Assembly (NCBI RefSeq): GCF_004168285.1
Contig: NZ_SEWF01000013.1
Location: forward strand, 62,001 to 126,000
Length of the DNA: 64,000 bases
Reading direction: 5' to 3'
Origin: Emticicia agri
GTDB taxonomy: Bacteria; Bacteroidota; Bacteroidia; Cytophagales; Spirosomataceae
The translations under genes were made by a program, and so were the position numbers. Under the pieces are notes generated by a model. The model was given only the letters and a program-made list of their open reading frames with translations. It did not search any database and was not told the DNA's origin. Shown piece by piece: positions 1 through 64,000 of the stretch. The number at the start of each line of letters is the position of its first letter. Positions within the stretch are counted from its first letter, which is position 1.

Positions 1-164
1 ATAGACAAACCATAAAATGTAGCTTTGCTTGTACCTTGTGACTGTTTCGTAAAGAAACTAACCGTCATTGGCATAATCGGATAAATACAAGGCATGAAAA
101 TAGAGGCAAAACCCGCTAAAAAAGCAGTCAGTAGAAATCCAATCAGTGTATTACTTTCTTGCAT
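1..164 (-). CDS. DsbD/CcdA-like thiol:disulfide transporter (partial)
   Basis: Only the first 54 codons lie in the window; the gene runs off the left edge. The translation starts MQESNTLIGF and continues into a hydrophobic segment with MPCIYPIMPMTVSFFTK. This matches the first transmembrane helix of the DsbD/CcdA family (typically TPCVFPMIPMTVSFFTK), including the redox-active cysteine. Such proteins carry electrons from cytoplasmic thioredoxin across the inner membrane. The ATG at 164 is the first in frame after a stop (TGA near 190). The protein therefore begins directly at the membrane domain, without the periplasmic N-terminal domain of full-length DsbD. A palindromic repeat lies immediately upstream. 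A short-form family member is the likeliest reading; a repeat-associated loss of the N-terminal domain is possible. Confidence 0.8.
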   Translation of the reverse strand, partial: MQESNTLIGFLLTAFLAGFASIFMPCIYPIMPMTVSFFTKQSQGTSKATFYGLS

Positions 165-198
165 AGAGTAGTTTGTGTTGATGAACTTGTCTAAATTT

Positions 199-318
199 CA
201 CCGACTGAAGTCGGCGGCTAAAATAACAAAGGTCTTTTTCTTACATAAGCGGACTTAAGTCCGCTTTAAATACTAAAATTATTCCTTTGTTTTCTTAGAC
301 AGCGAATTCATTCGCTGT
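199..318. repeat. Quasi-palindromic intergenic repeat, copy A
   Basis: Three hairpins are separated by complementary arms. CCGACTGAAGTCGG is at 201-214, the arm CTAAAATAACAAAGG at 218-232, the perfect palindrome GCGGACTTAAGTCCGC at 249-264, the opposing arm CCTTTGTTTTCTTAG at 284-298, and the palindrome ACAGCGAATTCATTCGCTGT at 299-318. The arms can pair, giving a cloverleaf-like fold. The same plan recurs near 16.2 kb and 51.7 kb. Confidence 0.8.
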
Positions 319-365
319 ATCATATAGAGACAAGTTCAATACCGTTATTAACATTAAACAAAAAA

Positions 366-392
366 CTGCCTGAAAAATTTCATCTCAGGCAG
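366..392 (-). terminator. Terminator of the cyclophilin gene
   Basis: CTGCCTGA and TCAGGCAG form an 8-bp stem around an 11-nt loop. Read on the minus strand the hairpin is followed by a T-rich run, as expected for a rho-independent terminator 24 bp past the cyclophilin stop. Confidence 0.75.
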
Positions 393-416
393 CTTTTAAC
401 AAAACTTTTACAAATA

Positions 417-860
417 TTATGCCTCTGTTTCAGTAATGTTGATTTTTTGAATTTTATCTCCCTGACGGATAGCATCAACAATATCAAGACCTTCTACTAC
501 TTTCCCGAAACAAGTATGGTTACGGTCAAGGTGAGCCGTATTAGAGCGGTTATGGCAGATAAAGAACTGTGAACCCCCTGTATTACGACCTCTATGAGCC
601 ATAGATAGCACGCCTTTATCATGATATTGATTATTACCTGTTAACTCGCAAGGAATAGTATAGCCTGGGCCACCTGCACCTGTTCCGGTTGGGTCTCCAC
701 CCTGAATCATGAAGTCAGGAATGACACGGTGGAATTTTAAACCATCGTAAAATCCTTTTTTAGCAAGTGTTACAAAATTATTAACTGCAATCGGAGCATC
801 TTGTTCGTAGAATTCGATAAGCATTGTACCCTTATCGGTAATCATCTCAGCTTTTAACAT
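417..860 (-). CDS. Peptidyl-prolyl cis-trans isomerase, cyclophilin type
   Basis: A 147-residue single-domain cyclophilin that catalyses cis-trans isomerisation of X-Pro bonds. Family motifs are in order: NNFVTLAKKGFYDGLKFHRV (catalytic Arg in FHRV), IQGGDPTGTGAGGPGY, GVLSMAHRGRNTGGSQFFI and LDRNHTCFGKVVEG. There is no signal peptide, so a cytoplasmic location is inferred. The length is slightly below the usual 160-170 residues but the fold appears complete. It lies 70 bp downstream of moaA on the same strand, so co-transcription is possible, and a hairpin terminator follows. The start MLKAEMITDKG is the only ATG giving a complete first strand. Confidence 0.95.
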   Translation of the reverse strand: MLKAEMITDKGTMLIEFYEQDAPIAVNNFVTLAKKGFYDGLKFHRVIPDFMIQGGDPTGTGAGGPGYTIPCELTGNNQYHDKGVLSMAHRGRNTGGSQFFICHNRSNTAHLDRNHTCFGKVVEGLDIVDAIRQGDKIQKINITETEA

Positions 861-930
861 GTGTTTGGTTTCGTTGCGGCGACCCGTTTGAAAATTTAGA
901 ATTATATGGAATAAATTTTAAAACATATTT

Positions 931-1920
931 TTAACCACCAATGGTAGTCATAGATTCAGAAACCAGATTTTTTCGGTTTCTTTCAGCCTCAAAACCATCT
1001 AAAGCACGGCTTTGGAGTGCTTCGCTAATCAATAACTTAATTTCATCATCAGAAAGTTTCTGACGCATCATATCACGGATATTAAAAACACCATCATCAT
1101 ATAAACAGGTTTTAAAAACGCCTGTAGGCGTTACCCTGAGACGATTACAAGTACCACAAAAAGTACGGCTGAAAGCAGCAATAACGCCAATGCTTCCTTT
1201 AAAGTTCGGAATCTGATAATTATAAGAAGTAGAATTAGGCTCATCTTGTAGACGGTATATTTCAGGATAAGCCGAACGTATTAAATCCATTATCCGGCCA
1301 TAACTCCAGAAATTCTGTATCTGGTCAGGTCGAAGCCCGGCCCCATTAAACGGCATTTCTTCGATAAACCTTACTGATACGTTCTGGTCTCTTGCCAGTT
1401 CTACCATTGATAGAATATCTTCATCATTTTTCCCTGACATTACTACTGTATTAATTTTCACAGGAATATCATGTGCTAAGAGTGTCTCTAATGTCTCCCA
1501 TACTTTTGGAAATTCATCCCGGCGGGTTATTTCATAAAAGCGTTGGCGGTCGAGAGAGTCTAAACTCAGATTTACTGAATTGACACCTAATTTTTTCAAC
1601 TCAGGCACGAGCGGAGCGGTCAATACCCCATTAGTTGTAATATTGATTTTATTAATCCCCTCAATCTCTGATAGTTTCCACAGAAACGGCATTATATCTC
1701 TTCTCAGAAACGGCTCACCTCCGGTAATACGTACCTTGCTGATACCCATTTCGGCCAATATGGTTACTAATCGAATCATTTCTTCATAGCTCAACAAATG
1801 AGGTTTGGGCAGATACTGAATGCCTTCTTCTGGCATACAGTAAAAGCATCGCAGATTACAACGGTCTGTAACTGCTAACCTCAAATAATTGATTGGTCTG
1901 CCATGATTGTCTATGAGCAT
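931..1920 (-). CDS. moaA: GTP 3',8-cyclase MoaA (molybdenum cofactor synthesis)
   Basis: A 329-residue radical SAM enzyme that converts GTP to 3',8-cyclo-GTP, the first step of molybdopterin synthesis. The N-terminal cluster motif CNLRCFYC (CX3CX2C) lies near residues 21-28, followed by RITGGEPFLRRD. The C-terminal half has the second cluster motif FCGTCNRLRVTPTG...KTCLYD that binds GTP. The protein ends in SMTTIGG, the conserved Gly-Gly tail needed for activity. No other moa genes are in view, so the rest of the pathway must be encoded elsewhere. A long imperfect palindrome lies directly upstream of the start. Confidence 0.97.
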   Translation of the reverse strand: MLIDNHGRPINYLRLAVTDRCNLRCFYCMPEEGIQYLPKPHLLSYEEMIRLVTILAEMGISKVRITGGEPFLRRDIMPFLWKLSEIEGINKINITTNGVLTAPLVPELKKLGVNSVNLSLDSLDRQRFYEITRRDEFPKVWETLETLLAHDIPVKINTVVMSGKNDEDILSMVELARDQNVSVRFIEEMPFNGAGLRPDQIQNFWSYGRIMDLIRSAYPEIYRLQDEPNSTSYNYQIPNFKGSIGVIAAFSRTFCGTCNRLRVTPTGVFKTCLYDDGVFNIRDMMRQKLSDDEIKLLISEALQSRALDGFEAERNRKNLVSESMTTIGG

Positions 1921-1921
1921 A

Positions 1922-2146
1922 ATGAGCTATTGAGTGATTTTGTGATTTAGTGAATGAGTGATTAGGCTGCTTCGCAGTAATTGTTTTAATTATGAATTGT
2001 GAATGGCGAATTAGCGAATAGACTATAATAACTGAATTTATTCGCATAAAGTGCCACAATATATATTTGTAACATAATTATTCACTAATTCGCCATTCAC
2101 GATTCGCAATTAAAAAGTAATCACTCAATCGCTCATTCACTAAATT
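1922..2146. repeat. Long imperfect palindrome between moaA and atpC
   Basis: Two nested arm pairs are visible. GATTTAGTGAATGAGTGATT (1944-1963) faces TAATCACTCAATCGCTCATTCACTAAATT-type sequence at 2118-2146. The stretch at 1988-2020 (core GTGAATGGCGAATTAG) faces 2076-2111 (core CTAATTCGCCATTCAC). The element fills most of the 306-bp gap and holds no credible gene. A small CTGC-TTCG-CAG hairpin sits in the left arm. Confidence 0.75.
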
Positions 2147-2179
2147 CCCCCTAAAATTACTCACAATCCCACAAAAAAC

Positions 2180-2209
2180 AAAAGAGGCATGGAAACCCAT
2201 GCCTCTTTT
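2180..2209 (-). terminator. Terminator of the atpDC operon
   Basis: AAAAGAGGCATGG and CCATGCCTCTTTT form a perfect 13-bp stem with a 4-nt loop. On the minus strand it is followed by a T-rich run, 18 bp past the atpC stop. Confidence 0.9.
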
Positions 2210-2226
2210 AAAGATATGATATAAAA

Positions 2227-2469
2227 TTATGCTACTGCCTCGGCAAGTACCAGAATTTTGTTTTTTACTACTTCTACCACGCCACCATCTACCACAAATG
2301 TTTGTTTTTTGCCATTTGCTTCGATCACCAAATCACCTTTGGCAAGTGTACTGACAATAGGAGCATGGTCTTTCAGAACCTGAAAACGACCTTCGCTACC
2401 AGGGAAAGAAACTGAGTTTACTTCGCCAGTATAGACTTTTTTATCGGGGGTAATTATCTCTAAATTCAT
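2227..2469 (-). CDS. atpC: F1Fo ATP synthase epsilon subunit
   Basis: An 80-residue epsilon subunit, part of the central rotor stalk of F1. The sequence MNLEIITPDKKVYTGEVNSVSFPGSEGRFQVL followed by HAPIVSTLAKGDL is the N-terminal beta-sandwich of the family. The C-terminal two-helix inhibitory domain of the 130-140-residue E. coli form is absent. This short form is usual in Bacteroidota, so truncation is not implied. The start lies 2 bp after the atpD stop, so the two are surely co-transcribed. The other ATP synthase subunits are not in the window, and a separate atpDC pair is a known arrangement in this phylum. Confidence 0.95.
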   Translation of the reverse strand: MNLEIITPDKKVYTGEVNSVSFPGSEGRFQVLKDHAPIVSTLAKGDLVIEANGKKQTFVVDGGVVEVVKNKILVLAEAVA

Positions 2470-2471
2470 GA

Positions 2472-3980
<1,509 letters not shown>

Positions 3981-4054
3981 TTATGGAGTATTTTAAAATT
4001 TAGATAGATTAAAACGAAATAAAGCCTGAAATAGCAACACCTCGTTTTGGGACG

Positions 4055-4086
4055 CAAAATTAATACTTCTACTTTGCAAAAGCAAA
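4055..4086 (-). promoter_or_regulatory. Bacteroidota-type promoter of atpDC
   Basis: On the minus strand TTTG (4083-4086) is followed after exactly 20 bp by TAATTTTG (4055-4062), fitting the TTTG/TAnnTTTG consensus of the primary sigma factor in this phylum. The predicted transcript starts roughly 70 nt before the atpD ATG. Confidence 0.75.
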
Positions 4087-4453
4087 ATCTTACGCAAGGA
4101 TTTTGTATTTTTTTTAGATAGCTCCCCCGTTTTAGGACATTATTATTAATAAAAGCAAAATATGATTTTGGTAAAAAATTGAGAAATTCTCGTATAAACT
4201 GTCGATGAATGCTATAGAAATGTCTTTTGAGCCGTTGAATAAAAAAGTATTAAAGCCGAATTAAAATATGACGTAAAAAAGTTGGAGGTTTCAGAATTAA
4301 TCGGTTTTCCACTTTTCTTCAATGTCTTGCATTCCCTACTTGATTACCTCAAAGTCTCCTTTTTAAGTATAGGCCTTACAAATAGCAACTATCAAGACAA
4401 TAGAATGGGGCCTTTCAGCTTGTTGATTTATAAAGTGAAGCCAGAATTAAACA
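4087..4453. other. Gene-free A/T-rich stretch upstream of atpD
   Basis: No credible gene or structure is seen between the atpD promoter and the 3' end of the small minus-strand gene. A 75-codon plus-strand reading frame begins at 4282, but it has no promoter and runs into the 3' end of the opposite gene. Confidence 0.5.
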
Positions 4454-4780
4454 CTAATCTTCAGTACCATATAAAGATTTTTGGAGTTCAGCATCCCACC
4501 AGGTTTTAAAATAATGAGTTTCATCCTTATAAACAGTTAATACAGCTTTATTCCATTTAGTATATGTAGTATCTTGGATTTCTTTAAGTATTTCCAACAT
4601 TCCTAATTTTGACATATTAATAGGGTAAAACTCTCCATTAGAAGCTATCTGTAAGCAACATGAACCATTTCCAGGTTCTTTAATGTAATATTCTATAATA
4701 AAAGTGGCCACATCCCAATTTTTTTCAGAGTTAATCCGGCTTTTACACTTTTCTACAAGTGTATTTACAATTTCTTCCAT
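4454..4780 (-). CDS. Hypothetical protein, 108 residues
   Basis: I do not recognise this protein. It has no signal peptide or membrane segment. Visible features are an N-terminal helix-like stretch (MEEIVNTLVEKCKSRI), a Tyr/Phe-rich middle, and a Trp-rich C-terminal half (TKWNKAVLTVYKDETHYFKTWWDAEL) that loosely recalls small immunity-type proteins. That resemblance is not enough for a family call. It stands alone: atpD lies about 470 bp downstream on the same strand, the sugar porter about 220 bp upstream. Codon use looks A/T-rich but otherwise ordinary. Confidence 0.6.
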   Translation of the reverse strand: MEEIVNTLVEKCKSRINSEKNWDVATFIIEYYIKEPGNGSCCLQIASNGEFYPINMSKLGMLEILKEIQDTTYTKWNKAVLTVYKDETHYFKTWWDAELQKSLYGTED

Positions 4781-4910
4781 TTTATGAAAATTAAATAAAT
4801 TATCAAAACCTTTATTGACAGGGAAGCTCCTTCTATAGTGTAAGTTCGCTCAAACTTAATAGGTCTTCTACTATTACCAGTTGCAGGACTATATATATGG
4901 TGACAGAGCC

Positions 4911-4946
4911 CTCTCGCTTTGAGCAAACGTATAATACAGGCGAGAG
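4911..4946. other. Hairpin downstream of the sugar porter gene
   Basis: CTCTCGC (4911-4917) pairs with GCGAGAG (4940-4946) around a 22-nt loop, about 50 bp past the 3' end of the sugar porter gene. There is no clear T run, so its role as a terminator is uncertain. Confidence 0.4.
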
Positions 4947-4998
4947 ACTATTGGGTCAATAATTAAAATAAACGCAGAAAAACTTATAACCTCTCTAA

Positions 4999-6354
4999 TT
5001 AGCTATGCTTCCACTTTTCTTCAATGTCTTCCAGACTCATGCCTTTGGTTTCAAAAACAATAAATCTGGCAAAAAGTAGCCCTAATACTACTACTATAGC
5101 GTAGATTCCGAATATACCACCGTTAGTGCCCAAAGAAGTAGCCGCCATAATTGGGAAGGTATAAGCCACGCAAAAATCAAATACCCAGTGATTGAAACTG
5201 CCCATACTCGAAGCAAATCCCCTGATTTTTAATGGATAAATCTCCGAAATCAATAACCATCCTAATGGCCCTAAGCTGATGGCAAAGAAAATAATATAGA
5301 CATAAACCCCACCAACTAACATAATTTGTTGTAATTGAGGATTCAGAGAATCTTTTAGAAAAAATGCTAAACCTACGCTTGATAAACAGATAGCTGTACC
5401 AATAAGTCCGGTATAGAGTAATGGTTTACGTCCCCATTTATCCAGAAACATAATGGCAAAAATAGTTGCTAATGAATTGGTAACTCCAACTCCAACCGTA
5501 GCTAAAGCGGCCGTGTTACCCTCAGGGAATACGTTTTTGAAAATATCAGTCGAGAAATAGATAATGGCATTAATACCCGAAAACTGTTGAATAAAGAAAA
5601 TGCCAACAGCAATAAATAGAGGGATACGCAGGCGCTTGCTGAATAGCATTTTCCAACTTGCCTTGTTATGTTTCTCGCTGTCTATCACTCTTTTAGTATT
5701 GGCCAGTTCCTGTTGAGCCTGTTCAGGTTCACGTAAGCGATTTAATACTTCTAATGCTTCGGTCTCTCGTCCTTTACTGATTAACCATCTTGGACTTTCA
5801 GGTACAAACAACATACCTAAAAACAGAATAGCTGCCGGAACAAAACCCGCCCAGAACATACTTCTCCAACCGTCTTCATGCTCGGCAAAGAAATAGCCTA
5901 CTACATAAGAAAGCAGAATACCTAAGGTTATAGCTAACTGGAAGAAAGTTACCAGTTGTCCACGCATATTGGTTGGAGCAATTTCTGCCAGATAAAGCGG
6001 AACAGTAGATGCCACAATACCAATGGCCAAACCTAAAAATAAGCGACCAATAATGAGAAAAGCGATACTTGGCGCAATGGCAGTAATAATTGAACCCACC
6101 ACAAAAACTAAAGAAGCCACAATATTAATTTTCTTTCTGCCCAGCACGTCTGTCAATGGTCCACTGATGAATGGCCCGAGCATGCCACCTGCCAATACTG
6201 CCCCTACAATCCAGCCTTCTGTTTCAGGGCTTGGATTAAAACGAGCTCTTAGAGAAGGGAGTGCCACATTAATAACGCCTGTATCAAAACCAAATAGAAG
6301 TCCGCCGGTAGCAGCTACGGCAGCAATGAAATAAAGAAGGGTATTCTTGTTCAT
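4999..6354 (-). CDS. Sugar porter family MFS transporter
   Basis: A 451-residue, 12-helix major facilitator of the sugar porter family. Signature elements are FGFDTGVINVALPSL in helix 1, GPLTDVLGRKK after helix 2, PESPRWLISKGRETEAL at the start of the central loop, QQFSGINAIIYFSTDIF in helix 7, DKWGRKPLLY and SEIYPLKIRG. These point to proton-coupled or facilitated uptake of a hexose, pentose or polyol, but the substrate cannot be read from sequence. The start at 6354 (MNKNTLLYF) is preferred over an in-frame ATG 75 bp upstream, since the extra residues are absent from typical family members. recF is divergent. Confidence 0.93.
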   Translation of the reverse strand: MNKNTLLYFIAAVAATGGLLFGFDTGVINVALPSLRARFNPSPETEGWIVGAVLAGGMLGPFISGPLTDVLGRKKINIVASLVFVVGSIITAIAPSIAFLIIGRLFLGLAIGIVASTVPLYLAEIAPTNMRGQLVTFFQLAITLGILLSYVVGYFFAEHEDGWRSMFWAGFVPAAILFLGMLFVPESPRWLISKGRETEALEVLNRLREPEQAQQELANTKRVIDSEKHNKASWKMLFSKRLRIPLFIAVGIFFIQQFSGINAIIYFSTDIFKNVFPEGNTAALATVGVGVTNSLATIFAIMFLDKWGRKPLLYTGLIGTAICLSSVGLAFFLKDSLNPQLQQIMLVGGVYVYIIFFAISLGPLGWLLISEIYPLKIRGFASSMGSFNHWVFDFCVAYTFPIMAATSLGTNGGIFGIYAIVVVLGLLFARFIVFETKGMSLEDIEEKWKHS

Positions 6355-6490
6355 AAATGCATAGGTTAAGTTAAAGTAAGAGTACAAATAAAGTAAAAAT
6401 TTGCGAAAAATTTCGTAAATTCGTATCACGGATTATTAAGGGGACGCCTAATCTCCGTGGCGTTAAATATTGGTCATTGAAACTTGCAGA

Positions 6491-7597
6491 ATGTTTTTAG
6501 AAAAAATCTCTCTCTCTAATTTTAAAAATTACCAGGAAGCCTCCTATACTTTCTCTTCACAAGTAAATTGTATTGTTGGTGAGAATGGTAGTGGAAAAAC
6601 CAATCTGCTCGATGCCATCTACTTTCTTGCCCTCAGCAAAAGCTCTATTCACCATCAGGATGCGCATAATATTAATCATGACTCAGAGTTCATGCTGATT
6701 GACGGGGTTTTCAAGAAAAATAACCGAACACATCAGATTACCTGCTCTATTCAAAGAGGTCAGCGTAAAATATTGATGCACGAAAAGAAACCCTATGAGA
6801 AAATTTCAGACCACATAGGACAGTTTCCGGTAGTATTAATTGCCCCGGACGATACAGAACTGATTAAGGAAGGCAGTGATGAGAGAAGACGTTTTTTTGA
6901 TGGCGTACTATCGCAGATGGACAATGAATATTTGAACGACTATCAGCAATACAATCGGATTTTAGAACAAAGAAACAGCCTGCTGAAAATATTTGCCGAC
7001 CGGAATTTTGTAGATCAGGATTTATTAGATACTTATTCTGACCCTTTGGTAAAATTAGCTTTACGCATCTATAAACAGAGAAGAAACTTTATAGACAGTT
7101 TTCTGCCTATTTTTAAAAAACACTATGCCATTATCAGTGAAGGCCGGGAAGAAGTAGAGATTATTTATGAGTCTGAAGTAGGAAGTGGAGAGTTTCCACA
7201 GGAATTCCGGTTAAACAGACAAACCGATGTGCGGGCACAACGCACAACCAAGGGTATCCACAAAGATGATTATATATTTGAAATTGGTACCTATCCCATC
7301 AAAAAATTCGGTTCACAAGGGCAACAAAAATCATTTGTGATGGCGCTTCGCCTGGCTCAATTTGAAATGATTGAAACGCTGAAAGAAGCAAAGCCTATGC
7401 TGCTATTAGATGATATTTTCGATAAATTAGACGATAGAAGAATCCATAGTCTGGTGGAAAGTATCAACAATCATACCTTCGGGCAGGTATTTATTACAGA
7501 TGCCCGTCCTGAACGTACCCAGAAGATTTTAGAAGAGGTAAAGGCTGAGGTAAAGTATTTTACGATTACTCCTGAGCATAAGACTGTAAACTCGTAA
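6491..7597 (+). CDS. recF: DNA replication and repair protein RecF
   Basis: A 368-residue SMC-like ATPase that loads RecA at single-strand gaps with RecO and RecR. It starts MFLEKISLSNFKNYQ, typical for RecF. The Walker A motif GENGSGKTNLLDAIYFLALSKS lies near residue 33, the QGQQKSFVMALRLAQ signature region near residue 275, and the Walker B/D-loop LLLDDIFDKLD near residue 306. An in-frame ATG 21 bp upstream is possible, but the start at 6491 fits the family. It is not linked to dnaA, dnaN or gyrB here, which is common in Bacteroidota. Confidence 0.96.
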   Translation: MFLEKISLSNFKNYQEASYTFSSQVNCIVGENGSGKTNLLDAIYFLALSKSSIHHQDAHNINHDSEFMLIDGVFKKNNRTHQITCSIQRGQRKILMHEKKPYEKISDHIGQFPVVLIAPDDTELIKEGSDERRRFFDGVLSQMDNEYLNDYQQYNRILEQRNSLLKIFADRNFVDQDLLDTYSDPLVKLALRIYKQRRNFIDSFLPIFKKHYAIISEGREEVEIIYESEVGSGEFPQEFRLNRQTDVRAQRTTKGIHKDDYIFEIGTYPIKKFGSQGQQKSFVMALRLAQFEMIETLKEAKPMLLLDDIFDKLDDRRIHSLVESINNHTFGQVFITDARPERTQKILEEVKAEVKYFTITPEHKTVNS

Positions 7598-7694
7598 AAG
7601 TGTAGCTATTCCCTTTTCCTTTCTCCGTACTACTTTCTCCAATTTTTATCTCACTTTTTCCATTCTCCGTTCTCCTTTTTCCAAAATTTTTCCC

Positions 7695-7702
7695 TACCTT
7701 TG
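7695..7702 (+). promoter_or_regulatory. -7 promoter box of rpsJ
   Basis: TACCTTTG followed by CA exactly fits TAnnTTTG. It implies an rpsJ leader of about 85 nt. No perfect TTTG is seen at the -33 position. Confidence 0.65.
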
Positions 7703-7792
7703 CACCCGCGTTGAAAAAATCGGCGCATTTTTCGCCCCTTTTCTGAAGCAAATGGTTCTTTCGGAGGGGTTCATCTAAAAATCTTTGAACCA

Positions 7793-8098
7793 ATGTCACA
7801 AAAAATCAGAATCAAATTAAAGTCATTTGACCACAACTTGGTGGACAAATCGGCTGAGAGAATTGTGAAGGCTGTAAAATCTACAGGAGCCGTTGTAAGC
7901 GGACCAATTCCGTTGCCTACTCGCAAAGAAATCTTCACTGTATTACGTTCTCCGCACGTTAACAAAAAATCACGTGAGCAGTTCCAGTTATGTACTTACA
8001 AACGTCTGATCGACATTTACTCGGCAAGCCCGAAAACTGTTGATGCGTTGATGAAACTGGAATTACCAAGTGGTGTTGACGTAGAGATTAAAGTATAG
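7793..8098 (+). CDS. rpsJ: 30S ribosomal protein S10
   Basis: A 101-residue S10/NusE protein. [42 protein letters not shown] and [16 protein letters not shown] are family hallmarks. S10 belongs to the 30S head and, as NusE, to transcription antitermination complexes. It is a single-gene unit here: a TACCTTTG promoter box lies about 90 bp upstream and a strong hairpin terminator directly follows. In most bacteria rpsJ opens the S10 operon after fusA or tuf. No other ribosomal-protein gene is within about 8 kb upstream or 40 kb downstream in this window. The leader (7709-7792) is C/T- and G-rich and could carry a regulatory fold, though I cannot assign one. Confidence 0.97.
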
Positions 8099-8121
8099 TT
8101 ATCTCTTAATACTGATGTGAG

Positions 8122-8152
8122 AGGCCTCTGGATTTGTTCAGAGGCTTTTTTT
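8122..8152 (+). terminator. Terminator of rpsJ
   Basis: GCCTCTG (8124-8130) and CAGAGGC (8139-8145) form a 7-bp stem with an 8-nt loop, followed by seven T residues. Confidence 0.9.
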
Positions 8153-8227
8153 ATGCACACAAAGGCTACCTCAGAGAGTGAAGACAAACAAATGAAATTT
8201 GAGCGAAAAAATTCAGAGATGAAATTC

Positions 8228-8953
8228 TTATTGAATACCTTTCAGCATTTTAAAAAAAGAATCAAGATAGGTCTCACTAATGGGGATAACCTGATTAGCA
8301 ATCCAGATTCTGTTTTTTTCAATATGGTCTATTTTATCAATAGCAACCAGAAAAGAACGATGCACCCGGGCAAAATCCTTTGAAGGCAGCAATTCTTCCA
8401 GTCTGGCAAAATTCAGTAGAGTCATGATTTTTTCCTCAGTGGTATGAATCCGCAGGTAGTCTTTCATCCCCTCTACAAAAAGAATATTACGGATAGCCAC
8501 TTTCTGAATGCGATGCCCTACTTTCAGAAATATGTACTCCTGTTCATGCTTTGCTTCTGCTTTAACTTCTTTCTTTTCAGGCTGTTTAGGGCTCTGTTCC
8601 TGATATAGTCTCAGAACTCCTTTATAAAATCTTTCAAATGAAAAAGGTTTCATCAGATAATCCTTCACTTCCAGTTCAAAGGCTTTCAGAGCATACTGGT
8701 CATAGGCCGTAGTCAGAATAATCATAGGTTTAGGATTCAGCATCGGTATAAAACTAAGGCCATCAAGGTCTGGCATATTGATGTCCAGAAACAGAAGGTC
8801 GGGTTTGTCCTTTTCCAGAGAACCTGCGGCTTCCAGTGGGCTCATAAAACTACCTTTCAATTCCAGAAAAGAAACCTTTGAGATATACGCTTCCAGTATC
8901 TCCTGCGCCAGTGGCTCATCATCAATAATATAGCAGGTAAGCTTATCTTTCAT
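8228..8953 (-). CDS. LytTR-family response regulator
   Basis: A 241-residue regulator with an N-terminal receiver domain (residues 1-120) and a C-terminal LytTR DNA-binding domain (about 145-240). The receiver shows the acidic pair in IIDDEPLAQEIL, the phospho-acceptor Asp in LLFLDINMPDLDG and the conserved Lys in DYLMKPFSFERF. The LytTR part carries FLKVGHRIQKVAIRNILFVE and HRSFLVAIDKIDHIE. The start at 8953 (MKDKLTCYIIDDEP) is chosen over an in-frame ATG 51 bp upstream inside the kinase gene. It overlaps the kinase stop by 11 bp, implying coupled translation. The pair is divergent from the ABC ATPase/permease-peptidase genes, which it may control. Confidence 0.95.
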   Translation of the reverse strand: MKDKLTCYIIDDEPLAQEILEAYISKVSFLELKGSFMSPLEAAGSLEKDKPDLLFLDINMPDLDGLSFIPMLNPKPMIILTTAYDQYALKAFELEVKDYLMKPFSFERFYKGVLRLYQEQSPKQPEKKEVKAEAKHEQEYIFLKVGHRIQKVAIRNILFVEGMKDYLRIHTTEEKIMTLLNFARLEELLPSKDFARVHRSFLVAIDKIDHIEKNRIWIANQVIPISETYLDSFFKMLKGIQ

Positions 8954-9965
8954 GAGGCTGCAATTGAGTACTGTAAATTTTGAGAACGACAGAAAACGTT
9001 TCAACTACATTATGGATTTCCAGCGTGTGCTGACCCGGATAGAGCAAAGTTAGCCTTTTCCGGACATTGGGCAAGCCAATACCACTTGGTTCATCAAGTG
9101 TATGAGCCGGATTCTTGCCAATGGGGTTCTGCACACTAAAGGTAAGAACAACATCCTTTATCACTACACTCACCTTTATATCGCCGGGATTTAGCCGTGC
9201 CGGACTATGTTTATAGGCATTTTCAAGGAGATGAATAAACAGCAATGGGGCAATATGACAGTTTTCAGTTGCTCCTTCTATTTTCAAGTCCACCACCGGA
9301 TTCTGTTTATACCGGAGTTGCTGCAAATGGATGTAATCCTGTAAATACTCAATCTCTCTTGTCAGCGGCACAGTAGGGGCGTTCGACTCATATATCATAT
9401 AACGCATCAGAGAAGCCAGCTGCATCACAGCATCAGGAGCAGCCGGAGCTTGTTTATACACCAACGTATGGATATTATGAAGAGTGTTAAATAGAAAATG
9501 CGGGTTAATCTGTGATTTGAGATAATAGAGTTCAGATTCTACAGCCTGTTTCTCTAATTGCTCTTTTCTGATGGTATTAAGTACCAGATTTTCTGTAATC
9601 CTTGCCAACCAGCTAAGCAAAATAAAAATCGGCACAATAGATAGCAGAGCCATCATATAGTTATTAATGAAAAGATTCCAGCTATTCTGCTTGAGGTAAT
9701 GGAAATACGAAAAAAGAAAAGGCCCTGTCAATAAAATTCCTGCCAGCCTGCGCCAATATGCTGTCTTCTTTTTTTTATCTGAATAGTAAGTCAGAAGAAA
9801 AAAATGCGTGTAAAAAACATACAAACAGGTCAGGGTAAACCCTATGGTTGTGTTTAACCAGTTAGCATCGCCCTCACCTCCCAGTTGGAGAGCAACCAAC
9901 AAGGTGAATAGCGTCCAGAGAACAATATGGACTACTGAGAATATGTTTTTAACCCGATTCATCAA
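8943..9965 (-). CDS. LytS/YehU-type sensor histidine kinase
   Basis: A 340-residue membrane kinase. The N-terminal 130 residues contain about four hydrophobic segments with no large extracytoplasmic domain. A coiled linker precedes the His_kinase domain, whose phospho-acceptor His lies in SQINPHFLFNTLHNIHTLV near residue 155. The C-terminal ATPase domain has FIHLLENAYKHSP and SGIGLPNVRKRL. The small membrane sensor suggests detection of a membrane or envelope signal, but the ligand is unknown. It is co-transcribed with the LytTR regulator, with an 11-bp overlap. Confidence 0.94.
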   Translation of the reverse strand: MMNRVKNIFSVVHIVLWTLFTLLVALQLGGEGDANWLNTTIGFTLTCLYVFYTHFFLLTYYSDKKKKTAYWRRLAGILLTGPFLFSYFHYLKQNSWNLFINNYMMALLSIVPIFILLSWLARITENLVLNTIRKEQLEKQAVESELYYLKSQINPHFLFNTLHNIHTLVYKQAPAAPDAVMQLASLMRYMIYESNAPTVPLTREIEYLQDYIHLQQLRYKQNPVVDLKIEGATENCHIAPLLFIHLLENAYKHSPARLNPGDIKVSVVIKDVVLTFSVQNPIGKNPAHTLDEPSGIGLPNVRKRLTLLYPGQHTLEIHNVVETFSVVLKIYSTQLQPHER

Positions 9966-10210
9966 ACAAAGATAGTCTTTCCTGACATTCTCTAATCATC
10001 TTATCGACCGGAGCCTTATAGCAATCTATGAAAGGTCAAATCAGGTCTACCGACATTTTGGCGGAAGCAAATCAGCAACTGGTCGATTCCTTTACTGAAT
10101 CAGCATATCGCTTTTCGCTTTCTATTCCGGTAATGATTGCTTTGTACTGAGAAAGTATCCTTAAAAGTGCTTCTATCCGAAAGATTAACCGATTAATTCA
10201 GAACAAAATT

Positions 10211-11134
10211 ATGAAAAACCAATCCTTTCACTTGTCCATTCGCCATGTCTCCAAAACTTACGCCAACGGAGTTCAGGCATTGAATAATGTATCGCTCGAT
10301 ATTCCTCCGGGCATGTTCGGGCTGTTAGGCCCGAATGGTGCAGGGAAATCAACCCTTATGCGCACGCTTGCTACTCTGCAAGAGCCGGATGAAGGGGAAA
10401 TATTTTTAGGAAACATTGATGTAGTGAATCAGAAAGAGGAATTGCGTAAGACACTGGGCTACCTTCCGCAAGAGTTTGGCGTTTACCCCAAAGCGAGTGC
10501 AGAAGAACTGCTTGACCACTTTGCGGTAATGAAAGGGATTATGAATAGAACTGTGCGAAGGGAAGTTACAGAAAATTTACTCAAACAAACCAATCTCTGG
10601 GACAAGCGTAAGCAGAAATTAGGTGGCTATTCAGGTGGTATGCGGCAACGCTTTGGTGTGGCTGTAGCACTACTGAATAACCCCAGACTACTAATAGTAG
10701 ATGAGCCAACAGCCGGACTTGACCCGGCCGAACGGGTGCGTTTTCTGAATCTTTTAAGCGAATTAGGAGAAAACAGTGTCGTAATTCTTTCTACGCATAT
10801 CGTGGAAGATGTATCAGAATTATGTACAAATATGGCCATCATCAATAAGGGCCAGATTCTGTTAGAAGCACAGACCTCAGAGGCGGTTGCTGCTCTTAAA
10901 GGTTATATCTGGCGCAAACTAATAGATAAAAATACACTGCCTGCCTTAGAACAGGAATACAAGGTTATTTCTGCCAAAATGTTGGGGAGCCGTACTATGG
11001 TACACATTTACAGTCAGGAAATACCTGGCAACGGTTTTGAGTCGGTGGAGCCTGATTTAGAAGATTTATATTTTAGTACCATGACAGGCAATTATGTTCA
11101 ACCCCATGTATCGAAGAAGGAGGGTAAAAAATGA
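10211..11134 (+). CDS. ABC transporter ATP-binding protein
   Basis: A 307-residue ABC ATPase with Walker A (LGPNGAGKSTLMRTLAT, near residue 40), the signature YSGGMRQRFGVAVALL, Walker B LLIVDEPTAGLDP and the switch His in STHIVED. The last 80 residues are a C-terminal extension typical of ATPases paired with ABC-2 permeases. It powers the permease-peptidase encoded next: the stop and the following start overlap as ATGA (11131-11134). The 245-bp gap to the divergent kinase gene is likely to hold the regulated promoter. Confidence 0.95.
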   Translation: MKNQSFHLSIRHVSKTYANGVQALNNVSLDIPPGMFGLLGPNGAGKSTLMRTLATLQEPDEGEIFLGNIDVVNQKEELRKTLGYLPQEFGVYPKASAEELLDHFAVMKGIMNRTVRREVTENLLKQTNLWDKRKQKLGGYSGGMRQRFGVAVALLNNPRLLIVDEPTAGLDPAERVRFLNLLSELGENSVVILSTHIVEDVSELCTNMAIINKGQILLEAQTSEAVAALKGYIWRKLIDKNTLPALEQEYKVISAKMLGSRTMVHIYSQEIPGNGFESVEPDLEDLYFSTMTGNYVQPHVSKKEGKK

Positions 11135-14100
11135 AATTCCTTAAAGTTTTTCGCTTTGAGTTCATCTATCAGTTACGCAATATTGCTACGTGGCTTTACT
11201 TTGTAGTTGTATTATGCTTTGCTTTCTTGGTTGTAACAGAGAATTATAGTTATGATGCAAGAGCAGGATATTTCTTACTCAATGCGCCTATTGTCATTGC
11301 TACCGTTTCGGTCTTATGTATCGTTCACTGGCTTCCGGTAGGTGCATCTGTGGCGGGAGATGCAGCAGCCCGTGATATACAGACACGCATGCACGCTCTC
11401 ACTTATACCGTTCCCGTCAGCAAAGCAGAATATCTGGGAGGGCGATTTTTGGCTGCTCTCACACTCAATGTGCTTACTATGCTGGCCATACCTTTGGGCA
11501 TTCTGTTTGCTATGTATCTCTCTGGCATAGAAACAGAAATTCTGGGCCCATTCCGGTTGGCATCGTATCTCACAGCCTTTTTCTACATCATAGTACCAAA
11601 CGTTTTTATCGCAACGGCTATTCAGTGCTCGCTGGGGGTACTCACTCGCCGGGCTATGGGAGCTTATCTGGGTGGGGTGGCTCTCTTCGTAACAGCCTAC
11701 TTATTCGGGATGGTATTTCAGAATAAAGGAGAATGGGTGGATTTGATAGATCCTATGAGTTTCAACCCTATTATGAGGCATCTGAATGATTGGAGTCCAA
11801 TAGAGAGAAATACCCGCTTGTTTGTATTAGAAGGCTCATTTTTAATAAATCGTCTCCTGTGGATTGGGGTATCAATAGGTATGCTAATGTTCACGTATTT
11901 CCGGTTTCGGTTCGTCTTACCGGAAACAAGTGGAAAGCGAAAATCTGTTAAACCCCTAAAACCAGAGGTAGTAACCAGAGAAAAGCTGAACTGGGGAACA
12001 GCGTATGCCTTGCCGCAGGTCAGGGGCATTTATGGATTTGCTACGCATGGGTACCAGTTACGCCTTCTTACCTGGAAAGCCTTTCTACAAATTACCAAAA
12101 GCGGCGTCGGTCTTCCTCTTTTGGCTGCTTTAGCTTTGATGATGGGATTGGCTGCCCCAGGAAATGGAAATCTAAAGACAAGAGGCGTGCCTTTCATACC
12201 CCGAACCGACCAGGTTCTGCATTACCTGACGTCTCCCTTGACAGAACCGAAGTTTTTCTGGATTATTATCGCCTTGCTAACTATTTACTATGCCGGAGAA
12301 CTGGTGTGGCGAGAACGGGAAACCGGACTAAGCGAGATTGCCAATGCGTCTCCGGTACTGGAATGGACTTTTTTCCTGAGCAATTTTCTGGGGCTAAGTC
12401 TGATATTGGTAACGTGGTTGGTTTTTGTAATGATAGCCGGAATAGTAGTGCAAGTGGGTATAGGCGGTGCCAGTGTTGAGATAGGGCTATATTGGCAAGT
12501 CCTTTTCGGGTTCCAATTGGTAGATTGCCTGCTTTTCGCTCTATTAGCTCTTTTTGCGCATGTAGTGGTCAATCAGAAATTCGTGGGACATCTATTCGCA
12601 ATGCTGGTCTATGGTTTCATTGTTTTTGCTGCTAATCTGGGCATTGAGCATAAACTTCTCATTTTCGGCGCCAGCCCGTCATGGGTTTATACAGATATGG
12701 GTGGTTTTGGTAATTCTCTTGCACCTTGGCTATGGTTCAAATTATATTGGGTTTCATGGGCATCACTATTAGCTGTGTTGGCAAGGCTGCTTTGGGTGCG
12801 GAGCCGTGAGGTAAGTTTTGCTTCAAGACTCCACCTGGCTCGTCGTCGCTTCAAATCTTCTACTATGTTAATTGCTACTATTTCGGTTGGAAGCATCCTG
12901 TTATCAGGTGGTTTTATTTTCTACAATACCAATGTGCTGAATGACTATACTACCGCTTCAGATACAATGGAGAAAAGGGCTATGTACGAACAGCACTATG
13001 CGAAATACAAGAACCGACCACAACCCCGGTTAACAAAAACTAATCTGAATGTTGAGATTTATCCGAAGCAACGGGAGACAGAAATAAGAGGTATGTATTA
13101 TTTGTTAAACAATAGTACAGCATCTATCGATTCTATCTACCTATCCATCGCTGAAACAGTTCAGACTACTGATATTGCTTTTGACCGACCAGCAAAGCAG
13201 GTACTCGCTGATGAAAATTTAGGTTACCAGATTTATACACTTACTGAACCCCTTCAGCCCGGCGACTCACTACAACTCAGTTTTGAAGTGCGTTATAAAG
13301 CCCGAGGCTTTACAAACAGCGGAGCAGAGAACTTTGTAATGGCTAATGGCACCAACTTCCGCAATTATGAATGGTTGCCTGCTATTGGGTATCAATCATA
13401 CAGAGAACTCAATGATATTGGTCAGAGAAAACAATATAAGCTTTCTTCACGGCCTGAGACTCCCTCACTTTATAACATTGACGCACGCAAAGATGCACCT
13501 TTCAGGGAACAAATCTCTTTCGAAGCAGTTGTAGGAACAGATAGTAGCCAGACCGCAGTTGCGCCAGGTTTGTTGCGCCGGACATGGACCAAAGGTGGTC
13601 GCCGATATTTCCACTATGCTACCGATGCCCCCATCAGGAACGAATATAATTTCTTTTCGGCTAATTATGCAGTGTATGAAAAGCGATGGAATGATGAGGC
13701 TATACAAATCTATTATGACCCGGGTCAAACCGAGAATATAGAACGCATGGCACTGAGTGTACAAGCCTCATTGGCATATTATACCCAACAATTCGGCCCG
13801 TACCCACATCGGCTGATTCGGTTTGTTTCGTATCCCGGATACAGCATTAGTAACCACTCGACACCTGCTACTATTACGGCAGAAGAGGGTTTCTTTCTAC
13901 TGAATCCGAAGGATGACCCACGAGGACTTGATTTGGTAACGGCAGTGATAGCACACGAAATGGCGCATCAGTGGTGGGGAGGTCAGTTAACACCTGCTCG
14001 GGTAGAGGGTGCAGGTTTACTCTCAGAAAGCCTGGCTTGGTACTCTGCTTTGGGGGTTGTAGAGGATAAATACGGTGCTGTACATCTCAGGCGCCTCCTG

Positions 14101-14730
14101 AATTTTTTACGTGAAGAAAATGAAAATCCACGTACCCGTGCCGCTTTACCACTTCTACAGGCTAACGACTGGTATCAGTACTACCGCAAAGGCCCTTTTG
14201 CACTGTATGCGCTAAGCCAGTATATTGGTAGAGACAGAGTAAATGGGGCACTTAAAAAATTACTATCCAAACACAGTGCAGGCATACCTCCTTTACCTAC
14301 TTCGCTGAATCTATACCAAGAATTGAAAGCGGCAACTCCTGATTCGCTCCAGTATATGCTACACGACCTATTTGAGAAGAATACTTTCTGGAAACTGGAG
14401 GCAAAGGAAGCTAAAGTAAAGAAAATCAAAACAGGTTTATGGCAGGTAACGATTAATGTACAGGCAAACAAGCATGTAATAGATAGCATCGGAAAAGAAA
14501 CTAAACTGCCGATGAAAGACTGGGTAGAAATCGGGGTTTTTGCACAGCCCGAGGAGGGAAAAGAAACAGGCAGGCTGCTTTATCTGCAAAAACACTACAT
14601 CAATTCCAGTGAGCAAACCATTATTGTAACAGTATCGCAAAAACCTGCCCGAGCAGCAATAGACCCTAATTATTTACTGATAGACTGGGAGATAAACGAT
14701 AATAGTATAGAGGTGAAACCAGATAATTAG
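11131..14730 (+). CDS. ABC-2 permease fused to an M1-type metallopeptidase domain
   Basis: A 1199-residue fusion. Residues 1 to about 600 contain two sets of hydrophobic helices resembling ABC-2 permease halves (MKFLKVFRFEFIYQLRN at the start; a second set from about 320). A further helix near 580-605 precedes a large soluble domain. That domain resembles M1 peptidases: HEMAHQWWGGQLTPARVEGA lies near residue 942 and the third zinc ligand in LLSESLAWYSALGVVEDKYG. The GXMEN motif of true aminopeptidases is not seen, so exopeptidase activity is uncertain. This architecture occurs in Bacteroidota as ABC permease/M1 aminopeptidase proteins. The peptidase part probably faces the periplasm. The substrate is unknown. 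Its start overlaps the ATPase stop. Confidence 0.92.
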   Translation: MKFLKVFRFEFIYQLRNIATWLYFVVVLCFAFLVVTENYSYDARAGYFLLNAPIVIATVSVLCIVHWLPVGASVAGDAAARDIQTRMHALTYTVPVSKAEYLGGRFLAALTLNVLTMLAIPLGILFAMYLSGIETEILGPFRLASYLTAFFYIIVPNVFIATAIQCSLGVLTRRAMGAYLGGVALFVTAYLFGMVFQNKGEWVDLIDPMSFNPIMRHLNDWSPIERNTRLFVLEGSFLINRLLWIGVSIGMLMFTYFRFRFVLPETSGKRKSVKPLKPEVVTREKLNWGTAYALPQVRGIYGFATHGYQLRLLTWKAFLQITKSGVGLPLLAALALMMGLAAPGNGNLKTRGVPFIPRTDQVLHYLTSPLTEPKFFWIIIALLTIYYAGELVWRERETGLSEIANASPVLEWTFFLSNFLGLSLILVTWLVFVMIAGIVVQVGIGGASVEIGLYWQVLFGFQLVDCLLFALLALFAHVVVNQKFVGHLFAMLVYGFIVFAANLGIEHKLLIFGASPSWVYTDMGGFGNSLAPWLWFKLYWVSWASLLAVLARLLWVRSREVSFASRLHLARRRFKSSTMLIATISVGSILLSGGFIFYNTNVLNDYTTASDTMEKRAMYEQHYAKYKNRPQPRLTKTNLNVEIYPKQRETEIRGMYYLLNNSTASIDSIYLSIAETVQTTDIAFDRPAKQVLADENLGYQIYTLTEPLQPGDSLQLSFEVRYKARGFTNSGAENFVMANGTNFRNYEWLPAIGYQSYRELNDIGQRKQYKLSSRPETPSLYNIDARKDAPFREQISFEAVVGTDSSQTAVAPGLLRRTWTKGGRRYFHYATDAPIRNEYNFFSANYAVYEKRWNDEAIQIYYDPGQTENIERMALSVQASLAYYTQQFGPYPHRLIRFVSYPGYSISNHSTPATITAEEGFFLLNPKDDPRGLDLVTAVIAHEMAHQWWGGQLTPARVEGAGLLSESLAWYSALGVVEDKYGAVHLRRLLNFLREENENPRTRAALPLLQANDWYQYYRKGPFALYALSQYIGRDRVNGALKKLLSKHSAGIPPLPTSLNLYQELKAATPDSLQYMLHDLFEKNTFWKLEAKEAKVKKIKTGLWQVTINVQANKHVIDSIGKETKLPMKDWVEIGVFAQPEEGKETGRLLYLQKHYINSSEQTIIVTVSQKPARAAIDPNYLLIDWEINDNSIEVKPDN

Positions 14731-14930
14731 TTTCTTAAAAAACAATTAAGTATAGGTTACTGTATCTAAGCAGTACTATTAATGTTTCTATGGTATTGCC
14801 ATATTTGGGTGGTATTGTAGATTTCTGCTTAGCTTAAAGTAAAAATATTTCTATGTATATTTTAAAAAAAGTGCGATTAAAGGTAACTTTGCCAAGGAAA
14901 TGAAATCTTTTGATATTATATAAGTTTAGA

Positions 14931-14962
14931 TTTGTTTTACTTATGTTGTACCAATAGATTTG
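14931..14962 (+). promoter_or_regulatory. Bacteroidota-type promoter of pdhA
   Basis: TTTG (14931-14934) is followed after 20 bp by TAGATTTG (14955-14962), an exact fit to the phylum consensus. This predicts a leader of about 120 nt before pdhA. A second TAACTTTG box at 14884-14891 could be an alternative start. The 357-bp gap holds no other gene; a 72-codon minus-strand frame there has no supporting features. Confidence 0.7.
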
Positions 14963-15087
14963 TATTTTATTAAAAAAATGCTTCAAAAGCATAAAAAATA
15001 GTGAAAATACAGAGGGTAAATTCAGATACTGAATTTGTTGTCTGCTAAGCAAAATAACATTTTAAATTTTAAGCAAAATAGATTCAG

Positions 15088-16104
15088 ATGGCAGCTACGA
15101 AAGAAAAAGCACCAAAGGTAAAATACAGTAAAGAAACATATATGTATTGGTACGAGTCTATGTTTCTTCAAAGAAAATTTGAAGAAAAAGCCGGACAATT
15201 ATACGGGCAGCAAAAGATTCGTGGGTTTTGTCACTTATATATCGGGCAAGAGGCCTGTTCTTCGGGCGCTGTTTCTGCCTTAACTAAAGACGACAAGTGG
15301 ATTACAGCTTATAGAGACCACGGCCATCCATTAGCCTTAGGAACAGACCCTAACAAGATTATGGCTGAACTATATGGTAAAGAAACAGGTACAACCAAAG
15401 GTAAAGGTGGTTCGATGCACATTTTTGATAAAGAAAAAAACTTTATTGGTGGGCATGGGATTGTAGGGGCGCAGATTCCTTTAGGTGCAGGTATTGCTTT
15501 CGCTGAAAAATATAAAGGCACACAAAACCTTTGTATGTGTTATTTTGGCGATGGTGCTGTGCGTCAGGGAGCGTTACACGAAGCCTTCAACATGGCTATG
15601 ACCTGGAAATTGCCTGTGGTTTTTGTTGTAGAAAATAACGGCTATGCTATGGGTACTTCGGTAGCCCGTACCTCAAACGTAAGAGAACTCTATACTATCG
15701 GTGAGTCTTATGATATGCCAGCAGAACCAGTTGATGCCATGGATGTTGAAATGGTACACGAAGCCGTAAAACGTGCCGCAGACCGTGCAAGAGCAGGCGA
15801 AGGCCCAACTTTCCTGGAATTTAAAACTTACCGTTTCCGTGGGCACTCAATGTCTGACCCACAAAAATACCGTACGAAAGACGAAGTAGAAGAATGGAAA
15901 ATGCGTGACCCGGTAGAGTTAATTCGCCACCGTATTTTAACTAACGGCATTGCAACAGAAGCAGAATTGGAAGAAATAGATAACCGTGTAAAAGGAAAAG
16001 TAGAAGAAGCAGTGAAATTTGCTGAAGAATCTCCATTTCCTAAACCGGAAACAGCATTCGAAGATATCTATGTGCAATCAGATTATCCTTTCTTGAGAGA
16101 GTAA
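15088..16104 (+). CDS. pdhA: Pyruvate dehydrogenase E1 component, alpha subunit
   Basis: A 338-residue thiamine-diphosphate enzyme subunit that decarboxylates pyruvate for the E2 lipoyl core. Visible motifs are RGFCHLYIGQEA, the KGKGGSMHIFDKEKNFIGGH segment, the ThDP/Mg motif starting YFGDGAVRQGALHEAFNMA and ending ENNGYAMGTS, and the phosphorylation-loop-like YRFRGHSMSDPQKYRTKDEV. No E1 beta, E2 or E3 gene follows, since the next gene is convergent. The complex must be assembled from unlinked genes. A branched-chain keto-acid dehydrogenase role is less likely given the sequence. Confidence 0.93.
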   Translation: MAATKEKAPKVKYSKETYMYWYESMFLQRKFEEKAGQLYGQQKIRGFCHLYIGQEACSSGAVSALTKDDKWITAYRDHGHPLALGTDPNKIMAELYGKETGTTKGKGGSMHIFDKEKNFIGGHGIVGAQIPLGAGIAFAEKYKGTQNLCMCYFGDGAVRQGALHEAFNMAMTWKLPVVFVVENNGYAMGTSVARTSNVRELYTIGESYDMPAEPVDAMDVEMVHEAVKRAADRARAGEGPTFLEFKTYRFRGHSMSDPQKYRTKDEVEEWKMRDPVELIRHRILTNGIATEAELEEIDNRVKGKVEEAVKFAEESPFPKPETAFEDIYVQSDYPFLRE

Positions 16105-16118
16105 CTATATACTCGGGT

Positions 16119-16279
16119 CACCGAATGGAATTCGTCGGACCGCCGAAGCGGTGGCTAAAACAACAATGGAATAAATTACATATTTGAGCCGGACTTAAAG
16201 TCCGGCAATGTATATAGAAAATACCCGCGCGGCGGCCGCTTTGTTATCTTAGGCGGCGAATTTTATTCGCTGTCACTCT
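16119..16279. repeat. Quasi-palindromic intergenic repeat, copy B
   Basis: This has the same plan as copy A at 199-318. An imperfect hairpin (CCGAATGGAATTCGTCGG) comes first, then an extra GC-rich hairpin ACCGCCGAAGCGGT at 16139-16152 not present in copy A. The arm CTAAAACAACAATGG is at 16155-16169, the central GCCGGACTTAAAGTCCGGC at 16188-16206, the opposing arm CTTTGTTATCTTAG at 16239-16252, and a GGCGAATTTTATTCGCTG hairpin follows. A GC-rich 17-mer interrupts the right side. Confidence 0.75.
16225..16241 (-). repeat. GC-rich 17-mer nested in repeat copy B
   Basis: On the minus strand this reads AAGCGGCCGCCGCGCGG, a perfect fit to AAGCGRMCGNCGCNCGG. It splits the expected arm ATACC-TTTGTTATCTTAG of the surrounding palindrome. 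Confidence 0.65.
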
Positions 16280-16290
16280 CGAAAAATATA

Positions 16291-16320
16291 GACAAAAGCC
16301 AGCTAAAACTGGCTTTTGTC
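16291..16320. terminator. Bidirectional terminator between pdhA and the SDR gene
   Basis: GACAAAAGCCAG and CTGGCTTTTGTC form a perfect 12-bp stem with a 6-nt loop. It sits between two convergent genes and has A/T-rich flanks suited to both directions. Confidence 0.88.
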
Positions 16321-16328
16321 ATTTACAA

Positions 16329-17036
16329 TTATATATCCCCCCTTTGCGGACGCATCACAATCTCCTCAATCACAGCACTATCTGATAAATGATAAGCCAT
16401 CCAGATAGTTTTAGCTACGTCGTCAGCGCTCATAAACCGCTCTGTCGGAATATCCACGCCTGCCCAACTATCAGTCAATACCGCTCCCGGCATAATGGAA
16501 GTTACCTTGATATTAAAAGGTTTCATTTCTTCCCGAAGGCATTTGCTAAACCCCAATAAAGCAAATTTAGAAATACTATAAGAGCCTCCATTCGGGTAAG
16601 CCATCAGACTTGCTACCGAACACATATTAAATATATGTCCGCTTTTTTGGGCAATCATACCTTTTACTAAACCTCGGGTGAGATGATAAGCACTATACAG
16701 ATTGGTTTCAATAAGATTTTCTAATACACCATCTTCTTCCTCATAGATATTTCCGGGAATAAAGTTTCCTGCATTGTTAACTAAAATATCAACAGGTCGG
16801 TTAAGTGATTCAATAAAACCGGCCAAGCCCATTACCTGTTCTTTCTTAGCTAAATCAGCGGCATAAGTAAAACATTTAACTTTATATTCGGTGTTGATAA
16901 AATTTTGCAATTCATTCAAATCTTTTCTTTTTCGGGCTGATGCGACTACATCAAAGCCATTTTTGGCAAATATTTCAATAATTGCTCTGCCAATTCCTCT
17001 GGTACCTCCGGTAACAACTATTAATTTCTGGCTCAT
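16329..17036 (-). CDS. Short-chain dehydrogenase/reductase (SDR)
   Basis: A 235-residue classical SDR of unknown substrate. The Rossmann motif TGGTRGIGRAI lies at residues 9-19, NNAG near 88, the catalytic Ser in FNMCSVASLMAYPNGGSY and the YSISK catalytic pair near 153-157, followed by PGAVLTDSW. The length is standard. It is a single gene, convergent with pdhA and divergent from mlaE. Confidence 0.92.
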   Translation of the reverse strand: MSQKLIVVTGGTRGIGRAIIEIFAKNGFDVVASARKRKDLNELQNFINTEYKVKCFTYAADLAKKEQVMGLAGFIESLNRPVDILVNNAGNFIPGNIYEEEDGVLENLIETNLYSAYHLTRGLVKGMIAQKSGHIFNMCSVASLMAYPNGGSYSISKFALLGFSKCLREEMKPFNIKVTSIMPGAVLTDSWAGVDIPTERFMSADDVAKTIWMAYHLSDSAVIEEIVMRPQRGDI

Positions 17037-17121
17037 TTTCTGATTAATTAAGTATTTTTTGTGATTGGATTGGTTTTTGAATATAAATTCACCAACTAAA
17101 ATGCGTTATTAAACAATTGTT

Positions 17122-17129
17122 TATCTTTG
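17122..17129 (+). promoter_or_regulatory. -7 promoter box of mlaE-mlaF
   Basis: TATCTTTG is an exact TAnnTTTG match about 30 bp before the mlaE ATG. No clear TTTG lies at the correct upstream distance. Confidence 0.6.
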
Positions 17130-17159
17130 CAAATATCGTTAAAAACTTAGCTTAAAATT

Positions 17160-17891
17160 ATGTTATCTGTTGTAGGAAGGTATTTAATATTTCTGGGAAA
17201 GCTATTTACCAGACGAGAAACATTCAAAGTATATTGGAATAGGTTTTTAGACGAGTGCTTAAATGTGGGTACCAGCTCTATTTTTATTGTGGCTATAGTG
17301 GCAGTCTTTATCGGTGCCGTAACCTGTGTACAAACCCGGGCCAACCTGGTAAGTCCATTAGTACCAGTATATATAGTAAGTAATATCGTGCGGGATATGA
17401 CACTTCTTGAACTTTCTTCAACCTTTATGTGTGTAGTATTGGCCGGAAAAGTAGGGTCTAATATTGCAGGGGAGTTAGGAACCATGAAAATAACCGAGCA
17501 GATTGATGCGCTGGAAGTAATGGGTATTAATTCGGCTTCTTATTTAGTATTACCTAAACTATTAGCTTCGATTTTCACTTTTCCTTTATTGGCCATTATC
17601 TCTGGGTTCTTAGGTATTTTAGGAGGATATTTAGCAGGTACTTTAACAGGTATTATCACCCCTGAAGATTATATTTATGGTATCCGATACTCTTTTATTC
17701 CGTTCAACGTTTTTATTGCTATTATCAAAGCCTTTGTATTCGGGTTTCTTATTTCTACTATCTCGGCGTTTAAAGGATATTACACAAGTGGTGGAGCATT
17801 AGAAGTAGGGCAGGCGAGTACCTCTGCTGTAACCAATAGTTGTATAGCTGTTTTAATAGCCGATTATTTATTGGCAGAGTTATTAACATAG
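17160..17891 (+). CDS. mlaE: MlaE-type permease of a lipid ABC transporter
   Basis: A 243-residue MlaE/YrbE permease. Family features include the N-terminal amphipathic segment, IVAIVAVFIGAVTCVQTRANL, the conserved LAGKVGSNIAGELGTMKITEQIDALEVMGIN-type core (positions about 95-125) and the C-terminal GYYTSGGALEVGQASTSAVTNS. The family moves phospholipids between inner and outer membranes with an MlaF ATPase and an MCE-domain protein. mlaF follows after 76 bp. No MCE (MlaD) gene is present here, so that partner must be elsewhere. Confidence 0.93.
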   Translation: MLSVVGRYLIFLGKLFTRRETFKVYWNRFLDECLNVGTSSIFIVAIVAVFIGAVTCVQTRANLVSPLVPVYIVSNIVRDMTLLELSSTFMCVVLAGKVGSNIAGELGTMKITEQIDALEVMGINSASYLVLPKLLASIFTFPLLAIISGFLGILGGYLAGTLTGIITPEDYIYGIRYSFIPFNVFIAIIKAFVFGFLISTISAFKGYYTSGGALEVGQASTSAVTNSCIAVLIADYLLAELLT

Positions 17892-17967
17892 AAAAAAGGT
17901 TTTCTGATAAGTAAATCACAAAAAGTAGCTTCAATTCCTTACAGCCTGCATACAGGATTAAGAAAAT

Positions 17968-18723
17968 ATGATAGAAATTAAACACATTTCGAAATCTTTC
18001 AACGACCGTAAAATATTAGATAATGTTAGTGGCGTATTTAAAAAAGGTCAGACAAGCCTTGTAATCGGCGCAAGTGGTACCGGAAAAAGTGTACTTTTAA
18101 AATGTATGCTTGATTTGGTACGTCCCGAACATGGAGCTACCCTCTACGATGGTCGTGATTTTTATATAGGCGAAGAAGAAGAAAAGAAAACTATCCGCCG
18201 TGAAATGGGTGTATTATTTCAGGGAGGAGCCTTATTTGACTCGCAGACGGTACATCAGAATGTGCAGTTTCCGTTGGATATGCTCACCGAAATGCCGGAA
18301 AGTGAAAAACGAGACCGGGTAGAATTCTGTTTGCAACGTGTAGGGTTGGAAGGAACAGGCAACCGGATGCCTTCTGAAATATCGGGCGGGATGAAAAAAC
18401 GGGTAGGTATTGCAAGGGCTATTGTGATGAACCCTAAATACCTGTTTTGTGATGAGCCAAACTCCGGCCTCGACCCGCTTACCTCTATTAAAATCGACGA
18501 ATTGATTAAAGAAATTACAGAAGAATATAGCACTACTACTGTCATTATTACGCATGATATGAACTCAGTGCTCTCAATTGGTGATTATATCATGTTTCTG
18601 TACAAAGGTAAGAAAGTATGGGAAGGCAATAGCCAGACAATTCTGGATACTAATGTGCCTGAATTAGAAGAGTTTGTTTTTTCCAATAAAGCGCTAATGA
18701 AAATGAGAGGCGAAAAACGCTAA
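17968..18723 (+). CDS. mlaF: MlaF-type ABC ATPase
   Basis: A 251-residue ATPase partner of the MlaE permease. It has Walker A IGASGTGKSVLLKCMLDLV, the MlaF-like signature SEISGGMKKRVGIARAI, Walker B YLFCDEPNSGLDPLTS and the H-loop ITHDMNS. The substitution of N for T in DEPNSGLDP is seen in this family. It probably drives phospholipid movement for outer-membrane asymmetry. It is in the mlaE transcription unit, and an AraC regulator starts 7 bp after its stop. Confidence 0.93.
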   Translation: MIEIKHISKSFNDRKILDNVSGVFKKGQTSLVIGASGTGKSVLLKCMLDLVRPEHGATLYDGRDFYIGEEEEKKTIRREMGVLFQGGALFDSQTVHQNVQFPLDMLTEMPESEKRDRVEFCLQRVGLEGTGNRMPSEISGGMKKRVGIARAIVMNPKYLFCDEPNSGLDPLTSIKIDELIKEITEEYSTTTVIITHDMNSVLSIGDYIMFLYKGKKVWEGNSQTILDTNVPELEEFVFSNKALMKMRGEKR

Positions 18724-18730
18724 CCATGCC

Positions 18731-19573
18731 ATGCTTCGGGTTCCATCTTCCATAAGTTCTAATGAATTTGAATCATTAAAGATTCAGGATATGACATTCG
18801 TGGCCTATCGAAACAATGTCTATCCGTCTCGCAACGAAATCTTTTTTGAAGAACACGCCATTGTTTATGTATTAGAAGGGGAGAAAAAATTTATCTCTCC
18901 AACACAAGATATTCATGTACAAAAAGGTCAGATTCTTTTCTTTCAGCGGGGTTGTTATTCGATGAATGAATCGATTGATACCAATTACCGAAGCCTTGTT
19001 TTTTTCTTCCCCGAAAGCCTTTTAAAAGAATTTGTTGCCCAGAACCTCTCTCTATTTGAAGATTCAAACGAAGGTGCTTTTGAACAGATATTAAGTTTAG
19101 AAAGCACCGAAAATTTTGACAAATTCGTCGATTCTTTGATTCCTTTCTTTAGTGCCAGAACTAACCTGATGAATCAGTTTCTAAAACTGAAATTCACAGA
19201 ATTAATGCTGCATCTACTCGAACTTGACCGCAGCAATCAGTTCAAAAGAACATTATTCAAGATATATCAAGGGCAAAAAATAGATTTAGGGTATCTTTTA
19301 GAAACCTATTACCTGAAACCATTATCTATTGAAGAATTAGCCCGTATCTCTGGCAGAAGTCTTTCTGTATTCAAAAGAGATTTCGAACAGCAATTTCATG
19401 CCTCTCCTGCGTCATGGATAAAAAACAAACGGCTGGAATATGCCTCTTTTCTCCTACAAAACACGTCTAAAAACGTCTCTGAAATCAGCCTTGAAATAGG
19501 CTACGAGAGCGTTTCTCACTTCATCAAAGCATTTAAAGAAAAATACGGTTTTACGCCCAAGAAAAACAAATGA
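18731..19573 (+). CDS. AraC-family transcriptional regulator
   Basis: A 280-residue regulator. The N-terminal 150 residues form a cupin-like sensing domain (KGQILFFQRGCYSMNE). The C-terminal 100 residues are two AraC helix-turn-helix motifs: LSIEELARISGRSLSVFKRDF, then VSEISLEIGYESVSHFIKAF and KEKYGFTPKK. The effector is unknown. The start is 7 bp past mlaF on the same strand, so it may be part of that operon; whether it controls the lipid transporter is not shown. Confidence 0.92.
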   Translation: MLRVPSSISSNEFESLKIQDMTFVAYRNNVYPSRNEIFFEEHAIVYVLEGEKKFISPTQDIHVQKGQILFFQRGCYSMNESIDTNYRSLVFFFPESLLKEFVAQNLSLFEDSNEGAFEQILSLESTENFDKFVDSLIPFFSARTNLMNQFLKLKFTELMLHLLELDRSNQFKRTLFKIYQGQKIDLGYLLETYYLKPLSIEELARISGRSLSVFKRDFEQQFHASPASWIKNKRLEYASFLLQNTSKNVSEISLEIGYESVSHFIKAFKEKYGFTPKKNK

Positions 19574-19688
19574 ACTAAAAACACTATTTTTTGGGCGTAT
19601 TTCGTTAATCCTTATTGAGATATTCTATTCAATTTTGTATTGTTCAATTCCTTATAAGCAAAGAGAAAATATTAATTGTTATTAATAT

Positions 19689-19808
19689 TTTAAACCACGG
19701 AGTTGCACAAAGCGACCGACGCTCGGTTAAATTCAGGGAGTTTCACAGAGTTTTTAGTAGAATCCACCGTGAAACTCCGTGCAAAACTCAGTGAAACTCT
19801 GTGGTAAA
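19689..19808. repeat. Gene-free inverted repeat upstream of leuC (MITE-like)
   Basis: The left end TTTAAACCACGGAGTTGCAC and the right end GTGAAACTCTGTGGTAAA are inverted copies of the ends around the GxxExxY gene at 23.5-24.0 kb. Internal units GGAGTTTCACAGAG and CCGTGAAACTCCGTGC repeat the theme. The A/T flanks continue the pairing (TAATATTTT on both sides). The left arm is broken by a GC-rich 17-mer. The element lies in the 301-bp gap between the AraC gene and leuC. Confidence 0.8.
19710..19726 (+). repeat. GC-rich 17-mer nested in the MITE-like repeat
   Basis: AAGCGACCGACGCTCGG perfectly fits AAGCGRMCGNCGCNCGG. It interrupts the CACGGAGTTTCAC series of the host repeat. Confidence 0.65.
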
Positions 19809-19874
19809 ATATTATTATTACTTACTTATAAGAATGGAATAATGAATTAAAAGAAAAAAACGCTTAAATATAAA

Positions 19875-21275
19875 ATGTCAACACCAAAATCACTATTCGA
19901 CAAAGTATGGGACTCGCACGTTGTTCGTAAAATCGAAGACGGCCCGGATGTGTTATTTATTGACCGTCACTTTATTCATGAAGTAACCAGCCCCGTAGCT
20001 TTTCTTGGCCTCGAAACCAGAGGAATCAATGTATTGTTCCCTGAACGTACATTTGCTACAGCCGATCATAATACACCTACAATTAACCAACACCTTCCGG
20101 TAGCAGACCCGCTTTCAGCTAACCAGTTAAAAGCATTGGAAACAAACACCGCAAAATACGGTATTTCTCACTGGGGTTTAGGGCATGCAAAAAACGGTAT
20201 TGTACACGTAGTAGGGCCAGAAAACGGTATTACGCAACCGGGTATGACAATCGTATGTGGCGACTCTCATACGTCAACACATGGTGCTTTTGGTGCGATT
20301 GCCTTTGGTATTGGTACATCAGAGGTAGAAATGGTACTTTCGTCGCAATGTATCATGCAGCCTAAACCTAAGAAAATGCGTGTAACCATCAATGGCAAAT
20401 TAGGTGCGGCCGTGATGCCGAAAGACGTAACGCTCTATATTATTTCTCAGCTATCTGCTGCAGGTGCAACAGGATACTTTGTAGAATATGCTGGAGAGGT
20501 TTTCAGAAATATGTCAATGGAAGGTCGCATGACGGTTTGTAATATGTCTATCGAAATGGGTGCCAGAGGCGGTATGATTGCTCCTGACGAAACGACTTTC
20601 GCTTATCTGAAAGGTAGAGAGTTAGCACCAAAAGGTGAGGCTTGGGACAAAGCAGTCGCTTACTGGAAAACCTTACCAACCGAAGAAGGAGCAACATTTG
20701 ATATAGAATATACATTTGATGCAGCTGATATTGAGCCCCAAATTACTTATGGTACAAACCCGGGTTTAGGCACAGGTATTTCTCAGAATATTCCTTTGGC
20801 TAATCAGGTAAAAGATGGTGAAGCGAGCTACAAAAAATCGTTGGGTTATATGGGCTTTACAGAAAACGAGCAGATAGTGGGTAAACCAATCGACTACGTT
20901 TTCTTAGGAAGCTGTACCAATGGTCGTATCGAAGATTTCCGTGCTTTTGCTTCTATTGTAAAAGGACGTAAAAAGGCAGCTAACGTAACGGCATGGTTAG
21001 TGCCGGGTTCGCACATCGTAGAATCGCAAATCAAAGAAGAAGGTATTTTGGATATTCTGAACGATGCCGGATTTGAATTACGTCAGCCGGGTTGCTCAGC
21101 TTGTTTGGCCATGAATGACGACAAGATTCCTGCAGGTAAATATGCAGTATCTACCTCAAACCGTAACTTCGAAGGCCGTCAGGGGCCGGGCGCACGTACG
21201 CTTTTGGCAAGTCCATTAGTGGCTGCCGCGGCTGCTGTAACAGGTAAAGTAACCGACCCAAGAGATTTAATCTAA
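19875..21275 (+). CDS. leuC: 3-isopropylmalate dehydratase large subunit
   Basis: A 466-residue aconitase-family subunit that isomerises 2-isopropylmalate to 3-isopropylmalate in leucine synthesis. The 4Fe-4S ligands are in [30 protein letters not shown] and GCSACLAMN. The length matches bacterial LeuC. It starts the group leuC-leuD-leuA-leuB. The MITE-like repeat is about 65 bp upstream, so it may sit in or near the promoter or leader. No attenuator with a leucine-rich leader peptide was found. Confidence 0.97.
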
Positions 21276-21290
21276 CATTAACACCCATTC

Positions 21291-21327
21291 GCTCAAGACA
21301 GAGTGCAAAGCAAACTTTGCCTTGAGC
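21291..21327 (+). other. Intercistronic hairpin between leuC and leuD
   Basis: GCTCAAG/CTTGAGC and GCAAAG/CTTTGC form an interrupted stem with a bulge in the 70-bp gap before the leuD ATG at 21346. It has no T run, so mRNA stabilisation or differential expression is more likely than termination. Confidence 0.5.
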
Positions 21328-21345
21328 TCAAAAATATTACGACAA

Positions 21346-21942
21346 ATGGCTTACGATAAATTTACAGTGCTTACAAGCACAGCAGTACCTATGCCTATCG
21401 AAAACGTAGATACTGACCAGATTATCCCTGCACGTTTCTTGAAAGCAACCAAACGTGAAGGCTTTGGCGATAACTTATTCAGAGACTGGCGTTATAATGG
21501 TGACGATACGCCAAAACAGGATTTCGTATTAAATAATCCTATTTATTCAGGTAAAATATTGGTAGGTGGCCGTAACTTCGGAAGTGGTTCAAGCCGTGAG
21601 CATGCTGCCTGGGCAATCTACGACTACGGTTTCCGTTGTGTGGTATCCAGTTTCTTTGCTGATATTTTTAAAGGAAATTCTATTAACATTGGTTTATTGC
21701 CTGTGCAGGTAAGTCCTGAGTTTCTGGACAAAATCTTCAAGGCCATAGAAGCTGACCCTAAAGCAGAATTGGAAGTAAGTTTACCGGAGCAAACCATTAC
21801 TATCCTGGCAACAGGCGAAAAAGAAAGCTTTGCTATCAACGGGTACAAAAAGCATAATATGATGAATGGCTTTGATGATATTGATTATCTGCAAGCCATG
21901 AAAAGCGAGATAAAAACATTTGCTGAGGAAAGTCTCTATTAA
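21346..21942 (+). CDS. leuD: 3-isopropylmalate dehydratase small subunit
   Basis: A 198-residue swivelling-domain subunit that partners LeuC. Family motifs are ENVDTDQIIPARFLK near the start and GGRNFGSGSSREHAAWAI in the centre. The start at 21346 (MAYDKFTVL) is preferred over an in-frame ATG 24 bp upstream, because homologues begin here and the upstream codons lie in the intercistronic hairpin. It is co-transcribed with leuC and the downstream leuA-type gene. Confidence 0.96.
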   Translation: MAYDKFTVLTSTAVPMPIENVDTDQIIPARFLKATKREGFGDNLFRDWRYNGDDTPKQDFVLNNPIYSGKILVGGRNFGSGSSREHAAWAIYDYGFRCVVSSFFADIFKGNSINIGLLPVQVSPEFLDKIFKAIEADPKAELEVSLPEQTITILATGEKESFAINGYKKHNMMNGFDDIDYLQAMKSEIKTFAEESLY

Positions 21943-21993
21943 TCAGCTAACGATAAAAGAGACAACAAAACCACTGCTTTAAGCACCAGCAAA

Positions 21994-23511
21994 ATGAGAT
22001 ATATAGAAATAATGGATACAACACTCCGTGATGGCGAACAGACCAGCGGAGTGTCTTTTTCTTCCAGTGAGAAACTGACCATTGCGCAGATATTGCTGAC
22101 AGAAGTAAAAGTTGACCGATTGGAGGTGGCTTCTGCAAGGGTATCTGACGGTGAGTTTCAGGCGGTGAAAAAAATTACTTCATGGGCAGCGGAAAATGGA
22201 CTATTGGATAAAATAGAAGTACTCACTTTTGTTGATGGAGATACTTCTGTAAAATGGATGCTGGAAGCAGGGGCGAAAGTGATGAACCTGCTTACCAAAG
22301 GCTCTTTGAATCATTTGACCCATCAGTTAAAAAAAACGCCCGAACAGCATTTTGAAGAAATTACTCAGGTAATTGCTTTGGCTCAATCAAACGATATACA
22401 ATGTAATGTTTACCTGGAAGATTGGAGCAATGGCATGAGAAATTCGTCTGACTATGTATTTCAATACCTTGATTTTCTTACCCAACAGCCTGTTAAACGT
22501 GTACTTTTACCTGATACGCTGGGTGTATTGACGCCAAAAGAATCTTACGATTTTATACATGCGATTGTTCAGCGTTACCCCAATACGCATTTTGATTTTC
22601 ATGCACATAACGACTATGATTTAAGCGTAGCCAATGTAATGGAAGCCATTAAAGCAGGTGCAAAAGGATTACATCTGACTGTCAATGGGATGGGCGAAAG
22701 AGCGGGCAATGCGCCTTTAGCCAGTACGATTGCTGTACTGAATGACTTTTTCCCTGAGATAAAAACCTCTGTGGTTGAAGAATCGCTGTATTCAATCAGT
22801 AAAATTGTAGAGACTTTTTCTGGTTTTGGTGTGCCTGTCAATAAACCGGTAGTAGGGGAGAACGTATTTACTCAAACGGCTGGTATTCATGCAGATGGAG
22901 ACAACAAAAACAATCTCTACTTCAATGATTTGATGCCTGAACGTTTCGGGCGTAAGCGTAAATATGCTTTAGGTAAAACTTCGGGTAAAGCTAATATTGA
23001 AAAGAATCTGCAGGAATTAGGTATTATACTCTCTCAGGCCGACTTAAAGAAAGTTACGCAACGCATTATTGAATTAGGAGATAGAAAAGAGGTAGTTACC
23101 AAAGAAGACTTACCTTATATTATATCCGATGTCTTAGATTCTAATGCTATTGAAGAGAGGGTAGAAGTACTTAATTATGTATTGACTCACTCAAAAAATC
23201 TTCGTCCATCTACTACTTTAATGGTTAAAATTGATGGGCATATTTTTGAGGAAAATGCACAGGGTGATGGGCAATATGATGCTTTTATGAATGCACTAAA
23301 GAAGATTTATGCTAAAAAGAAAGTAATTCTCCCGATGCTGACCGATTATGCCGTACGGATTCCGCCCGGTGGTAAGACAGATGCGCTTTGTGAAACAATC
23401 ATTACGTGGGCACATAATAATAAAGAGTTCAAAACCCGGGGCTTAGATTCAGACCAGACGGTTTCAGCCATCAAAGCGACCCAAAAAATGCTCAATTTGA
23501 TTCAGTTTTAA
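21994..23511 (+). CDS. leuA: 2-isopropylmalate synthase family protein (LeuA-type)
   Basis: A 505-residue HMGL-like enzyme. The N-terminal catalytic barrel shows MDTTLRDGEQTSG, the metal-binding FDFHAHNDYDLSVAN and GNAPLAST. A C-terminal LeuA-type regulatory domain (from about residue 385) has LMVKIDGHIFEENAQGDGQY. It would condense a 2-oxo acid with acetyl-CoA. Its place between leuD and leuB argues for 2-isopropylmalate synthase. The sequence differs from classical LeuA, and citramalate synthase (pyruvate as substrate, isoleucine route) is the main alternative. The stop lies 8 bp before the left inverted repeat of the GxxExxY element. Confidence 0.85.
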   Translation: MRYIEIMDTTLRDGEQTSGVSFSSSEKLTIAQILLTEVKVDRLEVASARVSDGEFQAVKKITSWAAENGLLDKIEVLTFVDGDTSVKWMLEAGAKVMNLLTKGSLNHLTHQLKKTPEQHFEEITQVIALAQSNDIQCNVYLEDWSNGMRNSSDYVFQYLDFLTQQPVKRVLLPDTLGVLTPKESYDFIHAIVQRYPNTHFDFHAHNDYDLSVANVMEAIKAGAKGLHLTVNGMGERAGNAPLASTIAVLNDFFPEIKTSVVEESLYSISKIVETFSGFGVPVNKPVVGENVFTQTAGIHADGDNKNNLYFNDLMPERFGRKRKYALGKTSGKANIEKNLQELGIILSQADLKKVTQRIIELGDRKEVVTKEDLPYIISDVLDSNAIEERVEVLNYVLTHSKNLRPSTTLMVKIDGHIFEENAQGDGQYDAFMNALKKIYAKKKVILPMLTDYAVRIPPGGKTDALCETIITWAHNNKEFKTRGLDSDQTVSAIKATQKMLNLIQF

Positions 23512-23519
23512 AATAGAGT

Positions 23520-23976
23520 TTTAACCACGGAGTTTCACTAAGTATGGCACTGAGTTACACGGAGTTGAATGATTTATCGGGTAAGATATTAAAAGCATCT
23601 TACGAGGTTCATACTGCTTTGGGACCTGGGCTTTTGGAAAGTGCTTATAAAGAATGCTTGTTTTATAAGTTATTTCAATCAGGTATTATAGCCGAAAAAG
23701 AGAAGCCAATGCCATTGATTTTTGAGGAAGTGAAATTAGAATGTGGGTATAGAATTGATATTTTAGTTGAAAGTCAAATTGTATTAGAAATAAAATCAGT
23801 AGAAGCTATTAGTGATATTCACCGAGCACAGGTTTTAACCTATATGAGGTTAGGTAAGTATAAGTTAGGCTATCTGATGAATTTTAACACAGTAAGTTTA
23901 AAAGAAGGAATAAAAAGATTCGTATTATAAACTCCGTGAAACATCGTGCAAAACTCGGTGTTACTCCGTGGTTAAA
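23520..23976. mobile_element. Inverted-repeat-bounded GxxExxY element in the leu operon
   Basis: A 457-bp unit with left end 23520-23567 and right end 23929-23976, imperfect inverted copies of about 48 bp. Matching parts are TTTAACCACGGAGTTTCAC (left) and, on the minus strand, TTTAACCACGGAGTAACAC (right), followed by GAGTT-type and CACGGAGTT units on both sides. The single gene begins in the left repeat and its stop touches the right repeat. It fits between leuA and leuB without breaking either. A related gene-free copy lies before leuC. Mobility is inferred from the repeats; no target duplication was identified. Confidence 0.65.
23544..23930 (+). CDS. GxxExxY protein (PD-(D/E)XK-like fold)
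   Basis: A 128-residue protein of the GxxExxY family. The naming motif is in ASYEVHTALGPGLLESAYKECL (G29-x-x-E-x-x-Y). The nuclease-like core is GYRIDILVESQIVLEIKSV, with D and ExK spaced as in PD-(D/E)XK enzymes, and IHRAQVLTYMRLGKYKLGYLMNFN follows. The family is usually assigned a PD-(D/E)XK-like fold; its biological role is unknown to me. The first codons (MALSYTEL) are encoded by the left inverted repeat, and the stop abuts the right repeat. It sits in the leuA-leuB gap and is probably transcribed with the leu genes. Confidence 0.9.
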   Translation: MALSYTELNDLSGKILKASYEVHTALGPGLLESAYKECLFYKLFQSGIIAEKEKPMPLIFEEVKLECGYRIDILVESQIVLEIKSVEAISDIHRAQVLTYMRLGKYKLGYLMNFNTVSLKEGIKRFVL

Positions 23977-23994
23977 TTCAATAAACCAAAATAA

Positions 23995-25065
23995 ATGAAA
24001 AAACATATCTTAGTTGTTCCCGGAGACGGTATTGGGCAGGAAGTAACAGCCGTTGGAAAAAAAGTAGTAGAAAAAATCGCTGAAAAATTCGGTCATGAAT
24101 TTACGTATGACGAAGCCCTGATTGGTCATGTAGCCATCGAAGCGACAGGAAGCCCACTACCGGAAGAAACCTTAGTGAAAATGCGTGCTTCTGACGCCGT
24201 ACTTTTTGGCGCCGTCGGCCACCCGAAATATGACAATGACCCAACTGCTAAAGTTCGTCCGGAACAAGGTTTGTTAAAAATGCGTAAAGAATTAGGCTTG
24301 TATGCCAATCTACGCCCGATTAAATTATTTGATGAGCTTTTAGGTGCTTCAAGTATTAAACCTGAAATTCTGAAAGGGTCAGATATTCTGTTTTTCCGTG
24401 AACTGACAGGGGATATATATTTTGGCGAAAAAGGTCGTAAAAACGACGGAGATACCGCCTATGATATTGCAGAATATAGCCGCTACGAAGTAGAACGCAT
24501 TGCCCGCAAAGCCTTTGATGCCGCTATGACCCGTGGTAAAAAAGTAATGTCGGTAGATAAAGCAAACGTATTGGAAACCAGCCGTTTGTGGAGAGAAACC
24601 GTACAGAAAGTAGCCAAAGAATATCCGGAAGTAACGGTTGAGCATCAGTTTGTTGATTCAGCAGCGATGTTACTAATCAAAAATCCAAGACAATTTGATG
24701 TAGTAGTTACGGCTAACCTTTTTGGTGACATATTAACAGATGAGGCTTCTCAGATTGCCGGGTCAATGGGTATGTTAGCTTCAGCATCAATAGGCGATAG
24801 CACAGGCGTTTATGAACCTATTCATGGTTCTGCACATGATATTACAGGCAAAGGCTTAGCTAATCCGATGGCATCGATTTTGTCGGCCGCTTTGATGTTA
24901 GATATTTCATTTGGCTTGAAAGCTGAAAGCGAAGCCATCATTTCGGCCGTTGAACAAACGTTAAAAGCAGGTTTCCGTACCGGAGATATTGCAGATGCTT
25001 CTACACCAAAAGACATGATTCTGGGTACAGATGCTATCGGCGAAGAGATTTTGAAGAGAATCTAA
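23995..25065 (+). CDS. leuB: 3-isopropylmalate dehydrogenase
   Basis: A 356-residue NAD-dependent beta-decarboxylating dehydrogenase that yields 2-oxoisocaproate, the last committed leucine step before transamination. Motifs are LVVPGDGIGQEV at the N-terminus, LRKELGLYANLRPIK-like substrate-binding residues, ELTGDIYFG, and the NAD-binding GSAHDITGKGLANPMA region. It starts 19 bp after the right repeat of the GxxExxY element and ends the leu operon at a hairpin terminator. Confidence 0.97.
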   Translation: MKKHILVVPGDGIGQEVTAVGKKVVEKIAEKFGHEFTYDEALIGHVAIEATGSPLPEETLVKMRASDAVLFGAVGHPKYDNDPTAKVRPEQGLLKMRKELGLYANLRPIKLFDELLGASSIKPEILKGSDILFFRELTGDIYFGEKGRKNDGDTAYDIAEYSRYEVERIARKAFDAAMTRGKKVMSVDKANVLETSRLWRETVQKVAKEYPEVTVEHQFVDSAAMLLIKNPRQFDVVVTANLFGDILTDEASQIAGSMGMLASASIGDSTGVYEPIHGSAHDITGKGLANPMASILSAALMLDISFGLKAESEAIISAVEQTLKAGFRTGDIADASTPKDMILGTDAIGEEILKRI

Positions 25066-25093
25066 ACATTACTATAGTTTTCTTATTTATCAG

Positions 25094-25130
25094 ACACGCC
25101 GGATACTTGTATAAGGCGTGTTCTTTTTTT
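25094..25130 (+). terminator. Terminator of the leu operon
   Basis: ACACGCC (25094-25100) and GGCGTGT (25115-25121) form a stem around a 14-nt loop, followed by a T-rich run to 25130. Confidence 0.85.
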
Positions 25131-25146
25131 CATCAGATTTATTAGT

Positions 25147-25154
25147 TAATTTTG
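25147..25154 (+). promoter_or_regulatory. -7 promoter box of the ompH-type gene
   Basis: TAATTTTG fits TAnnTTTG and lies about 25 bp before the ATG at 25180. The -33 region is only T-rich. Confidence 0.5.
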
Positions 25155-25179
25155 ATAAAAAATTATTTAAACACCCCCA

Positions 25180-25794
25180 ATGAAAAAGGTACTTCTTGTT
25201 TTAATCGTCGCTCTTATTAGTCAGCTTTCATTTGCTCAGGCTCCTAAATTCGGTTATGTATATGACGATTATGTCATGATAAATCTGAAAGAAATAAAAG
25301 ATTTACAGAATGAAATAACTACTAAAAGAGAAGAACTAACCAAGCAATTGGAGGCGAAAGGTCAAGTGTATCAGGAAAAATATGCGCTCTATCAGCAGTC
25401 GCTAAAAAATATAGCAAACGTAACTACTGAGTCATTAAATGCCGCTTTGAAAGAGGTACAAGATCTGAAAAAAGAAGCGGACGAGTTTCAGGCTAATGCC
25501 GATGTAGAGTTACAGACTCTTATAAGAAACAAATATAATGACATTCGTGCTAAAGTAGATGATGCTACCAAAAAAGTAGCGGCCGAAAAGGGGTATAAGT
25601 TTGTTTTCAGAAGAAATGCAGATGCCAATAACAGAGAATCGACCCCCATATTATTATACGCCAATGATAACGGTAGAGATAACCTGTCTGATGCTATTAT
25701 AATAAAAATGGGTAGCACACCACCAAAACCCCAAACTCCGGCTCCTGCTGCATCAACTCCGGCAGCAAAGAAACCTGCGCCTAAAAAATCATAG
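25180..25794 (+). CDS. Skp/OmpH-family periplasmic chaperone
   Basis: A 204-residue secreted protein. The signal peptide MKKVLLVLIVALISQLSFAQ is followed by the Skp/OmpH pattern: a short strand (FGYVYDDYVM), a long charged coiled-coil region (about 35-120) and a C-terminal strand. The last 30 residues are a Pro/Ala/Lys-rich tail (PKPQTPAPAAS). Family members escort outer-membrane proteins through the periplasm. The gene is not next to bamA or lpxD here. Function in this species is inferred from the fold. It is convergent with murE and shares a terminator with it. Confidence 0.85.
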   Translation: MKKVLLVLIVALISQLSFAQAPKFGYVYDDYVMINLKEIKDLQNEITTKREELTKQLEAKGQVYQEKYALYQQSLKNIANVTTESLNAALKEVQDLKKEADEFQANADVELQTLIRNKYNDIRAKVDDATKKVAAEKGYKFVFRRNADANNRESTPILLYANDNGRDNLSDAIIIKMGSTPPKPQTPAPAASTPAAKKPAPKKS

Positions 25795-25818
25795 GTATTG
25801 AGTCATGTATAAATAAAA

Positions 25819-25850
25819 ATGGGTGATTGAATTCTCTATCAATCACCCAT
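25819..25850. terminator. Bidirectional terminator between ompH-type gene and murE
   Basis: ATGGGTGATTGA and TCAATCACCCAT form a perfect 12-bp stem with an 8-nt loop. A-rich and T-rich flanks suit both directions. Confidence 0.88.
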
Positions 25851-25858
25851 TTTCAGTT

Positions 25859-27322
25859 CTATTTCTTCCAGATTTCATCAAAGGCTTCCTGTAGTACTTC
25901 TTTATCGTCAAAATGATGTTTTACGCCTTTGATTTCCTGATAGGTTTCATGTCCCTTGCCAGCTACTAATATAATGTCTTGCGGACGGGCTATTTTTACC
26001 GCTTCAAATATCGCTTCATGTCTGTCTTCAATGGTTTGTACTTTATTCATGTAAATAGAAGAGACACCTGCTTCCATTTGTCCGAGAATAACCATCGGGT
26101 CTTCGTTCCTTGGGTTATCAGAGGTCAAAAATACACGATTGCTGAATTTACAGGCAATCTCTGCCATAATCGGGCGTTTAGTCGCATCTCTGTTGCCACC
26201 ACAACCCACTACGGTTATAATCTGCTGGTTTCCTTCCTGTAAATCTACGATGGTTTCCAGTACATTTTTTAGTGCATCAGGCGTATGGGCATAATCTACA
26301 ATACCTACAATATGGTTTTGTGAAACTACCTGCTCAAATCTGCCTGCCGGAGGTTGAATATCAGACAACTGCATCAGTACTTCGTCAGGGTTTTCGCCTA
26401 AAAGAACAGCCGCACCATATACACCCAGAAGATTATAGGCATTAAAAGCACCAATGAGTTTAAACCAAACCTCACGGTTATCAATATCCATCTGTAAGCC
26501 AAATAAGCCACAAGCCAGTATTTTACCCTTAAAACTGCCAATATTTCTTAATGAATACGATTCTTTTCGGGCAGCGGTATTCTGAATCATGATTTTACCG
26601 TTTTTATCGTCGGTATTTACAAGGGCAAATGCTGAGGCCGGTAACTGGTCGAAAAAGCCTTTTTTGGCTCTGATATAATTATCAAAGGTTTCGTGGAAAT
26701 CGAGGTGATCGTGGGTAATATTGGTAAATATACCTCCTGCAAAATGAAGCCCTGCAATCCGTTCCTGTACAACCGAATGAGAACTTACCTCCATAAAACA
26801 GTAAGTAGCACCCTTCTGAACCATTTCATGCAATAATTCATTGATTTTTACCGAGTCTGGTGTGGTATGGGTAGAAGGAATAATTTCGTCATCAATCTGA
26901 TTCTGTACGGTAGAAAGTAGCCCGCAGCGATACCCTAATTTACGGAATAAACGGAATAGGAGGGTAACTGATGAGGTTTTGCCATTAGTACCTGTTACGC
27001 CCACCAATTTTAATTTTTTTGATGGATTTCCATAAAAATTAGCTGCCAGTAAACCCATTGTCCGGGCCGAATTTTCTACTTGCAGATAGGTTATGTTTTC
27101 CTGTAATACTTCCGGTAATCGTTCGCAAAGAATAGTTTTTGCCCCCAGCTCTATCGCTTTTTCAATAAAATTATGCCCATCTACCTGGGTGCCACCAATG
27201 GCTACAAACAGACTTCCGTTTTTTACCTGACGGGAATCAAAAACAATATTCTCTATTTCAATATCGGTTATGCCCGAAACGGCCTGCAAAGGAACTTTAT
27301 ATAAAATGTCGCTTAGAATCAT
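25859..27322 (-). CDS. murE: UDP-MurNAc-tripeptide synthetase MurE
   Basis: A 487-residue Mur ligase that adds the third amino acid to UDP-MurNAc-Ala-Glu. It has the ATP-binding loop GVTGTNGKTSSVTLLF, the motif FTNITHDHLDFHETF and the C-terminal specificity motif LTSDNPRNEDP. DNPR is typical of enzymes using meso-diaminopimelate, as expected for Bacteroidota. The start at 27322 (MILSDILYKV) is chosen over an in-frame ATG 39 bp upstream. It is a lone gene rather than part of the dcw cluster; murF also stands alone at 36 kb. Confidence 0.95.
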   Translation of the reverse strand: MILSDILYKVPLQAVSGITDIEIENIVFDSRQVKNGSLFVAIGGTQVDGHNFIEKAIELGAKTILCERLPEVLQENITYLQVENSARTMGLLAANFYGNPSKKLKLVGVTGTNGKTSSVTLLFRLFRKLGYRCGLLSTVQNQIDDEIIPSTHTTPDSVKINELLHEMVQKGATYCFMEVSSHSVVQERIAGLHFAGGIFTNITHDHLDFHETFDNYIRAKKGFFDQLPASAFALVNTDDKNGKIMIQNTAARKESYSLRNIGSFKGKILACGLFGLQMDIDNREVWFKLIGAFNAYNLLGVYGAAVLLGENPDEVLMQLSDIQPPAGRFEQVVSQNHIVGIVDYAHTPDALKNVLETIVDLQEGNQQIITVVGCGGNRDATKRPIMAEIACKFSNRVFLTSDNPRNEDPMVILGQMEAGVSSIYMNKVQTIEDRHEAIFEAVKIARPQDIILVAGKGHETYQEIKGVKHHFDDKEVLQEAFDEIWKK

Positions 27323-27406
27323 AGAATTTGTTTGAATAATTTTGTTGGTAATTGCCAACAAATATATTACATATAAAATTTATCTTCTTGCCTATCAATA
27401 ATATTT

Positions 27407-30184
27407 CTATTCCACCGAAAATGTATAATTTCCGCTTAAAACCTCAAAAATGGCCTTATTATTCTCAATTTTTACAAAAGTAATACCGGGTATTTTGGCT
27501 TTAGAGGCTTTATTGCCTGATAAAATCAACTTTTCAGATTCCTTAACAATAGCATTAGTTTTACCTGATAAAGGCAATTGAATCTGGGCAGAGGCATTGG
27601 CAGGGATACTTACCTTTAATACAAACTTTGCGCCTTGCCAATTCCAACCTGAGGCAATAGGGCCATAGCTTGATTCATATTTACTTTCTACCCATTTCAA
27701 ATCTCCCACAGGCATTGGCGCAATCATAAAATGCTTGAATCCGGCACTTAACGGGTCAAGTTTAATACCTCCTAAATAAGAATAAAACCACTCACCGATA
27801 GAGCCATAAGCAAAATGATTACGGGAATTCATACCCTCCGGCTTTTCGGTGTCAGAGTTCCACAACTCCCACATGGTAGTGGCACCTTTTTCAATCATAT
27901 AGCCCCAGCTTGGGTAGGTTTTTTGTATAGCTACTTTATAGGCTAATTCATGTTCTCCGGCATCACTCAGGGCTGGTAAAAGCATTGCTGTAGAGAGAAA
28001 TCCGGTGGTTAAGTGGTCGTTTTTAGCTCTTACATTGGCTGCTACATTCTGCGCTACTGCCAAACGATCGGCAGGTTTTGTAATTCCCAGACTCAAAGGT
28101 ATCAGGTTTGCGCCTTGTGTATTGCCTTCATAGCTTTTGCCTTGTGGGTCAAAATATACCTCATTATATTTATCGGCCACTTTCTGAGCTACATCTGTAT
28201 ATTTCTGAGAATCAGCAGTTTTACCAATTACTTTTGCCATTTCGGCCAATAATTTATTTGAATAAAACTGATAGCTGCCACCAATAGGTTTAGTAGGAGA
28301 GTTTTCTACGGGTACCCAGTCGCCATAGCCATAAAAATCGCCTGCCTGAAAATAATAGATGCCGTCTATCTTAGTATTCGGGTGATTGTTCATGTATTCA
28401 ACCCAGTTTTTCATGGCTTCATAATTCTCTTCAATGATGCGTTTATCGCCATAAAACTGATACATGCGGTAAGGTACAATCACTATGGCATCGCCCCAGG
28501 CAGGTTTCGAAGGCCCACCTACCACAATTTTAGGATTTACATCATATACATAGCCCGAAGAATGTTGTGAATCGGCAATGTCTCTCACCCATTTAGCAAA
28601 GAATCCATTCATCTGCATGATATAAGAAGCAGTAGGAGCAAATATCTGTGCATCGCCCATCCAACCTAAACGCTCATCTCTTTGTGGGCAGTCTGTAGGT
28701 ACACTGTGCATATTGCCATGTTGCCCCCAGGTAATATTTTTGTAAATACTATTCAGCAAATCGTTAGAAGTAGTAAAACTTCCTGAAAATGGCACGTTGT
28801 TATGAATCACTTTGGCTACCAATGTATTTTCATCCGGTTTTTTAGGTAAACCCTCTACTTCTAAATACCGGAAACCATGATAAGTAAATTTAGGCTCCCA
28901 TTCTTCTACGCCATAACCTTTCAGAATATATTTGTCAGTAGGTCTGATACTTCGCAGATTGGCCTGGTCGGCTAAACCTTTATCTGTTAGCAACTCGGCA
29001 AATTTCATTTCTACTTCCTTGCCTGCTTTACCCTCTACTTTTAAATGCGTGAATCCAACGAGATTCTGACCAAAATCAAAAACATAATGCCCTTTACGTG
29101 GCTCGGTGATTTTAACAGCTTTTAATTCCTGCATCACCTGAATCTGTGGTACTACAGATGCAATCAATTTTGTATTTTTTGTGCTGAATGTCTCTGCCTC
29201 ATCATTACGGTTATCTTCGGGTTTCGGACCAAATAAAGTAGTTTTGTTTTCAGCGTCATCTAATATCGTTGCATTCTCCCAGTCTTTCCCATATTCCAAT
29301 CGCCCGTCATATACCTCACCATTGTACAGTGAATTAGAAACAATGGGTGAAAGGCGGGTTTTCCAGGTCTCATCTGAGATAACAGTTTGGCGAGAGCCAT
29401 CATAAAACTCTAATTCCATCTGAAACAACAAACGACAAGGGCCTTCACTGTAAGCAAATTTACCCCCACCCCAGCCTAAGCCACTACTCCACCAACCATT
29501 ACCCAAAGTAGCCGTAATAAAATTGGTGCCAATCGTCAGGTCTTCGCCATCAATTTCGTAGGTCTGATAATGAATCGTTTTCAGGTAATGCGTCCAACCG
29601 GGAGTTAAAATATCTTGTCCGACTTTTTTACCATTAAATATTAAATGATAAGCTCCTAAACCCGTTACATATATTCTTGCCCTTACGGCTCTTTTGGCTA
29701 ATGAGAATTCCTTTTGTAATTCAACAGCTTTAGGAGGCTTGCCCTCTGTTCCTTTTTTGCCAATCCAATGTGCCGACCAATCGCTTGGCTGTAAAAGTCC
29801 CATTTCCCACCACGATGTAGGGCTGTAGGCAGTAGGTTTGTTTTTGTCATTCCAGACTTTTACTTTCCAGAAATATCTCTTGCGAGACTCCAAAGCCTTA
29901 CCGGCATAGGTAATCCATAAAGACTGGTCTGATTTTACCATACCCGAATTCCACACATTGCCATTATCTTTTTTCAGGTTTTCTTCGGTATCAGCTACTA
30001 ATATCTGGTAGGCCGTTTGTTTGGCACCACGTGTACCCGAAACCATTTGCCAGGATAAACGGGGTTTCTGGGTATCAAGCCCTAACGGATTATCGAAGTA
30101 TTCACATCGGAGTTTTTCAATGGTCTGGGCATAAGTAAGGTTAACAACAAGAATAGCAAAAAGGGAAAAAACAAGTTTTTTCAT
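27407..30184 (-). CDS. Secreted alpha-L-rhamnosidase (GH78)
   Basis: A 925-residue exported glycoside hydrolase that releases terminal alpha-L-rhamnose from plant or microbial glycans. A signal peptide (MKKLVFSLFAILVVNLTYAQ) precedes an N-terminal fibronectin-like domain starting EKLRCEYFDNPLGLDTQKPR. The Bac_rhamnosid_N domain (about 150-320) has IYVTGLGAYHLIFNGKKVG and GWTHYLKTIHYQTY. The catalytic (alpha/alpha)6 barrel carries the conserved DCPQRDERLGWMGDAQIF and TTMWELWNSD. A C-terminal beta domain ends the protein. It has no sus-type partners nearby. The protein encoded upstream (CarboxypepD_reg-like) is on the same strand, 36 bp away. Confidence 0.95.
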   Translation of the reverse strand: MKKLVFSLFAILVVNLTYAQTIEKLRCEYFDNPLGLDTQKPRLSWQMVSGTRGAKQTAYQILVADTEENLKKDNGNVWNSGMVKSDQSLWITYAGKALESRKRYFWKVKVWNDKNKPTAYSPTSWWEMGLLQPSDWSAHWIGKKGTEGKPPKAVELQKEFSLAKRAVRARIYVTGLGAYHLIFNGKKVGQDILTPGWTHYLKTIHYQTYEIDGEDLTIGTNFITATLGNGWWSSGLGWGGGKFAYSEGPCRLLFQMELEFYDGSRQTVISDETWKTRLSPIVSNSLYNGEVYDGRLEYGKDWENATILDDAENKTTLFGPKPEDNRNDEAETFSTKNTKLIASVVPQIQVMQELKAVKITEPRKGHYVFDFGQNLVGFTHLKVEGKAGKEVEMKFAELLTDKGLADQANLRSIRPTDKYILKGYGVEEWEPKFTYHGFRYLEVEGLPKKPDENTLVAKVIHNNVPFSGSFTTSNDLLNSIYKNITWGQHGNMHSVPTDCPQRDERLGWMGDAQIFAPTASYIMQMNGFFAKWVRDIADSQHSSGYVYDVNPKIVVGGPSKPAWGDAIVIVPYRMYQFYGDKRIIEENYEAMKNWVEYMNNHPNTKIDGIYYFQAGDFYGYGDWVPVENSPTKPIGGSYQFYSNKLLAEMAKVIGKTADSQKYTDVAQKVADKYNEVYFDPQGKSYEGNTQGANLIPLSLGITKPADRLAVAQNVAANVRAKNDHLTTGFLSTAMLLPALSDAGEHELAYKVAIQKTYPSWGYMIEKGATTMWELWNSDTEKPEGMNSRNHFAYGSIGEWFYSYLGGIKLDPLSAGFKHFMIAPMPVGDLKWVESKYESSYGPIASGWNWQGAKFVLKVSIPANASAQIQLPLSGKTNAIVKESEKLILSGNKASKAKIPGITFVKIENNKAIFEVLSGNYTFSVE

Positions 30185-30220
30185 GGGTATAATAATAGGA
30201 GTGTATAGTATTGGAAATTG

Positions 30221-31264
30221 TTAAAATCTAAATCGACTTTTGAAATCATCCAGACATCTGAATACTTCAAAGGTGAGGTCATAATCATTGGCAGTCAGCA
30301 CAAAATTGTCTGGCAAGTTACAGAATTTCATAAAGTCTTTTAATTGCTGACCCTTCAATTTGGTTACATAAGATACATATTCAGCACTATACCGGTATTC
30401 GACTAACAATTTACGGAGGTCTTCCTGTTGCATGGCTTCCAGTTTGCGTCGGGTTTTGCCTTCCTTGCTAAATAGCTGATATAAGCCATCTATTGAGATA
30501 CCAATGCCACCGCCGGGCGAAGAAGTATTGGTATTAATCAGGTTAGAAATATCTTTCCATTTAAGTTTGGTAGAGGCTTCGGGTGCTGCTAATAAATCAT
30601 CAATCTGTTGTCTGATTACCTCTAAACGTTTGTCTTTTACAGTAAATTCAGGTAATACAATGGCATCTTGTGGGAGTTCAAGAACAGGCTCTTTATTCAT
30701 GCCATCCCATTCTATACCTGCATTTTTATAGCCAATTGAAGAAATCTTGATAGAGTCACCTTTGGAGGCTTTTACTAAAAAATTCCCGTTTTCGCTTGTT
30801 TTGGTAATCTGCTTGGTGTTTTTGTTAACCACTGTTGCAGAGGCAATAGGCTGTTTGGTAGTTTTATCAATGGCTCGCCCTAATACATAAGATTGTTGAG
30901 CAAAAACAGTTGTGTTGGCTAATAGGAAGGATAAAGCGAAAATTGTAATATATTTAAAAGATCCTGTCTCTAACTCTCTCCTAATAGGAGCAACTGTGTA
31001 CTCAAAAGTTTGTCTTGAGCAATTTCTCCTCCTTAAAAAGGAGGAGTACCCTAAAATAGCCGATTTTTTATCGGTTATTTTAGGGGGAGGTGGTTGTAAA
31101 AGGCTGTAAAATAGGTTCAAAAATACTTCATAGATTTTTAACCACCCCGTCAATTTCCTGACTGCGTCAGAGAAATTGCCACCCCTCCTTAAAAAAGGAG
31201 GGGAAGTTTGAGAACCAAAACTTGTGGGTATATATTTATCAACCCTATTATTTAATTTGTCCAT
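30221..31264 (-). CDS. CarboxypepD_reg-like secreted protein, start disrupted by repeat
   Basis: The certain part runs from about codon 105 onward. A signal peptide (FKYITIFALSFLLANTTVFAQ) is followed by a carboxypeptidase-regulatory-like beta-sandwich (GRAIDKTTKQPIASATVVNK...ISSIGYKNAGIEW) and a roughly 170-residue C-terminal region I do not recognise. No ATG, GTG or TTG stands just before the signal peptide. The only in-frame ATG (31264) lies in the end of the M14 gene, and the intervening about 105 codons translate an intergenic palindromic repeat (SPPFLRRGGN...GYSSFLRRRN). The native ATG was probably lost when the repeat came to lie there. Use of a rare start codon, or a decayed gene, remains possible. 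Confidence 0.7.
   Translation of the reverse strand: MDKLNNRVDKYIPTSFGSQTSPPFLRRGGNFSDAVRKLTGWLKIYEVFLNLFYSLLQPPPPKITDKKSAILGYSSFLRRRNCSRQTFEYTVAPIRRELETGSFKYITIFALSFLLANTTVFAQQSYVLGRAIDKTTKQPIASATVVNKNTKQITKTSENGNFLVKASKGDSIKISSIGYKNAGIEWDGMNKEPVLELPQDAIVLPEFTVKDKRLEVIRQQIDDLLAAPEASTKLKWKDISNLINTNTSSPGGGIGISIDGLYQLFSKEGKTRRKLEAMQQEDLRKLLVEYRYSAEYVSYVTKLKGQQLKDFMKFCNLPDNFVLTANDYDLTFEVFRCLDDFKSRFRF
31021..31205. repeat. Composite palindromic repeat with CTCCTT-AAGGAG hairpins
   Basis: Four stems are in series. CTCCTCCTTAAAAAGGAGGAG-type hairpins lie at both ends (31026-31046 and 31182-31204, the latter CCCCTCCTTAAAAAAGGAGGGG-like). CCCTAAAATA/TATTTTAGGG is at 31049-31086, and GGTGGTTGTAAAA opposes TTTTTAACCACC at 31089-31146. 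AATTTCTC (31021-31028) faces GAGAAATT (31171-31178). The repeat is read through by the upstream extension of the 30221 gene. Confidence 0.75.
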
Positions 31265-32567
31265 TCAGAATTACATATTTAACTTCGTTGCCTTTTGTCA
31301 ACACAAAGTTTGCTTTTTCATCGAGATTTAATTCTTTGTCTTGAATAGCTTCTTTCGATAACGCATACTTCTTTACTAACTCGGGAAAATCGGCTAGGGG
31401 CTTTACCTGTAGTCCGGTAGCATCAATTTCCTTGATGCCCCAGAAAGTAGAAAGGTCGCCCATATCTTCAATAACGCTCTTGATTGTAAAACCCGTGGCA
31501 CTTTTATTGTTTTTTTCAATCAGGTCAATGGCGATGTCTTTAACCACAGCTTTTCCATGATAATTAAACTCGGCATTACGTATTAACAGGTCATACAGAT
31601 AGCGGTCATTATTAGGCAAGGCTTCATAAGTAGCCAATTGGTAATGCGTATATGATTGCTCTGCTATGGCTTGTAAACCTGTCAGAATAGCCACAAAATT
31701 CAGTTTACGGATAAACTGTTTTTCAACATCATCTTTATAACCGCCCGATTCAATCAGTATCAGACTACTGCCCCATTTGGCTATGTTGTCTCCAAAAGCA
31801 CGGGGTTCATGTTCATCATTCCAACGCCCTAAATGACCGGGAATAAAACTTTGCAAAGCCTCGCTCATGCCGCATATTACCTGCATAGCCTTTGTGCGGG
31901 CAGGGTTCCAGTTCCTGTCAAAATCATAAGACGTAGCTAAGAAAGAAACAGTGGCTTGCTTACCACTTTTTCCTGCACTATAACGGGTATTTTTATCATG
32001 AAGGTTAAACGAAAACTCCGGTTTTAACTCATCCTGCAATTTCTTTAATAAGGCTCCTTCAGGTGTCTGAAATCGCAGGGCATCACGGTTCATGTCTATT
32101 TCGGTAGCCGTGCGTCTTTGGTAACGTTCTGCGCCATCAGGGTTCAGCATCGGTACAAAATAGAGTGTGGTATTAGATAAAATGGTTTGTCTTAATTCAT
32201 CAAAACCATCATTTTTGGCCTGAAAGAAACGAAAAATATCAAGCAATGCCATAGTTGCGGTAGGCTCATCGCCGTGCATCTGCGACCACAGCAAGACTTT
32301 GGTGTTTCCTGTACCTAACTTTATCTGGTAAAGTGCTCTTTCTTCAAACGACTTTCCTGCTACCTGTTTTTCAAAAGGTAATTTCTCAATTAATGGAATC
32401 AGGTCTTTGTGTTTGAAACGACGATGAGTGATAGCCTTTTCCTTATAATTTTCGTATTGAGCAAATAAAGCTTTCGAAAAATCCTGTGTTTGTGCAAAAC
32501 CAGACATACTACATGAAATAAAATAAGCGATAATGACAAAGGTAAGGCGTTTGTGAAGAAGAACCAT
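31248..32567 (-). CDS. Secreted M14-family zinc carboxypeptidase
   Basis: A 439-residue exported protein with signal peptide (MVLLHKRLTFVIIAYFISCSMSGFAQ). The M14 zinc-binding HXXE motif is in LWSQMHGDEPTATMALLDIF, and a later His is in FSFNLHDKNTRYSAG. Substrate residues appear in MLNPDGAERYQRRTATEIDMNRD, and the likely catalytic Glu in SSLILIESGGYKDD. It should act on peptides or peptide cross-links in the periplasm or outside the cell. The specificity is not readable. The last 17 bp overlap the only ATG of the downstream reading frame. Confidence 0.9.
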   Translation of the reverse strand: MVLLHKRLTFVIIAYFISCSMSGFAQTQDFSKALFAQYENYKEKAITHRRFKHKDLIPLIEKLPFEKQVAGKSFEERALYQIKLGTGNTKVLLWSQMHGDEPTATMALLDIFRFFQAKNDGFDELRQTILSNTTLYFVPMLNPDGAERYQRRTATEIDMNRDALRFQTPEGALLKKLQDELKPEFSFNLHDKNTRYSAGKSGKQATVSFLATSYDFDRNWNPARTKAMQVICGMSEALQSFIPGHLGRWNDEHEPRAFGDNIAKWGSSLILIESGGYKDDVEKQFIRKLNFVAILTGLQAIAEQSYTHYQLATYEALPNNDRYLYDLLIRNAEFNYHGKAVVKDIAIDLIEKNNKSATGFTIKSVIEDMGDLSTFWGIKEIDATGLQVKPLADFPELVKKYALSKEAIQDKELNLDEKANFVLTKGNEVKYVILNGQIK

Positions 32568-32722
32568 ACAATTGGAATTTTATTGAGTGTAAAGACAAAA
32601 ATAGACTTATTTTGGTAAGAGTAGGTTTAAATTTTGTTTTTCTGACCGAAAGAATATATTCTAAACATATTCTCATATTCTTACCTTAAAATAAATAGAG
32701 CCATTAAAATTAATATCTCACT

Positions 32723-33808
32723 TTGAAGAGTCGTGTTGTATGCCTATTTTTGCAATTAACACTAAAACAGACCCTATATAACCGACCTCTACCTTTTTTG
32801 AAATTTGCCGTTCAAATAGCATTAAGCTTTTTAATGATATTCTTTTGCTTTGACTCTCAAGCACAAGATGTTGCTATTAAAGTTCTTCAACAAGGAATCT
32901 CCTATTCAGATTCTTCCTACTATGATATTATCCCTGTAGAAGACAAGTTCTGGATTGGCGGGAAATATGGTACCCTGAAATCTATTGATACTGAGGGAAA
33001 TCTTACCAATATATCTTATCCAAGTCAGCAGTTAGATATTTATAAATTGGATAAATTTGACGAACAGACCATAATTGCTTGTGGGGACAGGGGGATTATC
33101 TATAAACACAACCTACAAACAAAAAACTGGCAAACCATTAAAGTAAAAGGCTATGAAAATGCCTGTTTCTACAATATGGTGGTGGTAAGCGAGTCAGAAA
33201 TTTATATCTGCGGAGGTTGCTCGGCCATAGCTCATTCAAAAAAGACTGTTCCGAATGGCTTTATACTAAAATCGATTGACGGAGGGATTACCTGGAAAAA
33301 AATCTACTCTAATCCGTTCAAAATGGTCTGGTGTGTCAAATACAACCCTTTCAATAAAAAGGTATATGCCTTGATGTACACGCTTAATAAAACGCATTTG
33401 TATGAATTAGACGGAGAAAAATGGAAGCCTAAAAACAAGATTGGTAATAGTATCTTTCATGAAATTCAGTTTGTAGATGCCGACAATTATGTAGTAACAG
33501 GTGGCTGGATGGGCAAAATGGGCAGAATTTATAGCAATAGCGAGAAAAAAATATTACCAACCTCAGGGCTTATCTGGGGACGTGTAGAAGGCAATAAGTA
33601 TGATATTTATTCGGCAGGAAACGGGCAGATAGTGGTTGACGATAAGTCAGGTAATTATCAGGTGCATGGCGTAAAACTCAATAAAGCCTTTAATATCTAC
33701 GAAACAGTTTTTACCTCTGATAATACCGCCATTGCCATTGGCAGTGCACGTACTGTTCTATTGATTAAAATAGCTGACAGAACTAAACTGGTTATGAATC
33801 ATCTCTGA
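32723..33808 (+). CDS. Secreted beta-propeller-like protein (YCF48/BNR-like)
   Basis: A 361-residue protein with an N-terminal hydrophobic segment ending FFCFDSQAQ, probably a signal peptide. The mature part resembles BNR/YCF48-type beta-propellers: repeated units of 40-50 residues such as KFWIGGKYGTLKSID, TIIACGDRGIIYKH and the Asp-box-like FILKSIDGGITWKKIYSNP. The function is unknown. The long N-terminus (37 residues before the second Met) is unusual, and a start at the internal Met would leave too short a signal. Its stop codon directly abuts the stop codon of the convergent gene. Confidence 0.7.
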   Translation: MKSRVVCLFLQLTLKQTLYNRPLPFLKFAVQIALSFLMIFFCFDSQAQDVAIKVLQQGISYSDSSYYDIIPVEDKFWIGGKYGTLKSIDTEGNLTNISYPSQQLDIYKLDKFDEQTIIACGDRGIIYKHNLQTKNWQTIKVKGYENACFYNMVVVSESEIYICGGCSAIAHSKKTVPNGFILKSIDGGITWKKIYSNPFKMVWCVKYNPFNKKVYALMYTLNKTHLYELDGEKWKPKNKIGNSIFHEIQFVDADNYVVTGGWMGKMGRIYSNSEKKILPTSGLIWGRVEGNKYDIYSAGNGQIVVDDKSGNYQVHGVKLNKAFNIYETVFTSDNTAIAIGSARTVLLIKIADRTKLVMNHL

Positions 33809-35188
33809 TTATCTCAATTGCGCATACTTCTGAAAGGCCAATGCTACCAATGCCGTTGTATAAGCATCAGAAGTAAAAAAAAGTGTTTTTCGTACCACCG
33901 TTCCTCCTGAAAAGAATACACCTCCCTGCCAGTAAGTTTCTTGATTATCAAAACTTCTCTGAGAACGCAGATAATTAATTGATTGATGAATTAATGCTGA
34001 CGGCACATTCATACCCGCCTCTTTCAGATAAAGTAAACTTAATACCCCATAAGCCGTAGATTGTATCCGGTCGTGCTGATTTACCTTTTTATCACTTTTA
34101 TAACTGCCGTCTGTTTGTTGGGTTTTAGTCAGGTTATCAAGCAGATATTTTCCTGTTCCGGCTAAAGCAGTATCTCCTGCAGCAAAAGCCCGACTTACAG
34201 CATAATGAAAATGAAAGCGATTAGGATAATAAATGCCCATGCGTGCCCATCTGCCACGTCTGGCGTGTTTTTCTATAAATTGGTGTGCTGCATTACTGCC
34301 TTTGCTTGCCTGAGTGATTCCACTCTTAGCAAGGTAAGTCAGTACGTTGGCATTTACTACTACATCTACATCATTTGTTCCCCAGGGAATATAAGGTTTA
34401 TAAGCCTGCGGAAAGCATATACTATACGGAATATAAAAAACCAGATTATGCCACACAGCTTTGGTAATATTCCAGTTATCAAACTGTTCTTCTTCCCCTA
34501 ACCAGGTCAGGTAAGCACCTGATTTTTTGAAACCATGATAGAGGTAATTGTACCAATGTCTGTTTTTACGGTTTTTATCAATATACCTGTCGAACAAAGC
34601 AGGCTTTATGGTTTTTAAGGAATCAATACCAAATATCTTTTGCTGATACCAGATAGCCAGATTGCCCATAGATGTATCGTCGGCATCATTTTCTACATTG
34701 GCAGCTTTATTAATAAATCGTTGCTTCAATGGGAAATTAGTAGGTCGCCTGACTAAAGGTACAGGATTCGGCTCCGCTCCCCACAACAAATCCCGGTTAG
34801 GAGGTAATTGTTTCCAGAAATTAAATCTTTGGTCGGTAGCATAACTCAACACTTCTGGAAAAACCTTTCTGAGCATAGGCAGAATTTCTTTTCGGGAAGT
34901 ATCAGCCAGATACATTTCAGCCAGTATATTATGAATCCCGGCCATTGTAAAGCAGTTTGAATCCCGGTAATTACTCTTGCCGCCTAATAATAAGATAAAA
35001 CCCTCCATACGCATTCGGGCTTCCCATTCGCCTGCATATTGTTTTCCTGCAATGGTTTGTGTGCATTGCTTGGCACTCAGGTATTGTAAACTTGCATCAA
35101 TATCTGCCTGTATAGAATCAGCCGGAATAGTTTGAGAGAATACATGAAAATGAATAAAAAACAGAAGAAAGGATACTTTATAACGCAT
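33809..35188 (-). CDS. Hypothetical secreted alpha-helical protein
   Basis: A 459-residue protein of unknown function. The start at 35188 (MRYKVSFLLFFIHFHVFSQ) gives a normal signal peptide; an in-frame ATG 66 bp upstream adds a second hydrophobic stretch. The mature part is helix-rich, with repeats such as QTDGSYKSDKKVNQHDRIQS and SLLYLKEAG near the C-terminus. These recall alpha/alpha-toroid proteins (prenyltransferase/squalene-cyclase-like), a weak comparison. The stop abuts the convergent neighbour with zero spacing. Confidence 0.7.
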   Translation of the reverse strand: MRYKVSFLLFFIHFHVFSQTIPADSIQADIDASLQYLSAKQCTQTIAGKQYAGEWEARMRMEGFILLLGGKSNYRDSNCFTMAGIHNILAEMYLADTSRKEILPMLRKVFPEVLSYATDQRFNFWKQLPPNRDLLWGAEPNPVPLVRRPTNFPLKQRFINKAANVENDADDTSMGNLAIWYQQKIFGIDSLKTIKPALFDRYIDKNRKNRHWYNYLYHGFKKSGAYLTWLGEEEQFDNWNITKAVWHNLVFYIPYSICFPQAYKPYIPWGTNDVDVVVNANVLTYLAKSGITQASKGSNAAHQFIEKHARRGRWARMGIYYPNRFHFHYAVSRAFAAGDTALAGTGKYLLDNLTKTQQTDGSYKSDKKVNQHDRIQSTAYGVLSLLYLKEAGMNVPSALIHQSINYLRSQRSFDNQETYWQGGVFFSGGTVVRKTLFFTSDAYTTALVALAFQKYAQLR

Positions 35189-35240
35189 ACAATTCGGGCA
35201 GCTAAGAACAGATAACAAAAGTAGGCATTTTAAAATTGTA

Positions 35241-35261
35241 TAACGATTTTTCAAATCGTTA
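35241..35261. repeat. Short palindrome ACGATTTTTCAAATCGT, copy 1
   Basis: TAACGATTTTTCAAATCGTTA is nearly self-complementary. A close variant lies 70 bp away at 35332-35348 and an identical core is at 41618-41634. Confidence 0.6.
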
Positions 35262-35331
35262 AAATTCGACAGAATTTCATTAGCCCACTTTCAATGCAGA
35301 AGATGAACTCATTCCTGAAATTTACTAAGAG

Positions 35332-35348
35332 ACGATTTAAAAAATCGT
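35332..35348. repeat. Short palindrome, copy 2 (variant)
   Basis: ACGATTTAAAAAATCGT is the inverted and slightly changed form of copy 1; the two flank most of the gap between divergent genes. Confidence 0.55.
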
Positions 35349-35419
35349 GATACAGCCTTCCAACCCCTTTACAGAAAAAAGTATCCTTTATTTAAAGCAC
35401 ACATTTACTAATATCAATT

Positions 35420-35902
35420 ATGAAAAATATTCAATGGTTATTGAGCCTTATATTGCTAATAGGCATGGTTTCTTGCAAACCAAAAGATACTGAGCCAACA
35501 CCTGATGGCAAAGAAGTAGCATTTGAAGTAAGTGCGACAGAATATGATAGATTGATTGCCGCACGTACCACCCAAACCCGGCATTTTGAAATAAAAGATA
35601 TCAAACGGGAGAGTGATATACTAAAAATATGGGTAAAAGGCGGTTGCGATAAAAGTAATTATAAAGTAGTATGGGACGGTATTATGCGTAAATCGTACCC
35701 CCTGACTGTTTTTCTGGTAGTTACTTTAGAACAGGGAACCGGAATAGAATGTGCGGCAGAATTAGACCACTTATTAGAGATAGATTTGAAGGAGAAATTC
35801 GGAACGCTTTACGAGACTGATGAGCTTCATATCTTACTTTCTAATGGCTCTAAGATATTTGATAAAGTAATTGACCCTGCGGGTGCAGTAACCAATAAGT
35901 AG
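35420..35902 (+). CDS. Small lipoprotein of unknown function
   Basis: A 160-residue lipoprotein. The signal MKNIQWLLSLILLIGMVSC ends in a lipobox, giving Cys-19 as the lipidated residue, followed by acidic/Pro-rich residues (KPKDTEPTPDGKE). The mature domain has one internal Cys pair (GGCDKSN and GIECAAEL) that might form a disulfide. No family is recognised. It stands alone between a divergent gene and murF and has its own terminator. Confidence 0.8.
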   Translation: MKNIQWLLSLILLIGMVSCKPKDTEPTPDGKEVAFEVSATEYDRLIAARTTQTRHFEIKDIKRESDILKIWVKGGCDKSNYKVVWDGIMRKSYPLTVFLVVTLEQGTGIECAAELDHLLEIDLKEKFGTLYETDELHILLSNGSKIFDKVIDPAGAVTNK

Positions 35903-35926
35903 CAATCGTGTTTTTTGTTAATAGGA

Positions 35927-35957
35927 CAAAAGTCGCCGAATTTTCGGGGGCTTTTTG
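35927..35957 (+). terminator. Terminator of the 35.4 kb lipoprotein gene
   Basis: AAAAGTCGCCGAA pairs imperfectly with TTCGGGGGCTTTTT around a short loop, ending in a T run. Confidence 0.75.
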
Positions 35958-36069
35958 TTTATATAGACATAAGAGGTTGAATAAAAGGATTCTCCTTTCA
36001 TACTTTCTTCGAGTTTACCATTAAATTTACCGCCAAATACAATTCTGAAATTATACCATAGAGCAAGCC

Positions 36070-37368
36070 ATGTCAATAGCTGAAATATACGAGAAGTTTA
36101 AGACCTGTACGGGCGTTTCTACAGATACACGGAAGATAGATGAGGGAGTCATGTTTTTTGCACTCAAAGGCGCTCAATTCAATGCCAACGAATTTGCCAG
36201 AGAAGCCCTTGAGAAAGGAGCAAAATATGTGGTGATTGACGAAGCACAATACGCAACTGACCCTGCCTGCATTTTAGTAAATGATGTACTTTATACTTTG
36301 CAGAAACTCGCCAATTACCATCGTCAGCAGTTTAGTATTCCATTGATTGGCCTGACAGGCTCTAATGGTAAAACTACCTCTAAAGAACTGGTAGCGGCTG
36401 TTTTATCAAAAAAATACAAGACTTATTATACAAAAGGCAATCTCAATAACCATATCGGTGTGCCGCTTACAATTTTAGCATTGGATGATAGCTATGAGAT
36501 AGCAGTAATAGAAATGGGAGCCAATCATCAGGGCGAAATCAGGGATTTGTGTAATATCTGTGAGCCTACGCATGGTTTCATTACTAATGTAGGTAAAGCA
36601 CATTTAGAAGGCTTCGGTGGTGTAGAAGGTGTAAAAAAAGGTAAAGGTGAATTATATGATTTTTTAGTAAAATCGGGTGCAACTGTTTTCCTGAATGCCA
36701 AGAATGAGGCATTGGTAGGCATGGCACAAAGCCGGAAATTCAATCAGACGGTAGAATATCTGAAAGACAATAAAATTGTATTAGTCAAAGATTCTCCCAT
36801 TGTTGTTTTTTCTACACAAGAGCCAAATCGTGACCCCCACACTTATACAACCAATCTACCAGGCTGGTATAATTTTGAAAATATTGCAGCCGCTTTGGCC
36901 ATCGGAAATTTCTTTGGCGTATCGGTTAAAGATGCCTCCGAAGCAGTAAGTGCCTATAATCCTGATAATAATCGTTCGCAGATAATTCAGAAGGGTACAA
37001 ACAGCATTTTGTTAGATGCTTATAATGCTAATCCTTCGTCTATGTCGGCCGCTATACAAAACTTTATCAATCTGAAAACCGACAAGGGAAAAATAGTGAT
37101 TCTGGGAGATATGTTAGAGTTAGGAGATGAAGCTCCGGCCGAGCATAAAGCCATTGGCGAGTTAGTAGCCAAGGGCGATTTTGCCTTAGTGGTTTTAGCC
37201 GGAAAACTCATGGCATCGGCTCTTGAACCGCTCCCGAAAGCCTATTATTTTCCTGATAAGTTTTCGTTACATAACTGGTTGTTGGACAAGCAGATACAAA
37301 ATTCTTTTATACTTATCAAAGGTTCTCGTGGCATGGGGCTTGAGAGTACCCTGCAATGTTTCGCCTGA
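36070..37368 (+). CDS. murF: UDP-MurNAc-tripeptide:D-Ala-D-Ala ligase MurF
   Basis: A 432-residue Mur ligase that adds D-Ala-D-Ala to the tripeptide precursor in the cytoplasm. It has the N-terminal uridine-binding domain (CTGVSTDTRKIDEGVMFFAL), the ATP loop GLTGSNGKTTSKELV, EMGANHQGEI, FITNVGKAHLEGF and the C-terminal NNRSQII and LLDAYNANPSSM. The length is normal. It is a single gene, separated from murE by 9 kb. Confidence 0.96.
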   Translation: MSIAEIYEKFKTCTGVSTDTRKIDEGVMFFALKGAQFNANEFAREALEKGAKYVVIDEAQYATDPACILVNDVLYTLQKLANYHRQQFSIPLIGLTGSNGKTTSKELVAAVLSKKYKTYYTKGNLNNHIGVPLTILALDDSYEIAVIEMGANHQGEIRDLCNICEPTHGFITNVGKAHLEGFGGVEGVKKGKGELYDFLVKSGATVFLNAKNEALVGMAQSRKFNQTVEYLKDNKIVLVKDSPIVVFSTQEPNRDPHTYTTNLPGWYNFENIAAALAIGNFFGVSVKDASEAVSAYNPDNNRSQIIQKGTNSILLDAYNANPSSMSAAIQNFINLKTDKGKIVILGDMLELGDEAPAEHKAIGELVAKGDFALVVLAGKLMASALEPLPKAYYFPDKFSLHNWLLDKQIQNSFILIKGSRGMGLESTLQCFA

Positions 37369-37510
37369 ACGTTTATAAAGAAAAAAAACCTTTTATCAAT
37401 TTTAGTTAACAAATGGAAATTTATTTGTTAATTTTTCGTTATAGATTGGATTGATTTTTGAGTCAGGAAAACTTAATGTAACTTTAACTTAACCAGAGGA
37501 GATTAAATTT

Positions 37511-39628
37511 ATGAGAAAGCCGCATATTTTGTCTTTAGCTCTTTTAGGTGGCATTATTGGTTCTGTATTTATTGCAGCCATGCCATTAAATGATGACCCA
37601 CCTACCAAAAACGAAACAATTATACGCACAGTAGGTGCTATGCTCGAACAAGGACACTACAGTCCGAAAAAAATAGACGACGAATTTTCGAAAAAAATAT
37701 TTGTAGAATATCTGAAACGAATAGACCCAAGCAAAAGGCTTCTATTAGAAAAAGATATTAATAAGTTGCGTAAATACGAAACCAAGATTGACGATGAGGT
37801 ACATGGGGCATCATTAGATTTCTTTACTGCTTTAGACGAAATATATAAAGCTCGTTTAGTAGAGGCAGAAGATATTTACAAGCAATTGATAGAAAAACCA
37901 TTTACGTTTGATAAAGACGAAAATATTGAACTCGATTGGGACAAAGTAGCGTTTGCCGGAAATGAAACGGAAAGAAAAGAGCGTTGGAGGAAATATCTGA
38001 AATGGCAGACTTTAGAAAGATATAACGACTTACTTGACCAACAGGAGAAAAACAAAACCAAAGCTGATTTTGTAGCCAAAAGTAACGATGTTTTAGAACA
38101 GGAAGCACGTGCAAAGGTAAAAAAGGCAATGGATAAGTATTTTGACCGATTGAAGAACAAATTTGATGAAAATCAAAGATTTGCGGTACTGGTAACTACT
38201 ATTACCAATGAAATGGATCCTCATACTGATTTCTTCCCACCTGTAGAAAAACGTTCTTTTGATGAAAGATTAAGCGGTCGTTTCTTTGGCATCGGTGCTT
38301 TGTTGATGCAGGAAGACGATAAAATAAAAATCAGAAGTGTAAGTCCGGGTGGTCCTGCCTGGAAATCGGGTGAGATTCAGGCCAATGATGTTATTTTAAA
38401 GGTAACGCAAGCCAATGGGGAGTCGGAAGATATTACTGGTTTCACAACAGACGATGCCGTAAAGGTGATTCGTGGAGCAGAAGGTACAGAGGTGAAACTA
38501 ACCATTCAGAAACCTGATGGTTCGCAGAAAATAGTGCCAATTATTCGTGCAGAATTGAAATTAGATGAAACATTTGCCAGAAGTGTTGTTATTACCTCTG
38601 GAAAACATAAAATCGGACTGATTGATTTACCTGCATTCTATGCCGACTTCCAACGTCCGCAAGCGGCTCGTTGTTCTAAAGACGTAGCGAAAGAAATAGA
38701 AAAACTGAAAGCAGAAGGAGTAGAGGGTATCATTATGGATATCAGAGACAATGGTGGCGGTAGCTTACAGGAAGTAGTAAATATGGTAGGTCTGTTTATC
38801 AAAACCGGCCCTGTGGTTCAAATCCGCGACCGTGCCGGACGCCCCTCTCAAATGGGAGATAATGACCCATCGGTTCTTTATGATGGCCCGTTGGTAGTTT
38901 TGGTAAACGAGCGCAGTGCCTCTGCTTCTGAGATTTTTGCTTCAGCTATTCAGGATTACAAACGTGGTATTGTGGTAGGTTCTTCTTCAACTTTTGGTAA
39001 AGGTACTGTACAAAGAGCATTTCCGGTGGGTGGTGCAGGCAATGGTAGTGGTGCAGGCGATTTAGGTGCCGTGCATCTGACCTTACAAAAATACTATCGT
39101 ATTAACGGTGGTGCTACGCAATTGAAAGGAGTAGAGTCAGACATTGTATTGACAGGCTTGTATGAAGCCTACAAAATGCGTGAAAAAGATTCGCCTAATG
39201 CATTGATTTGGGACGAAATGCCTAAAGCAAGTTATCAGACCTGGCAAGCGGCTCCTGATGTAACCCTATTACAACAAAAAAGCAAAGACCGTCTGTCTGC
39301 CAATAATGTTTTCAAAGCCATTGAAGACAATACCAATGTTCTGGCCGATAACCGTAAAACATCACGTTCTTTAGACCTGCAAAAATATAAAGTGCAATTG
39401 AAAGAGATAAAAGATGTTTCGGGCAAAGTTCGTGATTTAACAAAATTAAAAGACGACTTATCGGTATCAAATCTTCAGGTTGATTTATCGGTAATTAATT
39501 CTGATTCGCTGAAAAAAGACCGTAACGATTTCTGGGTTAAATATCTTAAAAAAGATGTTTATCTGAATGAAACAATCAATGTGATGGATGATGTGATTCA
39601 GCAAAAAGGAATGGCTGTAAAAAATTAA
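37511..39628 (+). CDS. Carboxy-terminal processing protease (S41, Prc/Tsp-like)
   Basis: A 705-residue exported serine protease. A hydrophobic N-terminus (LSLALLGGIIGSVFIAAMP) acts as signal or anchor. A Tsp-type N-terminal helical domain (to about 230), a PDZ domain (about 250-350) and the S41 catalytic domain follow. The catalytic Ser lies in ERSASASEIFASAIQDY and the Lys in SSSTFGKGTVQRAF. A C-terminal DUF3340-like region completes the Prc architecture. Such proteases trim or degrade periplasmic proteins and control peptidoglycan hydrolases. An AGAGGAGAT sequence 9 bp before the ATG is an unusually good ribosome-binding site for this window. Confidence 0.94.
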   Translation: MRKPHILSLALLGGIIGSVFIAAMPLNDDPPTKNETIIRTVGAMLEQGHYSPKKIDDEFSKKIFVEYLKRIDPSKRLLLEKDINKLRKYETKIDDEVHGASLDFFTALDEIYKARLVEAEDIYKQLIEKPFTFDKDENIELDWDKVAFAGNETERKERWRKYLKWQTLERYNDLLDQQEKNKTKADFVAKSNDVLEQEARAKVKKAMDKYFDRLKNKFDENQRFAVLVTTITNEMDPHTDFFPPVEKRSFDERLSGRFFGIGALLMQEDDKIKIRSVSPGGPAWKSGEIQANDVILKVTQANGESEDITGFTTDDAVKVIRGAEGTEVKLTIQKPDGSQKIVPIIRAELKLDETFARSVVITSGKHKIGLIDLPAFYADFQRPQAARCSKDVAKEIEKLKAEGVEGIIMDIRDNGGGSLQEVVNMVGLFIKTGPVVQIRDRAGRPSQMGDNDPSVLYDGPLVVLVNERSASASEIFASAIQDYKRGIVVGSSSTFGKGTVQRAFPVGGAGNGSGAGDLGAVHLTLQKYYRINGGATQLKGVESDIVLTGLYEAYKMREKDSPNALIWDEMPKASYQTWQAAPDVTLLQQKSKDRLSANNVFKAIEDNTNVLADNRKTSRSLDLQKYKVQLKEIKDVSGKVRDLTKLKDDLSVSNLQVDLSVINSDSLKKDRNDFWVKYLKKDVYLNETINVMDDVIQQKGMAVKN

Positions 39629-39657
39629 GTAAGCAAATATAGTTTCATGGATATAGC

Positions 39658-39695
39658 AGAAGTCAGGTAGAGTAATTTACCTGACTTCTGTTTTT
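39658..39695 (+). terminator. Terminator of the S41 protease gene
   Basis: AGAAGTCAGGTA and TACCTGACTTCT form a perfect 12-bp stem with an 8-nt loop, followed by GTTTTT. Confidence 0.92.
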
Positions 39696-39742
39696 AGGGG
39701 ATTTATCAAAAGTATCTCTAAAAATACTGCCGGAAATGCTTA

Positions 39743-40261
39743 TTAAGCATCACCATTTACCATTAAGTCATAATAAGTACCTTTGGTTATATTGATTTTA
39801 AGGTTGAAATAACAATTCCCTCCGTCAAGAACGATTACAATATCTTTTTTCCAGTTTTCATTAAAGATATCGCAGAAACAATTCACCCATACTTCTTTTT
39901 CTCCTTTAGAATTGGTAATAGCAACATACTGTCGTTTATAGACTTTTAAATCAATAATAAAATCTTCTTTTCTTAATGTGTATTCAGGATGCTTTGCCTT
40001 GATTTTATTATATCTTTTTTGCTGATGATTATTATAACTATTTATGCGAGACTCTAGTAACTCTTCGATTATTACAAAATCATTATCAGTTAACTCAGCT
40101 TGTTTTCCATTTTCAAATGCCCATTTTTCAGTTGAATCATAAGGTAGAATTCCTATTATCGACTTATCAACTATTTTTTCTTTTGATACATTCACTTTGG
40201 ATGGAGTCTGCCTACAACTAATAATATAAAGAGCAATTAATGTAAATAATAGATACTTCAT
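39743..40261 (-). CDS. Small lipoprotein of unknown function
   Basis: A 172-residue protein with a lipoprotein signal (MKYLLFTLIALYIISC, Cys-16). The mature part is Lys/Asn-rich with a conserved-looking tail VWVNCFCDIFNENWKKDIVIVLDGGNCYFNLKIN containing three Cys. No family is recognised. It is convergent with the S41 protease gene, divergent from the L-2-hydroxyglutarate oxidase gene, and strongly A/T-rich. Confidence 0.75.
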   Translation of the reverse strand: MKYLLFTLIALYIISCRQTPSKVNVSKEKIVDKSIIGILPYDSTEKWAFENGKQAELTDNDFVIIEELLESRINSYNNHQQKRYNKIKAKHPEYTLRKEDFIIDLKVYKRQYVAITNSKGEKEVWVNCFCDIFNENWKKDIVIVLDGGNCYFNLKINITKGTYYDLMVNGDA

Positions 40262-40372
40262 TTGTATGTGTGATTAATCTGGTTGAATAAGTTTAGAAAC
40301 AGCCTTTATTAAAAAAACGAACAGAAAAATAAAACCTTCTGCAAGTTCTGAAATAAAAAGAGACGTTTGCCC

Positions 40373-40380
40373 TATATTTG
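40373..40380 (+). promoter_or_regulatory. -7 promoter box of lhgO
   Basis: TATATTTG followed by CA is an exact TAnnTTTG match. It lies 29 bp before the ATG at 40409, and so rules out the upstream in-frame ATG at 40367. Confidence 0.65.
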
Positions 40381-40408
40381 CAGAAAAAACTACTCTATAG
40401 AACTGAAT

Positions 40409-41608
40409 ATGACCTACGATGTAATTGTGATTGGTGGAGGAATTGTCGGACTGGCTACTGCTTTGAAAATCAAACAGGGAAATCCGGCATTAAAGCTGTT
40501 GATTATAGAAAAAGAAAACAAAGTTGCCCAACACCAGACAGGCCATAATAGTGGGGTTATTCATTCGGGTTTGTATTATAAACCGGGTAGTTTAAAAGCT
40601 ACAAATTGTATCAGAGGTTACGAAATGCTGCTGGATTTTTGTCGGAAAGAGGACATCAAATATGATTTATGTGGCAAGATTGTAGTAGCCACTCGCCCGG
40701 AGCAAATTTCTATTTTAGATGGTTTGTATGAAAGAGGAGCACAAAATGGGTTAGACGGCTTTCAAATGCTGAACGCAGAGCAATTGAAAGAATACGAGCC
40801 ACATGTAAACGGACTAAAAGGCTTTTTTGTCCCTCAAACCGGAATTACTGACTATACAGAGGTTTCTGAGAAATATCTGGAGAAAACCCGACAATTGGGG
40901 GGAGAAATAGTTTTTGGCGAAAAAGTGGAAAGTATTACGGCTAAAGGCAAAACCTCAATAGTGAATACCAATAAAGGTACTTACGAAACTAACCTAATAG
41001 TAAACTGTGCAGGTCTTTACTCAGATAAAGTAGGACAAATGACCGATGAGCGAGCCAATAAACTAAAAATTACTCCCTTCAGAGGAGAGTATTTTGAGAT
41101 AAAACCAGAGAAACAATATCTGGTTAAAAACCTAATCTATCCTGTCCCTGACCCTAATTTCCCATTTTTAGGGGTACATTTCACTCGGATGATACATGGC
41201 GGAGTAGAAGCCGGGCCTAATGCTGTTTTAGCGTTCCGTCGGGAAGGATATAAGAAACTGGACATTCATTTCGGAGAATTATTTGAAACCCTCACCTGGA
41301 GAGGTTTTCGGAAAGTAGCCGCCAAATACTGGCGCACAGGTTTAGGAGAAATGTATCGCTCATTCTCTAAAAGTGCTTTCACCAAAGCTCTACAGGAACT
41401 AATCCCTGAAATTCAGGAAGATGACCTGATTCCGGGTGGCGCAGGCGTAAGAGCGCAGGCTTGCGATTATGATGGCGGCTTATTAGATGATTTTGCTATT
41501 TTCGAAAACGAGCGGGCTGTCAATGTCTGCAATGCACCCTCACCAGCAGCCACTTCTTCCTTATCTATCGGGCAGACTGTTAGTGAGTTGGTTTTGAAGC
41601 GGTTTTAA
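40409..41608 (+). CDS. lhgO: L-2-hydroxyglutarate oxidase
   Basis: A 399-residue FAD-dependent oxidase/dehydrogenase (DAO superfamily) that converts L-2-hydroxyglutarate to 2-oxoglutarate and passes electrons to the quinone pool. It has the dinucleotide-binding motif VIVIGGGIVGLATALKI at the N-terminus, HQTGHNSGVIHSGLYYKPGS, typical of LhgO, and the C-terminal GAGVRAQACD and NAPSPAATSSLSIGQ. The start at 40409 is chosen because the promoter box lies between it and the upstream in-frame ATG. No carbon-starvation neighbours (csiD, gabD) are present. Confidence 0.94.
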   Translation: MTYDVIVIGGGIVGLATALKIKQGNPALKLLIIEKENKVAQHQTGHNSGVIHSGLYYKPGSLKATNCIRGYEMLLDFCRKEDIKYDLCGKIVVATRPEQISILDGLYERGAQNGLDGFQMLNAEQLKEYEPHVNGLKGFFVPQTGITDYTEVSEKYLEKTRQLGGEIVFGEKVESITAKGKTSIVNTNKGTYETNLIVNCAGLYSDKVGQMTDERANKLKITPFRGEYFEIKPEKQYLVKNLIYPVPDPNFPFLGVHFTRMIHGGVEAGPNAVLAFRREGYKKLDIHFGELFETLTWRGFRKVAAKYWRTGLGEMYRSFSKSAFTKALQELIPEIQEDDLIPGGAGVRAQACDYDGGLLDDFAIFENERAVNVCNAPSPAATSSLSIGQTVSELVLKRF

Positions 41609-41617
41609 ATAGGTTTC

Positions 41618-41634
41618 ACGATTTTTCAAATCGT
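41618..41634. repeat. Short palindrome ACGATTTTTCAAATCGT, copy 3
   Basis: Identical 17-bp core to the copy at 35.24 kb. It lies 10 bp past the lhgO stop. Confidence 0.6.
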
Positions 41635-41646
41635 TCAGTTAAAGCC

Positions 41647-41683
41647 TTGCCACAAAGTACCCTAATTGTGTACATTGTGGCAA
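41647..41683 (+). terminator. Hairpin downstream of lhgO
   Basis: TTGCCACAA and TTGTGGCAA form a 9-bp stem with inner GTAC/GTAC pairing. The T run on the plus strand is poor, so termination is probable but not certain. Confidence 0.5.
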
Positions 41684-41812
41684 AATCATAAAGTAATACA
41701 TTTAATTGGTATCAAATACATCTGCTTTATTAGTTCTTCAATCAGAAAAAATATTCCCATTCCAACCATTTTTAAATAATAGGTATCTATATCATTGAAA
41801 AGGGTACTGAGC

Positions 41813-41881
41813 CTCAGTCAAAACGATTGTTTACGTCAGGGGAAAAACATTCTCGTTTGTTTATTCCCTTGACCGACTGAG
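41813..41881 (+). promoter_or_regulatory. Structured region upstream of the serpin block
   Basis: CTCAGTC (41813-41819) pairs with GACTGAG (41875-41881), and inside it GTCAGGGGAA pairs with TTCCCTTGAC. It lies about 70 bp before the first gene of the lipoprotein-serpin group, in a 341-bp gap with no other content beyond two palindromes near lhgO. It could be a leader fold or the terminator of an unseen RNA. Confidence 0.4.
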
Positions 41882-41949
41882 TAACTGACCTTAAATAGCA
41901 TAGAAATTTGTCAGGAATTCACCTATAAAAATTTAAGAAAATTAATACA

Positions 41950-42402
41950 ATGAAAAAGTTAGTTATTTTGTTGATGGTCAGTGCCTTATACATGACCTCA
42001 TGCGAAAGTGAAAAAATTGATGCGCCAAATGCGTCGTTCGATGCTTTAAGAGCATCGAGCCTATTGGGACAATGGAAATTCAAAAGTTATGCAGATGGTA
42101 AAACATCTAAGTTCGACGTGTCTTTAGAATTTAAAAATGAAGAAGACAAGCTAACCCTCAATGGCAGAAGTTCAGTGAACTTTTATTCTGCTGTGCCAGA
42201 CGTAGATGAAAGTAAAAAAACAATTCATATTCCGGCAATCGGTTCTACTAAAATAGCAGGTACTCCTGAGGCTAATGCTTTTGAGATGACCTATTACGAG
42301 AGCCTGAGAAATGTTGAGAGATATGAATTTAAGGATAAAAATATTCTGGTAATTTATCTTGCTAAACCAGCCAACGAGGCGATGTATTTTGAGAAAAAAT
42401 AA
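41950..42402 (+). CDS. Small lipoprotein, first gene of the serpin block
   Basis: A 150-residue lipoprotein. The signal MKKLVILLMVSALYMTSC gives Cys-18, followed by acidic residues ESEKIDAP, which resemble surface-export signals of Bacteroidota lipoproteins. The mature part is a lipocalin-like small beta protein: LLGQWKFKSYADGKTSKFDV then LEFKNEEDKLTLNGRSSVNFY, similar in style to META/lipocalin-type domains. The family call is tentative. The serpin gene starts 40 bp downstream, so co-transcription is likely. Confidence 0.75.
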   Translation: MKKLVILLMVSALYMTSCESEKIDAPNASFDALRASSLLGQWKFKSYADGKTSKFDVSLEFKNEEDKLTLNGRSSVNFYSAVPDVDESKKTIHIPAIGSTKIAGTPEANAFEMTYYESLRNVERYEFKDKNILVIYLAKPANEAMYFEKK

Positions 42403-42442
42403 GAAACTTCTATAACCTGATTTATTTAACCAACCAACGAAT

Positions 42443-43663
42443 ATGAAAACTCTTAAAATTGCCATAATAGCCATTGTATGTTCTTTAGCTGCGGCAAGTT
42501 GTGATAATAAAAATACAGTAGACCCCAACACCTTAAAGGCAAATAATGAATTAAAGGCTATTCCGGCTGCTTTTGCAGACCAGACAAGCGAGTTTGCTTT
42601 TGATTTCTGGAAGAAACATAATGCTATAGAAGAAGCAGATAAAAGCTACTTTGTTTCTCCGCTAAGTCTGCACATTGCTTTAGGTATGTTGTTGAATGGG
42701 GCAGATACCCAGACAAAAGAAGAAATTCAGAAAGCTTTGCGGGTATCGGGCGATATGGCTACTACTAATGGTATCTATAAAGATTTGATAGATAATCTGC
42801 CTTTAAGCGACCCGAAAGTGAAAAACACCATTGCCAATTCTGTTTGGTATCGTAATACATTTAAGGTAGAGCAGTCTTATTTAGATAACCTGAAAAACTA
42901 TTTCAACGCCAATGCTTTCGGAGAGAATTTTGACGATAAGGCAACAGTAGGTAAAATTAATAACTGGGCAAGCGATAATACCAACGGTAAAATCAAAAAA
43001 GTATTAGACGAAATTAAAGAAGACCAGGTTTTATTCCTGATGAATGCCTTGTATTTCAAGGGAGACTGGAAAACCCAGTTTAAAGAAGCAGATACCAGAA
43101 ATGAAGACTTTACCGGTACGAAGGGTGTGAAGAGTGTGAAAATGATGAACATGACCGAAAATGTGAAGTACGCCAAACGTGAGGGTTATCAGGCAGTAGA
43201 ATTACCTTACGGTGATGGGAATTATGTAATGACCGTTATTTTGCCTGAGAAATCAACAGATGCGGCTTTAGCAAGTCTGTCAACAGGTGAATGGCAGGCA
43301 TTGAATGGTGCATTAAAAGAGCAAAAAGTAATTGTAGGCCTACCAAAATTTACGTTAGAATATGAAGCAGACCTGAAAAAGGTTTTGACCGAAATGGGTA
43401 TCAATGCGGCTTTCTCAGATGCAGCTGATTTATCAAAAATTGCCAGCCCTGCCGGAAGATTAAAGGTGGGTATGGTTAAACAAAACACTTACGTAGGTAT
43501 TGACGAGAAAGGTACAGAAGCAGCCGCTGTAACAACCATAGGTGTAGTGCTTACCTCTGTTCCTAATTATCCGCAAGTGGTTTGTAATCGTCCGTTTTTG
43601 TTTGTTATCAGTGAAAAACAATCTAATACGATTCTGTTTGCCGGAAAAATAGCAAACCTTTAA
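42443..43663 (+). CDS. Serpin-family protease inhibitor, lipoprotein form
   Basis: A 406-residue serpin. The signal MKTLKIAIIAIVCSLAAASC predicts lipidation at Cys-20, placing it on a membrane surface. The serpin core shows NYFVSPLSLHIALGMLLNGA-like sequence (S-Y-F-V-S-P-L-S), NAFGENF, INNWASDNTNGKIKKVL, LMNALYFKGDWKTQF and the C-terminal CNRPFLFVISEKQSNTILFAGKI. The reactive-loop hinge is DEKGTEAAAVTT, with the small residues needed for insertion, so it should be inhibitory. The loop continues IGVVLTSVPNYPQ; the P1 residue cannot be fixed safely. The target protease is unknown. Confidence 0.95.
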   Translation: MKTLKIAIIAIVCSLAAASCDNKNTVDPNTLKANNELKAIPAAFADQTSEFAFDFWKKHNAIEEADKSYFVSPLSLHIALGMLLNGADTQTKEEIQKALRVSGDMATTNGIYKDLIDNLPLSDPKVKNTIANSVWYRNTFKVEQSYLDNLKNYFNANAFGENFDDKATVGKINNWASDNTNGKIKKVLDEIKEDQVLFLMNALYFKGDWKTQFKEADTRNEDFTGTKGVKSVKMMNMTENVKYAKREGYQAVELPYGDGNYVMTVILPEKSTDAALASLSTGEWQALNGALKEQKVIVGLPKFTLEYEADLKKVLTEMGINAAFSDAADLSKIASPAGRLKVGMVKQNTYVGIDEKGTEAAAVTTIGVVLTSVPNYPQVVCNRPFLFVISEKQSNTILFAGKIANL

Positions 43664-43675
43664 TCGGTTAAGCTT

Positions 43676-44041
43676 ATGAAAAATCTCCTGATACTTGGTT
43701 TCTGTACGATGTTCTTAGGAGCCTGTGAAAAACAAAGTTTCGAGGTGTCGCCGACAACTGAAGTTGATAAGTACCAGACTATAAAAATCTTTACAGAGCA
43801 GGAGGGACGCCTCATCAAAGAAAGCGACCAGTTCTCGGTAATTATAACCAAAAACGACTCTGGAGATTTTAACGAGAATGATGCTCTTCACCGCTTTGTA
43901 GCAGACAATCTTCCTGCTGAGCTGAAAGAGAAAAAGAAGGTCAAGATTGTATTCAGTGGCGAGTTAAAACAATATCCCTATGCGGCTCAGTCCTTAATGG
44001 TTGGAAGACCACTGAAGCTAACTAAAATCAGATTGAAATAA
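43676..44041 (+). CDS. Small lipoprotein, tandem paralogue 1
   Basis: A 121-residue lipoprotein (signal MKNLLILGFCTMFLGAC, Cys-17) starting 12 bp after the serpin stop. It shares its layout with the next gene: a post-Cys stretch FEVSP/INVSP, an HRFVADNLPAELK motif, IVFSGELKQ and an identical PLKLTKIRLK tail. The family is unrecognised. Linkage suggests a role with the serpin at the cell surface, which is inference. Confidence 0.8.
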   Translation: MKNLLILGFCTMFLGACEKQSFEVSPTTEVDKYQTIKIFTEQEGRLIKESDQFSVIITKNDSGDFNENDALHRFVADNLPAELKEKKKVKIVFSGELKQYPYAAQSLMVGRPLKLTKIRLK

Positions 44042-44128
44042 AAGAATATAAAGTCTGTTCCGGTCCATATCAAAGTGTTTTTTATGATTCGTTTCTCTTA
44101 ACAGGAAACCCTCAAACCTTTAAAACGT

Positions 44129-44497
44129 ATGAAAAATCTCTGGGTGCTTAGTTTCTGTATGATGTTCTTTTTAGCTTGTGATAAAAAAGACATCAATGTT
44201 TCACCGGAAAGCGACATTGATAATTTACCAACCCTGCAGACCATCAGCAATAAAGACGGGTATCTGATGAAAGTAAACGATGACCTGACAGTGATTGTAG
44301 TAGAAAGTGAGATGGACCCGTTATCATGTGCAGCACAACCTTCACACCGATTCGTAGTAGCTAATCTACCGACTGAATTGAAAGGTAAGCACGAGACCAG
44401 AATTGTATTTAGTGGTGAAGTAAAACAATTCGACCAGACAAAGTTGATACTTTATGCAGGAATGCCACTGAAGTTGACTAAAATAAGATTAAAATAA
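44129..44497 (+). CDS. Small lipoprotein, tandem paralogue 2
   Basis: A 122-residue lipoprotein (MKNLWVLSFCMMFFLAC, Cys-17), paralogous to the preceding gene. Shared features are HRFVVANLPTELKGK, TRIVFSGEVKQ and PLKLTKIRLK. It has one extra Cys (DPLSCAAQP), so copies have diverged. The gap between the two copies is 87 bp. Confidence 0.8.
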   Translation: MKNLWVLSFCMMFFLACDKKDINVSPESDIDNLPTLQTISNKDGYLMKVNDDLTVIVVESEMDPLSCAAQPSHRFVVANLPTELKGKHETRIVFSGEVKQFDQTKLILYAGMPLKLTKIRLK

Positions 44498-44576
44498 ATT
44501 TTATCAAGTGCCATGACGTATAAAGATGCTTATCTCTACGCATGGCATTTTTCTATTCTGTTACCTTCTAAAAACT

Positions 44577-45866
44577 ATGAGAAAAAACTACTTCAAACTG
44601 CTTGCAGTGGTGCTAAGCCTGGGTGTAGCTTTGGGCAATACTTCATGCACCGACGACTGCGAGACAACCCGCACCTATCGCACAACATCGCCCGTTGTAC
44701 TTCCGGTAGAACAGATTCGCAATGAAATTGCCTCACAAGGCCCACAGGAATTAATCAATTTAGGTAAAATCTATGTAAAGGATAATTATATATTTATCAA
44801 TGAGCTAAAGAAAGGCTTGCATATCATAGATAACTCTAATCCGCAGCAACCGCAGAATATCGCTTTTCTGAAAATACCCGGAGTGATAGATATGGCCGTA
44901 AAAGATAATATCCTTTACGCCGATAACTACATGGACGTAGTAACTTTTGATATTACAGACCCAAAGAATGTCAAACAAACAGGCAGAGTAAAAGATGTGT
45001 TCACTTATGGCACTGCCGATGGTGTTACGTGGGCATATAATCAGCAAAACCAGAGCGTAACCGATTATGAAGCAAAGATTGTCACCGATAAAGTCCGCAG
45101 CAGTTGTGGTTTTGAGGTGCTTACTCCAGATCGTATCTACTACTATAATGATATGGCATACTATTCGGGTTCAAAAGGCCCTACAGGCCCGTCAGCCAGT
45201 GGTACAGGACAAGGAGGCTCAATGGCAAGGTTTACTATCTACGACGATTTCCTCTATGCCGTTTCACAGAATGATTTACTTCTTTTCAATATCAAGAAAC
45301 TTACACAACCTGTTCAGGAAAATAAAATCAATTTAGGTTGGGGTATCGAAACTATTTTTCCCTACAAAGACAAATTATTTATTGGCTCAACTACAGGTAT
45401 GTATATCTTCGATAATAAGAACCCTGCCAAACCGGAGCGTGTAACAATGTTTGAGCATGCCCGTGCCTGCGACCCTGTGGTAGTAGCGAATGATATTGCT
45501 TATGTTACTTTGCGCTCGGGTTTATGTGGCGTAGCGCCTAACCGGTTAGATTTAATAGATGTAACCAATATCTATTCTCCAAGATTACTTAAAACCTATG
45601 CAATGGATAATCCGGCCGGGTTGGGTATTGATTTCCCGAGTCTGTTCATCTGTGAAGGACAGTATGGCTTAAAGTCTTTTGATGCTACCAGTTCTATGGA
45701 TATAAAATTGCAACAGCATATCAAACAAATCAATGCATTTGATGTAATTCCTTTAGGGGGTAAACATTTATTAATGGTTGGTAAAGATGGATTATACCAG
45801 TACGATACTTCAAACCCAAAAGATATGAAGTTACTCAGTAAAATCTCTGTGAAACCAGTATCATAA
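44577..45866 (+). CDS. LVIVD-repeat-type surface lipoprotein
   Basis: A 429-residue lipoprotein whose repeats fit the LVIVD beta-propeller type: KKGLHIIDNSNPQQPQNIAFL, MDVVTFDITDPKNVKQTG, TGMYIFDNKNPAKPERV, LDLIDVTNIYSPRLLKTY and DGLYQYDTSNPKDMKLL. The lipobox ends GVALGNTSC. The start at 44577 (MRKNYFKLL) gives a standard signal; the in-frame ATG 51 bp upstream is rejected. A Gly/Ser/Pro-rich loop (GPTGPSASGTGQGGSMARF) interrupts the middle. The probable barrel-forming protein gene starts 19 bp downstream. Confidence 0.88.
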   Translation: MRKNYFKLLAVVLSLGVALGNTSCTDDCETTRTYRTTSPVVLPVEQIRNEIASQGPQELINLGKIYVKDNYIFINELKKGLHIIDNSNPQQPQNIAFLKIPGVIDMAVKDNILYADNYMDVVTFDITDPKNVKQTGRVKDVFTYGTADGVTWAYNQQNQSVTDYEAKIVTDKVRSSCGFEVLTPDRIYYYNDMAYYSGSKGPTGPSASGTGQGGSMARFTIYDDFLYAVSQNDLLLFNIKKLTQPVQENKINLGWGIETIFPYKDKLFIGSTTGMYIFDNKNPAKPERVTMFEHARACDPVVVANDIAYVTLRSGLCGVAPNRLDLIDVTNIYSPRLLKTYAMDNPAGLGIDFPSLFICEGQYGLKSFDATSSMDIKLQQHIKQINAFDVIPLGGKHLLMVGKDGLYQYDTSNPKDMKLLSKISVKPVS

Positions 45867-45885
45867 GCCTTAAACCTACATCAAA

Positions 45886-46557
45886 ATGAAAAATGTATAT
45901 ATTCATATCAATAAAATCAGCTTGGTTTTCAGTATGCTATTGGTCTGCACCTTTGCCGTAAAAGCACAAGACGAGAAAGAGGGCTTCTTTCGCAAACATA
46001 AGTTTGTGAACATGACTGAATTCGGAGGGTTATTCGGAAGAATTAAATATCAGGCAAATTATTATGGAGGGTGGTATCCTTATCCTTATCCTGGTAACTA
46101 TCCTGACCAGTATCAGATAAAAAATAAAGTAAATCTATCAATGCAGACATTCAACGGCGTTTATATAGACAGTAAAACGGCTGCGGGGATTACCATAGGT
46201 GTTGATGGTTATGGAGAAACTGTATTGATGCCTTTGGCTTTAGGCGTACGCCGGACTCTATTACAGAAAAAAGAAGGAGGAAGTAGTTTACAGGCTGGGA
46301 TAGATGCAGGGTATTCAACAACCTGGCTGAATGAAGACAATACAGGGTTTCATACCAAAGGAGGTCTTTTGGTAAGCCCAACGATAGGCTACAGACTCCC
46401 GATGCGAAACGGCTCTGCTTGGTTGATTAATATAGGTTATCGTTTCCAACGGGCTGAATATAAGATGGATAGAAATGGGAATGAGGTGTATTGGACGGAG
46501 TCAAACGAAGTAAGAAAATATAAGCGGATGGTGTTGCGATTGGGGATTGAGTTTTAA
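45886..46557 (+). CDS. Putative outer-membrane beta-barrel protein
   Basis: A 223-residue exported protein (signal ending TFAVKAQ). The mature part has alternating hydrophobic/polar strands rich in Tyr and Gly (YQANYYGGWYPYPYPGNYPD; GYRLPMRNGSAWLINIGYRF) and ends RMVLRLGIEF, with the terminal aromatic residue typical of barrels. No family name is assigned. It is the last gene of the block, 19 bp after the LVIVD lipoprotein, and the two may act together. Confidence 0.75.
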   Translation: MKNVYIHINKISLVFSMLLVCTFAVKAQDEKEGFFRKHKFVNMTEFGGLFGRIKYQANYYGGWYPYPYPGNYPDQYQIKNKVNLSMQTFNGVYIDSKTAAGITIGVDGYGETVLMPLALGVRRTLLQKKEGGSSLQAGIDAGYSTTWLNEDNTGFHTKGGLLVSPTIGYRLPMRNGSAWLINIGYRFQRAEYKMDRNGNEVYWTESNEVRKYKRMVLRLGIEF

Positions 46558-46566
46558 CAACTAAAA

Positions 46567-46599
46567 CAAAAGCCTTAGAAGTACATTCTAAGGCTTTTG
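46567..46599. terminator. Bidirectional terminator after the serpin block
   Basis: CAAAAGCCTTAGAA and TTCTAAGGCTTTTG form a perfect 14-bp stem with a 5-nt loop between convergent genes. Confidence 0.92.
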
Positions 46600-46620
46600 C
46601 ATTTATATACTGACTCCGAA

Positions 46621-46950
46621 TCAAGCTTCGCCCATTGGGCCGCCAAAATTCATTGGAAATGGCACAGGTTCGTTGGTCTGACGGATTGCGCCAAAGTTAT
46701 CTTCGTATTTTGAAATATTATCCTGTAAAGCATTTAGTAAACGTTGTGCATGTTCTGGTGTCAGAATCACACGCGATTTTACTTTGGCTTTAGGTACACC
46801 CGGCATCAGGCGGATAAAGTCTAATATAAACTCTGTATTTGAATGAGCTATCATAGCCAGATTTGCATACACTCCTTCCGCCATTTCTTCTGACAGTTCA
46901 ATATTAATCTGTTGTTCCGGCTCTTCCTGAGCGTCTTTCTTTTTTGCCAT
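46621..46950 (-). CDS. DUF3467 family protein
   Basis: A 109-residue protein matching DUF3467: INIELSEEMAEGVYANLAMIAHSNTEFILDF, then KAKVKSRVILTPEHAQRLLNALQDNI. It is cytoplasmic with no signal; the role is unknown. The start at 46950 (MAKKKDAQEEPEQQ) is chosen over an upstream in-frame ATG because family members begin with a charged stretch. kdsA lies upstream on the same strand. Confidence 0.88.
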   Translation of the reverse strand: MAKKKDAQEEPEQQINIELSEEMAEGVYANLAMIAHSNTEFILDFIRLMPGVPKAKVKSRVILTPEHAQRLLNALQDNISKYEDNFGAIRQTNEPVPFPMNFGGPMGEA

Positions 46951-47114
46951 TTGCATTAAAAAAATTAAGTGGTTTGGAGTCATATATCGGCATAATTATA
47001 ACAAAAATAAAAAATCTTTTCTGAAAAAAAGAAATACAATATCTATTTGTTATTTAATGGCAAATAATACACCCAAAATGAATAAAAATGATGATTTAAG
47101 GCCTTAAAAGGCAA

Positions 47115-47936
47115 TTATGAGTTTTTCTTCACTACTTCCTGTATCCTGACGAGTTTCTCTAAAAGCCCTTCTAATTGAGCTAAAGCGAGCATATTGGCAC
47201 CATCAGATTTAGCCACTGACGGATTCATGTGCGTTTCAATAAAGATTCCATCTGCCCCAACTGCAATGGCTGCTTTGGCAATGGTTTCTATCATGGCCGG
47301 GTTACCACCTGTTACGCCTGACGACTGATTAGGTTGTTGCAAAGAGTGCGTACAGTCCATTACAACAGGCACATTGAAGGTCTGCATTTCAACGATATTC
47401 CGGTAATCGACCACAATATCAGAGTAGCCGAATGAATTGCCCCGGTCGGTAAGCATTACTTGTACATCAGGATTAACGGCGTTGATTTTTTCAACGGCAA
47501 AGCCCATACCTGAGCCGTGCATAAACTGCCCTTTTTTTACATTTACTGCCTTGCCTGTTTGTGCTGCGGCAACCAGTAATTCAGTTTGGCGGCATAAGAA
47601 CGCCGGAATCTGTAAAATATCTACGTATTGGGCTGCCAGAGCCGCTTCGTCTGACTCATGGATGTCTGTGATGGTAGGCAGGGAGAAAGTCTCGCCTACT
47701 TCCTTTAAAATACTCAGGGCGAGTTCATCACCAATACCTGTAAACGAGTTTAGTTTGGTTCTATTGGCTTTTCTGTAGGAGGCCTTAAAAATATAAGGGA
47801 TTTCCAGACGGTCAGTAATTGCCTTTACTTTTTCAGCAATCTCCAGAGCCATCTCTCGTCCTTCCACAACACAAGGTCCGGCTATAAGGAAAAAATTCCC
47901 GGAATTTTGATTTTTTAATTGATTGACTTTCAGCAC
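47115..47936 (-). CDS. kdsA: 3-deoxy-8-phosphooctulonate synthase
   Basis: A 273-residue enzyme that condenses phosphoenolpyruvate with arabinose 5-phosphate to make Kdo 8-phosphate for lipopolysaccharide. Motifs are FLIAGPCVVEGREMALEIAE, FKASYRKANRTKLNSFTGIG, LTDRGNSFGYSDIVVDYRN, VVMDCTHSLQQPNQSSG and GIFIETHMNPSVAKSDGANM. A Cys in the GPCVVE motif suggests the metal-dependent class. Its presence supports a Gram-negative envelope with Kdo. It is divergent from acpP. Confidence 0.95.
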   Translation of the reverse strand: MLKVNQLKNQNSGNFFLIAGPCVVEGREMALEIAEKVKAITDRLEIPYIFKASYRKANRTKLNSFTGIGDELALSILKEVGETFSLPTITDIHESDEAALAAQYVDILQIPAFLCRQTELLVAAAQTGKAVNVKKGQFMHGSGMGFAVEKINAVNPDVQVMLTDRGNSFGYSDIVVDYRNIVEMQTFNVPVVMDCTHSLQQPNQSSGVTGGNPAMIETIAKAAIAVGADGIFIETHMNPSVAKSDGANMLALAQLEGLLEKLVRIQEVVKKNS

Positions 47937-48101
47937 TTTAATAATTTTTTAAACCTATTAATTCATTGGTTTTATAGAATAAGCTGAATGAATATTTTTA
48001 TTCTTGAGCTTTTTCCCAAAACTTCTTTCGTATTTATTTGTTTTATTACAAAACAAATACAAAGGTCGGAAGTTTTCTGATACTAAAAAACTTTCGTGTA
48101 T

Positions 48102-48133
48102 TTTGTTGTTTTCAGTTAAAACCGTTTTCTTTG
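48102..48133 (+). promoter_or_regulatory. Promoter of acpP-fabF-rnc
   Basis: TTTG (48102-48105) is followed after 20 bp by TTTCTTTG (48126-48133), one mismatch from TAnnTTTG. This supports the acpP start at 48164 over the upstream ATG at 48038. Confidence 0.6.
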
Positions 48134-48163
48134 CAGTCGTTTTTCACCAAACTACAGTTCAAA

Positions 48164-48400
48164 ATGTCAGCAATTGCATCTAAAGTAACGAAAATTATCG
48201 TAGAAAAACTCGGCGTTGATGAGTCAGAAGTAACTCCAGAAGCATCATTTACAAATGATTTAGGAGCAGATTCATTAGACACTGTGGAGTTGATAATGGA
48301 ATTTGAAAAAGAATTCAATGTATCAATCCCAGACGATCAGGCAGAGAATATCCAGACCGTTGGTCAGGCTATTACTTATCTGGAAGAAAATTCTAAATAA
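48164..48400 (+). CDS. acpP: Acyl carrier protein
   Basis: A 78-residue ACP that carries growing acyl chains on 4'-phosphopantetheine attached to Ser in the [17 protein letters not shown] motif (residues about 32-48). The chain is acidic, with the usual C-terminal [10 protein letters not shown]. The start at 48164 ([12 protein letters not shown]) is supported by the promoter position; the in-frame ATG at 48038 would add 42 unlikely residues. It is followed by fabF, a common arrangement. Confidence 0.97.
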
Positions 48401-48412
48401 TTTTCGGGTTGC

Positions 48413-48453
48413 AAGTTTCAAGTTTCATGATTTTAGCCTGAAACTTGAAACTT
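48413..48453 (+). other. Hairpin between acpP and fabF
   Basis: AAGTTTCAAGTTTCA and TGAAACTTGAAACTT form a perfect 15-bp stem with an 11-nt loop. It lies in the 82-bp gap between acpP and fabF and lacks a strong T run. It may limit read-through, so acpP is made in excess, or stabilise the acpP mRNA. Confidence 0.65.
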
Positions 48454-48482
48454 TATAACTTTGAAACTTCAAATCTCATTTT

Positions 48483-49730
48483 ATGGCTTTCAAACGAGTA
48501 GTTGTAACAGGATTGGGGGCTATAACGCCTATCGGGAATACGGTAGAAGAATTCTGGCATGGATTATCGAACGGTGTTAGTGGCGCAGCCATTATCACTA
48601 AATTTGATGCCAGTAAATTCCGTACGAAATTTGCTTGTGAAGTCAAAAATTTTGACGTAACACAATTTATACCGAGGCAAGATGCCCGTAAAATGGACTT
48701 ATTCACCCAGTATGCAATGGTAGCGGCTGATGAAGCTGTGAAAGATTCTGGTCTGGATTTAGAACAAATCAATAAAAATAAAGCCGGTGTTATCTGGGGT
48801 TCAGGTATTGGCGGGTTGAAAACTTTTGAAGAAGAGGTAATCAATTTTGCCAGTGGCGACGGTACTCCGAAATTTAACCCATTCTTTATTCCCAAAATGA
48901 TTGCCGACAGTGCCTCGGGTCAAATCTCTATTAAATACGGATTCCGTGGGCCAAACTACATTACTGTATCGGCATGTGCTTCTACCAACAATGCTATTAT
49001 AGATGCGTTTAATTATATCCGCTTAGGTAGAGTTCAGGTTTGTATTTCAGGAGGTTCAGAGGCTGCCATTACCCAAGCCGGAATCGGTGGTTTTAACGGA
49101 TTGCGTGCCATGTCTGAAAGAAACGATGACCCAGCCACAGGTTCTCGCCCTTACGATAAAGACCGTGACGGTTTTGTATTGGGCGATGGTGGCGCAGCAT
49201 TGATTCTGGAAGAATACGAACATGCCATTGCACGTGGAGCCAAAATATATTGTGAAATTGTAGGAGGCGGAATGTCTTCAGACGCTTATCATATTACAGC
49301 ACCACACCCAGAAGGATTCGGTGCCTTCTTGTCTATGCAGGATGCGTTAGAAGATGCCAATATGAAGCCAGAAGAAGTTGATTACATTAATACGCATGGT
49401 ACATCAACCCCACTTGGTGACCCGCAGGAAATTAAAGCCATAGAGCAATTGTTTGGCGAACATACTTACCAGATGAGTATCAGTTCAACCAAGTCAATGA
49501 CGGGCCATTTATTGGGGGCAGCAGGCGCAGTTGAATCGGTAGCCGCTGTTCTCGCCATTCAACATCAGATGGTTCCACCAACCATAAATCTGTTTAATAT
49601 CGACGAAACAATCGATCCAAGAATAGATTTAACCCCGAATGTAGCGAAATCTAAAAAAATAGATGTAGTTTTGAGTAATTGTTTTGGCTTTGGCGGACAT
49701 AATGCTACGCTAATATTTAAGAAAATCTAA
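48483..49730 (+). CDS. fabF: 3-oxoacyl-ACP synthase II
   Basis: A 415-residue condensing enzyme of fatty-acid elongation. The start is typical (MAFKRVVVTGLGAITPIGN). The catalytic Cys is in YITVSACASTNNAIIDAFNY near residue 165; His in INTHGTSTPLGDPQE and SSTKSMTGHLLGAAG complete the Cys-His-His triad. The C-terminus has NCFGFGGHNATLIFKK. It is in the acpP-fabF-rnc unit, with rnc starting 9 bp downstream. Confidence 0.97.
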   Translation: MAFKRVVVTGLGAITPIGNTVEEFWHGLSNGVSGAAIITKFDASKFRTKFACEVKNFDVTQFIPRQDARKMDLFTQYAMVAADEAVKDSGLDLEQINKNKAGVIWGSGIGGLKTFEEEVINFASGDGTPKFNPFFIPKMIADSASGQISIKYGFRGPNYITVSACASTNNAIIDAFNYIRLGRVQVCISGGSEAAITQAGIGGFNGLRAMSERNDDPATGSRPYDKDRDGFVLGDGGAALILEEYEHAIARGAKIYCEIVGGGMSSDAYHITAPHPEGFGAFLSMQDALEDANMKPEEVDYINTHGTSTPLGDPQEIKAIEQLFGEHTYQMSISSTKSMTGHLLGAAGAVESVAAVLAIQHQMVPPTINLFNIDETIDPRIDLTPNVAKSKKIDVVLSNCFGFGGHNATLIFKKI

Positions 49731-49739
49731 TTTCGAATC

Positions 49740-50489
49740 GTGTTGTCGGAGGCAAGTAATTTTTGGGGACTATTCAAGTCAGGTTCAAAAGAACGTGAGT
49801 TTAGGAAAGCAGTAGAGCAAATTATTGGTGAAAAGCCGAGTAATCCGTTGCTCTATCAGTTAGCCTTTAGACATACCTCTGCCTCAAAGGAGACAAACAT
49901 TGGGGGTTTCCGTGAATCTAACGAGCGATTGGAATATTTAGGTGATTCTGTACTCGGAATGATAGTGGCCGAATACCTCTTCAAAAAGTATCCTTTCAAA
50001 GATGAGGGTTTTCTGACTGAAATCCGTTCAAGAATCGTTAACAGAGAATCTTTAAATCAGGTAGCCCGTAAAATTGGTTTAGAAAAACTGATTCAGTTTG
50101 ATGGCCAACGTATTGCACATAACCGTACTTCGATGTATGGCGATGCCATGGAAGCCTTGATTGGAGCTATTTATCTAGATAAAGGTTTCCGTTTTACAAG
50201 GTCTTTTATTCTCAAAAAACTGATTGCCAATTATTTCGACCTTGATGCGGTTATCCAGACCAATACCAACTATAAGAGTATCCTGTTAAGTTGGGCACAG
50301 CAGGAAGGCAAAAAGATTGTTTTTGAAATTGTGCAGGAAAACGGAAAGCATCACCACAAAGAGTTTGTAGCTCAGGTAAAAGTAAACGGCGAAGCCATCA
50401 GCACAGGTGGCGGTTGGAATAAGAAAAAAGCCGAACAAGAAGCCGCCCGAAGAGCCTGCGAAAGTTTAGAGATAAAATCAACGCAATAA
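49740..50489 (+). CDS. rnc: Ribonuclease III
   Basis: A 249-residue double-strand-specific endoribonuclease that processes rRNA and structured mRNAs. The RNase III signature is ESNERLEYLGDSVLGMIVAEYLF, and a second active-site motif is SMYGDAMEALIGAIYLDKG. The C-terminal dsRNA-binding domain (about 180-248) has NYKSILLSWAQQEGKK and GGWNKKKAEQEAARRACESL. The start is a GTG 9 bp after the fabF stop (a TTG follows as the next codon); no ATG fits. It ends at a perfect terminator. Confidence 0.95.
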   Translation: MLSEASNFWGLFKSGSKEREFRKAVEQIIGEKPSNPLLYQLAFRHTSASKETNIGGFRESNERLEYLGDSVLGMIVAEYLFKKYPFKDEGFLTEIRSRIVNRESLNQVARKIGLEKLIQFDGQRIAHNRTSMYGDAMEALIGAIYLDKGFRFTRSFILKKLIANYFDLDAVIQTNTNYKSILLSWAQQEGKKIVFEIVQENGKHHHKEFVAQVKVNGEAISTGGGWNKKKAEQEAARRACESLEIKSTQ

Positions 50490-50525
50490 AGAAAAAAGAC
50501 GCAATACCATGCGTCTTTTTTCTTT
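50488..50525 (+). terminator. Terminator of acpP-fabF-rnc
   Basis: AAAGAAAAAAGACGCA pairs with TGCGTCTTTTTTCTTT around a 6-nt loop. The stem begins inside the rnc stop codon. Confidence 0.92.
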
Positions 50526-50581
50526 TATAGAGAGAACAACAGTCGAGTAAAAACACAAAATATGCTTTAAGCGCCTTGTAC

Positions 50582-51619
50582 ATGCGTCAGTTACCTACCC
50601 TTGTTATTAAATTCGGAACAGCCTCTATTACCCAAAGTAATGGCGAGCCGGACGAAACCATTATTGCTGATATAGCTCGTCAGGTATCAGCATTGCACAG
50701 CCATTATCATATTGTCATTGTATCTTCGGGAGCGGTTGGTGCAGGTAAACATTTTATTAAGAATTATTCGGGCGAAATAGCTGAACGGAAAGCAGCAGCA
50801 GCTATCGGAAACCCGCTTTTATTGAATATTTATTCAAAGTATTTTTCTCAGTACAACATCCAGATTGCGCAGAGTTTATGTGAGCGTCAGCACTTCGGCA
50901 ATCGAGAACAATTTCTGCAACTAAAAGAAACCTATCAGGAATTATGGGCGAATGGCATTATTCCGATTGCTAATGAGAACGACGTAGTAAGTAACCGTGA
51001 GTTAAGATTTTCAGATAATGATGAACTCGCAACGCTGATTGCTACTGGCTTTGGCGCAGAAACGCTCATGATTTGTACATCGGTAGGAGGCTTATTAGAC
51101 CAGAAGAAAAACATTATCAGAAAAATAGAAGCCATTGATAACCAGATATTGGGATTGGTAGATAATAGTAAATCAGCCTTAGGTTCGGGGGGAATGGCCT
51201 CTAAACTGACTTTTACTAAACTGGCTACCCGTATGGGTATCAAGGTAATTATTTTTGGTATGAAGTTGCAGGATGGTATCCTGAAAGCTATGAAAGGTGA
51301 AGCAGGAAGTGAGTTTTCGGCACAGACAGCCAATCTTTCAGCCCGTAATAAATGGTTAGCCAGCGGTAGTCTTACCGTTGGTACAATACAAATAGATGCC
51401 GGAGCAGTAAAAGCCTTGCAGAAACGCAGTAGTCTGCTTGCAGTAGGTATTAAAAAAGTAAAAGGAGATTTTGAGGCAGGTGAAGTTGTAGAAATAATAG
51501 ATAGCCACGGAATAATGGTAGGCGTAGCCCGAACCAAAGTACCCTCAAACGAACTGGTTGAAAACCTGAAAACTCAGAATTTTGAAGTAGCCAATGCCAA
51601 TGATATTGTGTTGATATAG
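50582..51619 (+). CDS. proB: Glutamate 5-kinase
   Basis: A 345-residue kinase that phosphorylates glutamate in the first step of proline synthesis. The amino-acid kinase domain (1 to about 255) has LVIKFGTASITQ, VIVSSGAVGAGKHF, PIANENDVVSN and ALGSGGMASKLTFTKLATRM. The C-terminal PUA domain (about 265-345) has GAVKALQKRSSLLAVGIKKVKGDFEAG. proA is not adjacent. The start is the ATG at 50582; a TTG two codons earlier is possible. Repeat copy C follows. Confidence 0.95.
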   Translation: MRQLPTLVIKFGTASITQSNGEPDETIIADIARQVSALHSHYHIVIVSSGAVGAGKHFIKNYSGEIAERKAAAAIGNPLLLNIYSKYFSQYNIQIAQSLCERQHFGNREQFLQLKETYQELWANGIIPIANENDVVSNRELRFSDNDELATLIATGFGAETLMICTSVGGLLDQKKNIIRKIEAIDNQILGLVDNSKSALGSGGMASKLTFTKLATRMGIKVIIFGMKLQDGILKAMKGEAGSEFSAQTANLSARNKWLASGSLTVGTIQIDAGAVKALQKRSSLLAVGIKKVKGDFEAGEVVEIIDSHGIMVGVARTKVPSNELVENLKTQNFEVANANDIVLI

Positions 51620-51633
51620 AATTTTGGCGCAAG

Positions 51634-51650
51634 CCGGGCGACGGTCGCTT
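51634..51650 (-). repeat. GC-rich 17-mer after proB
   Basis: On the minus strand this reads AAGCGACCGTCGCCCGG, a perfect fit to AAGCGRMCGNCGCNCGG. Confidence 0.6.
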
Positions 51651-51760
51651 CCAATTTGCTGTTTTAATGGAATATTTTAATTAGAGTGTCAGCGACTGAA
51701 ACGGTCCGCCGTGGCGGTCGCCATCTAAGATAACAAAGGAATATTTATAGTATGTGCCGA

Positions 51761-51777
51761 CTGCGCGGCGTCCGCTC
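51761..51777 (-). repeat. GC-rich 17-mer in the central hairpin of copy C
   Basis: The minus strand reads GAGCGGACGCCGCGCAG, matching 15 of 17 positions of AAGCGRMCGNCGCNCGG. It splits GCCGACT from CAAGTCGGC; a CT on each side could be a duplicated target. Confidence 0.6.
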
Positions 51778-51868
51778 AAGTCGGCACTGTTAGTTTTAAA
51801 ACAAATTTCGTTTCTTACTTGCCAAAAACCCACAGAAGTCGTAATTTCATAATCAAAACCTTATTATT

Positions 51869-52399
51869 ATGAAAAAGATACTTTTACTACTCCTTATTTC
51901 TATCTCTCATCTAACAATGGCACAAACCAAAACTGAACCAACCCTCAAATCAATTTTGTTGGAGCAATTGAAAACAACGCATACCGAGAAAGACTGGTTT
52001 GTGCCTGTAAATATTGCTTTACAAGGTTTAACTGCTGAACAAGCCAACTGGAATGACGGGAAAGGGAATCACTCAATCGGGCAATTAGCGCATCATCTGT
52101 TATTCTGGAATGGCCGTGTTTTAGCCCAATTTAAAGGACAAGATGTAGCTAAATTTGATGGTAATAATGAAAAAACATTTACTAATTTCGATAAAAAAGG
52201 TTGGGAAGATATTGTTAAACGATTAGATGGAGTATTGGTAGATTTAGAAAAATTTGTAGAAACAACTGATGAAGCAAAATTAAAAGAACTGTATTCAACT
52301 ATAGCCCATATCGGTACTCATAATGCCTATCATACTGGACAGATTATTTATATACGGAAGTTACAAGGCTCTTGGGAAGCAGATAAGGGAGTTAAATAA
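51869..52399 (+). CDS. Exported DinB-family protein
   Basis: A 176-residue protein with a signal peptide (MKKILLLLLISISHLTMAQ) and a DinB four-helix bundle. Likely metal ligands are His in SIGQLAHHLLFWNGRV and the later pair in IAHIGTHNAYHTGQIIYIRKLQGSW. DinB/YfiT proteins are metal-dependent hydrolases or thiol transferases, mostly cytoplasmic, so an exported version is slightly unusual though common in Bacteroidota. The next gene starts 8 bp later. Confidence 0.88.
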   Translation: MKKILLLLLISISHLTMAQTKTEPTLKSILLEQLKTTHTEKDWFVPVNIALQGLTAEQANWNDGKGNHSIGQLAHHLLFWNGRVLAQFKGQDVAKFDGNNEKTFTNFDKKGWEDIVKRLDGVLVDLEKFVETTDEAKLKELYSTIAHIGTHNAYHTGQIIYIRKLQGSWEADKGVK

Positions 52400-52407
52400 A
52401 TACATTT

Positions 52408-52881
52408 ATGGCACAAGCAAAAACAGAAATCATAGAGGCGATTCGTCGCACGGCTGCTAAATTGCAAAACGGTAGCCAGTATATGTGGGGACATATGGGT
52501 AGCTGCAATTGCGGCAATCTGGCGCAGGAGATTACACACAGAACCAAAGCGGAGATTCATGCCTATGCCATGCAAGGGCATGGCGACTGGAACGAACAGT
52601 TAAACGATTACTGCGAAACCAGTACGATGCCGATTGACCTGATAATTTTCGACCTTTTAACATCGGGCTTTTCTATTGAAGATTTACAGAATCTGGAGAA
52701 ACTTTCTGATAAAGAAATCTTAATGCGTTTGCCCGTAGAAAAACGGCATTTGCGCCACAATGTTCGAGAAGATGTAATCGTTTATTTATTAGAGTGGGCA
52801 AACATGCTTGAAGAACGATTGTTAGAGACCATTAAACTGCCTGATTTTTTACAAGAAACAACAGCATTAACACATGCGTAA
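52408..52881 (+). CDS. Conserved hypothetical protein with CNCG motif
   Basis: A 157-residue, apparently cytoplasmic protein, helical in character. Noted features are YMWGHMGSCNCGNLAQEITH near residues 31-50, with two Cys and neighbouring His, and a Glu/His-rich middle. It may bind a metal, but no family function is known to me. It sits between the DinB gene (8 bp upstream) and an exported protein gene that overlaps its last 8 bp. Confidence 0.75.
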   Translation: MAQAKTEIIEAIRRTAAKLQNGSQYMWGHMGSCNCGNLAQEITHRTKAEIHAYAMQGHGDWNEQLNDYCETSTMPIDLIIFDLLTSGFSIEDLQNLEKLSDKEILMRLPVEKRHLRHNVREDVIVYLLEWANMLEERLLETIKLPDFLQETTALTHA

Positions 52882-53473
52882 AATTTTTTTAACCATTACC
52901 CTGTTTATTTGTGCATTCACTGCATTTTCGCAAGAAGAAGAACCCCAAGAGAAAGAAAAACCTGATTTTTTTGAGCAACCTAAACCTGCCTGGAAGGACA
53001 AACTACGCTATGGAGGAAATTTCTGGCTTGGCTTTTGGGGTGCGTTCTATATAGATGTTTCTCCAATGGTGGGTTATGAAGTAACCAATAAAGGGACAGT
53101 AGTAGGATTAGGGGCTAATATCATCTACCAGGGCGTATTTAATGGTGGTGGTGACTTTATCTATGGCCCTAAACTTTTTGTTCGTCAGCCCATATTCCGG
53201 TCTATTTTTGCACATGCTGAATATGAGATGATGAATGCCTACTCTAATAACTTCTATTCTTTTAATGCCAATACACCTGTTACTGACATAAAAAAGAAAT
53301 GGGAAGGTTCGCCTTTAATTGGCGCAGGTTTCTATCAGGGTCGACAAGGTCAACGAGGAAGCTACCTGGCGCTGATGTATAATCTGGGCTATCCTAATCG
53401 TGGATTTATCAGTCCGCAGGGTTTAGGAGGCAATAATTCACCTATTGTGATACGTTTCGGAATTCTTCTGTAA
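52874..53473 (+). CDS. Exported protein, probable outer-membrane barrel
   Basis: A 199-residue protein with a signal peptide (MRKIFLTITLFICAFTAFSQ), an acidic linker and a strand-rich mature part (LRYGGNFWLGFWGAFYIDVSPMVGYEV; KLFVRQPIFRSIFAHAEYEMM) ending in a hydrophobic strand VIRFGILL. It resembles small Bacteroidota outer-membrane barrels with no assigned function. The start overlaps the previous gene by 8 bp, suggesting coupled translation. Confidence 0.75.
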   Translation: MRKIFLTITLFICAFTAFSQEEEPQEKEKPDFFEQPKPAWKDKLRYGGNFWLGFWGAFYIDVSPMVGYEVTNKGTVVGLGANIIYQGVFNGGGDFIYGPKLFVRQPIFRSIFAHAEYEMMNAYSNNFYSFNANTPVTDIKKKWEGSPLIGAGFYQGRQGQRGSYLALMYNLGYPNRGFISPQGLGGNNSPIVIRFGILL

Positions 53474-53500
53474 AAGGTAGTATAGGGTTTTTCTAATTTG

Positions 53501-53508
53501 TAATTTTG
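53501..53508 (+). promoter_or_regulatory. -7 promoter box of the VTT-domain gene
   Basis: TAATTTTG fits TAnnTTTG and lies 23 bp before the TTG start at 53531, supporting that start. Confidence 0.5.
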
Positions 53509-53530
53509 TGGGTAAAATAGATAGCCACAC

Positions 53531-54214
53531 TTGAAACACGTCAGTAAATATTCCTTTGCCCTTATATCTTCGGTTTGCTTAACGATTATCCCGCTCCTGT
53601 TTACTTCTGTACTCACTTTATGGGTAATTGCTCATGAGACAGAAATTGGGGGCTATAGTGGCAAAGTATGGGCATTGATTACAGTGCTTTGTTGCCTGAC
53701 ATCTACTATTGCTTTTACTCCTCCTACCTTTTTAGCCTTGGTTTTTGGTTATTTTTTAGGTTGGCATGCCATTCTACCATTATTTACGCTGAATATGGTA
53801 GCTATATTTTTGGTAAACCTGATAACCCGTTGGTTAGATAAAGACCGTTTCAAAACTTATTTATCAGAGAATAGCAAAGTCAGAAATATACTAGAGAATA
53901 TCAAACACCAGGAATTGAAAATTATTTTCTTCGCCAAGCTCTCGCCTGTCTTACCTTTTGCCCTGACTAATTTTGTATTTGCTTTATCAGGCGCAAAGCT
54001 AAGAAATATATTATCAGGTGGTTTTTTCGGCATGATTCCACGAACTGTATTAGCAGTCTGGACAGGGTATCAGGCCAAAGAAATCAGAAGATTATTAGAG
54101 AATCCGAATGAAGGGAATTTACAGAAGATACTATTGATAGTTTTATTAGTAGCTTCTATAGCAGGGATTTTTTATTTTCTGCAACCACGGAAGAAAACTA
54201 GAAATGTAAATTAG
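53531..54214 (+). CDS. TVP38/TMEM64 (VTT-domain) membrane protein
   Basis: A 227-residue inner-membrane protein with five or six hydrophobic segments. The VTT/SNARE-associated core is TFLALVFGYFLGWHAILPLFTLNMVAIFLVNLITRW, then FFAKLSPVLPFALTNFVFALSGAKLRNIL and GFFGMIPRTVLAVWTGYQA. Relatives (DedA/TVP38) are linked to lipid scrambling or undecaprenyl-phosphate recycling; the precise role here is inference. The start is a TTG, since the first in-frame ATG would remove the first helix. Its stop lies within the terminator stem. Confidence 0.88.
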   Translation: MKHVSKYSFALISSVCLTIIPLLFTSVLTLWVIAHETEIGGYSGKVWALITVLCCLTSTIAFTPPTFLALVFGYFLGWHAILPLFTLNMVAIFLVNLITRWLDKDRFKTYLSENSKVRNILENIKHQELKIIFFAKLSPVLPFALTNFVFALSGAKLRNILSGGFFGMIPRTVLAVWTGYQAKEIRRLLENPNEGNLQKILLIVLLVASIAGIFYFLQPRKKTRNVN

Positions 54215-54243
54215 CGTGCTATGTCTCCCATAGCACGCTTTTA
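54213..54243. terminator. Bidirectional terminator between the VTT gene and tpiA
   Basis: AGCGTGCTATG and CATAGCACGCT form a perfect 11-bp stem with a 5-nt loop; TTTT follows on the plus strand. Confidence 0.92.
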
Positions 54244-54249
54244 TATACC

Positions 54250-55011
54250 TTAAAATGACTTAGCAATATTCACAAATTCTCTTGATTTAAGAGAAGCACC
54301 GCCTACTAAACCGCCGTCCACATCAGGACAAGCGAAAAGTTCTTGTGCATTTGCTCCGTTTACACTACCACCATATAAGATGCTGATTTCTTCAGCTACT
54401 TCTGCCCCGTATTTTGATGCCAGATGGTCTCTTAAAACTTTGTGCATTTCCTGTGCTTGGTCGTTTGAGGCTGTTACCCCGGTACCAATAGCCCAGATTG
54501 GTTCGTAAGCAATCACTACTTTCTTTAAATCGTCGGCTGATAAGTGGAAAAGGCTATTAGTTAACTGACCTTTTACAAAATCGAAATGAATACCTTCATT
54601 GCGTTGGTCAAGTGTTTCACCACAGCAGAAAATAGGCGTTAATCCGGCTTCTAAAATCGCATTTACTTTTTCAGCTACGAATGCATCAGATTCATTGAAA
54701 TACTGACGGCGTTCGCTATGGCCGATAATGATATGCCCTACACCTACCGATTGTAGCATTGGTACAGAAACCTCACCAGTATAAGCACCGGAAGCTTTAG
54801 GATAACAGTTTTGCGCACCCAAAGATACTTTAGGCGTATCGATTAATTTCCCGAAAGTACTCAGGTAAGGAAATGGAACACAAAGTACAACCTGTACATT
54901 TGGATTAACGATTTCGTCTTTCACCATATTAACTACTTCTGACAAAAGGATTTGTCCTTCTTCAAAAGTTTTATTCATTTTCCAGTTGCCAGCGGCGATT
55001 TTTTTTCTCAT
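54250..55011 (-). CDS. tpiA: Triose-phosphate isomerase
   Basis: A 253-residue TIM-barrel enzyme of glycolysis interconverting dihydroxyacetone phosphate and glyceraldehyde 3-phosphate. It starts KKIAAGNWKMNKT (catalytic Lys), and has IIGHSERRQYF (catalytic His), VIAYEPIWAIGTG (catalytic Glu) and ILYGGSVNGAN. It is a single gene ending at a shared terminator. Confidence 0.98.
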   Translation of the reverse strand: MRKKIAAGNWKMNKTFEEGQILLSEVVNMVKDEIVNPNVQVVLCVPFPYLSTFGKLIDTPKVSLGAQNCYPKASGAYTGEVSVPMLQSVGVGHIIIGHSERRQYFNESDAFVAEKVNAILEAGLTPIFCCGETLDQRNEGIHFDFVKGQLTNSLFHLSADDLKKVVIAYEPIWAIGTGVTASNDQAQEMHKVLRDHLASKYGAEVAEEISILYGGSVNGANAQELFACPDVDGGLVGGASLKSREFVNIAKSF

Positions 55012-55075
55012 TACTTTAGAGCTTTGATTACTTTGGTTATTTGAAAGTGCGAAGATAATAGTTTTTCATGAAAAA

Positions 55076-56977
55076 CTATAAGTACATTTCCATCGCTACA
55101 TCGGCTCTGACATAAGGAGAAGAGAAGTTTTCAACCTTCGAAAAACCTAATTTTTTGTATAAATTCAGCGCAGGACTAAGGCTGGAATTCGTTTCTAAAT
55201 ATAACCTTTTAGTTCCTAATGCTTTTGCTTTCTGAATGGCAGCTTCGCCTATGATATAACCAATGCCTAAACCACGAGCGGCTTCATTTACACCCATTTT
55301 ACATAACTCTAAACTATTATCCCCAATGAGTTTCAATGCGGTAGTTCCTAAAATTTCATCACCACGGCAAGCCAATAAAACTGCTCCACCTGTGGCTATG
55401 AAATACTTCTCAGGATTTTCTAAAGAGTCCAGATCGCCTTGCTCTACTTTAAAATATTTATTAATCCAGGCATAATTAATGTCTTTAAAAGCCGAATAAT
55501 GCAATGGATTATTGACATCAAACTCAACTACCTTTACTAAAATACCCGTAGCAATCTCTATAATGGCATTGATTAATAAATCTAAATCTTCCAGACGAGT
55601 GCGATGATTGGTAATATTCGTACGGATAGCATATTTGCCGTGAATAATGGTGTAAGAGGGTGCCGCAATACCTGACTCGTGCAAACGCATCAGAATCTCT
55701 TTATTGAGTTGATTCAAAGCCCCTTCTGAATGTTTGCCATCATTGAACCGGAAACAGACAATATTCATACTTACAGGTACTAACAGCTCTAAGTTTGGAG
55801 TTCGTGATACCTTTTCGCCTAAATATCGGGCTTGGTCAATATTCTGTTGTACCAATCGACCATACTTCTGAATACCGTGTTCTTTCAGTGACATCCAAAC
55901 CTTTAAAGCCTTGAAACTTCTGGATAATTCAATCCCATAGTTGGTTAAAGGCTCCGGGCCTGCTGCTAAACCCCGTTCATGCGCAGTGAGGTAATTAGGT
56001 ACTGATGAAAAAGCTGACTGATGCAATTGCTTGTCTCTGATTAGCACACAGGCAGATTCATAGGGTACATGTAGCCATTTATGAAAGTCAAAAGCCAGAC
56101 TATCTGCTTTTTCAATGGTTTTTAGTTTTTCTGCAAAAGTAGGCGTGAGTTTTGCCAATGAGCCAAAAGCTCCATCAATATGAAGCCATAAACCAAATTC
56201 CTGACATATTTGATATAGTTCTTCCAAAGGGTCAACTGCTCCTGTATTCACCGTTCCGGCATTGCCTACTACACAAAATGGTCTGAATCCTGCGGCTATA
56301 TCAGCTTTAATCATAGAGATGAGAGCTTCTACATCTATCTGGAAAGTATCTGTTACAGGTATTATTCTTGTACGCTCGCTACCAATGCCTAATACTTCTG
56401 TAGCTTTTATAACACAGATATGGGTTTCTGACGAACAGTAAACAGTTAGTTTATCATCTGTTCCTTTCACTCTGATTTGTAAATCCTGTAATGAATTTCG
56501 GGCTACTGTCAGGGCTGTGAGGTTGGCCATTGTAGCACCACTTACCAATAAGCCACTTGCTTCTTTGGAAAAACCGAACATTTCTTTAGACCACTCCACT
56601 ACTTGCTGTTCTACATACATGGCCGCATGGTCACCAATGGTAGTATTAGGATTCATACCCGATGCCAGCATATCGGCTAACATGCCCAAAGGCGTACCAT
56701 TACCTTGTACCCATGCAAAAAAACGAGGGTGAATATTCCCTTTGTTATAAGGCAAGATATAAGAAAGAAATTCCTGATAGACTTCTTCTACTGGTTGACC
56801 TTCTTGTGGGAGGGAGCGATTCAATACCTCTTTTACTTCGTTAGTAGGTTTCTCCCATACAGGTTTATCTCTTAGACTTTGCAGATAGTCAATCATATCA
56901 TCAATCATCTGATGGCCTAATGTTCTTATTTCGTTCCAGTTAACAGGGTCAAGTGTTTCTTCGGTTGGTCGGTTCAT
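55076..56977 (-). CDS. PLP-dependent amino-acid decarboxylase fused to a GNAT acetyltransferase
   Basis: A 633-residue two-domain protein. Residues 1 to about 475 are a group II decarboxylase related to aromatic-amino-acid decarboxylases: NIHPRFFAWVQGNGTPLGML, SGATMANLTAL, His-186 in SSETHICV, Asp-268 in WLHIDGAFGSLAKL and the PLP lysine K300 in FDFHKWLHVPYES. Residues about 480-633 are a GNAT domain with the acetyl-CoA loop NEAARGLGIGYIIGEAA and the C-terminal LYKKLGFSKV. It could make and then N-acetylate an amine, or the two domains could use separate substrates. The amino-acid substrate is not readable. It is monocistronic. Confidence 0.9.
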   Translation of the reverse strand: MNRPTEETLDPVNWNEIRTLGHQMIDDMIDYLQSLRDKPVWEKPTNEVKEVLNRSLPQEGQPVEEVYQEFLSYILPYNKGNIHPRFFAWVQGNGTPLGMLADMLASGMNPNTTIGDHAAMYVEQQVVEWSKEMFGFSKEASGLLVSGATMANLTALTVARNSLQDLQIRVKGTDDKLTVYCSSETHICVIKATEVLGIGSERTRIIPVTDTFQIDVEALISMIKADIAAGFRPFCVVGNAGTVNTGAVDPLEELYQICQEFGLWLHIDGAFGSLAKLTPTFAEKLKTIEKADSLAFDFHKWLHVPYESACVLIRDKQLHQSAFSSVPNYLTAHERGLAAGPEPLTNYGIELSRSFKALKVWMSLKEHGIQKYGRLVQQNIDQARYLGEKVSRTPNLELLVPVSMNIVCFRFNDGKHSEGALNQLNKEILMRLHESGIAAPSYTIIHGKYAIRTNITNHRTRLEDLDLLINAIIEIATGILVKVVEFDVNNPLHYSAFKDINYAWINKYFKVEQGDLDSLENPEKYFIATGGAVLLACRGDEILGTTALKLIGDNSLELCKMGVNEAARGLGIGYIIGEAAIQKAKALGTKRLYLETNSSLSPALNLYKKLGFSKVENFSSPYVRADVAMEMYL

Positions 56978-57118
56978 GCGTTTGTCAATTAGACTTCAAA
57001 AATACGCATACTACTGCTAATATGGCAGCCTGTTTGGGCTTTTTCTACGAAGAAAGCAAGATTCGGGTCGCCTCCATAAAATCCTTTATTCATTTTTGCT
57101 CCTATAAAAATCATTAAT

Positions 57119-57832
57119 ATGTCAGCAACTATCACTCAACACATAGAAAACTTAGATTGGTCATTACACACCGAAAGCCTGAATAAAAAAGGCTATGCCG
57201 TTTTACCTGAAATTCTTTCTGACCAACAATGTAAGCAATTAGCAACTTCATACAATGATAATACGCTTTATCGAAGCACTATTGATATGAAGCGTTATCA
57301 GTTTGGAAGTGGAGAATACAAATATTTCAAATATCCCCTGCCCGACATTATTACACAATTACGCCAATCAATTTATCCTTATTTAGCTGCTATTGCTAAT
57401 GACTGGATGAGTAAATTAAGTATTCAACAGCGTTTTCCTGAACAATTAGAAGCACTTTTAGAAAAATGTCATCAGGCAGGACAGATTCGCCCTACGCCAT
57501 TAATCCTCAAATACCATACAGGTGACTGGAATGCCCTGCATCAGGATTTATATGGCAAGGTGTATTTTCCTTTTCAGATAGTATTTTTCCTGACTCAGGC
57601 ACAGGTTGATTATACAGGAGGGGAGTTGGTGATGGTAGAAAACCGCCCCCGGATGCAATCTAAACCAATAGTGCTGCAACCTGACCGAGGAGAGGCGGTT
57701 ATTTTTACCACTAATTTTCGTCCGGTTTTAGGTGCAAAAGGTTATTATCGTACTTCTATGCGGCATGGCGTAAGCGAGGTACGCAGTGGCGAAAGAATCA
57801 ATCTCGGAATTATTTTTCATGATGCGCAATGA
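57119..57832 (+). CDS. 2OG-Fe(II) oxygenase (Oxygenase-NA type)
   Basis: A 237-residue non-haem iron dioxygenase matching the Oxygenase-NA family, annotated elsewhere as acting on damaged DNA. Iron ligands are H141 and D143 in GDWNALHQDLYG and H216 in RTSMRHGVSEVRSG. The family pattern GGELVMVENRPRMQSKP and C-terminal INLGIIFHDAQ are clear. Its stop overlaps the start of the N-Ada-like gene (ATGA), and an Ada-type methyltransferase is convergent 260 bp away, which supports a role in alkylation repair. The substrate is not proven for this family. Confidence 0.88.
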   Translation: MSATITQHIENLDWSLHTESLNKKGYAVLPEILSDQQCKQLATSYNDNTLYRSTIDMKRYQFGSGEYKYFKYPLPDIITQLRQSIYPYLAAIANDWMSKLSIQQRFPEQLEALLEKCHQAGQIRPTPLILKYHTGDWNALHQDLYGKVYFPFQIVFFLTQAQVDYTGGELVMVENRPRMQSKPIVLQPDRGEAVIFTTNFRPVLGAKGYYRTSMRHGVSEVRSGERINLGIIFHDAQ

Positions 57833-58089
57833 TAATACACAAAGATTTAGGCGATAAGCCTTTTGCAAGGTCAAGGGTATTGTTGCTAAAGATAAAAAGT
57901 GGGAAGATAGTTTTGGGAGGAAACAAGAATCTGAAAATCTATGGCCGGATAGATTGCACGACGGGTAAAAGAATGAAGGTAGAAAACAGGGTATTTTTTG
58001 AAAACGAAACAGAGGCGATTAACTCAGGTTATCGCCCCTGTGCCGTTTGTATGAGAAAAGAATATTTGCTTTGGAAGAATCAAAGGTAA
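57829..58089 (+). CDS. Stand-alone N-Ada-like metal-binding protein
   Basis: An 86-residue protein resembling the zinc-binding N-terminal domain of Ada. C43, C71 and C74 fit zinc ligands of E. coli Ada (C42, C69, C72): LKIYGRIDCTTGKRM and GYRPCAVC. The position of the methyl-accepting Cys-38 is a Gly (G39), so phosphotriester methyl transfer by the Ada route looks impossible. The substitution agrees with my recollection of stand-alone relatives in Bacteroidota (IYGTLHC-like). It may sense or bind DNA or metal. It is translationally coupled to the oxygenase. Confidence 0.85.
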   Translation: MIIHKDLGDKPFARSRVLLLKIKSGKIVLGGNKNLKIYGRIDCTTGKRMKVENRVFFENETEAINSGYRPCAVCMRKEYLLWKNQR

Positions 58090-58093
58090 ATCA

Positions 58094-58942
58094 TTAAGCC
58101 CGTGCCATTTCCCAGCCTAATATCGCTTTTTTACGGGTTGTTCCCCAACGGTAGCCACCAATACCACCAATTTTTTGCAGCACCCTGTGGCATGGAATGA
58201 TATAACCTAAACGATTACTTCCTATAGCTGTTCCAATAGCTCTGTGCGCACCGGGTTTGCCTATGGCCTGTGCAATAGTATCATAACTCACCATTTGTCC
58301 GAAAGGAATCTTTAATAAGGCTTCCCATACTTTTATCTGAAAATTAGTGCCTCTTAACAAAAGGGTGAGAGGAGTATCTTTATCCTCAGATTCGTAGAAT
58401 ATCTGCTCAATAAAAGGTTTTGTAAAGTTATTGTCGAAAATGATTTCAGCCCTGGCAAAATCTTCTTTTAGCTGATTGAGTACATCTGTATTATCTTCAT
58501 TTTCTAAAAAACGTAAATCGGTAATGCCTCTCCCTGTTACAGCAATCAGGCATTCGCCGAAGGGCGTTTCATGAATCCCGTAATGAATGATAAGCCCCTC
58601 GCCTTTGGCTTTAAATTCGGCAGGTGTCATCGCCTCATAGCTAACAAATAAATCGTGCAGGCGGCTTGTACTTGATAACCCTGATTCAAAAGTTGCCTCT
58701 AACAGATTATCGGTTTGGGCTAATTTTTGCTTGGCAAATTCTTTTGTCAGAAAACGCATAAATCTTTGCGGACTTGTACCTGCCCATTTACTGAAAAGCC
58801 TGTTAAAGTGAAACTCTGACAAAGCTACATGGTCGGCAATTTCTTTCAGGCTTGGTTGTTGCTGAAAATTTTCTTCAATAAAATGAATCGCTTTTTCTAT
58901 TCTGTTATAATCTATTAGTTCTTGATTTTCGATAGTTTCCAT
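58094..58942 (-). CDS. AraC-type HTH fused to methylated-DNA-cysteine methyltransferase (Ada-like)
   Basis: A 282-residue protein lacking the Ada N-terminal zinc domain. The N-terminal 110 residues are an AraC-type HTH (LKEIADHVALSEFHFNRLFSKWAGTSPQRF). Residues about 120-282 are an O6-alkylguanine transferase domain with NFQIKVWEALLKIPFGQMVSY, GAHRAIGTAIGSNRLGYIIP and the acceptor Cys-251 in PCHRV. It repairs O6-methylguanine by suicide transfer and may regulate the response. The gap to the convergent N-Ada-like gene is 4 bp: together the two hold the parts of a full Ada, split across strands. Confidence 0.93.
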   Translation of the reverse strand: METIENQELIDYNRIEKAIHFIEENFQQQPSLKEIADHVALSEFHFNRLFSKWAGTSPQRFMRFLTKEFAKQKLAQTDNLLEATFESGLSSTSRLHDLFVSYEAMTPAEFKAKGEGLIIHYGIHETPFGECLIAVTGRGITDLRFLENEDNTDVLNQLKEDFARAEIIFDNNFTKPFIEQIFYESEDKDTPLTLLLRGTNFQIKVWEALLKIPFGQMVSYDTIAQAIGKPGAHRAIGTAIGSNRLGYIIPCHRVLQKIGGIGGYRWGTTRKKAILGWEMARA

Positions 58943-59014
58943 CTTTTTCTGATTGTTTTGTTATATCAAAATTACGATGGTTTCAGCATGACTACAATCT
59001 GATTATTGCTGACA

Positions 59015-59581
59015 TTACGAACGCCAATCCCATAGCACTACACGCCATATTTCGTTCAGTTGGGCGTCATCAAAATCCTTAATATTCTGAAATCCTATAC
59101 GGGCATGTGCTTTTTGTGAACGTACGTTTTTAGACGAAATATCGGTAATACACATTTCATATTTATCTGATAATTCGGCTCGTAATTGCTGATACATTTT
59201 ATCAAAAAGTCCGATACTCCGATAACCCTCACCCACGCACACCTGCCCCATTACTACATAATTGAACTCTTTTAAGGGACGACCTTCAAACTCGATTAAA
59301 TCAATAGTATCAAAAAGGCTTCTGATTTCAGGTACATCATTTCTGAATTCTGGTAACATAGCTAAACAATAGCCCACTACTGTATCTCCATCTTTGGCAA
59401 TAACACTTGGCTGTGCATGATTCATGGCTTGCAAAACGGCAGGGTCGTGCTCAACGGTTACAAAACCCTGGCTCTCAATTTGCTCGGGTGTAAGGTTTTT
59501 TTTTAAGTTTTTTTGCTGAAGTGCCAGAATCCCTCTCACATCTGCTTCGCTTTGTACGGTGGTAATTATCAGGTTTTGCAT
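59015..59581 (-). CDS. GNAT-family N-acetyltransferase
   Basis: A 188-residue acetyltransferase. The acetyl-CoA region is FNYVVMGQVCVGEGYRSIGL, then FDKMYQQLRAEL; a conserved-looking C-terminus reads KNVRSQKAHARIGFQNIKDF. The substrate is unknown. The start at 59581 (MQNLIITTVQSEADVRG) is preferred over an in-frame ATG 21 bp upstream. It is on the same strand as the Ada-like gene, 70 bp upstream of it. Confidence 0.88.
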   Translation of the reverse strand: MQNLIITTVQSEADVRGILALQQKNLKKNLTPEQIESQGFVTVEHDPAVLQAMNHAQPSVIAKDGDTVVGYCLAMLPEFRNDVPEIRSLFDTIDLIEFEGRPLKEFNYVVMGQVCVGEGYRSIGLFDKMYQQLRAELSDKYEMCITDISSKNVRSQKAHARIGFQNIKDFDDAQLNEIWRVVLWDWRS

Positions 59582-59660
59582 ATTTGTATTTGAAAGGTGC
59601 AAATAAACAAAAAACCTAAAAAGTATCTATATTTGATAGATTTTATATTGAAAACTATTT

Positions 59661-59837
59661 AGAGCCTGTTTAAAATTTATGATTCGACCTTCAAAGGCAG
59701 ATTTTTCAGCTATGCTGCGTTGTATTTTTTCGTCGTAGCTGCTGGCTACGTCTACAAAATACGCCCGCGCGGCGTCCGCTTGCCTATCTAAAAAATCTGC
59801 CCTTTTCGGTCAGAATAATAAAATTTAAACAGACTCT
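59661..59837. repeat. MITE-like long inverted repeat
   Basis: A 177-bp near-palindrome. The ends AGAGCCTGTTTAAAATTTAT and, on the minus strand, AGAGTCTGTTTAAATTTTAT match closely. Inner pairs are GGCAGATTTTT/AAAAAATCTGCC and GCGTTGTATTTT...CGTAGC/GCTACG...AAAATACGC, so nearly the whole unit can fold into one hairpin with GCTGCTGGC near its tip. It fills the 271-bp gap before the beta-propeller gene and contains a GC-rich 17-mer on one side only. Confidence 0.8.
59765..59781 (-). repeat. GC-rich 17-mer nested in the MITE-like repeat
   Basis: The minus strand reads AAGCGGACGCCGCGCGG, a perfect fit to AAGCGRMCGNCGCNCGG. It lies only in the right arm and has no counterpart in the left arm. Confidence 0.65.
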
Positions 59838-59852
59838 TAACCTCTCTTTACT

Positions 59853-60986
59853 ATGTCATTCAAAAATATTTGTTTTTTCGGCTTATCTGTGCTTCTACTG
59901 ATGTCTTATAATAGCTATTCACAAGGAAACGATTATTACCTGATAGTGGGTACATACACCAACAAAGGAAGCGATGGTATGTATGTTTATAAATTTAATA
60001 CCCAGACAGGAGATTTTTCGGCTATGATAGATAAAACCAGTGGCCTTAAAAACCCTACGTTTTTAGATGTGGCTCCCAACCACAAATTTATATATGCCGT
60101 AGGTGAAACACAAGACGGTACCGTAAATGCCTATGGTTTTGATAATAAAACAGGAAAACTTACCAAACTGAATACCCAGTCAGCCGAAGGAGGTAGCCCA
60201 TGCCATATCTCTATTGACAAAACAGGCCAATGGGCATTGGTTGGAAACTATATGGGAGGAAACCTGACTGTATTACCTATTCAGAAAGACGGGACTTTGG
60301 GCAAACCTACACAAACAATTAACCACGAAGGAAAAGGAGTAAATACAAGCCGCCAGGAAAAGCCACATGTACATTCGGTAAATATAGCACCTAACAATGT
60401 AGATGTATTTGTGCCGGACCTGGGTATAGATAAAATTGTAAGCTATAAACTGAATGCAAAAACAGGAAACTTGACTGTTGGAAACCCTGCCGCCACAAAA
60501 ACCGCTAATGGGGCAGGTCCTCGCCATTTTACAATTCACCCGAATGGTAAATGGGCTTATGTTATTCAGGAATTAAATTACACGGTAACCGCTTATGATT
60601 ATGCCAATGGCGCATTAAAGGAAATACAAACCATTTCTACCTTACCCTCTGACTACAAAGGCAATAATTCGTGTGCGGATATTCATATTTCGGCAGATGG
60701 TAAGTTTTTGTATGGCTCAAATCGTTTTTATGACCATCTGGTAGTTTATAGCATAGACCAGAAAACGGGTAAATTGACGTACATCAAGAACGAACCCGTT
60801 TTAGGCAAAACCCCTCGCAATTTTATGATTGACCCAAGCGGTCAATGGGTATTAGTCGCCAATCAGGATAGTGACAATATCGTTGTCTTTAAAAGAGATG
60901 CCGAAAAAGGAACTTTAACCCCGACAGGTAAAGAACTCAAAGTGTCAATGCCTGTTTGTTTGAAGATGATAAAGGTGGATAAATAA
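59853..60986 (+). CDS. Exported lactonase-family beta-propeller (Pgl-like)
   Basis: A 377-residue protein of the seven-bladed beta-propeller lactonase family (6-phosphogluconolactonase/carboxymuconate cyclase type). A signal peptide (LSVLLLMSYNSYSQ) precedes blades such as YLIVGTYTNKGSDGMYVYKF, LKNPTFLDVAPNHKFIYAVG, GGSPCHISIDKTGQWALVGNY, GAGPRHFTIHPNGKWAYVI and KTPRNFMIDPSGQWVLVANQ. Export argues against a pentose-phosphate role; an extracytoplasmic lactone or sugar-derivative hydrolase is more likely. The substrate is unknown. Confidence 0.9.
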   Translation: MSFKNICFFGLSVLLLMSYNSYSQGNDYYLIVGTYTNKGSDGMYVYKFNTQTGDFSAMIDKTSGLKNPTFLDVAPNHKFIYAVGETQDGTVNAYGFDNKTGKLTKLNTQSAEGGSPCHISIDKTGQWALVGNYMGGNLTVLPIQKDGTLGKPTQTINHEGKGVNTSRQEKPHVHSVNIAPNNVDVFVPDLGIDKIVSYKLNAKTGNLTVGNPAATKTANGAGPRHFTIHPNGKWAYVIQELNYTVTAYDYANGALKEIQTISTLPSDYKGNNSCADIHISADGKFLYGSNRFYDHLVVYSIDQKTGKLTYIKNEPVLGKTPRNFMIDPSGQWVLVANQDSDNIVVFKRDAEKGTLTPTGKELKVSMPVCLKMIKVDK

Positions 60987-61021
60987 AATGAGAGAGGGCT
61001 GACAACAGCCCTCTCTCATTT
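60986..61021. terminator. Bidirectional terminator
   Basis: AAATGAGAGAGGGCTG and CAGCCCTCTCTCATTT form a perfect 16-bp stem with a 4-nt loop. It overlaps the last base of the propeller gene and the last base of the convergent receptor gene. Confidence 0.92.
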
Positions 61022-63126
61022 TATAAATATATCCTCACATTCCCACCAACCTGCCAGTTTCGGGTAGGAGCAGGGTTGAAGAAACGATTACCTACCGGAT
61101 TTAAATCATTGCCGAGGCTGTATAATTGGTTTAGCAAATTATCGCCACCTACGTAAATATTGAGAGCCAGAGGTTTGAATGTTTGCTGATAACCTATTCT
61201 GGCGTTTAATAACCAATAACTATTGGCATAAACAGTGTTGGCATCATTTACAGGCAGGCGGTCGGTAAAATTAATGGTTGAGTTCAGGTAAAAACCGGGT
61301 TTGGTAGTCATGTCTAATCCTGATACCCAAATATTGCGAGGTACACCTGTCAGGCTTTTGCCCGATAAGTCTGTTTGTAGTTGCGTATAGTTTTTAAACT
61401 GGTAATCGGCCAAGGTATAGCTGGTAAAAAGCCGTACTTCATGAATGGCATGTGCTTCTGTGTTCCTCACCAACCAGCTATTTAATGAAATTTCCAGCCC
61501 ATTCTGTAAAGTACCTCCGGCATTGGTAAAGATTTCGCTTCCTGCCTCGTCCACACGTCTCACAATAGTATTCTGTAAACGGAAGGCATAAGCGGTAGCA
61601 TCAAAAGATAACCGACGGTTAAACAGGTATCCTCTTGTACCTATTTCATAATTGATACCTCTTTCAGAAGCCAGTGAAGGTAAAAAGCTGGTACTTTGAT
61701 AACCTGCTATAAACTCATTTACCAAAGGCGGTGAGAAACCACTACTTATACTGGCAAAAATGGAAACTTTATCTTTAATTTTCTTCAATAAAGCTATGCG
61801 TGGTAAAAAAGCAGAAGGCAGAAATTTATCGATAGGCTTAATATTTGGCGCATCTGAAATCCTTAAAAAATCATACTTTACCCGGTTGTAACTTGCGCCA
61901 ATGGTAAGGATAAAATCTTGCGGCAGGTCTGTTTCTAACTGGGTGAACAGAAAATAACTCCACGACCCAACATTATCGTTGGTTTGTAAAGTATCTATTT
62001 TACCACCTCTGTTACCAAAATTTCTGATTACCCAGTCTGATTTCTGAAACTCTCCTCCAAATGTCAGGCGAGAAGGTAAATTACCTGTGCGAAAAGCATA
62101 AGTACTGCGTGTACGTCCGCCAAAAGTCTGTTCATTACGAATTTCGTAATTGGTAATAAAAGGATTCTGTAATTCCGAAAACATGCCATAGATAGCCGTT
62201 ACATTTGTCCAGCGTTCATTAAAACGATATTCCTGCGAAAGTCCTAAATTGAATAACTTCTGATAAATTCCTGCTTTTTGTGCAATTGGTCCGGGAATAA
62301 CAGGTGTAGACGGTCGAGCCGAACGAGGATTTGCATCCATTTGTGCCTGAGTAAGTCCTCCGGGCGTCTGATATTTCATATCAGAGTATAAAGCAGACAC
62401 ATTTAGTGTCTTATGAGACGAAACAAAGAAATTTGAACGCCAGCTTAATACATCTCTTACTAAAGCACTATTCTCTCGATACCCATCAGACTGGACATGT
62501 GCATAGCTCACAACCGAATTAATTTTTTCAGTAGCCAGATTCCAAGAAATGGCACGGTTGTGCAAACCATAGCTTCCCCAACCTAAGGATGTATTGATAT
62601 AACTTCTGGATTTTTCTTTAGCATTTTGAGAGGCATCGGCTTTATTACTACCAAGAAGTAATACACCACCAGTTCCTGCGCCATAAATGCTCCCCGCAGG
62701 CCCTTTGATTACCTCTATATTGCCCACAGTATTCATATCAATAGCATTCAGAAAGGTGTTGCCATTTCCATCAGTCAACGGAATATCGTTCCAGTAAATC
62801 TTTACATTACGAACACCAAAAGGCGAACGAATAGAACTACCTCTGATAGAAAGTCGATAACTTCCGGGAGAACGTTCTTCCATACGTACACCGGGCAAAG
62901 TATTAAAAACGGGTACTAAGGTAGTATTCTGGAATCGTTCAATGTCTTTAATAGTCAATACCCCAACCGATGCGGCTGTTTCGGTGAGTTTTCGGCCACT
63001 TTCAAAGCCTCTTACAATTACCTCACTTAGCTGTTTGGTAATGGTATCTGTCTCTGTTTCTTGTGCGAAAGAAGAAAGTGAAAGAGTAATAAGGAATAGA
63101 GAAATAGTAAAACTTTTAAATTTCAT
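61021..63126 (-). CDS. TonB-dependent outer-membrane receptor
   Basis: A 701-residue receptor. A signal peptide (MKFKSFTISLFLITLSLSSFAQ) is followed by a TonB-box-like LSEVIVRGFES. The plug domain has VPVFNTLPGVRMEERSPGSY, LSIRGSSIRSPFGVRNVKIYW and VIKGPAGSIYGAGTGGVLLL. A 22-strand barrel ends WQVGGNVRIYL. It lacks the N-terminal CarboxypepD_reg domain of SusC proteins, so it resembles siderophore/metal-chelate or cofactor receptors. The ligand is unknown. It lies 53 bp downstream of the comEC-like gene on the same strand. Confidence 0.94.
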   Translation of the reverse strand: MKFKSFTISLFLITLSLSSFAQETETDTITKQLSEVIVRGFESGRKLTETAASVGVLTIKDIERFQNTTLVPVFNTLPGVRMEERSPGSYRLSIRGSSIRSPFGVRNVKIYWNDIPLTDGNGNTFLNAIDMNTVGNIEVIKGPAGSIYGAGTGGVLLLGSNKADASQNAKEKSRSYINTSLGWGSYGLHNRAISWNLATEKINSVVSYAHVQSDGYRENSALVRDVLSWRSNFFVSSHKTLNVSALYSDMKYQTPGGLTQAQMDANPRSARPSTPVIPGPIAQKAGIYQKLFNLGLSQEYRFNERWTNVTAIYGMFSELQNPFITNYEIRNEQTFGGRTRSTYAFRTGNLPSRLTFGGEFQKSDWVIRNFGNRGGKIDTLQTNDNVGSWSYFLFTQLETDLPQDFILTIGASYNRVKYDFLRISDAPNIKPIDKFLPSAFLPRIALLKKIKDKVSIFASISSGFSPPLVNEFIAGYQSTSFLPSLASERGINYEIGTRGYLFNRRLSFDATAYAFRLQNTIVRRVDEAGSEIFTNAGGTLQNGLEISLNSWLVRNTEAHAIHEVRLFTSYTLADYQFKNYTQLQTDLSGKSLTGVPRNIWVSGLDMTTKPGFYLNSTINFTDRLPVNDANTVYANSYWLLNARIGYQQTFKPLALNIYVGGDNLLNQLYSLGNDLNPVGNRFFNPAPTRNWQVGGNVRIYL

Positions 63127-63179
63127 TAGATGTTAGAGTTAGAAGCTATGGCATTATTGATTGTAAAACTATTGAGATG

Positions 63180-64000
63180 CTATTGGCTGGTAATAGAATA
63201 AGCACCCACATCACGCAAGGCTACAAGATTTAAACGCAAACTATCTGCCTGATGTTTCAACTTTTCTACCAGATAGCTTTTATTGGACTCATCTATTATA
63301 ATCAAATCGGTTTGGAAGCCAGCAAAAGAAGGTGCCAGATTCCTGATAGCATTATTTGATAATAAAACATAATCTGCTTTGCCTTGTAAGGCACCTTTAA
63401 ACGGCTTTTGTAACCATACAATTTTCTTTCCCTCAAAATCTAAAAATGTCATGCCTTGTTTGTTGGTATAGGCTTCAATATTCAACAGATTCTGATTAGA
63501 AACACCCTGCTTGTCATAATAGTTTTTCAGATGAAAATTATATAGTTTTTTATTCCCAATCACATTTGAATCACCTAAAAATGCTACTGACTTTCCATCA
63601 AATACACTGATGCCTATTTGCTTGGGAATAAAATGAAACGTCAGTTGTTTTTGCCGACTTTGCTGATAATCTTCATAAATATTAAACAAAGCCAAACTAA
63701 CAAGCAATACTACTGAAACCCGCAAATACTTTAATTCGGAATGACGAAAAAATGCAATAATTAAAAAGATAACAGCATACCAGGCCAGTAATTCAGGTAC
63801 AGAAATGGAAAATCCTTTCAGCGTTGATAACGGCAACTTTTCGATAATAAAGGTAGTCTCGTTTAACAGATAGCATGACCATTTTAAAAGGCATGCAAAG
63901 AAAGTAGAGACAACAGGAAGCCACGAAAAAACAAGAAGTAATAAGCCCGCAGGCAAAATAAAAAAAGAAAAGAAAGCCACAAAAGGATTGGCAATCAGAA
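63180..64000 (-). CDS. ComEC/Rec2-family competence protein (partial, 3' part)
   Basis: The frame continues without a start past the right edge; the edge translates to LIANPFVAFFSFFILPAGLLLLV. This NPF-containing hydrophobic stretch is typical of the end of the ComEC membrane channel domain, which takes up DNA in natural transformation. About 100 residues of membrane segments are followed by a soluble C-terminal part (DYVLLSNNAIRNLAPSFAGF) in the position of the Bacteroidota ComEC C-terminal domain. No metallo-beta-lactamase motif is evident. An internal ATG at 63980 should not be taken as the start. Family assignment rests on the membrane part and is moderately sure. Confidence 0.75.
   Translation of the reverse strand, partial: LIANPFVAFFSFFILPAGLLLLVFSWLPVVSTFFACLLKWSCYLLNETTFIIEKLPLSTLKGFSISVPELLAWYAVIFLIIAFFRHSELKYLRVSVVLLVSLALFNIYEDYQQSRQKQLTFHFIPKQIGISVFDGKSVAFLGDSNVIGNKKLYNFHLKNYYDKQGVSNQNLLNIEAYTNKQGMTFLDFEGKKIVWLQKPFKGALQGKADYVLLSNNAIRNLAPSFAGFQTDLIIIDESNKSYLVEKLKHQADSLRLNLVALRDVGAYSITSQ

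Follow-up and report, generated by a model that had tools for sequence, protein, structure and literature searches.

A GxxExxY gene enclosed by an inverted repeat

Between leuA and leuB of Emticicia agri (genome G000) lies a small gene of the GxxExxY family, enclosed by the two arms of an imperfect inverted repeat (Table 1). In the stretch analyzed (64,000 nt, hereafter the window), the gap is bounded by the leuA stop at 23511 and by the beginning of leuB at 23995. The 47-nt arms of the repeat are 79% complementary and lie 363 nt apart. The leuA and leuB labels derive from position and from an initial annotation of the same DNA, and the genes were matched between genomes. That annotation had described 48-bp repeats bracketing one GxxExxY gene in this intercistronic gap. 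The placement and the single bracketed open reading frame are borne out, but the arms measure 47 bp.

Of the 10 inverted-repeat pairs detected in the window at a distance of up to 800 bp, this 47-bp pair is the longest. Local alignment of the two flanks of the gene gives a score of 22.5, compared with a maximum of 12 in 200 shuffles. Arm and gene overlap, a detail absent from the initial annotation: the start codon (ATG) is part of the left arm, and the stop codon (TAA) directly adjoins the right one.

Table 1. Positions in the window of the leuA-leuB element, its borders, and a related gene-free palindrome
Feature	Position	Strand	Remarks
Gene-free palindrome, same family as the leuA-leuB arms	19690..19808 (about)		Before leuC; small insert GCGACCGACGCTCGGTT; DNA hairpin z -4.57
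leuA	21994..23511	+	Upstream border of the element
Left arm	23520..23566	+	Units read CRCNRAG toward the gene; includes the start codon; conserved in G006, G007, G003, and G001
GxxExxY gene, 128 aa	23544..23930	+	PF13366 and TIGR04256 matches; predicted PD-(D/E)XK fold
Right arm	23930..23976	-	Starts at the stop codon; noncoding
leuB	23995..25065	+	Downstream border of the element

The GxxExxY protein

The encoded protein passes the curated cut-offs of PF13366 (E 7.3e-39; 133.2 bits against a cut-off of 22) and TIGR04256 (E 4.2e-40; 136.7 bits against 35), and it carries the GxxExxY and PD-(D/E)XK residues of the GxxExxY (PDDEXK_3) family. The columns that are invariant in 39 sequences (G, E, Y, D, ExK, and QxxxY) correspond here to G29xxE32xxY35, D72, E82xK84, and Q96xxxY100. 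A structure model of the protein has a pLDDT of 95.1, and the PD-(D/E)XK-like core named in the initial annotation reappears in it as a predicted fold with an intact motif. We propose that the protein is a RecB/Cas4/Hjc-like PD-(D/E)XK nuclease, as the predicted structure suggests. We know of no nuclease activity for GxxExxY proteins. Pfam and TIGRFAM-type profile searches at E<=0.001 gave no transposase match for the protein and no Pfam family besides PF13366 for the bracketed frame.

GxxExxY genes are present in 103 of the 149 genomes of the class that were surveyed, with 316 matches in total and at most 20 in one genome. With the window protein as query (E 1e-5), 7 of 72,556 plasmid records carry a match. 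The open-access PMC text, as far as it was accessible, yielded only passing mentions of the family and no study of its function; a single mention occurs in PMC8934634. Repeat strings retrieved only papers unrelated by title. To this extent, the literature agrees with the suggestion of the initial annotation that the element may be undescribed.

Gene-free palindromes in the same genome

Arms of the same design also occur in this genome without a gene. The initial annotation had pointed to a related gene-free repeat before leuC, and this copy proves to be one of 16 paired clusters of the A type, as we term the family of the leuA-leuB arms. A loose A-type pattern matches 58 half-sites in the genome, compared with 7 for the reversed pattern. 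These half-sites fall in 32 clusters, and in 16 of them both arms lie within 200 bp of each other, with spans of 85-140 bp. Twenty A-type loci were mapped against predicted open reading frames, of which 2 were overlapped by a frame and the other 18 lay between frames. When folded as DNA, three A-type copies formed hairpins with z scores of -4.6 to -5.9, and one copy from G091 formed a hairpin with a z score of -10.7. Further examples of gene-free palindromes were found in G036, G091, and G143.

Only one A-type pair in G000 encloses a GxxExxY gene. G000 has one other GxxExxY gene (C2:144893-145231). It is flanked on each side by a complete palindrome of a separate B family, the right-hand one recognized by eye, which rules out the idea that the gene always occupies a palindrome loop. 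The B family comprises 82 half-sites (control, 2), and clustering of 76 of these hits, with six three-mismatch hits excluded, gave 30 paired loci. With 16 paired loci of the A type and 30 of the B type, the genome contains dispersed intergenic palindromic doublets of the kind that characterizes REPINs. Because the A family surrounds the first gene and the B family the second, each GxxExxY gene has its own palindrome family nearby. Four Y1 transposase genes also reside in this genome, and the one examined adjoins CCCGTAGGGAC repeats rather than palindromes of either the A or the B family. Inspection by eye of the flanks of 20 gene-free copies, whose boundaries are inexact, revealed no consistent target-site duplication, and Rfam gave no match at the gathering score in window positions 19000-26000.

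Some of these palindromes carry additional sequence. A-type copies at L019 (window position 19712), L023, L025, and L029 contain a small insert, GCGACCGACGCTCGGTT or a variant, which has CGTC on one strand and may be a CGTC-type REP that sits inside the larger palindrome. An outer sequence like AAGTAAAGAGAAAATATTAATTG is common to A palindromes at L001, L006, L017, L019, L025, and L026, which suggests a longer element. Some copies in G036 terminate in GTTACTACTCA/TGAGTAGTAAC. Elsewhere in the window, positions 1937-2145 hold a nested gene-free palindrome in the dialect GAATTGTGAATGGCGAATTAGCGAATA. It resembles the arms at a gene for a four-helix protein (23S-IVP, PF05635; hereafter IVP) at G000:C8:167472 (L083), and is probably the IVP-type counterpart.

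Inverted arms at other GxxExxY loci

Inverted arms flank many other GxxExxY genes. Flank symmetry was scored at the best 80 of 549 relatives, a choice that biases the sample toward relatives of the window protein and that includes many metagenome bins. Among these 80 loci, 53 have inverted flanking arms at a score of at least 14, 30 of them at 18 or more, and 27 fall below 14. The corresponding counts for neighboring open reading frames in the same loci are 11 and 5 of 320; for random positions, 3 and 1 of 400; and for flanks cross-paired between loci, 39 and 14 of 397. GxxExxY genes elsewhere do carry inverted repeats, and more often than chance would provide, in keeping with the expectation of the initial annotation.

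Other samples behave similarly. At a score of at least 14, arms were found in 18 of 28 same-genus rows, which include four short fragments and four contig-end loci with misplaced flanks, and in 16 of 26 class-wide loci (30 minus four cut by contig ends) compared with 4 of 47 controls. The same score was reached by 9 of 13 additional class loci, which were hand-picked mostly from repeat-rich genomes and include two already in the class set.

The arms consist of C[AG]CN[AG]A[GT] units arrayed inward, toward the gene, and they are alike inside one locus and unlike across loci. At least two inward units on both sides occur at 66 of 125 loci, compared with 8 of 125 for outward units; this count omits fragments and cut loci and thus covers 19 of the 28 genus rows. 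Among 370 random windows, 3.2% have at least two units in one orientation. A single CCACGGAGTTTCAC motif shared by all GxxExxY genes, as first envisaged, is ruled out by the existence of several arm dialects. The dialect follows the protein tree, requiring 25 changes where the minimum in shuffles was 30 (0 of 300 as low; 77 rows with units), and this agreement may reflect shared descent or specificity.

Arms are not confined to this protein family. PF05635 genes of the genus are bracketed by inverted arms at a score of at least 14 in 20 of 27 cases (41 rows, 30 with loci, three cut loci dropped), compared with 1 of 53 controls. Their arms mostly belong to other dialects, such as GTTATTGG, GAATTAGCGAATGG, and GCTTTAGGC.

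Exchange of units in the leuA-leuB slot

Five genomes (G000, G001, G003, G006, and G007) have A-type arms and a GxxExxY gene in the leuA-leuB gap. In G004, the gap holds a different GxxExxY gene (44% identity) with other arms. These arms were found nowhere else in that genome at up to three mismatches, which rules out gene-free copies for every element. The gap of G009 contains an IVP gene in inverted repeats, that of G010 is alike but its gene has an internal stop, that of G002 retains an IVP remnant, and that of G005 holds nothing recognizable. These ten genomes make up the comparison; an eleventh, G008, is fragmented and lacks a leu match. The initial annotation would have been undermined if all relatives carried the gene at this locus with diverged flanks, and it had looked to their gaps for empty sites. 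Other contents are indeed present, but the gaps compared revealed no clean, exact empty site and no target-site duplication.

On the leuCDAB tree, these contents imply at least five changes if the remnant is counted as IVP, or four without the empty state. All seven inner branches of this tree are supported. G004 has an odd base composition, and the named outgroup does not form one side of a branch; the number of changes is the same wherever the root is placed. Despite their different slot contents, G009 and G001 group as sisters in the trees of leuA, of leuB, and of leuC+D. The contents of G003 and G010 are likewise unlike, and these two genomes group as sisters in the joint tree and that of leuC+D, whereas the leuA and leuB trees separate them. 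Slot exchange could proceed by homologous recombination between species.

Between such swaps, the GxxExxY gene seems, from its divergence, to be inherited with the operon. Its synonymous differences resemble those of the leu genes or are slightly lower, with values for GxxExxY and the leu genes of 0.53 versus 0.40-0.50 between G000 and G006, and 0.37 versus 0.45-0.52 between G000 and G007. Values of dN/dS are 0.05-0.16 in nine of ten pairs, with one pair saturated and the first eight codons excluded, which at the sequence level indicates purifying selection on the protein. The arms are 80-100% identical in these orthologue pairs even though the right side is noncoding, and 33-40 of the 40-41 aligned bases of the right arm are identical among five orthologues (gaps uncounted). 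This conservation could result from selection or from correction by other copies.

The gap upstream of leuC lacks the palindrome in G006 and G007. Because a further 45-55 bp or so flanking the palindrome on either side also differ in G000, this comparison yields no exact boundary. One presence/absence case was found among orthologous gaps, a B palindrome (L008 vs L277), and its ends are not clean.

Upstream of leuC, at L124-L128 (G004, G009, G005, G002, and G010), an open reading frame labeled Y1-transposase-like from its sequence occupies the position of the gene-free palindrome of G000, and several of these loci have GTAGAGAC...GTCTCTAC repeats there. In L125 (G009) and L128 (G010), the leuC-leuD gap contains another PF05635 gene, besides the one in the leuA-leuB slot, within repeats of the GCTTTATGC type; this gap is 36-102 bp in the other eight genomes. 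In the short leuD-leuA gap, L122, L123, and L125-L128 have gene-free palindromes in three further dialects (GCTTTAAGCTATAGGC, TTAGCTATTAGCT, and GAATGA).

Co-distribution of repeats and GxxExxY genes

In the 149 class genomes, the pattern ACCACNRAGN{1,3}CRCNRAG was counted and gene presence was scored with TIGR04256. The 103 genomes with GxxExxY contain 813 copies (reversed control, 48), and the 46 genomes without it contain 52 (reversed control, 18). At least four copies occur in 42 of 103 genomes with the gene, compared with 3 of 46 without it (Fisher p 1.3e-5). Among 17 families with both states, uncorrected counts gave 13 positive and 1 negative difference with 3 ties (sign p 0.0018), a test that answers only part of the kinship problem posed by nonindependent genomes of one class. 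In a regression on log uncorrected copies, t was 3.14 for GxxExxY, 2.61 for genome size, 1.24 for Y1 transposase, and -0.32 for IVP.

Raw counts include the arms around the GxxExxY genes themselves, and a strict correction subtracted two copies for each of the 316 genes. The co-distribution persists in weaker form: 497 copies remain, but their median drops to 0 and the rank contrast loses significance (p 0.09). The corrected contrast at four or more copies is 33 of 103 against 3 of 46 (p 7e-4), and the within-family comparison has 12 positive, 2 negative, and 3 tied outcomes. Ten genomes account for 388 of the 813 raw copies. Thus, a third of the genomes account for the link.

Three genomes have at least four repeats with no detected gene: G038 (25), G058 (7), and G068 (4). 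In G038, the three stretches read (L250-L252) are tandem palindromic arrays with a period of ~150 bp at contig ends, which rules out the possibility that its repeats are coding, and G038 stands as a genuine exception. As for other candidate partners, 94 of the 103 GxxExxY genomes also carry a Y1 transposase. The nine that do not have 22 copies, 15 of them in G081, and a median of 0; because the repeat is scarce there, help from a RAYT is possible. The 23 genomes with IVP but no GxxExxY hold only 8 copies.

Possible roles of the protein and its repeats

The association of GxxExxY genes with these repeats points to a nuclease and a repeat family that work as partners, a relationship that has received little study. 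We tentatively favor the reading that the element is a nuclease gene housed in a REPIN/IVS-like palindrome and that its product probably acts on such palindromes, parallel to the RAYT-REPIN partnership. The element would be a gene-bearing member of a dispersed palindromic family, with the gene between two arms that are separated by just a short loop in the copies lacking a gene. A predicted Cas4/Hjc-like fold, together with palindromes that are co-distributed with the gene, suggests action on hairpin or cruciform DNA. The nuclease might recognize the hairpin or cruciform formed by palindromes of CRCNRAG arrays and cut or trim it, after which repair would copy palindromes to new sites or keep the arms matched. 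The association, the orientation of the units, the copy families, the co-distribution, slot exchange, purifying selection, arm conservation, and the predicted fold are results of the analysis, whereas DNA cleavage, repeat recognition, repeat copying, and perhaps transposition by GxxExxY proteins are what we infer. Gene-free palindromes would then depend on GxxExxY as REPINs depend on RAYTs. At leuA-leuB, the gene would be mostly vertically inherited, and occasionally a whole arm-gene-arm unit in an intergenic slot would be replaced by another, including four-helix (23S-IVP) units. The minimal mobile unit with a nonautonomous partner that was originally proposed retains its many gene-free copies, but has gained neither an empty site nor a target-site duplication. 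Moreover, the gene is kept at one place in five species and appears to be under purifying selection, unlike an ordinary transposon.

It is conceivable, though on balance unlikely, that a different enzyme, for instance a RAYT/Y1 transposase, disperses the palindromes and that GxxExxY and four-helix genes are small selfish or host genes that settle between the arms without acting on the repeat. The housing of either gene type in the leuA-leuB gap fits this explanation, as do the 20 of 27 bracketed IVP genes, the Y1 transposase in 94 of 103 GxxExxY genomes with scarce repeats in the other nine, and the weaker rank contrast after strict correction. However, in the regression on uncorrected counts, CRCNRAG copies vary with GxxExxY rather than with RAYT or IVP genes, IVP genomes that lack GxxExxY have just those 8 copies, and the one Y1 gene examined of four in G000 keeps company with CCCGTAGGGAC repeats. 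More improbable is an explanation at the level of RNA, whereby, as in 23S rRNA intervening sequences, pairing of the arms within the transcript would conceal the start codon and create an RNase III substrate, so that the element is kept through its removal from the operon mRNA and any movement is incidental. The RNA of the element is predicted to pair along the full length of the arms (-129.3 kcal/mol, z -5.33), although this is the only element folded as RNA. The start codon lies within the left arm in five orthologues, and a Coxiella IVS with the same plan is cut by RNase III in vitro (PMC4990558). This explanation accounts for neither the many gene-free copies nor the predicted nuclease fold.

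A homing-like process, in which the nuclease cuts gene-free palindromes and repair copies the gene into the loop, would make the palindromes its target rather than its product. The shared arm design of gene-bearing and gene-free A palindromes and the replacement of whole units in one slot accord with such a process. We nonetheless consider it quite improbable, because just one A-type pair in G000 holds a GxxExxY gene, that gene has stayed at its position and descends with the operon, and a filled and empty pair with matching arms was not found among the loci compared. Short repeats are common in AT-rich gaps, but chance or an annotation artifact is hardly credible when neighboring-frame, random-position, and shuffle controls all fall far below the GxxExxY loci.

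A broader form of the favored reading, in which a nuclease acts on the palindromes, is possible but is held with little confidence. GxxExxY proteins would be the dedicated nucleases of a widespread, replicating, REPIN-like system of CRCNRAG palindromes, would constitute along with IVP genes in other repeat dialects a general gene-in-hairpin class that swaps whole units at fixed intergenic slots, and the intervening sequences (IVSs) of 23S rRNA would be its special case in rRNA. If association means action, the GxxExxY family gains a substrate and a role, a second enzyme family joins RAYTs in maintaining palindromic repeats, and the puzzle of 23S rRNA intervening sequences becomes linked to intergenic elements.

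Comparison with known systems

REPIN-RAYT systems provide a close parallel. In PMC3116915 and PMC8049555, each RAYT gene is described with its own repeat type, and repeats are commoner where the gene is present. Likewise, the elements described here are dispersed intergenic palindromes of two inverted arms (about 65-185 bp), each gene in G000 has its own repeat type beside it as in P. fluorescens SBW25, repeats are commoner where GxxExxY is present, and few plasmid records carry the gene. In contrast, the bracketed gene encodes a PD-(D/E)XK protein (PF13366) instead of an HUH/Y1 transposase, and this difference in enzyme excludes the element from the REPIN-RAYT systems. Arrays of CRCNRAG units replace GTAG-tagged REPs, a single palindrome may enclose the gene between its arms, and many genomes have several GxxExxY genes whereas RAYTs are single copy.

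CGTC-type REPs occur in Bacteroidetes and, in PMC3733652, have no known dedicated transposase. REPs with GTAG or CGTC tags are also short palindromes, whereas the CRCNRAG arrays have neither tag at their ends and only some carry an inserted CGTC-containing motif. Like MITEs and their autonomous transposons, gene-free copies have the ends of the gene-bearing copy, and some possess extra outer conserved sequence. They differ in that the protein has no transposase match, that target-site duplication was not seen by eye, and that arms vary between gene-bearing loci.

The IVSs of 23S rRNA have an inverted-repeat stem with one small open reading frame in the loop, which has been theorized to serve mobility (PMC4990558). 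The leuA-leuB element lies between two protein-coding genes of an operon and not in a 23S rRNA helix, and its frame encodes GxxExxY instead of an S23p four-helix protein. Nevertheless, it has the same plan of an inverted-repeat stem with one frame in its loop, and in G009 and G010 the very same slot is filled by a PF05635 gene.
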